Shown here in pieces: positions 1 through 64,000 of a stretch of DNA of 64,000 bases. The position numbers and the translations under genes are program-made. Source of the stretch: Physcia stellaris (lineage: Eukaryota; Ascomycota; Lecanoromycetes; Caliciales; Physciaceae); contig JABSSW010000049.1 of NCBI GenBank assembly GCA_018902385.1, forward strand, positions 158,005 to 222,004, given 5' to 3'. A model generated the notes under the pieces. The model was given only the letters and a program-made list of their open reading frames with translations, was not told where the DNA came from and searched no databases. Positions within the stretch are counted from its first letter, which is position 1; each line of letters starts with the position of its first letter.

Positions 1-647
1 TTTGTTAGAAATTTTTACATTGAAAAGATTAACGACTCGATATTAATATTGATAAACAAATTGACGAAATACGCAATCATAACAATCGCAAAAACGTTAA
101 ACGCGATAAATTTTGCGAATTTGTTATAACGAAAAATTCGTATGTCGTTATGAAATGATGCGTAACATTATTTCGAATCGAAAATTTTTTTACAAACAAT
201 TTTTGATTTACTTTGTCGTTTATCAAAATTTGAAAACGAAACGTAAATTTAACATTGTTTTTATTCATAAACAAATGAACAAACAAAAAAAAACAAAATG
301 TTGTGTTCGAACATTATTTGCGTGTATATTGCAATTTCAATGCAAAATAATTGATCAGAATTGCTATTTATGACACAATTTGTTTACAATAATAACAAAC
401 ATTCAAACATTAATCAAATTTTTCAAAAGTTTTTGTCTGAATACGTTGCGATTTAAATAACGATTTTGTGAACAATTTTAAAAAAAACAACATTTGCAAC
501 AAACAAAACAAAAACGTTTCGAAACAATCGAACGCATTTAATGAATTTGTGAAAAACGATTTTCGAACAACAAATCAAATATTATAATGAAAATCATATA
601 ATGAAAAATTTTGAATTTGAAAAAAAATGTTGTTGCGTGATATAAAT

Positions 648-1180
648 AAAAGTCATTATTCACGTGCGATTCGTATTTGTACGACATCAATCTCGACGAA
701 TCGCGTTTTCGATAAGACGAAATTCTGAACATTTTATCTTTGAATTTCGAATTTTTATTTTTTTCATTTGCATTTACTGTTTTTTAATTACAAGCGAGCA
801 AATAATAACAACATTATGAATAATATCAAGCGAACAAAAAAAAAACTAGAAAACTGATATGAAAAACGAAAAATCGACAAAGAAAAAAAAATGTGCAAAT
901 CGTCGTTTTGCGACGAAGAAAATTTGATTGATCGAGCGAGATTAAATCAAATAAACGAAATTTTTATACGAAAATTCGATGACGTCACGATCATTTGTAT
1001 GTGAAAAATAGAACATTAATATTTGTTTGCAAAGTGATCGAAAAACGAACATTTAATTTTCATACATTGAATCGAACATATCGAATTTTAAAAATGTTCA
1101 GAATTTCGTCTTATCGAAAACGCGATTCGTCGAAATTTGACACGTGCAAATACGAATCGCACGTGCGAATAATGACTTTT
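648..1180. repeat. Inverted repeat, arms 648-735 and 1091-1180
   Basis: The segment 1091-1180 is the reverse complement of 648-735 with a few small indels; the outer 43 bases are identical. The arms are about 90 bp and the loop about 355 bp. The arms keep several CT and AG dinucleotides that the surrounding sequence has lost, so they may be younger or less mutated. They could be terminal inverted repeats of a small DNA transposon or two oppositely placed fragments of one repeat. No transposase is seen between them. Confidence 0.7.
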
Positions 1181-3551
1181 TATAAATATTTCATCGAATT
1201 GCGTTTCAAAAAAAAAATTGATCATAAACAATTGAATTTTTCGAAATTGTCAAAAAACTAAATACGCAAATTTACGAATTTGATTTGTTTAAACAATATA
1301 AATTATACATTTTGTGTTTAATATTTTTTATTCGAATTCTGATATAGTTTTGACGACGCAAATTCAAAATCACGAATCAATATTAATGAAAAACGAAAAA
1401 ATGAAAAAATATCGCAAATGTTAAACAAACGCATTAAAAAATCAATTTGAATATTTTATTGCATGAATAAATTTATCGTCATATGAAAACTCGTAAAATC
1501 AATGAAACATTTCGAAAATGCGAAAAACGCAATTGTCAAATTCGAAAATACGCGCGAATTACGCAAATCTGAAAAAATTGCGAAACGTCGAAAAACAAAC
1601 AAATTCAAAACGAAATCGAGCGAAAAATTTTCAACAAAAAAACAAACACGTCAGTTTTAAAATTGAAAAAACGTGAACGATTCAAAAACAAAAATAACAA
1701 TAATTGCGACGCAAAAACACAAACAATAAAATGATATTGTGAATTGTTTTTGATTAAATCAAACGTTAATTTGCATACAGCAAACAAACAACAAAACAAC
1801 ACGTCATTTCAAAAACAAAACTCAATATTCAACGAAAAAAACATATTGACAAACAGAATCATGCGATCATTAAATCGAAAAAACACGAAAATGTAAATCA
1901 ACGCGTCAGTAAATTCATCAATCAAAATTCACATTACAACAATCAAATCGATTTCGATTGCGTCATGTTAATTGTTGTCGCGTTTAATGAAATTTTGTTT
2001 ATTATTGATTACGCGATTTTGTTGAATCGAAATCGACGCAAAAACAAACGCGACAACAAACGAATTTGTTTGCGATACAAACGCAACAAAATCAACAAAC
2101 GAAACAAACGCAAACGAAACGAAAACGAAAAAAATCAAAAAAAAAAACGACGCGAAAGTCGAAAAACGAAACAGAAAAAATTCGTTTTTTTCGAACAAAA
2201 ACAGAAACAAACGAAAAAAAAAAAAATGACAAACAGAAAAATTTTTTTCAACGAATTTTGACGATTTGACAATCAACGCAATTTTGCGAAAAAAATTTTG
2301 ATAAAAACAACGAATTTTTTTATTTATCATCATTTTTTTCATGTTAATCGCGTTATCATCAAAAAATCGTATGTTATTATTTTTTCAATATTGAAAAATC
2401 AATTTCAAATTGTCGTTATTTTTGACAACGAAAATGCGAACGTTGTTTTGCAATTTGTAAAAACATTGTTTTTTTCACAATAATGAAAATTTTTGTTGCA
2501 AAGTTCGCATTTGTTTTGTTTGTTTTCGTCAAAAAAAACGCAAACGTGTTTTGAATCAAAACGAAATTTTCGAACGCAACGTTGACATTACATATGAATT
2601 GACTTTGTTACGCGTCAAATTAATATGAAACAATTGTGTGTGTTTGTTTATTAAATTTGATTTACAATGCGATCGCGAACATCGCAATTCGAATACATGT
2701 TTGTCGTATTGATTGTATTTAACAATTCGAACGTAAAAATTTATCAATTTAAAACGCGTCAACAACGTCATCGTTATTTACAATACATTTACAGCAGAAA
2801 CAGCAAATTGCGTGTTTTTGCGAAACGTAACAAACAACGACGAAAAAAAAAATGAAATTATGATTTAAAATCGTTAACACACGCATTGCATTGTCGACGT
2901 TCGAAAATCAATTTCGTCGTTATTGAAACATCATTGCGACAATATCAAAATTTGTAAAAACGATGTGATAATTGTACAAACAACGATATATCATGTTGAC
3001 ATTATTGTCGCAATAATTGTTGTTATCGCAAAAAAAAAAAATCAAATGAAATATTTATTATGTTATGAAATAAAAATGTTAAAAAGAAAAAATTCAAAAA
3101 GTGAATTGAAAAATTGAAATAAACATTTATCAACACACGACGCGATTTATTTCGACTCGATTTCACAACACGAACGCGATATTTGAAATTGCATTACATT
3201 GTTATTGTTATTTTTATTTATTGAGTTCAATGTTTCAAGATTACACGTCGAAAACACAAAGTTATTTACAAAACAACGTTGTTGCGATACATTTCTGATA
3301 TGTTATAAAGACATTGATAGTTGACGCGAAAAATCGATGATTCAAAAAAAAAACAATTGTAATAAGACGAAGTCGATCAAGCGAACGTTAAAACGTTGTG
3401 AATTTAATTGTCGCATTTCGTGTTTATATATTCGAAATTTCACGAAATTTTTTTTGTTTTTTTAGCAATTAATTCTATTATGTGTTTAGCATTTATCATA
3501 GCAATTCATATTATTATTCGCATATTCTAATCACGCAATGCTTACATTTTT
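1181..3551. other. No recognisable gene; hypermutated AT-rich DNA
   Basis: Only low-complexity reading frames occur here, such as Lys/Asn-rich stretches around 2.0-2.3 kb caused by CAA- and CGA-rich sequence. I find no retroelement motif in them. The stretch lies left of the candidate Copia terminal repeat and is probably older, unrecognisable transposon sequence. Confidence 0.6.
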
Positions 3552-3636
3552 ACACGTTTCGTTTAATCGATCAATCAGAAATTTTGATTTTATTCGTGTT
3601 CATATTTCAATTTTTTGTCATCGTATTTTTCAACAT
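3552..3636 (-). repeat. Candidate 3' terminal repeat of the Copia relic
   Basis: This matches 16356-16440 in the same orientation over about 85 bp with sharp ends. Five of the differences are CT/TT or AG/AA transitions, and there is one small indel region. It lies downstream of the RNase H fragment of the minus-strand Copia element, where a 3' LTR is expected. Confidence 0.5.
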
Positions 3637-3741
3637 TTTCATTCGATGACAATCATGTTCATTGCATTCGTGAATACGATTTTCATTGAATTTCAATTTT
3701 TGCATTGATTGTGATTTTCATTGAATGTTAATTCGTGTAAC

Positions 3742-4157
3742 GACGTAATTTTCACTGAGTTTCAATTTTTACGTTCATTGATGAAAAAAACATTGAATTT
3801 TCTTGATCAGAAAATTGATTTCGAGAAAAATCATTTTGAATCATCATGCAATTCGAATTTGAGCACGATCAACGAATTTTTGTTTTCAATTATAATTTGT
3901 CAAATTCGTACAATCGAATCATCATCGTTTCAAAATGAAAAAAATGACGTAATTTTCATTAAACTCGAATTTTTTTAATATTGACGAGAGAAACATTGAT
4001 TTTCTTTGATCAGAAAATTAGATTCGAACGATTTCAAAAAAAATCATTTTGAATCATCATGCAATTCGAATTCGAACACGATCAACGAATTTTCGTTTTC
4101 GATCATGATTCGTCAAATGTGTACGATTGAATCATCAACACGTCAACATGAAAAAAA
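3742..4157. repeat. Two-copy tandem repeat of about 205 bp
   Basis: Unit 1 (3742-3945) and unit 2 (3946-about 4157) align along their length, each with a TTGATCAGAAAATT-type core and an AATCATCATGCAATTCGAATT-like segment (shortened here). A partial third unit start is visible around 3675-3720. It lies between the candidate LTR and the RNase H fragment, so it is probably part of the Copia 3' untranslated region. Confidence 0.65.
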
Positions 4158-4179
4158 CAATTTTGATTATTGAAAAAAT

Positions 4180-5120
4180 TTAATTGATTTTCGATTTTTT
4201 CAATTTCAATTGTTTCACGAATTTTTTGAATTTATTTTTTGACAATGATTTAATCAAATCATCGATTATCATATTTGCATTTGAAACGTAATTCAATTGA
4301 ATCAAATTTTTCTGATGCAAATTTTTGATGTTGTGATAAATCACATCAATATGTTTTAATCGTTCATGAATATGTGCGTTTTTGATCAACAAATTAACGA
4401 TTTGATTATTTTTCAAAAATTGCATTGATGAGCAAATTTCATGTTTATCGTTTTGAATGATTGTTATTTGATTCAATTCGATTTCAAAATATTTGATAAA
4501 ATTCAAATCACGAAAAAATTGTATTATTCATAATTTTTTTTAACGCATGTCGATAAAATCATATATTCGATTTCAATGATTGAAAAAGCGATCGATTTTT
4601 GTTTACGACTCATTCACGATATTGATTTTTCAACGAACATGTAAACGTATTCGAAAATCGATTTTTTGTTTAATTTATCGATTGCGTAATTAGAATTCGA
4701 ATAAATTTTGATTTTGAAATTTTCATTGTTGTTCAATTTCAAATCGTATATAAAATTTAAATCGATGATCGATCGAATATAACGAAACAAAATTTTCATT
4801 GTTTTATCGTGATGTTTCGCAAAATCATTGAAATATTGATTTAATCGTTTTAATGCGAAAACGATATTTGAACGAATGTGTATGACAACATACATAAATT
4901 TTTCAATTTTGTGTTGATAATTTTTTGAATCAATTCGTTCGTCGTTCGATTCAATTGATTTGAATAAATCGTAATCGTTCATGAATAATTTCGTGCGTTC
5001 GTGTTTATCGATATTCATATGCAATTCATTCAATATTTCGTTCAAATAATGAATTTGATTCAATCGAATAATTCGTTTTTTACGATCGCGAGTGATTTTA
5101 ATGTCAAAATTTTTTTTCAT
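4180..5120 (-). pseudogene. Copia polyprotein fragment: end of reverse transcriptase and RNase H
   Basis: The frame at 4614-5120 (minus) matches the Copia RT/RNase H segment. It has the run from the 'RDR..R.IRLNQ..YL.EIL' block through 'YQHKIEKFMYV', 'SNIVFALKRLNQY' and 'FRYIR..IDL' to the RNase H start around 'YSNSNYA'. The frame at 4180-4506 continues with the RNase H C-terminus, including 'ERLKHIDVIYHNIKNL' and a 'DDLIKSL' block. Neither fragment contains Gly, Pro or Trp, which fits loss of GG and CC dinucleotides. Stops and frame breaks lie between the pieces, so this cannot make a working protein. Confidence 0.85.
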
Positions 5121-5322
5121 TTTTTTTCAAATTTTTGACTTTGAATATTTTTTTGAATTCATTTTTGAATCAATTGATTTGTTCGTTGAATTTGACGACA
5201 ACAAAAATGTTGTTCACGTAAAAAAACAATATGATTTTTCGTTTTTTATGACGAAACATACAAAAATCAATCGAAATCTGTTCGAAATTCAATTTATGCA
5301 ATTTTTTCACGCAACGTTCGTG

Positions 5323-5634
5323 TCAATTTTTAATTGTTTGTTTCAATTCATAAAAATTTCGACAAATCAAAAATGTTTGTTTTGAAAATAAATTCACGTC
5401 GAATGACGATTTCATGTAAATTACTTTTTTTAAAAATGATTTCGTAAAAACATTGTTGACGTTCATTTGATGACATTCGAAATTTTTCAACGCAACGATG
5501 ACAAAAAACAGACGAAAAATATCGAATTTAACAATTAAAACAAAAATATTTGTATAGTCGATTTCATACATTTGCGAAAAATTTTTTGCAACGAATTTGA
5601 TTTTCAATTTGTTCAATGTATCATTCACATGCAT
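5323..5634 (-). pseudogene. Copia reverse transcriptase N-terminal fragment
   Basis: The minus-strand frame carries the Copia RT entry block: 'KFVAKNFSQMYEIDYTNIFVLIVKFDIFRLFFVIVA', then 'HQMNVNNVFTKSFLKKVIYMK'. Residues that are Gly, Pro or Ala in the family appear here as Asn, Val or Phe, as expected from the local mutation pattern. It lies directly upstream, in minus-strand sense, of the RT/RNase H fragment at 4180-5120. Confidence 0.8.
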
Positions 5635-6004
5635 TTTGATTTTGAATATTTATTTATTGATAACGATATTGACGTTTTTCGATAAAATGACGACGTTTCA
5701 AATTTCATTAATTATTAACGTTGTCAATTCGATTTGAATGATTTCAAATCAAAATTTGTTTCAAGTAAAATCATTAATTATTTTTTGATAATTTTCGAAT
5801 ACAAATATGATTAATTTTTCAACGAATTGTCGATTTGTTTTTTTTGTTGTTGCAAACAAAATTTATTTATCATGTTCGCACGTATCGAAATTTTCGATCA
5901 AAAAAATCATTATAACGTGTGCAATTTTGTTGCGATATTTATTTCGTTTTTTTTTCATTCGTGATATTTCGTTTGCGTTTGAAAATTGTCACGTGAAAAA
6001 ATTG

Positions 6005-6337
6005 CTATATCATGCGTGAAAATTTGATAAAAAATGTTAATTTAACGCGCGTTTGAATTGTCGATTTTGTCGTAAACTCGTTAATTTCGTTTTTTTCATT
6101 CGATGTATCGATGAATTCATTATCGTTTTTTTTTGTATGCATTAATTGAATTTTTTTTTTGTTTTTCGAAATCATGAACGCAACAAAAATCGAAATTTTC
6201 ACAAAAATTGATGCAACAAAAATTGATACAAACGTCGATGTCATCGAAACGATTGCAAATACAATAATTATTTTGCGTAATTTTTCGACAAATCGTTTTT
6301 CAAATAATTCGTTCATCGTAATCGTGAACAAATTCAA
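6005..6337 (-). pseudogene. Probable Copia integrase-RT linker fragment
   Basis: This is a 110-codon minus-strand frame without a diagnostic motif, located between the RT fragment (5323-5634) and the pre-integrase fragment (6960-7217). Low-complexity Ser/Thr/Val-rich sequence is usual in this part of Copia polyproteins. The assignment rests on position only. The rest of 5640-6959 shows no recognisable integrase catalytic block, presumably because of mutation. Confidence 0.35.
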
Positions 6338-6959
6338 CGATTCATTTTTTCATTTTTCATGTTCAAAAAACATTATTTTGTGATGCTTGATGACATCACG
6401 ACGATCGAAAATTCATATCTTGTATTGAATTGTGATGTTTTCGTCATAATTCATGAACACGTTCGATTTTTTTGTATTGACGAATTTGTTTTTTTATTTT
6501 TTCAAACAATGATTTGATATCAACGAGCGAATAACATTTGTATTTTCAAATTCGTATGTGATTTATCGACGATTTAATATTTGTTCAAATTTCAATAAAA
6601 TTTGTTGAATTGTCGTCGATTATTGATTTCGTGTTTATACGATTGCGAATATATATATTTGTTTTTTTTGTTTCAAGTCAGAATTTTATAAACAGTTTTG
6701 CATTTTGAATTATTGTTCGAATTTGATTTTCGAATGTTTTTATGACACGTTTTATTACATCGTTCTGAATGAAATTATACGAAACGATGTATTGTGAAAC
6801 AATGTCGATAAATTCGCATCAAAAATCGAATATAAATTTCAATTCTTTGACGTTGTCACAACGTATTGTCTGTAATTTTCGTTGAGTTTTTAATTTCATT
6901 TTTAACTTTTATTTGTTGAAAATTTCAAAAACATCGACTCGTTTGCGAAAAAATAAAAT

Positions 6960-7730
6960 TCACGTTCGTCGAAAATGATTATTCACGATTTTTAAAAAAT
7001 ATTCGTAATCGAATCTTGAAACAAATAAAAATTCGCAAATATCAATAAATATCAATTTCAATATATGAGTTTTGCGTTCGATTAAACGACGATTATATGC
7101 ATTAATCATTTTCGTAATCGCACATATTTTACATGAATCGTTGCGATTTTCGACGATGAAAATCGATTTGCGTAAAATTGTGATTTTGTACAAATTTCGA
7201 AATTTTGCAAATTTCATATGATCAAAACGTCGATGTCATAATTCGTATAAATTACGTTTTTTTTGATTAACATTTGAATCAATATTTGAATCAACATTTG
7301 AATCAATATTTGAATCAATATTCGATAATTGAAAATCGATTTCGATATCATTTCGAAAATCAATATTTGCATCGAGCAAAATTTCGTTCGAATTTACGAT
7401 TGTTGACATTGCAAATGAAACAAACAAAATTTTAAAAAATTCAATTGCAAACATCGTGTTGTTCGTTAACAATGCGTATTTTTTAAATTCTGATGTGATT
7501 TTGTTTATTATGTAAACATTTTTTTGAACGAATGTTCGAAATATTTCAACGTTTTGTTTATTGCGCATGAACAAATTATCGTCATTGAAATTTTTTATCA
7601 AATTTTTCTTGATAAAATGTTTGTCGAATAAAAAATTAACGTCAAAATCAAATACATAAAACATTTTCGTTAACGTGTTTTTATCATTTTTGACGCGTAT
7701 CGTCATTGAATCACATTGATTTAAATACAA
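6960..7730 (-). pseudogene. Copia protease-side and GAG-pre-integrase fragments
   Basis: Frame 6960-7217 has the pre-integrase/integrase entry signature: 'CKICAITKM', 'LIFIDICEF' and 'YFLKIVNNHFRRT', where the family has a C..C zinc motif and the first catalytic Asp region. Frame 7236-7730 resembles the stretch after the aspartic protease ('LTKMFYVFDFDVNFLFDKHFIKKN' compares with the NVLYVP..NLLS block). An Asn/Asp/Ser-rich repeat is added at its end. Both are broken copies. Confidence 0.75.
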
Positions 7731-8039
7731 TTTTTTTTTTCGATTTTGATCGTGCGTTTTTTAATCGATTTGAAAAATTCATTAAAAAATCGAAAATCGT
7801 TAATCATGTGTGACGAAACGTCGATATTTGCGATTCATACGAATTTGAAAAATTTATTAATAAATTTTTTTGACAAAACGACGATTTTTTTTATATCGTT
7901 TTCATTGTTTGAATCGATGTCGATGTCGAAATTGAAATTGTTATTAAACGAAAAAAAATTTGCGACGTTGTACGTTTTATACTTTTTTTTTTTTTTTTTT
8001 TTTGATTGTGAACAATTTTTTGATTTGTTGTTTTTTTGC

Positions 8040-8612
8040 TCATTTTTTTAATGTTTTCAGAAAATTGCATTTGACGATTCTGTGTGAATCGTCACAAAAA
8101 AAACAATTTTTAGTTTTTTTCGTCATGATTTTGAAACGACGACGAAAATTTTCATCAAAATTAAAAAATCGTCGTTGAAATATACGATACGATTGACGAC
8201 GATTGTTTTTGATCATTAACGTCGATTCGACGATTTTGTTCGCAATGAATTGTGTTTTTTTTTTTTGCAATTTTTGAATAAATTTATCGATATCGAAATT
8301 GTTTTGTGCGTCGATTGCATCACGAATGACATCGTATTCGACAAATAAAAATGTTAAAAATGTTTGAAAACGACGTTTTGATTTGAACAAATTTATTATG
8401 TTTGATTGCATGCTTGCAATTTTGCGATTTTTTTTAATGATATCGATATAAACGATTTCAATAATCACGTTTGAAAATTTTTTGTAATTCATGAATTTTT
8501 GCAACAATTGTCGTTCAATTGTAACAAACTTTTGTTTGTATTTGTTGACAAAAATTTTTCAAATTTTTTTGACAATTTTCAATTTCGTTATCAATTTTTG
8601 ATTATCGTTATC
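8040..8612 (-). pseudogene. Copia gag, C-terminal part with zinc knuckle
   Basis: The minus-strand frame ends in a CCHC-type knuckle (Cys-x2-Cys-x3-His-x4-Cys, one residue short of the usual spacing) after an Arg-rich stretch. Upstream it reads 'VNKYKQKFVTIERQLLQ', typical of the gag UBN2-like region. An in-frame TGA stands where the family commonly has Trp, as expected from TGG to TGA. The frame runs to 8612 and is cut there by the Gypsy LTR; it continues in phase at 15731. Confidence 0.75.
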
Positions 8613-8795
8613 TGTAGAAATTCAAAATTAATAGAATTAATGTGAAAAATCGTTTGACTTTATATAATAAATTAATCGCAAGAAGCGCATAATTGATTTT
8701 GACAAAATTCAAAATCAAAATTAAATTTTGAATTTTAGACGAATATATCGTTTCGATTGTCGAAAAATCTTTTGTCAAGCAATTTGATCATTACA
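8613..8795 (-). repeat. Gypsy 3' LTR (183 bp)
   Basis: It aligns over its full 183 bp with 15548-15730, with 11 differences and no indel. Every difference is a CT/TT or AG/AA transition. The ends are TGTAG...TTACA, giving the usual TG...CA with a short terminal inverted repeat. It is flanked on the left by TATC. Confidence 0.93.
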
Positions 8796-8808
8796 TTTTT
8801 TTCTTTTT
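8796..8808 (-). other. Polypurine tract of the Gypsy element
   Basis: Thirteen consecutive pyrimidines on the plus strand (purines on the minus strand, AAAAAGAAAAAAA) abut the inner edge of the 3' LTR. This is where the plus-strand primer of an LTR element sits, and it supports minus-strand orientation. Confidence 0.7.
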
Positions 8809-11025
8809 AAACAACAAATAGATAAACAATCATATTGCGCATCATCAAGAAAATTTTCGCAAACATCGTAAATTGATTTCAATTCGTGTACGAAATAAAT
8901 ATTTGAAATAAAAGTGTTAAAATCATTTGAATGTCAACAAAACATATTTTTTTTTATTTTTCGATTGAAACAACATGATCGAAAAATTTTGAATCATTTG
9001 TAAAATAGTTTCGTTTTCAGTCAATTTGTATGCGCAATTGACTGAATCAACGATAATTTATGACATCGATCGCGTTCGAATTGTCAATCAAACGACGATG
9101 AATGAAAATTCAATTCAATGATGATCGTGATTAATAATGAACAATTTCTAAATCGTTTGACGACGCAATTTCGTGAAAAACATTCGAGTTTGCGTCGAAC
9201 GACAATAAAAATGAACATCGAATATTTCGAAAATGAAAATAATTTTCAAATTACGCATTTTCAAAATTTGACAATTATTTTAATTCAAATAAAAAGTTTT
9301 TCAAATTTTCAATATTTTTTCAGTGATCGCGTACGAAAATCGTTCATGTTGACAATTGATTTAATGCAACGATCGAGAAATTGAATTTTCATGCGATCAA
9401 TGTTCGAGCAATCGCTCGTTCATTGTTTGTATAATTTTCACAAACGTCAATCAAAAAACATGCGACAATTGCATTTACATGCATCGTGTTTTCGAATGTT
9501 TTTTTAGCAAATACGTTTTCGTTGCAAATTTTGATTCGATAATTGAACAACACAATATTTCAATTACGTTCGATAATCGAGTTGATACGCGTGTTCACGA
9601 CGATGTGATTGACAATTCATCGTCGTATTTTTTTGTGCGAATCAATCGACGAAAATTTGAAATATTGTCAATTTTAACGATTTTGTTTTCGTCATTATCG
9701 CAATCAGTGTTTGCAATAACATCGATTGCGACGACGATTCAAACACAATTCGATCAATCATCAAATGAAAATGAAAATTTTTCATGAACGATGAAAACGA
9801 TTCGATGTTTGCGTCGTCAAATTCATCGTTTTTATCGACGAACGAAAACGAAACATTCGAATCGAATCAATCAACACAATCAACGATTGTTGCACAATCA
9901 TCGATTGTAACACAATCATCGATTGTTCAAAATTTCAAAACGATGTCGTTTTTTGATTTTTCACGATCAAAATCATTTTTTTTTGATTTTGATTGATTGA
10001 TTAAAGCGTTTGAAACAACGTCGTTAAAATGAAAAAAATGATGCACGTTTCGAGCGTGTTCATATTTTCGTCGTCAAATTTAAAGAATCGATCGTTGCGT
10101 TACGACGTCAAAAAAAAACGTTCGATCGTTCGATGTCGTGATATCGATAACGATGAAAATTAAAAATTTCGTAAAACATGATTTTCGAAATGAAAATTGA
10201 AAAAAACGATGAATTTTCTTTGTTGAAAATTAAAAGTTCGACGTTGAACGTTATTTGTTTTTATGAATCATGTTACGAAAAATCAATGTTATGAGAAACG
10301 ATTTCATCGTGTTTGCGTTACATGCGACGATACGAAAAAATCAATCGATTATTTCTTGATTGCATTGATTCATGATTTATTCGTATTTCAAATCAAATTT
10401 CACAAAACGAAACAAAGATGCGTAAATTTGAATAATAAATACGATTTTTTTTCACTTTTCGGAAATCTCAAGAGGAAAAAACGACAATAATAACAACAAT
10501 AACATAGAAAAAAAGCAACAAAGAATTCGATTTTTCGCGTGAAATCATTCTGTATGAATCGTACAAAATTCGACAAACATTTTTTTTTTAAATGATTCAT
10601 ATTATGTCATCGTTTTCAAAAAGTTCATCATTCGAAAATGACATATAGTTTTCATTCGAATTTTTTTTTTCAGCATTTCGAATTTTGCGCGATTTGTCAC
10701 GTTTTTTTTTCGATGTTACGACTTTTTTCGCAACGACGTCAATAATTTCAAATTGTTTTTTTGTTTTGAACGAACGTTCGCGATTTTTAAACATACGTCA
10801 ATTCTTGTTCACTTTTTCATTCACATTGATCAATTTCATTCGATCATCATTGATAAAATATTTATTTGACGACTTTTCAAACGATTTAAACACATAAATA
10901 TTCAAAATTTCATTGCGTACGATTTCGTAAAAATTATATCAATCGATTTCGAATTTTTTTGATTTTTTCGTTCGTATCAATATCTTGTCGTTTTCGTGAA
11001 AAGTTTCTTTTTTGATTTTCGCATT
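8809..11025. other. 3' part of the Gypsy element, mostly unassigned
   Basis: Between the integrase end and the 3' LTR lie about 2.2 kb without a family motif on the minus strand. Plus-strand frames at 9118-9384, 9479-9787 and 9784-9996 (the last Ser/Thr/Gln/Asn-rich) are unusually long for this block, and are either antisense artefacts of the biased composition or a second, unrecognised insertion. The minus frame 10597-10794 is Lys/Arg-rich and could be the integrase tail. Confidence 0.4.
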
Positions 11026-11250
11026 TCAAATTGTTTTGTTCTTTTTAACACGTTGCATGATTTTTTTGAATGTTTTTGCGCGTTCACGATTCAAAAATGA
11101 AATCGAATTTATTTTTTCGTTATACAAATCTGAAGTTGATTCATCGACATCGTCAAACAAAATCGAATTGATTTCATAAAAAAAATAAAAAAATGAAAAG
11201 TCAATCGTCGTATGCGTTCGAATTCGCGTGACGAACAAAATTTGATTCAA
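11026..11250 (-). pseudogene. Gypsy integrase C-terminal fragment
   Basis: The frame reads 'RIRTHTTIDFSFFYFFYEINSILFDD' followed by an Arg/Lys-rich segment. This corresponds to the integrase block with the HxxTGxSPxxLxYG pattern and the following PxD. The Gly and Pro positions have become Asp, Phe or Glu. It lies downstream of RT and RNase H in minus sense, as in Gypsy elements. The catalytic core between 11.3 and 12.3 kb is not recognisable. Confidence 0.65.
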
Positions 11251-12402
11251 ATAAATGTTTCAATTTTTGATGAAATTTTCAATGCAATATTTGATCAACA
11301 TATGATTCAAAACGTCATTGAAACGTTTCATTGTTTCGTTCGTTCTTGAATGATAAAAAATAATATTTTTATGTTTGATTTCAAGCAACGCAAATGTTTT
11401 GATCATAACAAATGTTCACAAATTGACATTTTTATCAATGATGATTTTCTTGAAAATCTCGTAATCACGATAAATATCGTTGATCACGAAATTCGCAAAA
11501 ATTTCGAAAATTGTTTCAAAAATAACGCGTGTAACAAATCATTTGATCGCATAATCAATAACAATCACGATTCATTTGTTATCATTGACAATAATAAATA
11601 GTGATTCGATCAAATCGAAATTTCAACGTTCAAATGATTGATTTTTATCAAATCAAATTTTTGAAAAATGCATTACATTTTTTTTGACGTTTTTGAATTT
11701 GACGATCAATTGACACTTTGAACACGTTCGCACAAAATGTTTGATGTTTTTGCGCATGTCGAATCATCATTGTTTGATTTTAATGATGTCAAACAAAATC
11801 GTATTCGAGCAATAATCATAGATTTTGTGAACATGATTCAAGTAATTTGCACAAATTCAAAATTCGATGTAAAAAATTCAATTGTCAACAAAAAAATCTC
11901 GATAATGCGAAACATTATCGTCGTTCAATTTGAATTGATTTTTATATTTTTTCAATTTCGCATTTCATTTTGTTTCATTTAACAAAATTTTATCGCGCGC
12001 ATAAATTATCATCGTTTCGTCGAAAATGATGATACGCAAATTTATTTGCAAAAATCGCAAACGATAATCGCTTTTTCGATTCAAAATATCGAGCACAATC
12101 ATTTCAAATTTTGATTTATATTTGATGTTCAAACGATATTTTTCGAATTCAACGAATCAACGAGTCAAACGATTCGATGATTTTATTGTATTTTTCAAAT
12201 ATTACAATTCGACGTGATTCGTACGCATCAAAATTGTCGTTTCATTTTTCACGTAACATTTTCATTTTCGCAAATTTTTTTTGATGATCAAAAATTCACG
12301 TTCGTGAATCGCATAATTACGTTCGACGAAAAAAAATGTTTTGTTTTCGAAAACAATAAAATGTTTTTTGTCATCGAAATCTATTTGATAAAGCATCGTT
12401 TC

Positions 12403-13041
12403 TCATTCGAAATTCGAAACATCGATATCAATGATGAATGACAAAAACGTATCAAATTGCGTCAATACACGATCATTACACATGACGTTTTTGATGATCG
12501 TAAAAACGTTTTTGATCGAAAATGTTATAAATATCGATTTGTATTTGCGACTTTCAACTTTCTGAATAAGTTCATAAAGTGACTCAATAATAATGACAAA
12601 ATTCTTTATGAATTTTCGATAATAAACACAAAAACTCAAAAAAAAACGAACATCGTGTATCGTTTGAAACGACGATCAATTTTGAATGATTTTCAATTTG
12701 ATTTCGTTCATGCGCATTTCATCATTGTTTACGATATGTTCACAAAATTCAATTTGTTGTTGAAAAAAAGAACATTTCGACGATTTCGCATAATAATCAT
12801 GTTTGTAAAAAATTTCAATCACGAATTTCACATGCTCGAAATGTTTTTCGTCGTTTTTGAAATAAATCAATATGTCGTTCAAATAAACGATCACAAATTT
12901 GTTCAAATACGATTTCAACATATCATTCATGATTGTTTGAAAAATCGCAAAGACATTAATCAATTCGAAAAACATGACGCAAAATTTATATTTGTTTCGT
13001 TTGATATTGAATGTTGTTTTGTGACGATTTTTTTCGATCAC
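12403..13041 (-). pseudogene. Gypsy reverse transcriptase and RNase H fragments
   Basis: Frame 12676-13041 is the RT palm: 'FAIFQTIMNDML', then 'FVIVYLNDILIYFKNDEKHFEHV', 'YYAKSSKCSFF' and 'FCEHIV'. The catalytic Asp pair is Asn-Asp, consistent with a GGAC to GAAC change. Frame 12403-12639 follows with 'FCVYYRKFIKNF', a 'LTQFDTFLSFIIDIDVSNFE' block that is the start of RNase H. Family positions for Pro, Gly, Thr and Ala are read as Phe, Glu, Ile and Val, exactly the outcome of CC, GG and CT loss. Confidence 0.88.
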
Positions 13042-13230
13042 ATTGATTTGTCAATAATCACTAATCAAATCAATTTTGTTAAAATTTCTCGTTGTTTCGA
13101 TCATGTCTAAACAATCTTGAATTTTCGACAATGAATAATTGTTTTTTTGCGTCATCGCGTTGAAAATTCTATAATTTATACACATACGTCAGAAGTCATT
13201 TTTCTTTTCGACAAAAAGAATTGACGTTTT

Positions 13231-13695
13231 TCATGACGACGTGTTTGATCGTATTAAATTTCTTTTTGTTAAATAATCGATTTGAATAGCTTGTTCGTTC
13301 AATTGTTTCTTAAAAAGTTCGTACGAAAACTTGTTTATTGATTTAACGTTTTCAATATCAATGCGATGATTTTGCGATCTTTTCGGAAATGATTGATTCG
13401 AAAAATCGTTTTTAAAAATTTTTCTCAACACATCGAAACTCAAAATTCTGTTCAGTTTCGCGTTGTCGATAATGTGCTGAATAAAAACAAGTTTTTCAGA
13501 CGACTTGACGACTTCTTGATCAGTAATACGAACAACGTACAAATAAACTTGAACGTTTTTTCGTATCAATCGCTCGAAAACACGTTTCGTTACAACTTGA
13601 ATTTCAAATGATTGATTTTCGAGAATTTGCAAACGAGAATTGTGATTTTTCATGTTCGCAAACAGAAATTCTTGATTTTCGTTTGTTACACGCAT
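13231..13695 (-). pseudogene. Gypsy protease-RT junction fragment
   Basis: The end of this frame, 'IDIENVKSINKFSYELFKKQLNEQ' (abridged) to 'LTKRNLIRSNTSS', corresponds to the first RT block of Gypsy elements. In the family this contains the pattern H.I....P.....LS..E...L...L..LL..G.IR.S.SP. It precedes the palm fragment at 12676-13041. Confidence 0.7.
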
Positions 13696-14315
13696 ATCGA
13701 GCGTATTGTAATCAAAAATTAAACGATATTTTTGTCAGAAATTTTCGTCTAAAATCAGATCGTTATTCATATTAAAAATCAAACAATCAATGATTGTATG
13801 AAATTCATCTTTGTTTCAATTAAACTTAATGAAATCAACGACGTCAACAATTTTATCATTTTTCAATTGCATTCTGTCAAAGAAATGTTGTAATTTCAAT
13901 TTCAGCAAATCGACAATGCGTTGAATAATGAAACAATGAAAAACATTCGAATTTGCAAATACAACGACGCGACGTTTTTTTTTTGCGTTTACATCGAAAC
14001 GTAATCACGTTTTCGACATACGTTTATTAACATTCAGATTGATTAAAAACATCAATTCGTTTTTCGATTGTATTTTTGAAATGTACGAACTTTTTTCACG
14101 AATTTCAAAGTTTCAAGATTTCGACGTTTTTATATTTGACATTTTCGAAATCGTGATTGTGATAAACGAAATTTGTTTATTTTCAATTATCGAATCGTTT
14201 TTTTTGTCGATTTTGAGCGATTCATCGCGATCATTGTGCAATTCATGCGACGACGATTTCAAACGTTTTTCGAATTTTTGTCTTTGTCACGATTTTTATC
14301 GTCTCGACGAAATCG

Positions 14316-14690
14316 TCAATTTGACGAATCATTTTCAAACACGATGAAATTCGAACAAATTGAAAACAAATAATTCGTTTGATCACAATTGTAGCATTTT
14401 TTCGCGAAAACATTCATAACGTTTAAATTTTTTTGTTGTTTATTGTCTTGAGCGACAAAAATTTGTGTTGATTGATTCGTCGCTGAAATTGCTCGAAAAA
14501 CACGAAAAACATATTTTTTTGCGTTGACATTTTCGTGTTTCGAAACATTCGTTATCATGTTGTGCAAATTCATATTCGAATACATTTGATTTTGATTGAA
14601 AATGTAATTTCGAATATCGATTTTGAATTTATCACGATATTTTTTTTTGATCGCGAACTCAATAACGTGTTCGCGAATGTTTTCGTACAT
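14316..14690 (-). pseudogene. Gypsy gag, zinc-knuckle part
   Basis: The frame includes 'KKCYNCDQTNYLFSICSNF', a CCHC knuckle in which the His position now reads Tyr. It is upstream, in minus sense, of the protease/RT fragment and downstream of the gag body at 14871-15410. Confidence 0.6.
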
Positions 14691-14870
14691 CGACGTGAAT
14701 TTGTTATTGTAATCGACGATTTTGTTGTATGCGTCAGATTGAATGATTTCGTTGTATATTTTGAAAAATTTCTGTTGTCAATCGTGCTTGTCTCAACAAA
14801 TGAAAAAATATTTCTTGAATTCGAATCATTTGTCATCAGATTTTTGCAAATGAACAAACAAAAAAATAAA

Positions 14871-15410
14871 TCATTCGACAATTTTGTTTTCGAAATATTG
14901 TTCGATGACGATAAAAACGTTAATTTTGTTGATTAAATGTGAATTGAACACATGAACTTTTTCGTGTTTGAATAGAAAGTTTTTGATTTCAACATGATTA
15001 CGTTCACGTTTTTGAAAAATTGAAAAACGACGATCGATAATTTGATTATCGAAAATGATTTGCGTTTCAATTTGCGTGTCAAAAAGAATAAAATTAAACA
15101 AATGATCGTCGTCGTTAAAATCAACGATGCTCGTAGAAAATTGATTGTGATTTATGAATAAATTGATTCGTGAAATACGTTCACGATCGCGACGAAATTG
15201 ATCATTTAGTTGAACGACGACATCATTTTCGATCAAATCGACGTTTTTTTCGTTCGAATTTTCGACGATTTCGTCAACGATTTCATCGAATTGATTGTCG
15301 AATTTTGTTGCAATGTTCGCAAAATTTGAAAAATCGAAAACAGTCGTACGTTGTGAAAAATCATTTGAACGATCACGACGACGTTCTAAATTATCACTTT
15401 GAATAAACAT
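14871..15410 (-). pseudogene. Gypsy gag N-terminal part
   Basis: A 179-codon minus-strand frame, rich in Asp, Asn, Arg and Phe, starts about 140 bp inside the 5' LTR, where gag is expected. It has no motif of its own that I can name; the assignment follows from position within the element. Confidence 0.5.
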
Positions 15411-15547
15411 GATAATTGATGAATAGAAAATTTTAAAAATTTTGAATTTTCAAATGAATATCAAGTGCAACGAAAGCAATTTGAATTGACAAAAAGCAAT
15501 GAACACAATCAAATACACTGTAAATGTAAAAAAAATGATGCTATCAA

Positions 15548-15730
15548 TGTAAAAATTCAAAATTAATAAAATTAATGTGAAAGATCGTTTGACTTTATAT
15601 AATAAACTAATCGCAAGAAACGCATAATTGATTTTGACAAAATTCAAAATCAAAATTAGATTCTGAATTCTAAACGAATATATCGTTTCGATTGTCGAAA
15701 AATCTTTTGTCAAACAATCTGATCATTACA
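15548..15730 (-). repeat. Gypsy 5' LTR (183 bp)
   Basis: This is the partner of 8613-8795: same length, same TGTA...TTACA ends, 172 of 183 positions identical, and flanked on the right by TATC. Being on the right, it is the 5' LTR of a minus-strand element. Confidence 0.93.
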
Positions 15731-15900
15731 TATCGATACATTCGATAAATTGATATTGTGTTTTTGCGTCGAATTTTTTTTCAATTTTTTTTTTATCAAA
15801 ATTCAAATCGACATTTTATTTTGATTTTCGAAAATCATTCGACAACAATTTTGACACATAATTTGAATCGACGATTATTCAAATTTTTTCGTCGATAAAT
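15731..15900 (-). pseudogene. Copia gag N-terminal fragment, right of the Gypsy insertion
   Basis: Read on the minus strand, this segment is open except for one internal stop and continues in the same phase into 8612 once the Gypsy copy and one TATC are set aside. It contains a 'SNYVSKLL' block similar in position to the N-terminal 'NY..W' motif of Copia gag proteins. That similarity is weak; the phase continuity is the stronger evidence. Confidence 0.55.
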
Positions 15901-16355
15901 CATTGTTTCATTAATTTGAATCATTTTTCGCAATTTTGATTAATGAAAATATCGCAAACTCGACGCGCATTAAATTTATTGAATTCGAAATCGTTCATGA
16001 TGCGTGATATAATATGTAAATATGTAAATTCTTTTTATTTGTTGTATTTCGTGAAACATTTTCACAATCGTTCATTCATTCGTTGAATTGATGATCGAAT
16101 TCGAATATATAAAACATTTTTACAGTTTTGACGCGATCGAATCGATAAAACATTTTCATTGCTGTTTGATTTTCGTGATTTCGTGATCGAGCGATTGACG
16201 TTAACAATCACAAAAAATTTATGTTAATTCGAATTTCATAATTTATTGAACGAATGTGAATGATTGTTATTGCATTGCATGCAATATTATCGAAATTACG
16301 TACAAAAATAAATACAATTTGATTGCGCAAATGTTTTTAGTAATAATCGATTTTG

Positions 16356-16440
16356 ACACGTTTCGTTTAATCGATCAATCAAAAGTTTTGATTTTATTCG
16401 TGTTAAATATTTCAGTTTCTTGTCATCGTACTTTTCAACA
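16356..16440 (-). repeat. Candidate 5' terminal repeat of the Copia relic
   Basis: Direct-repeat partner of 3552-3636. It lies upstream, in minus sense, of the gag fragment at 15731-15900. Its right end abuts unrelated sequence before the Harbinger relic. Confidence 0.5.
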
Positions 16441-16638
16441 ATCGAGCAGTTTTATCAACGATCAAAATCTGATTTTTAATTTTCGTATTGTTTTGAACAG
16501 TTTTTTTTGTATGAATTTTTCAAGTATTCGATTTGATTCGTTGTAAACGTGTTCAAACAAATATTCGTTTTTTTCAAAATTTCTGAAAAATTCTTTCTCG
16601 TCAATAACGAAAACATGAAAAACGATACACGCGTTGAT

Positions 16639-17733
16639 TCAACATGCGACATAAACGATATTTTGTTCGTTATGTATCGCGATACGAAATTCTTTTAAAA
16701 ATTGAAAACGATTTTTGAAATATTTTATCGCGTGTTCGTTTCGAATTCTAATGCGATTCAAATTGTAATTGAAATTTTTATTGAAAATCGATTTGTTGTG
16801 AGATTTTTTGTAAAAAATCATCAGTCATTCATGCAAAAAATATTCAACATTCGTTCATATTCATTCGTCGACAATAAATAGAAAAAAACGATGTTTGTAC
16901 AGATTGATTTTTAGAAAACAATGAGAATCGTGACGATTGTCATTGAACTCATTGACGTAATCGATGATTTGTCTATTATGAAACGTATTGATAATTTGCA
17001 CGTTGATAAAATATTTGTTTTTTTTATCGAAAAAAACGTCATCGTAATAATGAGATTTTTCGAACAAAAATATAATTGTTTCATCAATCATACATCAATC
17101 ATCATGTCATTCAGACGATGTTTCGATATTTTCAATTCATTGCTTTGTAATTTCGCAAATTTCATTGTTTTCGTCTGATCATTTGATGTAATTTTTCTGC
17201 ATATTCGATTCGAGAACTTCAACGATAATTCGTTTGATGACTTTATGTACAATATTTTTGTCAATTTCAATTCAATGAGCGATCGTTTGCAAATTATTGT
17301 TATTGTCGTAAATTTCAAATCGCTTAAAAATAATAAGAATTTGACGTTTCACGAATATTTGCTGTTGATGATTATCGTTTTGAAAAACGAATTGATGTTG
17401 CAATCGTTTCATCAAACGATCGAATGTGAAAAAATTGATACGAATTTTCTGTCGAAATAATTTCGAACGATGTTTGAAAAATTCGAAAATCATATCAAAA
17501 TTCACAGAAGTTTTGAGTATCGATCGTGAAATCATGAAATTTCGCAATTGATCGATATGTTTCATGACGTTCAGCATTTTTTTCGTGTATTCATCATTCG
17601 TCGAGTTCTCGAACGACGAAAAATTTGACAAATTCAAATTTTTCACAAGTTTGTTGATCAAATCGACGAAAAAACTCGTAATCAACAAAATTTGAACGCT
17701 CAATTTCAGGTCAGTTTTAATCATGTTGTGCAA
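16639..17733 (-). pseudogene. PIF/Harbinger-type (DDE_Tnp_4) transposase relic
   Basis: Four minus-strand pieces give the transposase in order. 17272-17733 has the helical N-terminal region ('FRQKIRINFFTFDRLMKRL', then 'FVKRQILIIFKRF'). 16861-17091 has the catalytic core start ('MIDETIIFLFEKSHYYDDVFFDKK', abridged, and 'NDNRHDSHC', which holds the second catalytic Asp). 16639-16821 has the C-terminal 'RIRIRNEHAIKYFKNRFQFLKELR'-like helix. Gly positions read Glu or Asp. Frames are broken at about 17.3, 17.09 and 16.84 kb. Terminal inverted repeats and a TAA/TTA duplication were not found. Confidence 0.8.
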
Positions 17734-17834
17734 AAAAAAAAATGAATTAGCAGACGATCAACAACAACAACGAAAATCAATGCAACATCAAGAATTTTTC
17801 ACTATATCAATTCAAAAGTAGTAGAGCTTGATCT

Positions 17835-17914
17835 CGAAACGTTTCGCTCGCTACATATGTGTAAAGCTCCTCTTCAGACGAAACGTCGAAACGTTTCGAT
17901 CTCGAAACGTTTCG
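17835..17914. repeat. Three copies of palindrome CGAAACGTTTCG at the isochore boundary
   Basis: Perfect 12-bp palindromes lie at 17835-17846, 17887-17898 and 17903-17914. Two are preceded by GATCT. A CTCGCTACA after the first copy is matched in reverse complement by TGTAGCGAG after the third, so the whole forms a larger inverted structure of about 90 bp. It marks the point where hypermutated DNA gives way to normal DNA. Confidence 0.8.
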
Positions 17915-18677
17915 AGGGTGTAGCGAGCAAAAACAACACGCTGTGACCGCCCCTAATGCACAAAACCGAGCTAGCTTGCTACTCATGTCCAGCTTTTCAC
18001 TCCTTGTGATGCTCTATCCGCCACAATAAATGCGGAAAGAATACAAGTCCCCTATAATTTGCTCGAAAGCAAGAAAAAAGCTTCGGAACCGTCTGGCACC
18101 CAATCAAGTAAACATGTGTCTTTCAGGAACCAGATGGAACGAAGCGAGAAGTTTGAATAAACATGGGAGGTGTGGAAATGATGAGCCCTGCCAAGCTCGG
18201 CAAAGCTACGATTGGTGGACGCAAGGTCAAGCCTTTAACCCATCACGGCATCTCGCAGAAGCGTGGAAGCATCGGTCACGCGACCCTGGAAATCTCCATC
18301 AATCAGAAAGCCGAATGACGACCGGAAACCTAAGATCTCACGGTCAAGCTTTTCTGCCCGGAAAGTCTGGGGAAAGGCCAAGAGGAAGATCCCTTGAGAG
18401 TTCAGAGGAATGGGGGCAGACGCTGGAAGATAAAATCAACCTTTTGGCCTCCAACAATTACCAAAAGTCGAGGCCGAAAATGCGGTTGCACGACGGACGC
18501 TATCCAAGGCGAACTGTTGGAGTTCCAGACTAGCCGAGGCTTTCGACGAGCCCGCCTCGCTCGCTATGTCAGCCCAACACCTGCTTAAAGCGGGGGTGTT
18601 CCCTCTGTGTCTTACCAGCACAACCGCTGTCGCTGTCGCACCTTACAAGAACATCCTCAACCGCAATCGCCGCAATC
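17915..18677. other. Intergenic, no supported gene
   Basis: Base composition is normal. A 167-codon plus-strand frame at 18030-18533 has no recognisable domain and lies in the upstream region of the transporter gene; I do not call it a gene. Promoter sequence for 18678 presumably lies here. Confidence 0.5.
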
Positions 18678-20338
18678 ATGAAGTTCGGCGCAGGTAGCAC
18701 TGAGAAAACTGTCAGTCCTGCCGCCGACTCCCCCGAGCGCGCCGTCTCCACCACCACCGATGTGCCCCTCGAAAACATCCAGAAGGGCCGCTGGGAGCGC
18801 AGTTGGCCGACCATTGCCTGCGGTGCCGGCTTGTTCTCCGATGGCTATCTCAACGGGTATGGCCGACTCACTTGACATCCAGACACGGTTCGCTGACAAC
18901 GCAACGGCGCAGGGTCATTGGCCAAGTCAACACCATGCTCGGTCAGATCTACGGCAGCAGATACAAATCCTCCCCCGCCCAATCCAACGTCGCCTCGCTG
19001 GCATTCGCTGGTACCGTCGTCGGCCAATTGTTCTTCGGCTGGGTCAGCGATCACTATTCGCGGAAATGGGCACTCATGGCTAGTACCATCATCCTGATCC
19101 TGTTCGCTGCTCTCTCGGCCGGATCATACGGAGCGGGCGGAAGTCTGGAGGGAATGCTGGCTGCGCTCGCGGCATACAGATTCCTGATCGGCATCGGGAT
19201 AGGGTGCGTCGCGCTTCCTCCCTCAAACGCTCAATACTAGATGATATGACCGCTGACAAGGCCACAGAGGCGAATACCCAGCGGGCAGCGTCGCCTGCGC
19301 GGAAAGCACAGGCGAGCTCAAAGCCGGCCACCGCAACCGCTGGTTCATCATGTTCACGAACGTGCAAATCGACCTGGGCTTCGTGCTCTCGAACCTAATC
19401 CCCATGATCCTGGTGCTCATCTGCAGCGAATCGCACCTGCGCGCCGCCTGGCGCCTCTCCCTCGGCCTAGGCGTGATCCCGCCCCTCTCGCTCTTCTACC
19501 TGCGCCTCAAGCTGCGCGAACCAGAGCAATTCAACCGCGAAACACTAAAGAACACCAAAACGCCCTGGCTGCTGGTGATGAAATACTACTGGTTCCGGCT
19601 CACGGTCGTCTCGCTGATCTGGTTCATCTACGACTTCTCAGCCTACAGCTTCAGCATCTACAGCTCCGCCTGGCTGTCCCTGATCCTCGGCGCCTCGGCG
19701 CCCCTCTGGAAGACCTTCGCCTGGAACACCCTCGTCAACATCTTCTACCTCCCCGGCGCCATCGCCGGCGCGTTCCTCTCGGACCTCATCGGCCCGCGCC
19801 TCTGTCTCGGCATCGGCGTCCTCGCGCAAGGGGTAGTGGGCTTCGTCATGGCGGCCGCGTACAGCAAACTCAACCAGCCCTCCCACGTCGCGGGCTTCGT
19901 GGTCGTTTACGGCGTCTTCCTCTCCCTCGGCGAGGCCGGGCCGGGGATAACATCGGCCTCGTCGCGTCCAAGACCTCCGCCACCGCCATCAGGGGGCAGT
20001 ACTACGCCGTCGCGGCCGCGTGCGGGAAGATCGGCGCTTTTGTCGGGACGTATGTGTTTCCGATCATTCAGCGCAATGCGCCGGGGGGAGAGAGCGGCAC
20101 GAGAGGGGGGCAGGATCCGTTTTTTGTTAGTAGTAGTCTTTGTGTATTGAGTGCGTTTCTGGCGTTCTTTTTGTTGCCGAGTATTGGGCAGGATACGATT
20201 GAGAGCGAGGATGGGAAGTTTAGAGCGTATCTTGAGAGTAGGGGGTTTGATACTAGCAAGATGGGGGTGCGGGGGTATCAGAGGGAAGGGGAGAGGGGGA
20301 GTGAGGAGGGGAGGGGGAGGGAGGGGAGTGGGAAGTGA
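18678..20338 (+). CDS. GIT1: Git1-like glycerophosphodiester/glycerophosphoinositol transporter (MFS), one frameshift
   Basis: The predicted protein is a 12-helix major facilitator that imports glycerophosphodiesters across the plasma membrane by proton symport. Exons are 18678-18856, 18913-19203 and 19268-20338, joined by clean GT-AG introns of 56 and 64 bp. Key blocks are 'GLFSDGYLNGVIGQ' (TM1), 'GQLFFGWVSDHYSRKW' (the MFS loop 2-3 motif), 'GIGIGGEYPAGSVA', 'RNRWFIMFTN', 'WFIYDFSAYSF' and 'GEAGPG'-'DNIGL'. The 'GGEYPAGSV' and 'FIYDFSAYSF' blocks favour Git1 over Pho84-type phosphate carriers. At 19943-19946 a run of four G leaves the frame one base short; the C-terminus continues intact in the next frame to a stop at 20338. 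A missing G explains it, so this is more likely a consensus error than a dead gene. Confidence 0.8.
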
Positions 20339-20616
20339 GCTGGGATTTTCGCAAATGGGGGAGGGCGGATTGTATATACTCCGTAGCACGTACGGGTAAT
20401 AAATCCGAACTCTCGTCTTCCTGCTATGTGTCCCTGCTTCTTCTCTTCTGTTGGTTTGATCGACGGGTCTAATCTTCTAAATCGTTGAACTCTGTGTGTC
20501 TAGACCTCGGCCTCATACCATCTCATAAGCTCATTGCAATCCATCAATCTCATAACCTCGTCTATCCTGCACCACAACCCCAACGCCGTTCTCACTCCCC
20601 CTCCTATCCCGCACCC

Positions 20617-21784
20617 TCAAACCCCCGTACCCTCAAACAACCACTTCAACCTCTCCACACTCTCCCTCCCCCTCCCCTCAACCTTCGTAATCCCCGCCGC
20701 AGCCCTCGACTGCCCCCTCCACCTCCCCGCCTCCACAACCTCCCTATTCTCCCCCCGACTCAACTCCTCCACCACCTTCGCAACCACCCGTTTCGCATTC
20801 GCCCCATTGGCAACCATATGCCCCAACACCATCTCGACACTAACGCCCTCAACCGTGCTGTGCCAGCTATCATAGTCGGTGCTCATGCAGATCAAAGAAA
20901 ACGCGATCTCGGCCTCGCGGAAGAGCTTCGCTTCCGGCATCGCGGACATGTTGATGCAGCTGACGCCGAAGGAGCGGTAGAGGATCGATTCGGCGCGCGT
21001 GCTGAATTGCGGGCCTTCGATGCAGATTACCGTTCCGGAGGGGTGCACGGTGAGGTTGGGGCCTTCGAGGAGGTTGGGGGTTGAGAGGGCGGTGGTGAGG
21101 AGGGTGGAGAGGGGGCGGTCGAAGGGGTCGGCCATCGAGACGTGGCCGACGGTGCCGGATTCGAAGAATGTCCAGGGGCGGACCTGAATGTGGTTTAGCT
21201 TTTTGTGGGGGCGGTTGTTGAGATTTTGGTAATTGGTGGGGAACACGCTCTAGCTTTTGCCTTGAATGAGGTGTAGATATTGGGTTTTGTTCGTAAGAAA
21301 ACAAGGGGGTGGGTGTGCTCAGCTTACCCCCTTCGTCCAGTCCAGCACTTGGTCCACGACTACAAAATCCCGGGGCTTGACTTCCTCCTTCAAGCTGCCT
21401 ACAGCGCTAAAGCCGATTGCGCACGTCACACCGAGTCTCCTTAATGCTGCGACATTTGCACGAGTCGGTATCTCGTGCGGCGCGTACTGGTGGTGTAAGC
21501 CATGGCGGGCAAGGAAAGCGATGGTTGTGGCTTTTGGGTTTGGTGTTGAAGTGGAGGACGGAGGCGTGTAGGATAGGATCGATATTGGGGAGGATGGGAG
21601 GCCCCAGGGTGTTTTGGGTGGTGGGATAAGGGCGAGAGGGGTGAACGGTGGGGAGGGGAGGGATGAAAGACCCGTACCACCAATGATGGCTATTGGGACA
21701 GGATCTATATGGTGTTAGCAATCTCTCTGGCGACTATGTGATTGGGAAGACGGTACCAGTGTAAGAGTCAGGAAGCTGAGCCAT
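20617..21784 (-). CDS. MEU1: S-methyl-5'-thioadenosine phosphorylase
   Basis: The enzyme cleaves methylthioadenosine with phosphate to adenine and methylthioribose-1-phosphate, the first step of methionine salvage. Exons on the minus strand are 21757-21784, 21328-21704 and 20617-21183; the introns have good GT-AG ends and the total of 972 nt gives 323 residues, normal for the family. Visible motifs are 'IAIIGGTGLSSLP' (phosphate loop), 'FLARHG', 'HEIPTRANVAALRRLGV', 'GFSAVGSLKEE', 'CIEGPQFSTRAES', 'NMSAMPEAKLFREAE' and 'STDYDSWH'. The order and spacing are those of the PNP/MTAP family. MEU1 is the yeast name. It converges with the transporter gene, with 278 bp between the two stop codons. Confidence 0.93.
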
Positions 21785-22139
21785 AGTGAAAGAGCGAAGT
21801 CGAGGGTTTAATCAACGGAGGAAGTGAGAAAGATGCCTTTTATGAAGGCGTGGAGTTTGCACAGTGACCAATCTCATTCACAACATCTCCGAATGAGAGT
21901 TTCAATCCACAGCCTAATTGAATGGCAAGGTGATGCAAAATTATCAAGAGGAATGAAGTGAAAAGAATCACATGCTTGCAAGAGCTCAAGATGAAGCCCT
22001 AACCGCTAGGCTTAATGGGGAATTTCGCCGAATGTTCGATCGAGCTGGGGAGCACCCCCTTGAATTTTTGTGACCCAGAAGAGAGTGATGGTTCTACCAT
22101 ATTCAGCGTCGTGAGATGCAAATAGATAAATACGTAGTT
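21785..22139. other. Intergenic region between MTAP and BUD22
   Basis: About 355 bp. It must hold the MTAP promoter and the BUD22 3' end, since both genes run leftward. No further feature seen. Confidence 0.5.
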
Positions 22140-23652
22140 TCAATCAAAGATAACCTTCTTCCCTTGGAAAGCCATTGATGTGCTCCCTGCCTTCTCCTTT
22201 GCCTTCTTCTTCGCTTCCCAGCTGGGGTGAAGAGGCCCTTCGTCTGATTTACCTTGTGAAACTGGTTTGACCCCTTGCCCACGAAGCCTTGAGCTATTGA
22301 CAGGGTCACTATTGGCGCCACTACGAATTGTCCCTCTGCCACCACCTCTTCCGGCTCTAATACCTCTCCCTCTGCCTCGTCCACGATCCACATTGCCGCC
22401 GCTGGCACCTCGCTTTGGATCCCACCCTTCATCCCTCGTAGAATTTACAGTGCCGACGCCTTGCTTCTCCATATGTTTTGCTTTGGCACCGAATTTCTTC
22501 TCCCAAATAGCTCTTCGCTCCTGTTGGCCACGTCTGTTCTTACGCGGTGCCACTGCTGGGAGGACTTCGTCTTGATCTCCTTTCCCATCGGAAGGCTCAG
22601 AGCCAGACCAGTAGCCGCCACTAAGGGTTGGGAGGAAGATGGTCGCTTTGGGTTGCTTTGAAGGGGCACTATTGCGAGATGTAGGAGGAGGGGAGGGGGA
22701 AAGATAGGACGATAGGGACAGTGACGGAGACGCGGAGGGAGACGGCGAAGGTATTCGATCGTGCCGGGTCAGCGTCGACCTCTTGATGCTGACTCCTTGC
22801 ACTTCATCTCCATCCCCATCGTCAGAGAGCATCGCTGAAGAAACCTCATTCTCATCACCAGAAGATTCAGCAAGCCTTGCGTTATAAATGCCGTAGTCTT
22901 CACTCTCACTTGCGCTCACGTTGACGCTCTGGAGACCGACGCGTACCCCTGTCACTTCTGGCGACAGCTGTTGTGCGTCTAAAGTTTCCGACTGATCCTG
23001 TTGTTCGATAGCTTTTGTCTGATTTGGCGTTTCTGGCCCAGTGTCTTTTGTCTTTGCCGCATAATCTGCAGCTCGCAGCCGTTTCTTTCTGCGGGGCACA
23101 TCGTCGATTGGTAGATTGAGCACATTATGCACACTTCCAATGACGATTTCAAGCGCTGCCTTAACCGGATTCGAATTGAACAGTCGAGCTGTTACATTTG
23201 CGCAAGCAGTGTCTGCAGTTATAGATGATTTTTGAATCTTCTTTGCGATCCAGGGCGGAAATGTCGGGGCGGTAGAGATTGGCTTCGATTTGAGCAATGC
23301 TTTGTAGAGCTGGATCTCTGCTAGAGCCACAAGGTCCAGTTTCTGAGGTCTAGCTTCAGTTGAGTCGCACTTGATAGTTTTTCATGTCCATGGTGCTGAC
23401 CTTCAGAGCTGTGACCTCGTTTGTCAAACGTGCTGATTCTGTAGACTGATCCTGCTCTTTCGCCGTCTTCTGCCGTCTACCCAGCTTTTGACGCTCGAAC
23501 CCTCTGCTAACTCGTAACGCACGATAGAGTGTCTTTTTGCCATTCTCGAGTGCGCCCTCCAGCCCGTCCGATCGCGAGGTCTTCCGGCGTTTTGGTTGAG
23601 GAGGTTCGATATCTGCATGACTTCTGGTGTCCCTAGCAGGGCGTTTCGACAT
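22140..23652 (-). CDS. BUD22: BUD22-family 18S rRNA processing factor
   Basis: Bud22 acts in the nucleolus in maturation of the small ribosomal subunit. Two exons (23401-23652 and 22140-23342) are joined by a 58-bp intron; the protein is 484 residues. The N-terminus has the helical block 'ALRVSRGFERQKLGRRQK' followed by 'KLDLVALAEIQLYKALLKSK', and the C-terminus the family signature: 'FLPTLSGGYWSGSEP', 'RKNRRGQQERRAIWEKKFG' and the end block 'LHPSWEAKKKAKE'. The middle is Ser/Pro- and acid-rich and likely disordered, and an Arg/Gly-rich stretch precedes the end. The intron is needed to join the N-terminal helices; reading without it stops early. No frame error is present. Confidence 0.9.
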
Positions 23653-23981
23653 CCTTCGTTGACGAGAGATGATGGCTTTGATATGGTCCTACATATAGTA
23701 CCTTGCATGCAGAGTGGCTTCAGGATAAGTAATCGACCTCGACCACCTTATCAAATATTTCGCCAACCCTAGATGATCAGAAATCTTTAGGGTTATGGAG
23801 GCTAAGCATAAATTAGAAGTCACGAAAATCAGATGAAAAGAGGTTTAGTCTGGTGTTCGATCATTTAGCACTTTCTTCCGATGCATTTGAGAAAATAGAC
23901 TCATGTGTTTTGGTACTTTGTTGTTTCGATCTGCAACCCTGTTACGCCTCGCTACATAAGTGTCGTTCAACATTAAGCTTG
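23653..23981. other. Intergenic
   Basis: About 330 bp between two minus-strand genes. Nothing beyond probable BUD22 promoter sequence. Confidence 0.4.
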
Positions 23982-24794
23982 TCACCACACTGACATCAAA
24001 CACGAACTGAGCAATAATCCCAAAAATATCGCTGCTGATACATTTATCGCTGTCGAAGCAGATGTAGGTCTTGCAGTGGCAGCAGCGGCTACTATAGGTG
24101 ACGAGGAACCAGCCTCAGCCGCGTATGTTGACGTCGACCTAGTGAAAGATATCGCAGTACTCCTTGTGTCGACCGAGCTTTCCACCGCACTTGAGCCTAA
24201 TCCAGAATTTCCCTGTGTGCTGTATGCGGCGGCATTATAGAAAGGATCTGCCGTATTCGGCCGCAGGGTCGTAATCGCAGCCGCCCGTACTGTAATCTTC
24301 GTCATAGCCACTCCATGCGCCGTATCGACCCAAAAACACGTTGGTGTGGCCCTGGTCGTCCAGTCTGTCCACGTCGTCCCAATGGCGCTCGCGTCAAGGT
24401 ATGTGATCAAGTATGGCTGTGCATTTGCCGTGTTCGTTGCGGCTAGACTGGCCAGCGGAGTTGGTTTCGCGGTCGCCGTGCATGTTTTGCCATTGTTGTC
24501 TGGGATGGGGCCAATGCCGCCTTGTTGGGGTTTTTGAATGAGGCAGCATGAAAGGTCTTCGAAAGCGAAGTCGTGGCGCGCTTTCGGCCAGTCGCCAGCC
24601 CATCCAATAATGTCGCCATCGCAGCAAAAGGTTTGGAAATCAGATTCGACCGTGCCGCGAGTTGAGTTTGCGCAGGTATTGAAGTCGGGCATGCTGTAGT
24701 TATCGCTGAAGATGTCGTAAAGGGACTGGTAGCACCATTCAGCGTTGCGGATGGGACCAGTTGGGATCTGAGTCGTCACTGAAGCCATCGTCAA
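23982..24794 (-). CDS. Cys-rich protein with hydrophobic C-terminus, probable surface protein
   Basis: A 270-residue protein that I do not recognise as a named family. It has paired cysteines ('WCYQSLYD', 'TFCCDGD', 'LSCCLIQ') in the first third, a Thr/Ala/Ser-rich middle typical of O-glycosylated wall proteins, and a final hydrophobic stretch ('AAIFLGLLLSSCLM') that would suit a GPI signal or a single membrane anchor. A classical signal peptide is not obvious at the first Met (24794) or the next (24788), so a short upstream exon may be missing. Function unknown. Confidence 0.6.
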   Translation of the reverse strand: MTMASVTTQIPTGPIRNAEWCYQSLYDIFSDNYSMPDFNTCANSTRGTVESDFQTFCCDGDIIGWAGDWPKARHDFAFEDLSCCLIQKPQQGGIGPIPDNNGKTCTATAKPTPLASLAATNTANAQPYLITYLDASAIGTTWTDWTTRATPTCFWVDTAHGVAMTKITVRAAAITTLRPNTADPFYNAAAYSTQGNSGLGSSAVESSVDTRSTAISFTRSTSTYAAEAGSSSPIVAAAATARPTSASTAINVSAAIFLGLLLSSCLMSVW

Positions 24795-25474
24795 TGAGTA
24801 GATGATCTAGGCGCACAGCGTAGGGGCAAGGTCGAAGATGTTGCAGTGGAGCGAGAAAACTAGGAGCAGGGTATCATGACAGAAGCTGTGGAAGTGAGAT
24901 ATGAGGTCGGCATCCGAGTCAATCGATACCCTTTTCTATCAGCTGAAAAACATACATTGTTTAGAGAGAGTATGCTAGCGTTCATGGTTGCAAGCTTGCA
25001 AGGGCCTCCGTTTTGAGAGAGTTGGAGTAAAGCCCCTGAAATATTGCAGTGGAAGGATTCTGGGCCCCGGATCAAGATCCTTTAAACCACCGCCACGACT
25101 CAGCCACTTGTGGCGCCTGCTCGATTCTCAATCTCTAAAGTACCCAGTAGTGGTAAACGACCGTCTGTCCAATTGCGGAGGAACCTATCTACATGATCCC
25201 TCTTCGTCAAGCTTGACCATTGGTAGAGATAATCATGGCAGTCGCTGAGGCTCCGGACTCAAGCACGTGCAAGGTCTTGAAGGTTGTTTCGAGTCCTTCG
25301 TACAATCAATTTCATCGCGGTGTGAAAGATCGTCCAACAAGCACTGGATTTTGTTGCGGCAGCATGGCTTGGAAATCTTTGAGTTGTTCTCGTTTACTGT
25401 CGACGAAGCAGCTATGATAATAAATTGTTCTCGAAAATGCGTATTCAGTCAGTCGAAAACGTAGCAATTGAATG
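24795..25474. other. Intergenic, no supported gene
   Basis: About 680 bp; small frames on both strands lack any domain or coding character. Confidence 0.45.
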
Positions 25475-25699
25475 TCAGAGAACTGGGTCGGGACTATCAA
25501 TATACCATGTAGTATCAGCCCGATACGAGTAGGGGCGCCGATTAGCCATATGGGTTCGTACATAACGAGGAGGAGCGAAACTTGATCTCTGTATAAACTG
25601 CGACAATACCTTGTCGAAAGCGCTAGTAGAGATTCTCTTTGACATCTCTGGGATCACATAGAGTGCCGCAAGAACAAGGACAATTTGCACAGCTTTCAT
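25475..25699 (-). CDS. Possible small protein with N-terminal hydrophobic segment
   Basis: A 74-residue frame starts with 'MKAVQIVLVLAALYV', a signal-anchor-like segment, followed by a basic, Arg/Ser/Tyr-rich tail. No homologue comes to mind. It stands alone between two minus-strand genes. It may be a chance frame. Confidence 0.25.
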   Translation of the reverse strand: MKAVQIVLVLAALYVIPEMSKRISTSAFDKVLSQFIQRSSFAPPRYVRTHMANRRPYSYRADTTWYIDSPDPVL

Positions 25700-25792
25700 C
25701 GTTTTCTTCGTAAGAAAACTTCATGTTTTCGGTCATACGGTAAGAAGGTGAATTTTCTCATAAAGTGTGGTCGGTTTCTATACGATGACATC

Positions 25793-28558
25793 CTATTGTA
25801 TCTTGCACCAACCCTCTAAGAAATTCAGGAATTGCATTCTCCCGTTTATTCGCGCAGTTTCGAAAACAGTTGATCCCATATCTCGGTTCTCGCCCCAACC
25901 CACGGTCCGGAGGGAGACCGAAAAGTTCGGTGGCAAATTGGGATTAGCTCCTCTACTCAATAGTAAACCTCCTAGCTTTTCATCTCCCCAAGCAGCAGCC
26001 GTGTGAAGCGGAAGTGCCGTAAGCTCAGCCCCCCGATCCAACAAGAACTCCACTGTTTCTAGTGATTCAGACTTAGCTTGCTCACTCCACGACGCATTCT
26101 TGCTGTGTAGTGTGCCGCAGCCTCAAGTGCTGAGAAGCATGGTACCTTCGTGCTCCTAGGAGTATTGATCACAGCGCTGTATCTGTCAACCAAAAGCTTG
26201 ACATGGGATCCTCGACCCGCATACGCAGCAGCCTCTAATGCCGTTCGACCATAAACAGCAGCCGCTGGTGCATTCACGTCACCACCAAGGCGAATGAACT
26301 CTTCTAGAACTTCAGTAGAGCAATCAGCAGCCGCTTTCTGTACAGCAGTGGCACCTCCTTCGTCGCATACAGCACCGTTGACATCTGCTCCATGGGCCAC
26401 CAAATATTCAATCATACTTAGTGACGATGCTGAAGCAATTGCCGTATAACAACCCCCATGACCTCTAGATTGAACGTAAGGAGCGGCGTTGACTGCCGCG
26501 CCAAGTTCAACTAAGCGTTTTGCGACCTCGTCCTGTCTCCAATCTACAGCTCTTTGCAAAGCTGACGCATCTTTGGGATCTGCTCCGTATTTAAGCAGGA
26601 GCTCGATGATTGCCCAACGACCACATTGCACAGCTGCGGTCAGCGCCGAGCTTCCCTGTAGTTGCTGTATATTTTGATTGACATCTGCGCCCTCCTCCAA
26701 TAAAAAATGCACAATCTCTATATGACCGTAAAAGCAAGCTTGGCCAAGCGCTGTGTAGCCGCTTCCTCCTGGGGGAGCATTTATATCTGCTCCGTGATTT
26801 AATAGCAGCTCAATCAAGGGTTTACGTCCAACTCGGCAGGCGGCTTGCAGTGCAGTCATCGAATAGCCGTGACCGGGAGCGGCGTTTATATCGGCTCCAT
26901 GTCCAATCAACTGTTTGACAACAGCTTCGACCTGGCCGCTCTCTGCTGCACAAACTTGTTGGAGAGCTGTCCATCCTTGAAAGCTGCGAACGTTTGGGTC
27001 AATATCAGATGATCGGAGCAGCTCCTGCACCCATTTAGCATCCCCTTGAGCGGCAGCTTGGATGAGAGGTAATCTTGAGTTCTCAAACCAGTTTTCTCCA
27101 CTTTGTTTGGGAACCAAGTGCTCTAGCTGATAGTGTACCCGGCGGAAAACACGCTCTTCGTCGTGTTGTAGCGGGTTCGTGGTTTTGATTGGGGCATTCT
27201 CTTTAGGCGCTGTATCAAGGTTCTGAGCTTGGTCAGTGTTTTGGTAACTATTGGGGTTCCCTTTGTCACTGGATTGCCTTTTCATTGGTTCCGGTGGGCT
27301 TTCTGAGAGGGGTGTTGGGAATTGGAGAACATCAACCACAACGGATGTTGGCGAAAAAGACATCTCCGGCCACTGGTCATCATCGGGAAACCTGGCCTGT
27401 GCAGTGGAGTCTTCGATGATGCTATACTTGAAAATCTTGTCGCAGTTCAGGCTGTTAAAATTGCATATTAGTCTTCAACCCGTAACCTGCTGGAAAATCA
27501 ATCTATGTAGCCTACCATTTCCTCAGACCATGGCCGAAACATTTCCAACCACAATTAGGGCATGGAACTTCAGTTGGTACTGCAGGTACTAGACACTCTG
27601 GAGATCCTCTCAGCCGGCGCCTATTGATGACATTCATTGCCAAAGCTGTACCCGGAAGAACATGCGCCCTCCAGCGAGTCTGAAATGCTATGTTATTTAA
27701 ATCACTCCCTGAAAAACTTGAATATGGACGCAATATAGCCGAATTAGTCCTAGCATCTATGATCTCGTAATTTCCTTCAATGATCGTCTGAAAACCTGGG
27801 TGGTTTGCGAACATTATTCGTAAAGTATCTTGAAAAGATTGAGCGCTTTGACATAGGACGTCTGGTAAGATAAGATTGCGGCCAAGAGCATCCTCAAATT
27901 TTATATGTGATGCTATATCAGCCTCCCAGGGGTATCCAATCATTTTGGGCCGATTTTCCTGCGAGATCTTAACAAATGTGTGAACTTCATCTAGAGTGCG
28001 GTGCAGTCTTTCCAGCTTATTGTCGGCCTTTTCCGCGGAGTGGACTTGGGTTTGGATATTGACGGCTGTCAAGTAACGGTGGAGGGCGTCTAGGTGGGAC
28101 TGGAGCCGTTGTTCTAATTTAAGTGCGTCTTCCGCTCGATACATGGACCATTTTAGTTTTCTAAAGGCAATCTTGGCCTTACTACCCTGACCGTTGAACA
28201 AACTCTCTGTGTACCTCTTCGATTCCAGCTAGCAAAGGGAACGTTAGCGAACATCCTAGACTATAAATTCGAAGAATCTCCTTGCCAGAAAATGTTTCAT
28301 CAGACGGCGGCAACACTCCACTTGAAAACAAATCCCATTCCTGAATGCGTCATCTATTCTGAGAAGCATAGAATTTGTTGAGCTCGCCAAGAAGGACGTG
28401 ATCGTCGATAGAGAAGTTGAAATGGATCGTAGGAGTTCAATGAGAGAAGTGTACTGAGCAGCGGCGCCTCTTGCTTCACTCAAGGACTGGATTATACCCT
28501 GCGCCAGATTTGCGACAGCAATGAAGTCCCCGATACTGATTCCAAATGGAGAAGTCAT
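25793..28558 (-). CDS. Fungal STAND-type N-terminal domain, ubiquitin-like domain and ankyrin repeats, no NTPase; one frameshift
   Basis: Exons are 28286-28558, 27516-28228 and 25793-27451. The start 'MTSPFGISIGDFIAVANLAQ' matches the N-terminal domain found on fungal NLR/STAND proteins. Exon 2 carries a ubiquitin-like domain ('SHIKFEDALGRNLILP'...'GNYEIIDARTNSAIL') and then a four-Cys ribbon (CPNC...CLNC) spanning the second intron. Exon 3 has about ten ankyrin repeats ending near 25.8 kb. There is no P-loop NTPase between them, so it is an NLR-like protein lacking the switch. The first intron uses a GC donor (28285, GCAAGG) with a CTAAC branch site; the nearest GT donor would leave only 33 bp. 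Near 26,110 the frame is one base short and resumes within an ankyrin repeat; a missing A fits. The likely role is in non-self or stress sensing, inferred from the domain only. Confidence 0.75.
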
Positions 28559-29003
28559 TGCTACATTTGGAGGCTTAGCAACGAGCCTATAAGTAAAGAT
28601 GTGGGGTTTCAACCTTGGCAGCAAGCTGAAGTTGGGGATAAGATTGTGCGAAGAGGAAGTCTATAGTTCGAAGAGGCTGAGAAACCCCGAGCTCACAGGT
28701 CTGCATCTACCCGACAGCCCTAAAAGTTCTTTTCATTCTTAACGCAGCTAGTCAGAGTCTGCAGGTGCCGCAGGACGGTTCAGTGGTCATAGGCAGCCAG
28801 ACCTCAACCTCTGGGGATTTTACCCTCACCACCTGGAGCTTTCACGAGGCAACACAATTTTTCTCGGTTTTGTTGATCGAAATGGGATTATAACCTGTTT
28901 GGATCATTAAAGCCCGCTCGTCCCTTTCCCGTTCACTTGCCAGCTCTCCGGCACAATCCAGCGCCAGTCGTTAGATTTGAACCTGTTCACTTATGACTTC
29001 GAA
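28559..29003. other. Intergenic
   Basis: About 445 bp between the STAND-like gene and the next minus-strand gene. No feature recognised. Confidence 0.4.
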
Positions 29004-31362
29004 TCATTGATACTTCTTATCAAACTGTGGTCTCGCATCTTCGAGATCATCAGTTCCGACCACAAGCTCCAGCCGATTTCCTCCACGCTCGCGGACCCGT
29101 ACTCTCATCCTCCAAGTCTCTTTGGCACTGACGCCCCCACCAACATTCTCCAGCGTGCTGGCACGTTTGGAGTGCAAGGCCAAAGCCAGCATCTCCCCCA
29201 TCTGATCCCAGGCACTGCTCGTGAACCCAATTCCAAGTACTCGGTCAAAGATGGAATAGAAAATGAAGCTAGTAGCTACGGTAGCGTACAGGAGCAGAAC
29301 CGCAAGCCCAAACGCTACAGCGGATTTGCCCTGATAACCGTAACCATATCCATATCTTTTGAATGTGAAGTCGATGGGCGTACCAACTGCACCGAACTTT
29401 TCTTTAAAGGCTGCCAGGCTTATGTCCGCTACAAAGGATTGAGAGGCGTTATAATTGTCCCTTTGCTTTAGGCCGGTGAGCGTTGTGTTGTTTGGCCCTT
29501 GCTCGATCACGATATAGGGCTTCGTCAAGTTGTAGGCATGACGGGATAGACTCTCAGAGATAGCAGCAGCGATAGTCGCTGGCACTGCAGTATCAAGTCC
29601 TGGCGGAGCAAATTTTCGAATTTTGTGCCCACCGCCACGTCAGGCAAGTAAATTGGGTTTCCGTCGGTGAAAAGGAATTGACTGAGCAAGGCTTCCATCA
29701 TCGTAGCCTTCAACTTGTTCCCCGAAGCAGACGTGCTTGCGATACCTGCCACATTGAGCAGATTCGCCCACTCCGGAGATATGTGAATCGTGTCGCTGAG
29801 GCCCCACGGCCGCCTAGTAGCCTCAGTGGCGTTCCGACCAGTTCCCACATCTTCAAAAATCGGGGTTGTGAGGTTCTGCACGATCTGGTTGCTACTTTTC
29901 GGCTCATACTGGATCTTTGCTGCCGCCCATCTGGCATTGATGAGGCAGGGACCACAAGACTTTGTTGCGACATAGCCCAGAAGGTATCATTCCTACCCTG
30001 TGTATCGTCAAACGCAAGGGTAGGTAGAGTGACCAAAGCACCAAGAGAAGCCCCTGGACCATTGCCGTCCGAATACGAGGACACATCGACCCACGTGAAA
30101 TTGGTCGCATTCATTGTTCGGGTGAAATTCCATAGCGACTGATCGACAGGCCATGCAATTGTGTCTGAGATGCTGGTATAGTTGTCAAGCACGTCCAAAG
30201 GAAAGCTCACAACCGGGTTGTCTGGGCCGGGGCTTTTACGGACCTCACTGTAATTGAAGTATGCGCATTCGACTTGAACCACAGGCGCATATATGGGTGA
30301 CGTATCTGTGGAAACGAGCATTGGCTTTTTGATAGTATCCGTCTTCCCCTTCGAATTTTCCTGGATGTAATTCCAATAGAGACCAGCCAATTCAAGGATA
30401 GGCTGAGTCAGGCTCGTTGTTATCGAGATATTAAAATTAGTGTTGGGCTCGGTTAAATTCATCAAATTCGCGAAAGGCATATGGGCAGTTGTTCTCACTA
30501 CAGCACGTTGGGTGTTTGTCGACTCCTCCGTCATGCTGACATTGGGCTGCACACCGTTATTATACCAAGACCCCGCCCAATTCTTCAAGTTTTCAAAGGC
30601 CGCTCCAGGACAACCACTGGTATATTGAACGGTATCACAACCTGCATAGACCGTCATATTTGGGGGATCCAGGCTTATTGGGTAGAGCTCATCGACCGAG
30701 CCATCCATATACAATTGCATTGGTTTGTGGAAAGCTCCTCCTCGTATATTCCACCATGCTAGCCTTGGTATCTGCACGATAGCAGACGAAGGGCCCACGA
30801 TGTTAGCAAGAATGATAGTAGCAGCCAAAGTCACGATGAGCCAACCATCTGTAGAGACAGCGCTCCGAATGCCTCCGCTGAAGAGCGATCCCAGCGAGTC
30901 CACCCGGTACCCACTGCTCAACAGCCCAAATGGAAGGCCACTGCTGCCGACAAGCCGTTTGCGGATACGGTGCATCACGATTGAGGATAAAGACCCCACA
31001 ATGAGAATTTCGTGTATCTTGGCTGCGAATTGCAGAATTGTGGTGACCTGATTATCGTGAATGTGTATGTTTATTGAAGTTCCCATTCCGATACCCAGGC
31101 TCGCTTCATCCCAGCCGTATACGTTTGCGAAGTTCACTCCCACAACGGCTGCGGTGGTAGCGAGGGCTACGATGTGGATAATAAATTTCGAAAAGCGGAG
31201 ACCCTTCCGAAGAACAGTCTTTGGTTTCTCTGCATAATCTGCTGGGATATATCGTGTGCCGAGATCGTCGTCATCCTCGCGGCCGACTATCTCGTGATAG
31301 TTGGCCACCGCAGCCTCGCGCTTGACGGGCATAGGATATGGTTCGTAATGATTTCTTTCCAT
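29004..31362 (-). CDS. Polytopic membrane protein with large extracellular region, unknown function; two frameshifts
   Basis: Start chosen at 'MERNHYEPYP' (31362). The N-terminus is cytosolic and acidic, followed by hydrophobic segments 'IVALATTAAVVGVNFANVYGW', 'ILIVGSLSSIVM' and 'LIVTLAATIILANIVG'. A region of about 450 residues with many N-glycosylation sites and a few Cys comes next, then a last membrane segment ('VAFGLAVLLLYATVATSFIF'). Such proteins are common and unnamed in Pezizomycotina. The frame is one base short near 29,965 (an A run before the 'CGPCLINARWA' block) and again near 29,605 (before the 'TAVPATIAAAISESL' block); both are solved by one extra base, so the gene is probably intact in the organism. 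Confidence 0.65.
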
Positions 31363-31473
31363 TTGATTTAGACAAACAAAGATCTTCAAGACTCTGGATA
31401 GAGCAATCAAGGAAATAGGCTCAAGAGTATGTATGAAGCAAGCGAGGAAGTAGAGAGATTCAGGACGAAAATT

Positions 31474-31833
31474 TTAGAAGGCGACAGAGAGACACTGAAG
31501 ATAAGAATGCGAGGCTAGCAACTGACCACACCCATTGATTTTAGCCTGATTAGTTGAGGTGTGGCCGGATGAAGTGCCGGCGTGTGTCTGTCGCTGTTTA
31601 GCTTGAGCTGCAGCTTCAGCCTGATTGAAAGAATGTGCGGGCCAGCTCAAGAGAAGCTCCCATGGTGTCCGGTGAGCACGAAGTCGAGGGTCTTCGAGCA
31701 AGGAATCGTAGGACGTGGGGATTTCATACGTGGTAACGGATCTTGATGTGAAACAACCATCAATATTATTAACATTAATGAACAAACCATCCTCGATCCA
31801 ATTATCTGTGATCTCGGAGTTTGGAGACTTCAT
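31474..31833 (-). CDS. Candidate upstream exon or separate small gene
   Basis: A 119-codon frame ('NWIEDGLFINVNNIDG', 'YEIPTSYDSLLEDP') has protein-like composition. A GTCAGT donor around 31,520 could splice it to the membrane protein gene at 29004-31362, whose frame is open upstream of its chosen Met. It may instead be an independent gene. Unresolved. Confidence 0.3.
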   Translation of the reverse strand: MKSPNSEITDNWIEDGLFINVNNIDGCFTSRSVTTYEIPTSYDSLLEDPRLRAHRTPWELLLSWPAHSFNQAEAAAQAKQRQTHAGTSSGHTSTNQAKINGCGQLLASHSYLQCLSVAF

Positions 31834-32073
31834 GGCGGCAGCTTTATACGGCTACGTCGTTCTGGCCTCATGCTTCTCTTGTCCCATGTGTTTCCGTCGT
31901 TTCCCGCGAGGTTGACAAGGCTGTGGTTTGGCGATCGAGCGATCGACGACTTAGGAAGGGGTGGAGTTGCTCAGATAAGTCGACGAGGCGTTGAGTCTAA
32001 AGTAATCTCCTATCAGACCCGCACTAAAACCTGTCACCCATCGCGCTCAGACTTTCCCATTGGTTGCTTTGAC

Positions 32074-32110
32074 AGTGTCCACATGTTCGCTAGCGAAAGG
32101 TGTGGACACT
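32074..32110. repeat. Composite perfect hairpin
   Basis: AGTGTCCACA (32074-32083) is the exact reverse complement of TGTGGACACT (32101-32110). Between them lies a second perfect palindrome, TTCGCTAGCGAA (32085-32096). The 37-bp unit could form a stem with an internal stem, or bind dimeric proteins. No gene is adjacent. Confidence 0.7.
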
Positions 32111-33129
32111 ATCAGTAGCTCTTGCTGGCGAAATAATGCCGTGCGACTGTCTCTCAAATCAAAGTGGCAATCAAGGCGTCCATGGTGGCATGGTGCTCCT
32201 TCGGTACGATGTATGAGATGAAGAGGTCCTGGTGCATATAGTGGCTTAAAGGTGCGAATGAGAGGTGTCTAGGTTCTTACATAGTCTGTACAAGTGGTCT
32301 AGGCCCTTGCGGCACAGCGATATCCCCGTAAGGTGGCTGTAGATGCCTGAGAAGAGGGACCATAGTGTGACTGCACTCTCGGTTGTCTGTAACGTTGGAA
32401 ACATCGCGAAGCATGCGGTGACATCTTTCGACCAAATAACATGATTGCTTCAATACCAAGTGAACAAAACATTTGACAACACAGAGGTGTAACTAAGTCT
32501 GCTAGGCTTCAGCCTCTCGCGTTCCCACCCATTGGATTTAAGAGTCTTAATAGAGGGAATCGATGGGGATAAGTTCCCAATGGCAACGGCTCCGTATGAG
32601 AATAACTGGTTCGCATGACATCGGAAGACCACTGAACAACCTGTAAGAGACTAGAAGGAGTAGAAAACGAGCTTGTCGGTTTCCCACATCATGCTATTGG
32701 ACGGCAACGAGGTACAATTACATCCTGTATGCTGCTGGAACCCACCGTCCTCACTATGAGGCTGGCAACTAAAATCTCAGTAGATTAGTATAACATTGAG
32801 TACTGACCAGATTAAGAGAGGCGTCGTTTGAAGCAAATCTGTTTAGGACAACAAGGTAAACGCCTGCAAACTGCAACAGCGCTTTATCGTAGGGTTAGGG
32901 CTGTCAAATATCACCACTTTCGCCACCACCACCTGGCCGCCCTGTCACCATCACCACCGCCCTGTTGTACGAAACACCACATTATTGACAATACACGATT
33001 ATACGTTGAAGCATTGATGATTTTGCGTTCGAATATACACACAATTACGTTCAAATCGCAAAAATCGAGCGTTTCGTTCAAGCAATTCCCAATTGACTCT
33101 TAATGAGATCAGCATTCTCACTCTCTAGA

Positions 33130-33175
33130 CCATACCATACCATACCATGGCATGGCATGGCATGGCATGGCATAT
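33130..33175. repeat. Pentamer microsatellite (CCATA)n-(CATGG)n
   Basis: Four CCATA-type units switch to about five CATGG units. The switch from one pentamer to another at a CCATGG centre suggests slippage with point change. Confidence 0.85.
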
Positions 33176-33302
33176 CATACAATATGGTATACAATATACT
33201 GTATATCTTCTACAAGAATTCTTTTTAGCGCTTCCCCTTTTAGCGTCGTTTTTAGCTCGTCGGATGTCGCATGTCGCATATCGTTGATTGCATTACTGCT
33301 TC

Positions 33303-33665
33303 GAGACTTGCAACTCAACGGGACAGCGTATATACTACGAGGCTTGCAATTCAATGGAACAGCGTGTTACGAGATCAACTACGAAGCTTGCAATTCAACG
33401 GAACAGCGTATATACTACGAGACTTGCAATTCAACGGGACAGCGTGTCACGAGATCAATTACGAGGCTTGATTCAACGGAACAGATACTACGAGGCTTGC
33501 AATTCAATGAGACAGCGTGTTACGAGATCAACTACGAAGCTTGCAATTCAACGGGACAGCGTATATACTACGAGACTTGCAATTCAACGGGACAGCGTGT
33601 TACGAGGTCAATTACGAGGCTTGATTCAACGGGACAGCGTGTTACGAGATCAACGTGACAGCGTT
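33303..33665. repeat. Minisatellite with 154-bp higher-order period
   Basis: Nine units share the core CTTGCAATTCAACGG-GACAGCG and differ in their tails (about 45, 36, 44 and 30 bp). Four units form a block of 154 bp that is repeated (33339 and 33493 start equivalent blocks). All three forward frames are open over much of it, giving frames of 66, 129 and 168 codons. There is no sign that it is translated. Confidence 0.8.
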
Positions 33666-34458
33666 ATCAAATTTTGAGCAATCTCTGATTCAGCTGCTCA
33701 ATTTGTATGGTAAATTGTATGATAATCAGGCAGTTGATTTGGAGACCCTTTCAAGATTTTCGTCGTATCTCAGGATCCTTAGACTGAATACGGAATAGAC
33801 TGTTCCGGAATAAGGTTTATCCGCAGGCCGTGCTCCTCACGCTAGAAAATCATTCTTGTACTGGGTTAACATTGCTTGAGATCGATTGCGTGAGCAGATC
33901 TGTACAATCGAGTTCGTGAGCCATGTAGTATTGATCGAGCAATAGAAGAGCCCGTATTTGGGCAGCAGAGCATAACAGTGTCGTCCTTCAGTACGGTGTA
34001 ACTTGATACGTGGTTGAGGAATGCGCTCTGCACCACTGAGTCGTTGATCACAAGCTGAGTGGCCATGGAAGAGCTGTTCAACGTAGGAAGTCTCTTGCAC
34101 AAAGAACATACAGAAGGACGATTGCCCGAATCCCACGGATGATGTTGTGTATTCTCGACGTCTGTTTGATTGCCAGTGGCCTGATGCTAATGTAGATAAG
34201 TTGTCCTCCTAGTGCTGACAACTTCAACGCGGTGGTGTATATCTGATCACTTATCATTGTCCTTGACCTCATCAGTCACCATATCTTCCATTTGATCTCT
34301 TCGAATCCTCACTTCAGACTGCTATATTAATCCTCTGATATCTATGAACAATAAGATAGACTACTCGACTTGAGCAAATGTAGACATCGCCGCCGAGCCG
34401 CCTTTTCTTTCTTCCGATAGGTCAATCTTTTGCCTGCCTGGTTCCAACTCTCGTCAAA

Positions 34459-35922
34459 ATGGCATCTCTCATTCGATTCGCCCAAATAGTTCTTCTGCTT
34501 CTTGCGGTTTTTGGCTTTTATAGCACATGGTATCTGATCTACAATAATGGAACGACTCACCTCATGGAGCAAATTCGCGATTATGGACCGCATATACTTC
34601 CTGGCACCGAGGCTCCGTTGAAGCGAAAGTATACAGGGATTGCACGGGTGGATTACCAGTTGACCGTCTTGGTCTTGTTTTTCTGGGAGCAGGGTAGATT
34701 CTCTTGTATTTATTGAGATATATCTATTGGTTTTCATTTCACACAAGCAGCCTAATGTGTAGAACGCCTGCCTCTTTCCCTGCTTTGTAGCTTCAGTTTT
34801 TGTTTATTAGTTACTGGTAGTGCTGACTCCGCACCTACGCATAGTGGACGGATCAATGCCAAATGGGTCATTGTTCTGCTTTATGTTTGCCGGTCAAGCA
34901 GTCGCAGCATGGAGTCTCCTATACATAGAGGGCCGAAGGCTAAGCAACAGATGGAGGATCATCTCCTTGTAAGTTTATTCCTAGACTGCACAATGCAAGC
35001 CACAGACGTTGATGTACCTTAGTGCCACATGCTGGGGTCTCGCCATCCAGGCAGGAAGTTTTGCCGTATTCATGCCCCTACATCTGGCGATCCATCTCTC
35101 GACCTCGCCAAGCGTCTCATCCCGCAGATCTGAGGACTTCGCCGTCAAGACTTCCAGGCTGCTCAGCATCCCTTTCTCGCTCGCGCTTGGCTTTTTCATT
35201 CCTGCAGTCATGCTAGCTCTTCCTGCTCCATCCATCTTGACGTACGATCAAAAACAGAATTGGATTGCGGCTTGGCAGGTTTTCCCACTCTGGGTAGAAA
35301 TTTCGCAGGAAATCATAGCATTTTTGATCGCCACACTTCGCGACTCGGTTCCAAAATCATCCCGAAACAGGCAGAGCCGTGACAAACAAACCATCAAAGT
35401 AAGCCAGTCCGCAATACTGTCCCCCACATGGTTTAATATCATCCGATGATAGACATGCTGACTTTATATCATCGATAGGCGCTTAGAACAGTGTACACCT
35501 CCGTCCTGATCGTGGCAGGGGTCACCAGGATCGCGACTCTCTCGCTTTCCCTCACTTCAAAAGCATTCCCGTGGATATTTGCACCTCAATTTCGAGGGGT
35601 GTTCAACCCCTCGAATGTCTTAAAGCCAGCCTCTCTTCTACCCTCGAGGAAGATGAGCTTCGTTGGGGAAGGTGCGTTCCAGCTACTCCAGTACGACGAG
35701 ATGTGCGGCTCTACCGCCTTGTTGGTCTGGTCTGCGGCCCTTCTTGCGAATGAATATGCAGAGACTCGACCGATCTATCTTTGGACTGTAGTCAGGCTGA
35801 TTGCGTCTTCTGCGGTACTTGTTACCCTCTTTGGACTCTCTGGCTGCGCAGTCGCATTGACTTGGGCACGGGATGAGCTGGTCTTTGAGGAGAAGGGGAG
35901 TGCTGATAAGAAATCTAAATGA
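34459..35922 (+). CDS. Polytopic membrane protein of unknown function, 392 aa
   Basis: Four exons (34459-34693, 34845-34968, 35023-35398, 35479-35922) join in phase to 1,179 nt. The protein has about eight hydrophobic segments and conserved-looking blocks: 'HILPGTEAPLKRKYTGI', 'VDYQLTVLVLFFWEQVDGS', 'FAGQAVAAWSLLYIEGRR' and, near the end, 'LLQYDEMCGSTALLVW'. I believe similar proteins are common in ascomycetes and some sit in secondary-metabolite clusters as membrane cyclase-like proteins, but I cannot name this one with certainty and no cluster genes surround it. The first intron is long (151 bp); the others are 54 and 80 bp. No frame error. Confidence 0.65.
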
Positions 35923-36083
35923 TTCAATCACAGTATTGAGCTTGCACATCGTACTTACATAACCGTTCTTCTCATATCAGCGGGTCAGAACAAAGGGAAC
36001 CTCATGGGTCTTCGCACTCGCCCACGAAATATGCGCTATCAATGACGAAGCTTTTTGAAATATGTACATAAGTGACAATCCAT

Positions 36084-37063
36084 CTATTTCTTTGGCTCTT
36101 CCTTCTTCTCTTCCGGCTTGGGTGTAGGAAGCTTATACTGCTCCGGTTTTCTATCCTTGCCCGGTCCCACTTGTTCCCATGCTTGAGTGGAGTCAGCGTC
36201 ACGAATCGAGCAAAATCTAGGATACAAGCTTTACCTGCGGTCCCGCCTTCAAAGTTCCTGAACGCCTGCGTCAGCTCCAGCGGCTCAACGACAATCCGCT
36301 TCTTCTCCTCGTCATATCTGATCTCCGTGTAGCCCGTCAATGGAAAGTCTTTGCGCAGTGGATGCCCATCAAAACCATAATCGGTCATTATCCGTCGCAG
36401 ATCTGGATGTCCGACGAAGAAGACACCGAAGAGGTCGTACACTTCGCGCTCATACCAATTCGCCCCATCGTATAAGCCGGTGACGCTAGGTACCGGTGTC
36501 GCTTCATCCGCATACGTCTTTACCCTTATTCGTGAATTGTGCCTTACGCTGAGGAGGTTGTAGACGACTTCGAAGCGCGCATCTCGCGTGGGGTAATCTA
36601 CCGCTGTGATATCTGCAATCATGGTGTACTCTGCCGCAGTGTGGTATTTCAGAAAAGTCATGACGGGAATGACGCCGGACGGCGGGATATAGATGGTGAG
36701 CTCATCTTTCCAGACAGAAAATTGCTGGATATATTTTGGAAGGCAAGACAGCAGGTACTGTCCGTATTTGTGCAAGCTGGCGGCTTTTTCTTCGTACCTG
36801 TCGGTGGGATTAACGACGGGAGCATGAAGCTTGCCTCCCGCTATGGTTCTCGATTAGCAGTGAACATGGTGTGGTTCAAGGTGAGTTGACATACGGGGTC
36901 GAGGCGCATGTCGTAGATTGGGAGTATCGTCTTGCGATGCTACATCCTTGGGGCGGAGAGCTGTGCAGGTGAATTTGCGTGTTGCTGAGAGACTTGTGGG
37001 TTTCGCAACTACCCTTGTAACTCCGATTCGTCCTAATAATCTTTCAGTTCTCATCGCCATCAT
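36084..37063 (-). CDS. NDUFS3: NADH:ubiquinone oxidoreductase 30-kDa subunit (complex I, NDUFS3/NuoC)
   Basis: This is a core peripheral-arm subunit of mitochondrial complex I on the matrix side. Exons 36895-37063, 36235-36840 and 36084-36169 give 861 nt, 286 residues. The start at 37063 gives a basic, Ser/Arg-rich mitochondrial presequence ('[18 protein letters not shown]'); an in-frame Met further up (37111) would add an acidic leader and is less likely. The mature part begins '[20 protein letters not shown]', then '[14 protein letters not shown]', '[20 protein letters not shown]', and the family signature '[20 protein letters not shown]', '[21 protein letters not shown]'. The last exon adds the acidic/Lys-rich tail. 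It is divergent with NOT4, about 330 bp apart, so the two may share a promoter region. Confidence 0.95.
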
Positions 37064-37393
37064 GCCAAATGTCACAGTCGTATCGGTGTTGTAGTCCTTG
37101 AGGTCACCCATCTTTATGTCCAAGATCCTCGGCTCCACCAAAGAAGAGCCGCGCTAGCCGACTTCCGCTTAGCGCGCCCGCCTCGAAAGTGACAGGGAGT
37201 TTTGGAATCCTCCCGTCATTTCATTCCCTTTTCTTCAACTCACTTTACCAAACGATACCCCTTATTCTGCTAATTCAGCATCCTCTGCATATGTCAATAG
37301 GCTCCCCATGCTGAGCCCAGCACCTCATTATCCTCGGTTCCTTGTTCGTGCTTCAGGCTTTTGCGCCTTTCGATCCCTTCAAGCCCCATCAAG

Positions 37394-40300
37394 ATGGCGT
37401 CCCGCATCCAGCAAGATACGTTTATGGACGAGTCGGACGACTGCTGGTACGCTCAACCTGGGAATGGCCTTGGAATATCTGTCAAATCATACGCTGACAC
37501 TTTCACTAGCCCGTTGTGCGTCGAGGAGTTCGATATCAGCGATAGAAACTTCAGACCATGCCCTTGCGGATACCAAGTAAATGCCGCACCTTTCTTCACC
37601 ATCCACCCCTACTCTTCGCGTTAAGATCAGAGACTGGGCAACAAAGCAGAAAGCTGATGATATCTTCTTGATAGGTCTGTCAATTCTGCTACCACAACAT
37701 CAAGAACAACATGAACGGACTTTGCCCCGCATGCCGGCGGACTTACGATGAGCAAAACATCGAATGGAAGAACATCAGTCAAGAAGAGTCGGTTCAAAGC
37801 AGTCCTCACAGCCCCTCCATCGCTAATTTCTTGCCAGGGTCAAGGCGGACAGAGAACTCCAGGCTAGGAAAAAGGCACTCGCAAAACAAAAGGAGAGCGA
37901 ACGCAAAAATGTTGAGACTCTGAATCGAAAGCACCTCGCTGGTCTTCGCGTTGTTCAGAAGAACCTTGTCTATGTTGTTGGACTAAACCCCAAAAGCCGG
38001 GAACAGGACCTACTACAAACCCTCCGTGGCGACCAGTATTTCGGACAATATGGCAAGATCATCAAAATCGTGGTCAGCAAAGCGAAAGAAGGAGCAAATA
38101 GTAACTCAATAGGCGTCTACGTCACCTTTGCGCGGAAAGAGGATGCTGCGAGCTGTATAGCTGCAGTGGATGGGTCACAGAACGGTGATCGGGCGTTAAG
38201 GTAAGTCTACACTAGTGGAACCAGATATTTTCTACGACACTGATACTCGGTTGACTAGGGCGCAATATGGCACCACAAAGTATTGCTCCGCCTTTTTGCG
38301 TAATGAAACGTGTAACAACCGAAGCTGTATGTTCTTGCATGAAACGGGAGAGGACGACGACAGCTTTAGCCGACAGGACCTATCATCAATGAACGCCGAA
38401 TCGACACAACGGCCTACCCAGCCTTCCTCCTCAAAGACCACCCAACAAGCACCTCCAGTACCACCGGCTCCACCCCAGCAAGCTCCGCAACCAGTATCAG
38501 CTGCTTCGCATTCGATGGCACGGCAAGCGAGTCGAGATGAGGCTATGAGTAGGAGTGATAGTGGAGATGGCTCTGCGCTCCCATCTTCTGCCAGTTGGGC
38601 TGCCAAAAACGCGCCGAATGAGAGCAGAAGATCAAGCAAACCAGCCAGTGTATCTGCACCCAGTCCAGTCGTAACAAGTGCTACCGCAGCGTCACAAGCC
38701 ACATCTTCTATACAACCCGTCACGCAAAGCACTGCACAAGCCCAGGCGGCTCAAGCACAGTCCAATGAGAAAACAGCACCTCCAACCGCGCCTTCGCCTC
38801 AATCATCAGATAAAGCAGAGACCGCCCATTTTATCCCTCGCAAGCCGTCGCCTACGCCTGGTGCCCGGGCGCTGGAAAACAGAATGAAGAAGGTCGCAAA
38901 CTCATCTTTCAAGTTTACTTTTGATCGGTCAATCCACTCGGATGAAATGCTACGGGATATTGATTCCTATCCACTTTTGTTCGACACAAACCGTGGACTT
39001 ACAAGATACCGTCAACAAAAAGAGCAAGAAGAGGAGCGGCTAAGGCAGGAAGAGGAACGAAATGCCTTGCGAACACTGTCCATCAGCGAGGAAGATGACA
39101 ACCCGGCCAGCGGAAGCCTACAGTTGGGTGGAGAACCAGACACTCAGGAAGACCAACATCCAAGAAGTGGTCGAGGTAGCTCTGAACCTCGCAGTGCTAT
39201 TCAACCTCCAGTGGCAAACTCATTGATCTCGAACAATCCACCTTTCGGTTCAGGCTTCCTGGGAAATCATCCGTCAAATCTTTTCTCCGGCGGCAGAAGC
39301 CTTACGCCTCAGCAACAACAGCAATTGCAGATCCGATCCAGTAACAATCAGCAGAGTCCCTTTAATTCTCAACCACAATCCAGTTTCACCGGAAATACGA
39401 GTATGCATCACCATCAACAGTCTAACCCCTTTCAAAATCAGAACTTTGGAAAAGTTTCTGGCCATGGTCGACAAGCTTCGCGTTATAATTTTGCTAATGA
39501 TTCTTCCTCAACTACGGCTTCCACGATAAAGGCGTCCGCCAACTTACAGCAATCTGGCATCCTACCAACCAACCAGGCAAAACCGTTCTCCAGTCAACCA
39601 TTCCAACAGTCCAACACCCAGCATCAGCCCTTCTACAGTGGCGTTCAAGGTCCGCCTCCGGGCCTCAAATCCAGCGGAACACCTCCCGTTAGTGGCGGAG
39701 GTATGTTCGGCCAAGGTCACGGGTTCGCTAGTGCCATGGGAGGTAGCATTGGTCTCGGAAGCTCAAATGTTGCCAGTAAAGATACGAATGAAGAAATGTT
39801 CCGTGACTTAATGCGAGGTCGGAGTGGGATTGTCGGCGGTCAAGGGCATGACATTGGAAAGCGTGAGTTCAAATTCCCTTCTATCCCATCTTCCTCGACC
39901 CCAAACACCGCCCCTGCCTCTAGTCTTCTCAATTCGCTTTACGGGACACAGCTTGGTGCCTATAATGGGTACCAGGATCATGGTCTGCAGAAGCAAAAGA
40001 AGAAGGGGAAGAAGCACAGACATGCTAACACTTCCTCCTCTGGGGGAGGTGGTCTAGTCAATCTTGCAGACCCGAGCATCTTACAGGCTAGAATGCATCA
40101 CGGAGGTGCAGGGCAGGGGCAATTTGGTGTTCAAGGTCAAGGTGGGTACAGTGCCAACAACGTTATGTACGGGAACGGCTACGGCAACCGCTGGTAGTTC
40201 CGTGCATTGTTTCTTCCATGTTGTTTTTAGTGTTTTCGCGATGTGGCATCTTTACGGGCTTGAGGAGGCATTTCTTCGATTTACTCGGCGAGGCGTGGGA

Positions 40301-42859
40301 CAAAAATAGGACATAGGGATGGGGAAAGGATCCTATGCGGCGCAATTTCCTGGAAACCTCATCGGCTCGACAAGACTGATGCATTTACGGGCAACAATTT
40401 TCTATTCGTCACGAACATAGTCTACTTCTCTTGGAGGGCATCATAGGGTTCTGGTTGGCTACCATGTACCACCTTCATCGTCCTCGTCGTGGCCAGCGTC
40501 TTGTACGTAAATACCCCAACTCCTGACCTGAGCACGGCAGGCACATCAAAGATAATCTTCTTACCATATATTTTGCCATATAGACACTTGCTTCCATTTG
40601 CCATGACGAGACGATGATAGCAGCTTCGATGATTGATGCCCTTCGCTCAAGCTTGTGGAGTCGACAGACTCACACATAGGCTTTTGTTCTTTTAGAGTCT
40701 ATTCACTGTTATTGGTCGTATCTGTTCATCCGATTAGTGCCCTGGCGTTTCATTTCCGATTCATGTTCAGCTGGTTTCACTCTTCAACGAACTATCTTGC
40801 GTTTGGAACAAGGTTCTAATCAATGATTTTTGCAGGCTCCCGGATACTATCGCAATTACAAGATCTCAAATCTGAGGATATACTGGCCAAAAAGCGGTCA
40901 ACCGATGTTATTGGATCAGGTGTAGGGAGAGCGGCCGCAAAGGAGCCCATTAAGCCAGAGTCACCAATACCTCCTGGTTTGTCGTTGCCTCAGGATTTCC
41001 CCCCCTTGGCTGCTCCCAGCCGACCACAACCTGTAATTCGAAAGGCTAGTCAGGTTGCAACATCAAATATTAAACCAGCCGTCCCTGTACTTCCCTCCTC
41101 TAAAGCTCAGACATCAACAGTCACGACGAAAGAGCAATCTGATCCCAAAGCAAGTGGCCGAGGATCTGTATTGACTACCAACGAAGCTGGCTCTACTGAC
41201 TCTGGGTATATATCAAGGGTAGAACCTAAAATCGAAGACTCGGCTGTAGGTATAAGGCCAAGCTCAGGCCGTGTCAAAGATGGCACGGAAGGATCTGCCT
41301 CGGAACCTACGGCCCAAGACGCCCCAACAACAGCGAGCCTGCCATCAAGAAAATCGCAAAAAGCGGCAGAGAAGCGTCAACTGCCTGGAAAACTCGACAT
41401 CGCTGCCACTAAGAATGTATCGAAGGACAAACCTGAGCCAACGGCAGCTTCAATAAAATCACAAAAACCCAGTGAGCCCAACTTCACTTCACGTTCAGTG
41501 AAGGATTCTGGAGATTCACAGCCTGTAACGCCCACAAAGGCGACACCACAGTCTGCTCAATCTACTCAGTCACTTGCGTCGCGTACGGACCAAGTTCGAA
41601 CAATTCGAGTCGTACCTGTCTCGAAGGCTGACCATGTAGCAAAGTCAGTAGTAGCTTCGCCGCCTGTTCCAGAGTCCGCGACTACGACCTCAGCGAGACC
41701 ACTTTCTCGTCGGCCAAGCCTGAGTTCTGTCCAAGGTCCTGGTACCCCAATCAGCGAGAAGATTTCGGACAACGCTTCTGTCACCTCGACTTCCATCTCA
41801 CGCGCTAATTCGCCTCCCCCTAGCAAGGTTGGTACTGCTCCTGTGCGACAGACCACCAAGGCGCAGCAAAAGAGAGAGAGGCAGGCACGTGCGAAAGAAG
41901 CCGAGAAGTCAAAAGCTGAGGACGAGCCTGTCAAATCAATAATAGCTGAAGAGCCCGTGCAGGCTCCTATCATTGGTCGTAAGAAGAAAACGAAGAAGAT
42001 CAATACTAGCAGAGGCACTGCAGACTCTACACCTGCCGCAACTCGCCCTTCATCACCGACCGGGCCGGAGGAAATCCCCGAAGAGAAGCTGCCGTCCCTG
42101 CCAGTCACACCCATCAAAGACTCCAAGAAGCGCGATATGGCCCGAACCCAAACGCAAAACCAGACCAACAGCCCAGCAACCCCCGACACCCCCGCCCCTT
42201 CCATCGCATCCGAACAGTCCAAACCCGCCCTCACGGCAGCATCCCTCTTCGCCGAGCTCCAAAAATCCGGCGAGGTCTCCCCACGATCGAGAACCTCTTC
42301 AAAAGCATCACAAGCATAAACTACCGCCTAGAAATCCCGCCAGCCGACTTCGAAGACCCGCCCCTGCCGAACTTGACCGCAGACCAGATGCGCTCCCTCG
42401 ACCGCGGCGATTGCCTGTACATGGAGCTCGCGAACGGGAAACCGGTCGTCGTGATGCCGGACGGCCAAACCCTAAAGCACCTCACCAAAAAGAAGCAGAG
42501 CGCTACATCGAGCTGCGCAAACGCGTCCTCAACACCCCTCCCCCTTCCGCTTCCTCTCTCCCGCGGACGAAGATATGCTCCAGCTGCACTATCCGCCCTA
42601 CACCCACCCTTCGCAGCACGACGACGCGCTCGATTTGATGGTTAATCGCTTCATGGACGATTCGGGGACGCAGCAGCCGGTTCAGGAGGGGCCCGCGGCA
42701 AGGTATGAGAGGCCGAGTGGGGAGTGGCCGCGCACGTTGGCGGTTGAGGAGGCGGAGGAGGCGATGGGACGGGCGAGGAAGGAGCATGAGGCCTTTGAGA
42801 AGAGGATGAATGCTGTTTTGAAGAAGAATCGACGGTTGATGTTTGGGGGGGGGCATTGA
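37394..42859 (+). CDS. NOT4: NOT4/MOT2, E3 ubiquitin ligase of the CCR4-NOT complex; three -1 frameshifts near the 3' end
   Basis: Not4 ubiquitinates substrates at stalled ribosomes and works with CCR4-NOT. Exons are 37394-37446, 37510-37576, 37675-37787, 37838-38200, 38259-40141 and 40836-42859. The C4C4 RING has Cys at 18, 21, 35, 37, 42, 45, 57 and 60; a coiled, Lys-rich linker follows; then an RRM ('NLVYVVGLNPKSREQD'...'SIGVYVTF'), and a CCCH finger (Cys-x8-Cys-x4-Cys-x3-His). The rest is long, Ser/Pro/Gln-rich and probably disordered, ending in 'NLFKSITSINYRLEIPP' and 'HLTKKEAERYIELRKRV'-type blocks. Frame is one base short at about 42,273 (C run), 42,490 (A run) and 42,540 (C run); together they restore phase. 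The last intron (694 bp) is unusually long. Confidence 0.88.
40142..40835 (+). other. Long NOT4 intron; retention gives an early stop
   Basis: The donor GTGGGT at 40142 and the acceptor TTTTTGCAG ending at 40835, with a CTAAT branch-like site before it, join the two frames exactly (G|GC, Gly). If the intron is kept, translation adds 18 residues after Gln and stops at 40195-40197, giving an 844-residue form. No other gene is evident inside; a 60-codon minus frame at 40422-40604 has no domain. Confidence 0.65.
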
Positions 42860-44871
42860 TTTGTTTTGTGAGGGGGGTTTGAGCGGGTGTCTGGGAATGG
42901 GGGGCGAGGTTTGTGTGAGGGATGGGTGGTGTAGGAAGTGATCTAGATAGTGCTGGTGGTGTACGAGCACAGGGCAAGTGTGTAAATACCGCTTTTCTCG
43001 AGTGTGGCAATTGAAGCGGTTGCTTCGGCTGGAAGGTGGTTTGCTTCCACCTCTTCTCCGCTGGCCGTGTCTGGGACGGATAGCACTGCTTTCTCCATTT
43101 TCCGTTGAGGCAGTACCTGCCCGAGCTGCGTCTTTGCTCGGCTCATGTACAATACCTTTAATGTCATTTTCACGTGCGTATATCAATTTACTTTTCCCGT
43201 GTATACTGGTGTAGTAAAGCAATACTTTCGCCGTTCTTCCTTTTCACTTTTTCCTTTTCCCCCCCCTCTTTTCAATTTTCTCCTCTCCTCCCAATTACTC
43301 ATCCCCTCATCCCCTCATCCTCACCGAGATCTACCAACTTCATCTTCCTTCATCAGCCCCGTTCTTTCACCTAAAACTCCAAAGTTTCAAACTCTAAAGG
43401 CAACTCCCCCCCCTCAATCCCCTTTAAATGCTTTTTTTTTTGGCAAGAGCAGCCCAATAGATAGAAAACTTATTAGTGCCAGCTCACCCCTCAATCGTAG
43501 CCTTTTCTTTAGATGCTGGAGAGAGGCGAGAAATGACAAAATTGACGGTGAGCGAATTGCCACAGAAAACGGGGGTGAGAGGGGCTATTTTGTGATTTGG
43601 TGGGATCCTGACTTTTTTTTTTTTGGCGTTGGATTATGTTGAATGGAATGGTGGTCATGGCGGGGATGAGAGGAGGGTGGGATTGGGAGGGGATAGGTGA
43701 GTCGTTGGATACGGTATATATGGTTCGTGGACTAAATGGGTGGGGTAGCTGTTTTAGTGTGTTAGATTTGGATTGTTTTATAGAAATTGGATTTGTGCTG
43801 GAGGGGAGATGAGTGCGTGAAAGGGGGGAGGTGTGGAGAGACGGGAAGATGGGAAGATTGGAAGTTTTTGGGTTCACATGGCTGCGAGTTCAGCGCACTT
43901 TTCTTTTCTTTTCGAGACGGATATGTGAAGTGGTGAATTCAACAACACGATCGTATCTATACCAATAATAGGGGTATTCAGACACCTATCTTGCCAAACT
44001 CGGCCCATAAGCCCAATATGGCCCATAACGTATCTGAAATTCCCGCACATGCTAGGTTTTCAAATCAAGCAACTAGTAATAACGATCTCTTGACGACAAA
44101 CGTCACTTTGTGGGCTTCAGTATGAACTTACTTGTGGACAAAGACTAAACTCTCGAGGCACAAATTCGCATACGGGTCCATAAGCCCCCCTGTTAATGTG
44201 CCAAGAAATGGGCTTGTGGGTCTGTATGGGCCTCGAAAAGAGATCTCTGAATAGCCCTAATGTTAATGATGGTATATGTGGACGATGCATTCCCAGGTGC
44301 AATGTCCAGCCTTGGTATTGAAAAAAGCCGGTCCTCGACACGGTAGAAGCACTCAGCAGCATACGCGCGAGGTTTTCCAGGCCGCCAGTTCCACGACAGC
44401 TTTGAATGTCGAGCCGTACAACTTCTTAACACGAAATGGCACGAGTTGTATTAGATCGACACTGCAATGTTAGACAAAATGAAAGCGGAGTTTGAAGCAT
44501 GACAATACGGTATGCGGTTGGGAGCCTTGGCCGGAATTCAGGGTATTTCAAGAAGCAGTCGCGGCTAAGGGACCTTAGTGTCTCCCTCCATGGAGGTGGA
44601 ATGTTCCAAAGGCAGCGGACAAGGGGTTGCTATTTGCGAATACAAGAGCCCAAAGGAAAATTCTCCGTTCAAGACCGATTAAGAATGACAGACGGACCGC
44701 GAAGCATTCAACGATCACTAACCGCTCATGGTGTATAGCTTCATCTCAATGTTGTCATTGATCGAAACCCGTGCCGAGCGACCACTTCTGGCGACTGCTA
44801 ATCCGCCTCCAAGGACACCAAAGCTAGCTCAACTCTATCTCCATCGCGGTGGTCGACAGAATCTGAGATCT
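42860..44871. other. Intergenic, no supported gene
   Basis: About 2 kb between NOT4 and a minus-strand gene. The part 43.2-43.5 kb is pyrimidine-rich with homopolymer runs. Frames on both strands lack domains or coding character. Confidence 0.45.
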
Positions 44872-45546
44872 TTACGTGCCTCCCCACGGTTGCATCTGGT
44901 TTGACAAATCCGGCCCCGTGACCGTCTCCACGCTGCCTTCTCGATAGCAGAAATCACTGTCCGAAGAGCTCAAGCACTCGTCGATGATCCGCAGCGACAC
45001 TTGCAATGCGATATTCGTATTCTCATGGGCGTAATAGGCATCGAATAGATCGGTAAGGCCCCGCGCCGCACAGTCCCACAGCCGTTCCGCAAGCTCCTGG
45101 ACTGTGTCCCATGGAACGGTATCCCCGACCGCATTAAAGCTGAGTATGAAGTTCCCTTCCTGTATGTAAAAGTAAGGTCTCCTGGGCGTCTGAGCCCAAG
45201 CGGTGGCGGCCATGTGTGCTACATAGGCGTAGAATTCCATGAGGAACTCCGATGCCGTTGGTATTGGTATCAACGCTCGGACACTTCGGAATTGGATCAT
45301 AGTCATTGGCAACCTATTGGCTGTTGGCCTGAATCCAGGCATCATACGCTTAGAAGTTGCGTTTGCCGTGGGCCACACAAGATTCTCGAGGCTCCTTGGC
45401 TGGTGATTCCAAGTCGTTATGTGATGCCCTGATCTCCCGTACAGTAGACCGTTGTCAACGTGGCGAATCCCAGATCTTGCGTTCGAGGCCGTGGCAAGGA
45501 CAAGAACAAGCCCGAGAAAGAGCATATTATGTCTTAGGCATCTCAT
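44872..45546 (-). CDS. Small secreted protein, unknown family
   Basis: A 224-residue protein begins with a clear signal peptide ('MRCLRHNMLFLGLVLVLATASNA'; 23 residues, abridged here as the h-region LFLGLVLVLATA). The start at 45546 is chosen because of it, although the frame is open to 45807. The mature part has 'FLMEFYAYVAHMAATAW', 'VPWDTVQELAERLWDCAARG' and two more Cys near the end, which could pair. No named domain. It resembles lineage-specific secreted proteins of plant- or surface-associated fungi; an effector role is only a guess. Confidence 0.65.
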   Translation of the reverse strand: MRCLRHNMLFLGLVLVLATASNARSGIRHVDNGLLYGRSGHHITTWNHQPRSLENLVWPTANATSKRMMPGFRPTANRLPMTMIQFRSVRALIPIPTASEFLMEFYAYVAHMAATAWAQTPRRPYFYIQEGNFILSFNAVGDTVPWDTVQELAERLWDCAARGLTDLFDAYYAHENTNIALQVSLRIIDECLSSSDSDFCYREGSVETVTGPDLSNQMQPWGGT

Positions 45547-45980
45547 GATCGAGGTGACGTATGGGATGTAAGACGGTGCTCTGATTACGGGACTCGATGC
45601 AATGGCTAAGTTTTTGGGAGAAGTCCAAAGGGGGAAAATCGAGAAGTTCACTTTATATTCAGCAGGGTGGAGTGATCCAGGACCTATTATGTAAGGCTTC
45701 ACTTCCGCGGAAACATGTGGGCTAACGATGGTCATGGTCTTAAAAACGGAGATTGAGCCTATGCATGCCGTGGCGTCATCTTTATCTAGCAACGCACTGA
45801 CTGCCATTTCAAGCCGTATCCCACATACACGGGACTCTGATGAGCAGCGGCCAGCTGTACGTCACACAGATACGAAGTAGTCTGAGCGCCGTTTCGACGG
45901 TAGGTAGGGTACAACGTCCAAAAGCCCAGATCTGTCGGCTGACTGGAGTCGCTTACTAGATCTTCGTATAAATCGTACAT
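45547..45980 (-). pseudogene. Protein-like sequence upstream of the secreted-protein gene, one base out of frame
   Basis: The minus frame 45786-45980 ('DLGFWTLYPTYRRNGAQTTSYL', abridged) and the frame 45547-45807 ('MAVSALLDKDDATACIGSI') both look coding. They join if one A is added to an AAA at about 45,806. The second part then runs directly into the signal peptide of the secreted protein. It may be the end of another gene, or a gene remnant. I cannot place exon limits. Confidence 0.3.
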
Positions 45981-46639
45981 CGAGTGGCTTACGAGGTCAA
46001 TATCCTCCGAGCGCTAGAATCTGAAAACGCGAATCGCGATTTGTCAAAGATGCAGGATCAACGATTGGCATATATTATTGGAACCCGGACTTTCAGACCC
46101 ACGGCGGCGGTGCAGAGTGGTCGTGGATCGCAACAAGAAATGGTCAGACATCCTGGTTATCTTGTTGGCGATGGAGCTAAGTATATCAAAGTTTGAAAAA
46201 TGGCGCATGGTGGTGCCCGGTGCGAGATCCGGTGGGCGCTTTGGCGCGTGAACCTGGCGCTTCAAATGAAGACACACGGACCGGAACATTGTTGCAGAGA
46301 GTGGACGCCGGCAACGCAAGATCAACATCACAAGTGACATGAGTACGTGGCAGTCATCTACCACAGCTGTGGTAGGTGACTGTACTCTGTACTTTACCTA
46401 GATTAGCAATACTCCACCAGCCCGGCAAGGCGAAAAATTGGTGACAGTCGCCTTGCTGATGGGTGGTATCGTCAATGCATGCCTAGAGGCAACGATGCAT
46501 GACGAGGAGAGTCCGACAAGAGTAGCAAAGCTATCATCTGCTACTTCCTGATACACCATGCTCGTATTTGCAGCAAGTAATGTAGTGGCGTACGCTTGGG
46601 GAGCCGTGCCCTCAACAACACTGGTCGCGCAATTATTCG

Positions 46640-47103
46640 TGATAGTGCCCACTGTAAGGGACGATGCAGTCGGAGTTTAATATGAGAACGCCGTTCAGCG
46701 ATGGTGCCAGATCACTCATGGTTAGTGTGACATCTGGGATGCAATAGGTATTGCTTGGTGCCTTGTCGCGTACAGGATGTGACAAACTTTCTGGAAGGAA
46801 GGGTCAGCATGAGTACGATGTTGAAAGCAAGTGGTAGGATATTGATGACTTACGGAAAATCGCGCTCGTTATCATGTTTTGTGCAGATGCATTCCTACAG
46901 AACCCGATGAACAACGAGAACAACACTTGGTAGATTCGTCCGTGGAGGCCGAGACAGATGAGACGAGAAAGCGTATCAATGAATCTTCTCTGTGAATGCC
47001 AAATAAAGAGCACGCAGACTACAGTGAAGAGTGGAAGTAAAGGTATAGATGAAGTCTTCTACCAGCGCCTCAAAACAAAGGAAAAGCAGATGCTCTCACA
47101 ACC
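46640..47103 (-). CDS. Candidate exons of an unidentified minus-strand gene
   Basis: Two coding-looking stretches are joined by a well-formed intron: 46854-47058 ('LFSLFIGFCRNASAQNMITS') and 46640-46790 ('YCIPDVTLTMSDLAPSLNGV'), with a GTAAGT donor at 46853 and a TTCCAG acceptor at 46791, in phase. A further intron (47059-47102) would link to an open stretch up to about 47,222. The frame 46398-46652 could be its C-terminus but is not in phase. Start, end and product are unknown; gene may be broken. Confidence 0.35.
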
Positions 47104-47536
47104 TGAAAATACATGTTAGGTGTACAATCTGCACTCCGCCGCAAGTGTACGGGCACAGTGCGGCTCCAGAAGGAGAAGATGAGCACTGCAGCTGTAGGCT
47201 CTGCATTGCAGATTGGCGCACCTAAGACAAGTCTTTCTCAGCAACATCTGTGACAGTTAGCAATCCATACAATGGACAGACCTTGAGCATACTGGATGCA
47301 TCGTTCCCCGCTTTTGCACAAAATCGTACCCTCGGCGCCCTCGAATTTGTCAGTATTCAATGGATCCTTAGAATCCGCGATGTCTCCATTCAAACGAATT
47401 CTGCAGATTTTCTGGCAGCATCAGTCGATCTTATGATGAATACTGATAATCTTACAGTACCATGACCGAGAATAAACTCCAAAACCTTAGATATACAAGG
47501 GGTATCATATACTGCCACGCATGCTTGCCGGAACAT

Positions 47537-50503
47537 TTAGAGCTCCTCTCTTGCAGTCTCGAATCTCTCAATGTCTGGCCGTGTCGGCTCCGATTGAGCG
47601 CCTCCAACGTGGCCCCTGTCCAAGTCACGATTACCGTTCGTTATCCCACCAACATCTTCTCCAAGCTGCTTTGTTATCTCATTTCCCTTTGGCGTAAGAA
47701 CGCCTGCGAAGCTCTTCAAGGTCACTGTGCTAGCATTCACACCTTCATCGCCTAATTTCTTATCCAACTTGAAAGGAAAGAGCTTCCCGTCAGCTGCGGG
47801 ACGATTCTGACTGGCTCCATTCACGATAATTGAGTCCATTGTTCTTGGCTCGCTTTGATGTGATACCTGTCTCTGACTTGCTTCGGAGAAGGTTATCGAT
47901 TTCGGTGAGTGTACCAGGGTTGAGAAACTTGGGTCATACGAATCCGTGGTGCGGTCACCAGATGCGGTGGATTGATTCTGCTCATTGCGTCGGCGTAAAA
48001 GTTCTGTAGACGACGTGTATGCTTCTAGGTCGTCGTCCTTTTCCGCGGTACTTTCGTCATAGGACACTGCACGTCGACGAGAGCGGGATCGAGATGCTTT
48101 GTCAGGTTTCTTACCGGTCTTTTTGGTGTCTGTGGTGCCATCACCAGTTGCGATAGCTGTCTCGGGCTGTTTGTCTGCTTTCTCTTCTCGTACCATCTAT
48201 TTCGATTAGCCAAATACTTGAATGGAAAATTTCACGTCTTACCGTGCTTTCATCATGCTTGCTACCCCAAAGTGCCCACAGACTCATTCCCCAACTCTGT
48301 TTTTTCCTCTCCTCTTTCGGCATCCTTAATCCTCGTCTACCCGCCAAGGCAGAAGGAGGCGGTACCTCATCATCGCCAAACCCTTCATACCCTTGAGCCA
48401 TTTCCTTAATCCTTTGTTTCTGAACCTTTCGCTTCTCCCGCGCAAACTTCGAATCCCACTCCTTTTTTGCTGCTAGCCATTTCCGCACCGGGCCTGGCTT
48501 GATGACACCGACTTCATCAACGGACATTTGCAGCGCGGGTAGGGAGGACGGCGGATCCAGAGGGAAGATATCACCATGGCGATCTACCCTTTGGCGTATC
48601 ATGTGATTTCTGAACGGAGGTAGAGGCTTCCCTGCCTTGCCCACACTCTCAGCCGCGACTTTGTCAAGCTGGACCGCGCCGTTGTTAACGCTGCTTTCTG
48701 GTTGTGCTGGCTTCTTCGAGTCGGATTCATCGCTAGCTGTCTCCGACCCAGAAGAAATCATAGATACATCGTCGTCGTCCATTATTTCAATGTCCGATTT
48801 TTGAGCTTTTGCAAGAGCCCAAGCTCCAAATTGAGCAATGGACCGGAACATATACTTTGCAGGTTTGGTAAAGCTGAGAGTCGGTGCAACATGACATAGA
48901 TCATCCCATACTTGGAGCTGCACGTCTGTGGGTTTGTATTTTTGAATGAGAGTACGCGCCTCTGGAAATTCATTGAGGTAGGCTTCACCAGGAGGGTACT
49001 GAGATGGGTTCGCAGCCTTATGAGCAAGATAGATCTGTTCATCTCGCAACAGTTCCCCACCACCGGTCAGCACAAGCAATGGTGGGAGACCGCCTAATGT
49101 GGGAGAAAGAACGGGCGATACAAGCGGATGTGAGAGTAATTGGTTTGAAGCGTACATCTGGATCTGGTCCTTGATCGTTACAAGTTTACCATCCAGCATT
49201 ATTGAGAGGTCATGACCGATCTGGGGAATAGGATTTCCAGGTCTTTGTCCAGCGCCCTCTGCACATGCTGATATGTTGGGATCTTGTACAGGTAGATTTG
49301 TTGGGTCATGTTCAACGGTAAAGCCTTGAGTGGCAGCTTCTGTGTTCATTTGCTTTTCGTGTTGCAAGGACTTACGTGGTGTTCCCCGCCTATCAACCTT
49401 TTCAACAGCATACATAGCCATTTGCTCCATATCATCAGAGTTTGGAGGTGGCCAAGAGGCGGATGGACGCTGCATGAAGCCATGTGCTGGGATGTAGTCA
49501 TGTCGACCATCGCCAGCAAGACTGGGGAACGAGTGTGTCAAGTCCACCCAAGGTGATATTAAGACCGCTCCAGCAGGAAGGGGGACACCTTGATCACGGA
49601 GAGTTACAAGCATGCTGGACCATGTCAGACGAGGAAGAGGTACAATCGGGCAAAATTACCTCACGACCATACCACCTCCAGCAGAGTCGCCAGCCAATAA
49701 AATACTCGACGGGTCATTATCAGTCAAAAGGTAGAGATAGGACGCCAGACAGTCATGAAGACCGCAGGGAAAGGGGAATTGTGGTGCAAGTCGATAGCGA
49801 GCTAGATCCCGTCAGTATTACCGGTGATACATTGTAGAGGAAATGTTAAGCTCACTGCAATTCATCAGCACATTCCCGCCCGTCGTCATCCACCATCGGT
49901 TCCATCACTCACCGGGCAAATACCCTTGCTTCCAGCTTCCGAGCATGTCGTTGCATTTGATAACGGTGCTCATCAACGCTGCCGAAGAAATATGCACCAC
50001 CATGCACATAGAGCATGATTCGTTTGCTCTTTTCGCCACTTTGCTTTCTCTTTACATAATGCGCCCTCATTTCGATCCATTCCGCCTTCAGCATGGTGTT
50101 GTCTCTTCGCCATTGCCACCACTTGCTGCCTCCAACTCTGTTCACACCGTGATGGCCCAATTGAGCGATGAGAGCTTGTGCTGCCTTAGTGATAGAGTCT
50201 TGAGGTACTATCACTTCCTCCACCTTGACCCAGCGAGGATAGGGTACCCATTGAGAGGTGAAGCCTTGAAGCTCTTCGACAGTGTGGAGGGAAGCATGGT
50301 AGAGAAACTGGCGTATGAGATTCAACCCTTCATGATACGAGACATGAGCTGTGGGCTTTTGGCGAAGAGGCTTTCGATTGAGGTACTGTCGGAGGTTAGT
50401 AGACTTTCGCTCAATGGTGGTAGCAGGTCTCTACATGGGAAAAGTAGGTCTCGATGACGGTTGGCGTGACCGCTGCACCCACAGAAATGGTGTTCAGGAC
50501 CAT
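47537..50503 (-). CDS. HSL-type alpha/beta hydrolase (lipase/esterase) with long C-terminal extension
   Basis: Exons on the minus strand are 50435-50503, 49913-50385, 49660-49801, 48243-49614 and 47537-48196. The N-terminus ('[20 protein letters not shown]', '[15 protein letters not shown]') precedes the catalytic domain: '[11 protein letters not shown]' is the HGG oxyanion motif, '[12 protein letters not shown]' follows, 'LAGDSAGGG' holds the nucleophile Ser, and '[10 protein letters not shown]' the catalytic His. Between them lies an insertion of about 100 residues. The last third is charged and likely disordered. The second intron does not join in phase: exon 2 ends in GCCCG before GTGAGT and one C too many would explain it. 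It is probably an intracellular esterase or lipase of lipid turnover; the substrate is unknown. Confidence 0.78.
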
Positions 50504-50898
50504 GACTATCGCGGGTACTTTCGAATTGAGTAGTTAGTTCTTTGGGCAGTATTTGAATATAGATACAGCATTGAATGAAGGAGAGGCGCCATCTGTCGTG
50601 AAGCTGTTCTCTGTTGATTGCTTCTGCAGGTGAATGTAAATTATGTGGAAGGAGCGATCAATGGGCGATGATTATTCGTGAGATCCAAGATTGACTCATA
50701 CATACGAAGCGATCATCAGAGAGTCAAGGGGTTATTTCAAGAGCACTTATGATGTTTCAATGGTTCAAGCCAGCGGCGCGAAACAATACTAGAGATGACC
50801 CGTAGGGCTGAATATTGTCAAATTTTAAGACCGATAAATCCGGGCATGATGTAGGTCCACTTCTCGACATAAAGAAAAATAGTTCATGGGAAAGTCCA

Positions 50899-51590
50899 AT
50901 GTCCACCACAGCCTCAAACCAGGGCGTGCGCCTAGCTCCAGAGCCACAAGGAGGCGTACGACTTCCTCCATCAGCCGGTATACACATGTGCTAATTTCCT
51001 ACACACGAGATTCTTACACAATCGCAGAGAAGATTGAATCCAAATTCGACCTCTCCATCGCTCTCGCCCTCTCCACCTGGTCCTCCCTCACCCTCGCCGT
51101 CCAAAACTCATGGGGCGGTCCCGAAAGCTCCGAGAAACGCGACTGGTTCGCCGGCGCTGTTTCAGACCTCTTCCAATCCACGCCTGACGCCGACGTTGAT
51201 TATGTGGAGGAGTTCCTGCTTCAAGTCATGAACGATGAGTTTGACGTCAATGTTGAGGACGGCAGTGGCGAGGAGATTGCTGCTAGGTTGGTTGGGCTGA
51301 GGAAGATGACGTTGCAAGGGGATTTCACAATGGTGGATGAGATGTACGCTAGGTGGAATGAACGGCAGCGGAAGGGCGGAGATGCTGTTAGGTTTCAACA
51401 CGTAACGAGGGGTGAGGAAGATGATGATACGGATTGGGATAGTGGTGATATGGACACCGATGAAGAGCAAGATGGGGATGATACACCGATGGATGAGGCA
51501 CCTGCACTTCCAAAGGCTCCGAAGGAGAAGGTAGTGCCGAAAGTCGATGATGAAGGATTTACAGAGGTGGTTGGGAAGAAACGAAGATGA
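50899..51590 (+). CDS. TSR2: TSR2, pre-rRNA processing protein and eS26 chaperone
   Basis: Tsr2 binds ribosomal protein eS26 and delivers it to the small subunit. Exons 50899-50977 and 51028-51590 give 642 nt, 213 residues. The core 'FDLSIALALSTWSSLTLAVQ', 'SWGGPESSEKRDWFAGAV', 'DYVEEFLLQVMNDEF' and 'VEDGSGEEIAARL' is the Tsr2 fold; the C-terminus is strongly acidic and ends 'DDEGFTEVVGKKRR'. The intron has a GTATAC donor and a GCTAAT branch-like site. Starting at 50899 gives the short Ala/Gln/Pro leader expected, whereas the longer unspliced frame from 50886 has an Arg-rich leader that is not typical. Confidence 0.92.
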
Positions 51591-51944
51591 AATGACACTT
51601 TATGGTTGGCCCACATCTCTGCGCTGATATTGTCGAGCGCATCCGCTGAGCCCATTGATCCCCATGTCTTCGCCATCACACCTAGATATGAAAATGGCTC
51701 GGATTGGCTGTGAGTGTCAACCAAGGCCGTCACATACTTCCTACATCACAGATGTCTACCTGAAACCCCTCTCACTTAACAAGTGATCTCAAAAGAGGCT
51801 GTGTGCCATTCATGAAGTCCTGCTTAACCTTGGATCTTCTAGTCCATTGACTCTCCCCAAGCTCATCCTTACAGCCTCAACACTAATCCCTTTGAAACCG
51901 AAAATCGTTACCGCCTAACCGGATTCTACGCTCTTACCACCGCA
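51591..51944. other. Intergenic
   Basis: About 350 bp between TSR2 and the small zinc-ribbon gene; likely promoter. No specific element recognised. Confidence 0.4.
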
Positions 51945-52112
51945 ATGGCATCACCTCACACCCAAGACTATTGGCAATGCGACAGATGTCACCGCCGAAA
52001 TAGATTGTATCCCAACGAGCGATGCCGAAATTGCGGTCATCGAGCATGTGGGGCTTGCACCATCAAGAGAAGATTGAAGTCAGTCGTTTGGGTGGTTTCA
52101 GGGTTTTTGTAG
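51945..52112 (+). CDS. Small zinc-ribbon-like protein, 55 aa
   Basis: The frame 'MASPHTQDYWQCDRCHRRNR' continues with a second pair (CRNC) and a third (CGAC), so three Cys-x2-Cys pairs lie within about 30 residues, a compact zinc-binding pattern similar to RanBP2-like or ribbon fingers. The Tyr-Trp-x-Cys-x2-Cys lead is typical of small fungal zinc-finger proteins. A GTCAGT just after the last pair (about 52080) could be a splice donor, so the protein may be longer. Function unknown. Confidence 0.55.
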   Translation: MASPHTQDYWQCDRCHRRNRLYPNERCRNCGHRACGACTIKRRLKSVVWVVSGFL

Positions 52113-52753
52113 TAGTGGCATAGGTCAAAAGCAAAGAAGGTATGTAGGAGTACATGCACCAATCTTCTCCATGATAGTGCTGATATCACCTAAAGAAAAG
52201 GCTGTTCTTGGGGGTTTGAGGCAACGACACAGATCTTCCAATGGTATACGGCATGCCCTGGAATCTCACCCGAAGCATGACTTCCACCTCATTCTCTCTC
52301 TCCTGCTCCTCTACCCCTGAGAGCTTAACAATGGCGATATACTCTTATATGATCGCTCCATCATCAAAGCTAGTCTTCATCCTTTCTCAGACTCTGTTCC
52401 CAGCAATACTCAATGCATCCTTATCCACTACAGCTGTAGTAAACCCCGAACTAAATGCAAACGGCATCAAGTCGCTCCAACAGCGAACTATATGCAGGCG
52501 ACACAGAAAAGTTTCAGCACATGCTGATCCTTGCATTCCCTGACAATGCGTAAGAAGAGACAACCTGTTTTGGAGCGATCGAGATTGCAGAACAAAATGT
52601 CTAGACTCCCATTGTCCAAGCGGTGAAACATCGACGTTTGCTGAAGCCATGTCATGTCTTACACCCTGATTCAGGCACCAGATGTGACGACCCGTCAACG
52701 TCTTTGTTCAGCAAAGCTCCTCCCCCCTTTCAGCATCTCAGTAGCACCACGTG
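52113..52753. other. Intergenic, no supported gene
   Basis: About 640 bp. A 100-codon plus frame at 52241-52543 has no domain. The right end is the promoter of the gene at 52982. Confidence 0.4.
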
Positions 52754-52761
52754 TATATAAA
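52754..52761 (+). promoter_or_regulatory. TATA box (TATATAAA)
   Basis: A consensus TATA element lies 228 bp upstream of the ATG at 52982, followed by a pyrimidine-rich stretch suitable for transcription start. Confidence 0.55.
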
Positions 52762-52812
52762 GCTCCATTCTCCACTTCCTTTCCCGACGAGTACTTTCCA
52801 TCCGTCTTTCGC

Positions 52813-52916
52813 AAATCCAATCCAGTCCAATCCAGTCCAGTCCAAACCAATCCAATCCAATCCAAACCAATCCAAAACCAAACTCCCCCTCAAAAAAAAA
52901 AAAAAAAAAAAAAAAA
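52813..52916 (+). repeat. CCAAT/CCAGT pentamer array and a 25-base A run in the 5' leader
   Basis: About 13 pentamers of AATCC/AGTCC/AAACC type (52813-52880) are followed by CTCCCCCTC and then 25 consecutive A (52892-52916). All of this lies between the TATA box and the ATG at 52982. Such tracts are prone to slippage and length polymorphism. Confidence 0.85.
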
Positions 52917-52981
52917 GCAAATCTATCTACCTCTTACCTCGATACCCCCTCTCTCCCCCTTCTCCACCTAAACAACACAAA

Positions 52982-53269
52982 ATGCCCACCACCCCCCCCA
53001 AACCCTCCTCCACCCCAAAAACCAAGCCCAAAACAACACTAACCACCCGCCCGAAAACAAACCCCGAATGGGCCGCCTACAACGCCACCCAAGCCAAGCT
53101 CCGCGAAGCGGGGATACGCTGCCAGCGCTGTGAGGATGGGAGACTGCTTTGGAATGCCGGGGGTGTGTGGGGTGTGGGCGCCGGAAGGGTGGGTTATAGA
53201 AAGGAAAGACCAAAGGACGCAGGTTTAGAGAGGGGCGTTGGGTTGGAATTTGTTTTGGGGGTTTGGTGA
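52982..53269 (+). CDS. Small basic protein with a CxxC pair, 95 aa
   Basis: The protein has a Thr/Pro/Lys-rich N-terminus ('MPTTPPKPSSTPKTKPKTTL'), then 'EWAAYNATQAKLREAGIRCQ' leading to a CQRC pair, and a Gly-rich end. A TATA box and a leader with CT-rich sequence precede the ATG. No named family. Together with the 55-aa neighbour it makes two adjacent small CxxC proteins. Confidence 0.5.
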   Translation: MPTTPPKPSSTPKTKPKTTLTTRPKTNPEWAAYNATQAKLREAGIRCQRCEDGRLLWNAGGVWGVGAGRVGYRKERPKDAGLERGVGLEFVLGVW

Positions 53270-53864
53270 TTAATACAAGGATTTTTGGGGGGGGATACAT
53301 TTAGAAGGGATGGGTAAAGGGATTGTGGACGGAATTATCATTGGGTTTTACTTTACTGAATTTAGAAAAAACATCTTGGTTTCACTTTGAAGCTGCTGTT
53401 TTCCACCGACTGACTAAGCAAAGAGGAAATGAGATTCCACGTATGTCGTTCGAGAATTTGCTGAGGAGGATATCAATATGAGGCCGTTTAGTTGGTCTTC
53501 GTGACACAAATCGAGTCGCTTTAGCAATCAACTTAGTGAGCTCTAGTTCATTGTTGCTCTTCGAAGTTAGGATAAATACATATATGAGCCTCTCTCGTAG
53601 CGATTCCGCAGTGGAGTTTCAGAAAATGTGTTGCAGCTGCGAGCTGGAGACGTTGAATAACGAAACAGCTGTCAGCCAGTAGACAGTCGGTGATACGCTG
53701 CTGTCACCTTTCTTCGCTACGAAAGATGCTCTCCACCGTGAGTTGGAAAGAATGACTCGGTCATCTTGTTAAAAAGTGGTCTCAGCATGTGAGAAGCCTA
53801 AATAAAAAAAAAGGGTTTAACTTAAGGTATCGTCGACGGCAACAGGAATAGCGATCTAGCTTTA
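53270..53864. other. Intergenic (convergent 3' ends)
   Basis: About 600 bp between the ends of a plus-strand and a minus-strand gene. No feature recognised. Confidence 0.4.
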
Positions 53865-55828
53865 TTAGCCTGGTGTCGGCCTAGGTTTTTGGCGGCGCTC
53901 GAAGTATCTGATATAAGGCAAATCGGCAGCCTCTCGGCTTTCTTCAATCTTGCTCTGATCTCGCTCCTCAGGAACATTCGGGTTTCGCGGTGCTAAAATT
54001 GATGGACGCGCCTTATACTTGGGGGTATCGTCGGTGACTGAAGACCCGTTCAAGTCTTCTGTTGTGCTTGTCTCATCAGATGAGTCATCTATACTCAATC
54101 CTGCTAAACTGCTGCTGTCCGTTTCGACTCCATTGTAAACGGTGATCGCAGCCCGGCTAATGCCGTGCAAATGGCTGAACCTGCACATGTTTCCTCTGGT
54201 GCAATTTATTTGGGCACACATGTGTCCATAATTGCAATTGCGGAACCGACACTCCGATCCTCCTTGGCACACCAGTTGGCGAACCTTCGTCCTAAACACA
54301 TCCAACTCCCCAGCCTCAAGACGAGGCTCGTGGCTGAAAGTACAGCTTGAACCCAGCAAGCATCTGTTGTCTAGGTGATACCGCATGCACAATTTTCGCT
54401 TCGCTGTGCGCTTGTTGTAACTGTCAATCGCTTTGGGATCCAGTTTTCCGAGTTGTGAATCCACCCGTTGATTGTCGACGTTCAACAACACCAATCTCTC
54501 CTCGGGTCCCCAGGTGGAGCCTCGGACGGTGCTTCGTCCATCTCTGCCTCTGCCTCTTGGTCTGCCACCGATTGTCCTCATTATTGTTCTTGGTCTCTCA
54601 TGACGTTCCGCAGAGGTGTCTCTTGTGCTTCCGAGATCCTCTTCGTCATCATGTTCTTGGTCGAGGCGAAATAGTGAAGGAAGTTCTATGACCTCGAATG
54701 GTAGGAAAAGCTCTGAGCCCTCGAAGGGTTTGGATTTGATCAGTGTAATGGAGGAGGCTGTGATGAAATCATCGCGGTAGGCATCGAGCGTGGCAAGGGA
54801 GGCTACGTTGGGAGCGCATGCATAGAAGATATGCTTGCATTGAACGTTTCTTACAAACAACTCAAGCATTTCTAGGTATCGCCAGTTGTCAGTCGTTGGT
54901 ACTCAAACATGCAAAGAGTGATACCATGAAGTTACCTTTGATCTTGTCATTTGCCACCGCATTCCCATGACCTGTATCGACAACATCGAAGGCAGACTGC
55001 ACTCGTGTAAATTCACCGAAGAATGCTCGTAGCCTAGAAACCGTGTGAAAGCGTGGTGGGGTGTGTCGTGTTACGATTCCCTCCATGTCGAGGTAGAGCT
55101 TCGTCACTATTTTCCAGTCTTTGGCAGCATATTTTTCGTAGATACGACCAGCTATTTCGTCTCGTAGCATAAGAGCAGCTTTTGAACCACCTGCAGCGCC
55201 TTCTTGAAGCAGAGAACCATTGAACTCCAACAAACTTAGCACATGACAGTAAGACTTGACGGAGAAGATTGCGGACTGGTGCTTACAGTGTGCGCGTTGC
55301 CATCGATCAGGACTAGTACAAAAGGTGCTGTTCCCTAGATAAAGCATCCGATTTAGCAGGTGGCAATACTATCCATGGGTTGAAAATACTTACCATAGAA
55401 AGTTGCGCATCCCGCAGTTGCTGGGTCAGACCTTCAACCTGCGTCAAATTCTCTACCTGCGGGCTTGCGTTCTGCTTGCCCCAAAGCGTGGCGTTGGTAG
55501 TCTGGCCATCGGCCGTAAGCTGGGATTTCAGAGACGTGTTTTCTGCTTTCAGCATCTCATTTTCATCGAGCAAGTCCTGTAGGAGTGTATATGTCAGTGT
55601 TTTGTAAAGCACACATGACACTGAGTTGATGGCTGTACTGACCTCAACAACTTTGTACCACTCTTCGTCGCGCTTGCGAGATGCGGAGATGTACTCTCGA
55701 AGACTAGAGAGATGCTGAAGACTAGAATGAGCTTGCACACTAGCAGTATATTCAGCATTTGAAGCGGGCAGCAGCTTGTCGATGAAGCTTGGCTCATCAA
55801 TGGAGAGATCAATGAGACACTCGTCCAT
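53865..55828 (-). CDS. CCCH zinc-finger protein with coiled coil and NYN-like domain
   Basis: Five exons (55643-55828, 55394-55576, 55287-55334, 54936-55224, 53865-54871) sum to 1,713 nt, 570 residues. An N-terminal coiled coil ('DLLDENEMLKAENTSLKSQL') is followed by 'GTAPFVLVLIDGNAHTFNGS' and 'EGAAGGSKAALMLRDEIAGR'. This is the block of fungal zinc-finger proteins that resembles an NYN/PIN-type nuclease core, with the acidic 'LIDGNA' strand. The C-terminal third has a Cys-x8-Cys-x5-Cys-x3-His finger (around 'CMRYHLDNRC') and a second Cys/His cluster ending 'CRFSH'. An RG-rich stretch lies before the fingers. An RNA-binding or RNA-processing role is likely. The acceptor for exon 4 was chosen at TTGGAG|TTC because it alone keeps the family block in frame. 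Confidence 0.8.
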
Positions 55829-56351
55829 ATCGTGATCGCGACCCCTTATAGACCGGGGTTGGTGTGAACACAGAACAGTACAACATAAACACTGGTTCCC
55901 TGCGCAGGATAGGGGGCTGGCGAATAGTGAAATAATGGGGATAGAGTTGTATTTGGGGGTTGGTGTATGAGTCAGGCGAAGATGGAGGAATAAGAACTAC
56001 TGGGAGCTGTGTAGGTGACGTTTTTTCTCTTATTCCGCTTGAAAGAGGCAGGTGCAAAGGAAAGCGAATGCTGTCCCGTGATTGGTCCATCGGTCCGATA
56101 TCAGCTATTTACATCTACTCAGGCTGAAATACTTTATTCATTAATCAAAATTAAGAAACAGACTACCAACCTTTTTCTCTCATGTTGAATCATTGTTACC
56201 TAGAACATCTGCTGTCTATCTACAAGAGTAACTATCTGTTGTCATTTGTATGGTCTAGGTAACTGGGTGAGACTCAACCCAACCAGCTTTGATGACCAAC
56301 CCACTCCTCTGACCCAATCAGCTCCTCGCGTACACTATCATGCATCCATTT
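55829..56351. other. Intergenic
   Basis: About 520 bp between two minus-strand genes. It contains the promoter of the CCCH gene on its left side and the MED13 3' end on its right. Confidence 0.45.
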
Positions 56352-59300
56352 TTATGCACTTTCTTCCAAAGATCTCATCGCCTCCAAAGCGATTAATGAC
56401 TTCTTAGCCATAGCAACATGCCATGGAAGCACGCTCTTGACCGGATCCACAATCCCCCGAATCCTGGCCAACGTTCCCAAGCTCCCATACATCTCCAGAA
56501 CCTCCTTAAGAAGGGCAGGCGAAGGCTTATTCGCGTGCAGCATGTCCACCTGAACGTTGACAAGCCCATCCTCGTCCCGAACCCCGGCACGTTTCATCAA
56601 GTGCCCACTGTGTACCGCAGAGCACCGTCTTGAGCCGTCTTCCGTCTGATGAACCGTATCAGGGGAAGTGGTGCCGAGTACAATTCCCCAGGATTCTTCC
56701 GCTGCATCCACCAGTCTGGTGTCATGGTCGCTATCCAAAGAGACAGTGTTAGGGGTCGGCATACTAGCAGCGAGCGGGGCCGCCCCAGGTGTCAAAGGGT
56801 AGCCTGGCTGCTCCGGAGAGACAAAATTTGCGGTGGGGGTCGATATCGGTGTCGCAAGAGCTGGACTGAGTAGGTGGAGAGGAGCTGATGTATATGCTGG
56901 AAGCCGAAGATCTGGAAACTCCTCGATAGCGAGCAGAGTGACATTGATCTTGTATGACGATGGTTGAGTTACTACGGAGAGCCATACTGGAGGATGTCAG
57001 CTCTATTGCTTGGTATTCCAATCTCGAACGCTTACCATTCATCTCATGTTGGCTCATGGAACTGCCTTTGACTAGAAAAACTCGTCGGAATAAAGTCTTT
57101 GAGTCGATCATATCCGTAGTGGTGTCCCATATTTCTTTCGCGGCTTCTCCAAACGTTGGCCAGCTCTGAGTCCTGTCAGTCGCAATACGGTAGCATGCGT
57201 TCCATTGCTGACAGCCAAGGTTATCAGTCCAGGATGCCGAAAGCCACTGGTCGTCCGGATTCCAGTAATAGGCCACATGGATGCATCGTTGCGCGTGCGA
57301 TAAATTGGCAGTAGGTGTTGAGGTTAGATTGAAATCGATCGATCTTGGAATCTTCCCTGCAAGCCGCACCGCAGGAGCACAGGCGTATAGCTCTGACTCA
57401 ATGTCTTTGCAAGGTGCACACCTGCTGTACACCTCGAAAGCTACTTTCTTGTATGTGCCCGGTGAAGGGATTACAAGTCTCTCGTTGGAAGCTATCATGG
57501 CTAGTGGAAGTATCTGCAGTATCATGTCACATGGGTTCTCCATCTTTCTACTTCTCAACGATGAGACATAACAATCAAATAGCTTAAGATATGCTTTGCA
57601 TAGTCGAGGCAGATCCGAGGTAGAGGACGAGGGGTTGATTATGTAGATGACAAAATTGCAGCGTTCAGCGTCCGACGCAGCAAGCTTTCGGCCTAACGCT
57701 AATTTCAGCATGTATGTCGTATTGATGTGTAGATGGAGACTTACCGAGGGCCTCGCAAGCCTCAAGAATCTTCTGAAAAGCATATTCGTGACTATCGCCA
57801 TTGACTGGCACGGCGGTCAATGCCCCAGCATGCCCGGTGGGGTTTGTCCCAAGTTGATGGGTTCCAAGCTTGCAGCACTGGTACGCCCACTTCACAGATT
57901 CGAGAAAATGCACTACACGTTCTTCTATATATGTGGACTCTGGGTGAATGCAGTAAGCTATAACATCTTTCTCGGTAGATGCCGGGGCAAGTCCAAGCTC
58001 CTCCCAGAACTGCAAAGCCGAGACTGCTATATCAGTCAGTGAATCCATCCGTCTGATACACGCAGAAGGTACTTGAATTCGGAATGGCTTTTTCGTCACA
58101 TCCACCGAGCTATTGGGATGGGCTTCTGCAGCCCGTATCAGGGTGTTTTGGGCGTTTGGTTTTGTAGTAGGTTTGATCCGGATCCTGCCTTCTGCGCTAA
58201 GGGTTTCCTTCAAGTCACTTTGCTTTACTGCCGGAAAAGTCTTCCCAAGCAATGTTTCGAACGATTCATAATTTGAGGTCTCGAAGTCAACATCTAAACA
58301 CTGATCGACTGGGGTATCGTCTAGGATGGATCCAGATAATTCAACATTGCAATGTGCGATTTGGTCAACGAGGATTTGAGCCACCTGAAGGTATGCTCGT
58401 GGATCTCGAATGTTGGTGGATCGATCTGATTGGAGATTTAGGGCTTCGGCTGTATGAGGAAGCTCTGCAGGCACCTTCAATGGAGTATGAGTGAACAAGG
58501 TGAGCTCAGGTATATCAATAGAACCGTGATCATTGTAGGCAGGCGACATAGGGGTATTCTGCGAATAGGACGGTGTGATAGGAACATCATTGCCAACAGA
58601 CCGCTCGCGTTTTCGCTTGAGGGTGGCTTGAACTGGTTTTCCTGGTCCTGGAACCTCGTCCAAGTCTACTGCCTCTCCAGATACGGAAGAGGCAGTGTTT
58701 TCTGACTCTGACTCTGACTCTGACTCAGCATCTATAGGTATCGAGTCAGCCTCCAAAGAGGGAGAAAAAGTAGAAAAATTGACCGACCTTGACTGATGCT
58801 GCTCTCACCAGGTGAGGATGTCAAGTTGGGCGATCTCTCCTTGGTCAAGAGTGAGAGCATTTCCCCTTCTGATATCTTTCCAGGCTCTATACCCTCTGGA
58901 GTACCGATGTTCTCAAAGCCAAAATAACCATTCTTGTCATACTTTTGATCGAATCTCCGAGTATAAGAACCATGCTGCGCGGTCTTTTGCGGTGGTTCGC
59001 TAGGATTTTGTGAATATTTTGGCTTCAGATCCGTGAGATCTTCGATGTGTGACTCATAGGCTAGTATAGATCTTCCTAATCCATCATCAGCCACGGTGTT
59101 AGCAAAACATGAATCTGTTGTGGGCGAGCCGACAGCTATCTCGTTTGTCTTATCGAGCTGCTTCGTATTCGACTCTGTCCTTTAATTAGCGGAGCAAGAT
59201 ATTCAAATTTGGCTAGTTTACCAACCTAGACTGTCGACTTGAATGCCTGTTGGAAGCTGTGGGGTCACATTTGCATCTGGCTGAGGAGTGTCGGCATCAG

Positions 59301-61112
59301 AGGGGATACTGCGACGCGAATTGAGGCCAGAACGTTGGGGTGTAAAGGAGATGTTGTGTTCTAGTAGCGGGGACTTCTCTGATGTAAGAGGCTTGTAAGA
59401 GCCAGGATTTTCCAGTTCGCCTTCATTCTGCTCGTCAAAGAAGTTAAAGTCATCCTCGGTAAGTCCATTCGCTGCGAACAATTCCGAGTCGAATTCGCCA
59501 AAAAGGTCTCCATCTCCTTCCTTATTGAACTGGGGGTCCTCGTTGAATTTAGGTGAGGCTAGGAGAGAAGAATCGCCCTGGTCGTTTTGGGTAGCGATAG
59601 GTTTCTGTGCTCCGCCGTCAAATTGGCTAGATTGTTCCTGTGTGCTTGCTGTGGGGTGCAGATGTGGTGGAGCGCCATCTGGTGGAGTTGGGTAAACGCC
59701 ACTCGCATCTTGTAGATTGAGTCTTCCATTCAATAAGTTTTCATCATACATGAACATGTCCTCGTCCTCGGAATCGTTAATATTTCTTGCCTCTTCTGCT
59801 AAGCGTTCATTGGCTCGTCGTTTCGCCTCTACAGCCTCGGCCCTAGCTAACCTTCCGTTAAACCAGTTCTCCGCAGCCTCTAGTGGGTCTACCCATTCGT
59901 CTATTGAAGTGGTTTTTCTAGACATCTCTTCTTTATGCTTTGCTAAAAGTTTTCTAGAGATCGAAAAGCACAAACAAGCCGGCCATATCGTTGTGACTTG
60001 GAGATCACCTGCATTCTCACTCATAAATCGTATCTGGGCCCATTCAGCTTGTGAGGATATTCTTATATTTTGATGGCGCAGACGTGCAGCGATTGACCTT
60101 TCCATCTCATGATCTCCGTGTGAATAGTGACCAACAAGAATAGCTTGCTTCCCTGAAGGAGCCAGTAATACGACCGAGCCAACAGATGGCAAGGTAGACT
60201 TCTCATTCCCCTCTGCCGCCAGTTGACGAAGGTATTTTGCAGGATATCTCCACATGGTTGCCATCAAAGCTCCCGATGAATACCACTTTAATGTAATTGA
60301 CAGGAGTGACCGTTCGCGTCTTGATGGTTCAAGCTTCAAATCTCTATTTTGCTGGTTTCGGTGATAAAGAGGCCCAAACCCATATCTTGAGCCAAGTCTC
60401 AGCCAGCGGCCGTCTGCGCAGATAGATGTTATTAAAGTCAAGGAGATTGATTCAAGAAATTTTGCGTAGATAGATGCCAAATTGGATGTAATTTGAGCGT
60501 CGTCGGTAGCCACACTTGAAGGATTAATTCCGTTAGCTACCCGCGTGTTAGTTTCGAAGGCCTGCATATTAAAATTCTTCAGGGCTTCCGAAGACATTTG
60601 CGATGCCTCGGAGGCTTTCTGCACTGCAACATCAGAACCAGAATCAGATGACAGATCAGAAGACCTGATGGCACCGGCCGTTTTCACTATTCTTAATTTG
60701 AGTTCCAATTCCCTGGGTAAAGACAAAGGGCTTACCAGTCAGTCCGTATACACCAATCAGTTGCGCGAGCTCTGATTGCCTCTGTGCCTCATGGTCACTG
60801 TCGCCCAAAATCTCGAAGACCCAAACGAGTAGATTTGACACATCGAATAGGGAGTGAAAACCCTTTGCCCTTAAGGCATTTGCAGCCTCCTCGAGAGCCT
60901 CACCAATTGCGATATGTGACACATCATCAAACCGCACTTCTGGGTCTTGTGGCTTGCCTTGGCTATATGTTGGAGGATTCTCAACTGTATATGAGGTCCA
61001 TTCTACGCCGACGAAAACTTTCTGCAGGCCATCAGCGTCGAATCTGTCAGATACTCATCCCACTTACCAGGCAATAGACGTTCGTAGGAGCGTTATCAGG
61101 GAATTCCATCAT
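56352..61112 (-). CDS. MED13: Mediator complex subunit 13 (MED13/SRB9/SSN2)
   Basis: Med13 links the Cdk8 kinase module to core Mediator and so controls RNA polymerase II initiation. Exons are 61068-61112, 60736-61021, 59222-about 60691, 58809-59179, 57745-58731, 57036-57698 and 56352-56986, about 1,485 residues. The N-terminus 'EFPDNAPTNVYCLKVFVGVE' leads into the Med13 N domain ('ADGRWLRLGSRYGFGPLYHR', 'WPACLCFSISRKLL'); the hallmark 'VYPTPPDGAPPH' follows; the C-terminus has 'AERCNFVIYIINPSS', 'QWLSASWTDNLGCQQWN', 'WLSVVTQPSSYKINVTLLAI' and 'LARIRGIVDPVKSVLPWHVA'. All junctions are in phase except 60691/60736, which is one base short (a missing A in an AA would fix it). Confidence 0.9.
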
Positions 61113-61641
61113 TGGAAGAACAAGAGCGAGATGATGCTTGCCAGCTTATTACTCTGTTTTTACGAGATGTTTTCATGCAGTAGATAATCGAAAATATTCT
61201 TGATCTTTCTGGTGAGGTCATTGTGACTATTATGGCCTGATTGCTGGCCACTTGGGCCACCAGGATACGAGGAAGTAATTTAAAAGAAGGCGAGCAAGGA
61301 GGACGCAAAGGACATCAGATCGGAGTTGAAGATGGATAGCAGGATGTTATCCGACCTTGTAAGTATCATTGGATTGCGGGGCGATCTTGACTCGATGTGC
61401 TGGATGATGAATTATCTCTAATAATACACGTACTTTAAGGGACTGTCGAGGAGCTAATGCACGGCCCCCAAAACACTAGTGGCGGGATGAGCATGTGGGT
61501 ACCGGTAAGCGCCAATTTGCCGCTATCGATTGCTAACCTACTAGTACACTAAGAAGGAGTAGAAATTCAGAAAACTAAAAGTTTCCAGATCTCTCCTTAC
61601 GCCACGCATTTGTCGAGCATCTTGGGGGCTGCCAACATACC
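61113..61641. other. Divergent intergenic region MED13-ENP2
   Basis: About 530 bp between two genes that diverge, hence a shared promoter region. No specific motif claimed. Confidence 0.5.
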
Positions 61642-63902
61642 ATGAGGATCAGCAATCACTCTGCTGTTCCCGTGTACACAATTTCAGGCTCCTCGACAGC
61701 GCGACCTCTCCCCGAATGGCTTGCGAGAAAGCGGAAACGGAGTCTGAAAAATGATCCGGAGTACGCAAGTCGTATCGAGCTTCTCCAGGATTTTGAGTTC
61801 GAGGAAGCTAGCCAATGTGTCAGGGTCAGTGAAGATGGAGAATGGGTAATGAGCACAGGTATGCGATCATTGTACGCTAGCCTCACCCAAATATGTTCCC
61901 ACCAAAAGTCCCAATGAAAGCAAGTTTCCATGAATTCGTGATTCCTTACTGAGTCTTTGATACAGGAACATATAAACCCCAAATACATACGCACTATCTA
62001 CCTCATCTCTCCTTATCCTACGCTAGACATACAATCTCCCTCAATACCACTTTCCTGCTCCTCTCTTCCGACTACTCGAAATCACTACACCTACAGGCAG
62101 ACAGGTCTCTTGAATTTCACACTCCTCATGGCTGTCACTATACTACTCGTCTTCCGCGGTACGGGAGGGATTTGAAATACGATAGACGATCAGCAGAAGC
62201 GTTGATCCCCTCCGTTGGGGTTAATGAGAATGGAAACGGCGAGGTTTTTCGGTTGAATCTTGAGCTCGGACGATACATGCGTGGCTATGAGATCGACGTA
62301 GGAAGTCATGGTACGGCATCCTCCAGGGCCGATGCGTTGCAGGCTGGTACAGGAGGTGTTAATGTGGGCGCGATCGCTGAGGAGAGTCACAACCTCTTAG
62401 CATTTGGCACATCGCTTGGGACAGTGGAATTTTGGGACTCTCGTTCACGAGGTCGAGTAGGCGTGCTTCAACCACCTTCACACAGCGATTTTGTTGAAGG
62501 CGAACCAGAAATAACTGCACTAGAATTCGATCAATCTGGGCTGAACATTGCTACTGGCTCATCGGCAGGCATTGTAAACCTTTACGATCTGCGATCTCCC
62601 TTGCCCACGTTGAAGAAAGATCAAGGATACGGGTACCCAATCCACACCTTGATCTTCCTTGAATCATCTACCCGTACCCGTTCGCAAACTGCTGAACCAA
62701 AGATTTTGTCCGCAGACAAGCGAATTATAAAAATCTGGGACGCACGAGATGGGTCACCTTGGACATCTGTTGAGCCAGCTGTTGATTTGAACTCGGTAAC
62801 TTGGTGCAAGGATTCCGGCATGCTTCTTACGGCCAACGAAGGCCGACAGCAGCACAGCTTTCATATTCCACAGCTCGGTCCAGCACCTAAATGGTGTTCC
62901 TTCTTAGACAATTTGGTGGAAGAAATGGCCGAGGATCCGAATGATCCGAATGCGTTTACTGGGCAAAAGATTGGAGACGTCTACGATAATTACAAATTCC
63001 TCACTATCCCTCAACTCGAATCACTGAATCTCTCCCACCTCATTGGCACAACTAGCCTCCTCAGGCCATACATGCACGGTTACTTTGTCGCCCAGCGCCT
63101 GTACGAGGAGGCGAAATTGATCGCGGACCCCTTTGTATGGGAGGAGCAAAGGAACAAAAGAGTCAAGGAAAAAATCGATGCGGAGCGAGAAAGCAGGATC
63201 CGTGGCAATAAGAAAGTCGTCGCCAAGGTCAACAAAAGGCTAGCTGAGAAGATCATGGATCGAGCCGAAAAGAATGATCGCAGACGAGCCCAACGAGTTC
63301 TAGAGAAGGGTGGTGATGACGACTTGGTCGGAGATTCCCCTAAGACGGTCAATGAAGGCGCAAACCGAAACGATCTGCTGGTCGATCCTCGATTTGCCAA
63401 ATTATTCGAAGACGAAGACTTTGCCATCGACGAAAAGTCAAGAGAATTTCAATCCCTCAATCCCAGTACGAAACCTGTCGTAGAAGGTAACGGGGCCAAC
63501 GAACGAAGGCTTACAGCTGTGGAAGAAGAGGCTATAGACGAAGTACCAAAATCGGACTCGGAGGGCTCAAGCGCTGATGAAGAAGAGAGGCCGCAAAAGT
63601 CCAAGGACAATGGGCGTGTATCGTCAGTCTCGTATCGGAAGGCCGGACATCGTCTACAGCAACCTCAAATGCGAGTAACATCCTCGAAGGCCTTACAGCC
63701 GGCCCGAGATCGTTCTTTCGGATCACGAGCCGAGCGTTTCAAGGTCACTAAAAGCTCTAATTTCTCCACAGGAGGTGAGCGCGAGGTTACCTTTGCCCCC
63801 GAAAGAAAGAAAAAGGCTCCTGTTGTAGATCGAGGGAAGTCGGAGAAGCGTAGGGACAAAGACAGGAGAAGTGCCAGTGGGAATGTGTTTAGGAACATGT
63901 AG
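61642..63902 (+). CDS. ENP2: ENP2/NOL10, nucleolar WD40 protein of the small-subunit processome
   Basis: Enp2 is an essential 90S pre-ribosome factor with a WD40 propeller. Exons 61642-61858 and 61966-63902 give 2,154 nt, 717 residues. The N-terminus 'VPVYTISGSSTARPLPEWLA' is the Enp2 start, followed by 'RIELLQDFEFEEASQCVRVS', 'TYKPQIHTHYLPHLSLSYAR', repeated propeller strands ('ALEFDQSGLNIATGSSAGIV', 'IIKIWDARDGSPWTSVEP') and the NUC153-like motif 'DPRFAKLFEDEDFAIDEKSR'. The C-terminus is Lys/Arg-rich. The intron (107 bp) removes a stop and joins STG. The stop at 63902 leaves about 100 bp to the window end. Confidence 0.93.
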
Positions 63903-64000
63903 ATATTACTTTGATCGATGATACCCCGAATCGTTTCCAATGCAAAGTCGAGGAGACCTAAGAAAGAATAGTAATATATCTGTAAGGTATTTAGGTACTC

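Follow-up and report, generated by a model that had tools for sequence, protein, structure and literature searches.

A repeat block of Physcia stellaris depleted in CpC and CpT by C-to-T change with a 3' pyrimidine context

The window analysed here is a stretch of 64,000 nucleotides from Physcia stellaris (assembly GCA_018902385.1, contig JABSSW010000049.1, positions 158,005 to 222,004 of the forward strand). It opens with a repeat block, made up for the most part of a Gypsy-type LTR element inserted in a Copia-type element, and continues as gene DNA (Table 1). The RVT_2 match of the Copia-type element at 5119-5709 contains three TGA stop codons and one TAA, and the RVT_1 match of the nested Gypsy-type element at 12745-13209 contains two TGA. 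The two LTRs of the latter element are presumed to have been identical at insertion. For positions 1-4000 of the window, 84 matches were listed, including the window itself, and 40 of 172 candidates were scored. An Rfam search of the window returned no match.

Table 1 Features of the window and the evidence for each.
Feature	Position	Strand	Evidence or remark
Repeat block; CpC almost zero, CpT depleted on both strands, most CpA and CpG retained	1-17946		Dinucleotide counts
Repeat family, units 1-648 and 1198-3554	1-3554		Genomic matches at 78-97% identity
Copia-type element, about 5.8 kb in two parts (3546-8612 and 15732-16440), interrupted by the nested Gypsy-type element	3546-16440	-	Matches to copies, RVT_2
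Nested Gypsy-type LTR element	8613-15731	-	LTR pair, RVT_1
LTR copy 1 of Gypsy-type element	8613-8796		Compared with copy 2
LTR copy 2 of Gypsy-type element	15548-15731		11 differences from copy 1
Additional repeat	16439-17216		Matches listed: one full-length at 87%, one partial at 92%
Low-copy repeat; depletion and repeat share an end point	16836-17946		One other copy among the matches listed (92%)
Gene DNA, control	17947-64000		2795 CC and 2734 GG; ordinary dinucleotides

The initial annotation had described positions 1-17800 as nearly devoid of CpC and CpT and of their complements. Over this interval (GC 27.2%) 0 CC, 4 GG, 157 CT and 186 AG were counted, against 328, 331, 903 and 860 expected from composition alone; the control at 17801-64000 has a GC content of 49.7% and ordinary dinucleotides. 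The depletion is confirmed and is stronger than first stated. Near-absence is a fitting term for CpC, which is all but eliminated, and slightly overstated for CpT, since about 15% of the gene-DNA level is left. Recounting of two short intervals reproduced the earlier figures: CC, CT, GG and AG are all zero in both 9781-9900, where one TA occurs, and 15241-15300. CpA, TpG and CpG are common and TpA is rare, as had been observed (CA 1173, TG 1150, CG 1086 with observed/expected 3.30, TA 931 with observed/expected 0.40), and CpA and CpG stand at the same density as in the adjoining gene DNA. The end point required adjustment and lies nearer 17946 than 17800: positions 1-17946 hold 1 CC and 6 GG, and CC is at its ordinary level from 17947 on.

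A fall in CpA together with a rise in TpA is the usual hallmark of RIP. The raised TpA/ApT index and the CpA preference of RIP were not found here, and the prediction that the standard indices would overlook the block was borne out, with none of 70 block windows of 500 bp passing the classical criteria. None of 1060 AT-rich windows from the fetched loci passed them either. The composition of the block was approached by a simple model run on gene DNA, in which CpC was converted at 100%, CpT at 85% (a value set to fit) and CpA and CpG at 0. Model output and observation were, respectively, 0.266 and 0.272 for GC, 19.1 and 19.3 per kb for CpT, 368 and 354 per kb for TpT plus ApA, and 43 and 52 per kb for TpA.

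Alignment of the repeats with their genomic copies established the direction and context of the change. With overlapping loci removed, 7268 transitions and 1274 transversions were counted between the window and the copies in 66 alignments longer than 300 bases. The share of T at stacked C/T columns of these alignments was 96% at CpC, 83% at CpT, 13% at CpA and 8% at CpG, columns that are T throughout being invisible to this count. Removal of overlaps, which dropped 36623 aligned positions and avoided double counting of genomic copies, barely shifted these shares (CpC 96%, CpT from 84 to 83%, CpA from 14 to 13%, CpG from 7.5 to 8%). The family alignments show C-to-T change ahead of a pyrimidine on either strand of the repeats and support the earlier proposal of a process with this context; per site, CpA is not the main mutated context, and the first of the two results that the initial annotation had named as refuting was thus not obtained. 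The nested element's LTR pair points the same way, with all 11 of its differences at CpT/ApG. Among 6622 plain C/T differences between window and copies, 3375 fall at CpT and 2484 (37.5%) at CpA, where they are numerous because many CpA sites are left. Given these 2484 differences, which speak against a strict rule, a weaker CpA activity must exist, perhaps from a second enzyme. When overlapping loci were kept in the count, changes at CpA were commoner with T as the next base (20%), and the next base barely affected the T share at CpT (0.82-0.85).

At the single edge examined, on the window side, CpC returns where the repeat stops, near 17946, and the DNA past this edge is ordinary in composition. 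About 150 bases past the repeat in the partner copy are also without CpC, which leakage or plain AT-rich DNA could explain. All 250 bp windows with a GC of at least 0.40 held more than 10 CpC, both in repeat loci (27 of 27) and in methyltransferase loci (56 of 56); these loci were chosen by similarity and bear only in part on the second refuting result, an equally strong depletion in unique AT-rich DNA. A very low GC value in one locus was traced to a run of N.

Genome-wide matches to three transposon domain families carry the coding consequence expected of such a process. TGA accounts for 695 of their 838 stops, and the TGA excess agrees with the predicted change of TGG to TGA; TAA accounts for 137, a further sign that CpA does not escape entirely. 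It recurs in each family: 401 of 505 stops in RVT_2 (137 matches), 250 of 286 in RVT_1 (150 matches) and 44 of 47 in DDE_1 (10 matches). Counting against the process, domain matches free of stops numbered 4, 10 and 1, respectively.

A search for RID and DIM-2 homologues found two RID-class methyltransferase genes and a DIM-2-like ORF in the genome. Both RID-class genes have open frames with PCQ in motif IV; motif VI reads EQT in one and EET in the other, and the two proteins share 40% identity across the catalytic domain. They were placed in the RID/Masc1 class by PCQ, by the EQT/EET triads as described in the available text of PMC6709928, and by a short TRD, which was measured for the EET-type protein only (motifs VIII and IX lie 83 residues apart). 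A PDB search with the EET-type protein returned general C5-methyltransferases only. The DIM-2 class is marked by an ENV triad, a long methyltransferase domain and a BAH domain. The DIM-2-like ORF has an ENV triad and a methyltransferase domain at residues 501-892, and no BAH domain was found in it at E 0.001; the domain of DIM-2 class II enzymes is given as about 400 aa in the accessible part of PMC4352252. According to a 2008 abstract, methyltransferase activity of RID and Masc1 had not yet been demonstrated (PMC2432034).

The preferred explanation, with a probability of roughly 0.75, is a RIP-like, repeat-directed C-to-T process with a 3' pyrimidine target, probably carried out by a RID-class methyltransferase. 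Repeats would be recognised through homology to another copy, and C before a pyrimidine would be changed to T on both strands, in the order CpC, CpT, then CpA much less and CpG least. Successive rounds taken near completion would remove almost all CpC and most CpT, create TGA stops at the TGG codons for Trp, and leave relics that are AT-rich yet oddly CpG-rich. A RID-class cytosine-5 methyltransferase would most likely be responsible, perhaps the EET-type paralogue; what links such an enzyme to the process is its presence in the genome. The chemistry may be methylation followed by deamination, or enzyme-assisted deamination, and the timing would be premeiotic.

A sharper form of this reading divides the work between two enzymes: CpA RIP of the ordinary kind, at a weak level, would fall to the EQT-type RID, and the EET-type paralogue would be a dedicated CpY mutator. 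Two open RID-class genes with differing motif VI triads and the minor CpA component of the copy alignments are consistent with it, as are the EET triad reported for Botrytis cinerea Rid (PMC6709928, available text) and the CpT signature alongside CpA in B. cinerea TEs (PMC4352252, accessible part); the latter text also lists Magnaporthe oryzae with predominant CpT, which counts against this division, and it is put forward tentatively. Short of even odds, too, is the fuller proposal that a RID-class paralogue switched its target from C before A to C before a pyrimidine and so became a complete, separate RIP pathway, killing genes through Trp-to-TGA change and invisible to CpA-index surveys.

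Slow decay, in which CpY methylation of silent repeats during growth is followed by gradual deamination without a repeat-sensing burst, would make use of the DIM-2-like enzyme and could lead to an end state near saturation. It is unlikely, insofar as no copy in the alignments over 300 bases retains more than 7 CpC/GpG, all 11 differences between the nested element's LTRs are C/T or G/A at CpT/ApG with zero transversions, and CpG still stands at gene density. AID/APOBEC-type cytidine deaminases, which read 5' bases, would also give context-ruled C-to-T change on both strands if they acted on repeats. The T share at CpT hardly depends on the preceding base (0.84 after A, 0.82 after G, 0.83 after T and, with 61 cells, 0.97 after C), and runs tests on residual CpT found no strand clustering of consistent sign, most |z| lying within 2 and a few of either sign at or beyond it. 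An APOBEC_N search gave no match, but its controls were equally silent. The initial annotation had left the mutator as either a variant of fungal genome defence or a deaminase of different specificity; the former has gained RID-class candidates, and the latter is now less likely because CpT lacks a clear 5' effect and two RID-class methyltransferases are present, and an AID/APOBEC-type enzyme is very improbable. An artefact of base calling or library chemistry, suggested by the unusual total loss of one dinucleotide, can practically be dismissed given the ordinary gene DNA of the same contig, the sharp switch at the repeat edge and the TGA stops in transposon domains across many contigs.

The process preferred here shares with classical RIP of the Neurospora type a C-to-T change that hits either strand of repeats, an end at the one repeat edge examined and the presence of RID-class genes; it differs in its CpC/CpT rather than CpA target, low TpA, mostly TGA stops and negative standard indices. 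MIP, the methylation of repeats without mutation, does not fit the mutated repeats. CpT-to-TpT change is reported as predominant or secondary in TEs of B. cinerea, Sclerotinia sclerotiorum and M. oryzae, which share with P. stellaris the CpT signature and a RID/Masc1 gene; in the accessible part of that source (PMC4352252) all three also have a CpA signature and CpC is unnamed, whereas here CpC is strongest and CpA weak. The CpG/TpCpG hypermutation of Basidiomycota, as described in the available portions of PMC4014442 and PMC4352252, is likewise a context-shifted, RIP-like mutation of repeats, but here CpG is best kept and RID-class genes are present. The methyltransferases resemble the RID/Masc1 proteins of PMC6709928 (available text) in the PCQ motif IV, the EQT/EET motif VI and the short TRD, and differ in that both triad types occur within one genome. 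A literature search, in the source text available to it, found no published report of CpC and CpT targeting with CpA largely spared. On these sources, CpT signatures beside CpA are already published, and CpC plus CpT targeting with CpA mostly spared would be a variant on RIP, with the enzyme and timing proposed above.

A genome whose repeats have lost nearly all CpC and most CpT and have kept CpA would be scored as free of RIP. Surveys may therefore undercount RIP-like defence. The shift of context beside two RID-class paralogues with distinct motif VI triads offers a direct route to what sets the RIP target.

A direct count of dinucleotides in positions 1-17800, a repeat-rich block, gave no CC, 4 GG, 157 CT and 186 AG, against roughly 328, 331, 903 and 860, respectively, expected from base composition; CA (1173), TG (1150), CG (1086) and TA (931) were also counted. 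With strands pooled, the block holds 0.22 CpC, 19.3 CpT, 130.5 CpA and 122.0 CpG per kb, against 120, 130.6, 138.3 and 108.4 in the gene DNA (17947-64000). CpC has thus disappeared and CpT is down to about 15%, with CpA and CpG close to the normal density. The initial annotation had called CpC and CpT nearly absent, which is right for CpC and slightly overstated for CpT, and its claim that CpA, TpG and CpG were retained is borne out. Recounts of 9781-9900 and 15241-15300 agreed with it in finding no CC, CT, GG or AG, and none of 70 block windows of 500 bp was positive by classical RIP criteria, as expected if the standard indices miss this region. In the AT-rich interval 1-17946, CpG is about 3.3 times as frequent as expected, which suggests that these repeats undergo little methyl-CpG decay.

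Repeats of the block and their positions in the window
Feature	Position	Remarks
LTR element, 7.1 kb, RVT_1 domain	8613-15731	LTRs of 184 bases; nested
Host element, 5.8 kb, RVT_2 domain	3546-8612 and 15732-16440	Split by the 7.1-kb LTR element
Other repeat family	Precedes the 5.8-kb element	Genome DNA matches
Lower-copy repeats	After the 5.8-kb element, to 17946	Genome DNA matches

One LTR element is nested in the other across 3546-16440, and a 4-base target duplication may mark the point where the inner element inserted. Positions 4001-6478 were assigned to the Copia-type host element through its RVT_2 match rather than by DNA search. Pieces of the block (1 to about 9294) match contig C2 near 1142133-1151238 in conserved order, and these collinear matches hint at a segmental duplication that takes in some of the nested element.

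Differences between the window and its copies were taken from 66 alignments longer than 300 bases and, because the fetched loci overlap, were recounted using every genomic position a single time. Transitions numbered 7268 and transversions 1274. C/T differences with a common 3' base fell at CpT (3375), CpA (2484), CpG (722) and CpC (41). The ranking differs per site, since few CpC and CpT remain to differ: among positions with C in at least one of the pair, 91% of CpC, 87% of CpT, 14% of CpA and 4% of CpG were variable. Stacked columns holding only C and T (identity at least 88%, at least eight rows) gave T shares of 96% for CpC, 83% for CpT, 13% for CpA and 8% for CpG. These values uphold the proposed C-to-T change before C or T; CpA is not the main context per site, although it makes up 37.5% of C/T differences by plain count. 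The base 5' of CpT made little difference to the T share (0.84 after A, 0.82 after G, 0.83 after T, and 0.97 after C on 61 cells), and the base 3' of CpT likewise had little effect (0.82-0.85). The LTR pair of the nested element, presumed to have been identical on insertion, now shows 11 differences over 184 sites, every one of them C/T or G/A at CpT/ApG. Where the repeat edge is aligned to its partner copy, most changes are again at CpT/ApG, accompanied by a CpA change. CpC is mutated before CpT, since aligned copies richer in CpT still hold at most 7 CpC/GpG. In columns of the block's repeat families, CpA changes were about twice as common with T next (20% versus 8-11%); these weaker changes are perhaps a second activity.

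A GpG-to-GpA change turns TGG into TGA; CpA RIP yields TAA and TAG instead. The block contains no TGG. Stops, counted from this genome's domain matches alone, were 401 TGA, 101 TAA and 3 TAG in RVT_2 (at least 137 matches; 150 of 165 candidates scored), 250, 33 and 3 in RVT_1 (at least 150 matches; 150 of 527 candidates scored), and 44, 3 and 0 in DDE_1 (10 matches). Among the matches listed, 4 of 137 RVT_2, 10 of 150 RVT_1 and 1 of 10 DDE_1, on several contigs, were free of stops, so escaped or recent transposon copies may exist.

CpC is nearly absent upstream of 17946 and ordinary downstream, with weaker loss over the last 150 bases. Positions 16836-17946 match a partner at 92%, the sole other copy among the matches listed, in which CpC returns only about 150 bases past the repeat end. 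The fetched loci overlap and were picked by similarity, and therefore form no random sample of the genome; among their 250-bp windows with GC of at least 0.40, more than 10 CpC were present in 27 of 27 from repeat loci and 56 of 56 from methyltransferase loci. After exclusion of 5 windows of N, 1060 windows had GC below 0.40: 999 lacked CpC, 56 had 1-3 and 5 had at least 4, and none was positive by both classical RIP criteria.

A PF00145 profile search of the genome gave four matches in three genes, whose introns were set by eye. The gene on contig C3, predicted to be DIM-2-like, encodes an ENV triad and a 392-residue methyltransferase domain; a domain search detected no BAH domain in its protein. 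The C5 gene (loci L003/L004) has SPPCQ and EQT motifs and the C6 gene (locus L001) SPPCQ and EET; their catalytic domains are 40% identical, and 83 residues separate motifs VIII and IX in the C6 protein. According to PMC6709928, the RID class has two triads, EQT and EET; Botrytis cinerea and Pseudogymnoascus destructans are among the species given for EET. This single genome carries two RID-class genes of differing motif VI type, EQT (C5) and EET (C6).

Amselem et al. (PMC4352252) list CpT beside CpA for three species, B. cinerea, S. sclerotiorum and M. oryzae, and CpG for others; the RIPCAL paper describes CpT-to-TpT beside CpA (PMC2621366). Some families of Colletotrichum truncatum are called CpT by alignment yet have high TpA indices, so such calls may mask CpA RIP (PMC6180176); as a source of the Physcia stellaris pattern, masked CpA RIP does not agree with the low TpA and intact CpA density. 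Monilinia shows CpA RIP plus CpC-to-TpT double changes (PMC8959702), so CpC loss per se had already been noted. A survey of 1,239 genomes concludes that CpA preference is common to RIP-like defences (PMC12543289). No report of a CpC and CpT target with CpA spared was found in the literature searched, where subscription papers were mostly out of reach. The CpA preference of classical RIP was tested for and is absent from the block, which is therefore filed as a RIP-like variant rather than as classical RIP. Mutation of the block works in the manner of RIP with a different target, CpC and CpT here and CpA there.
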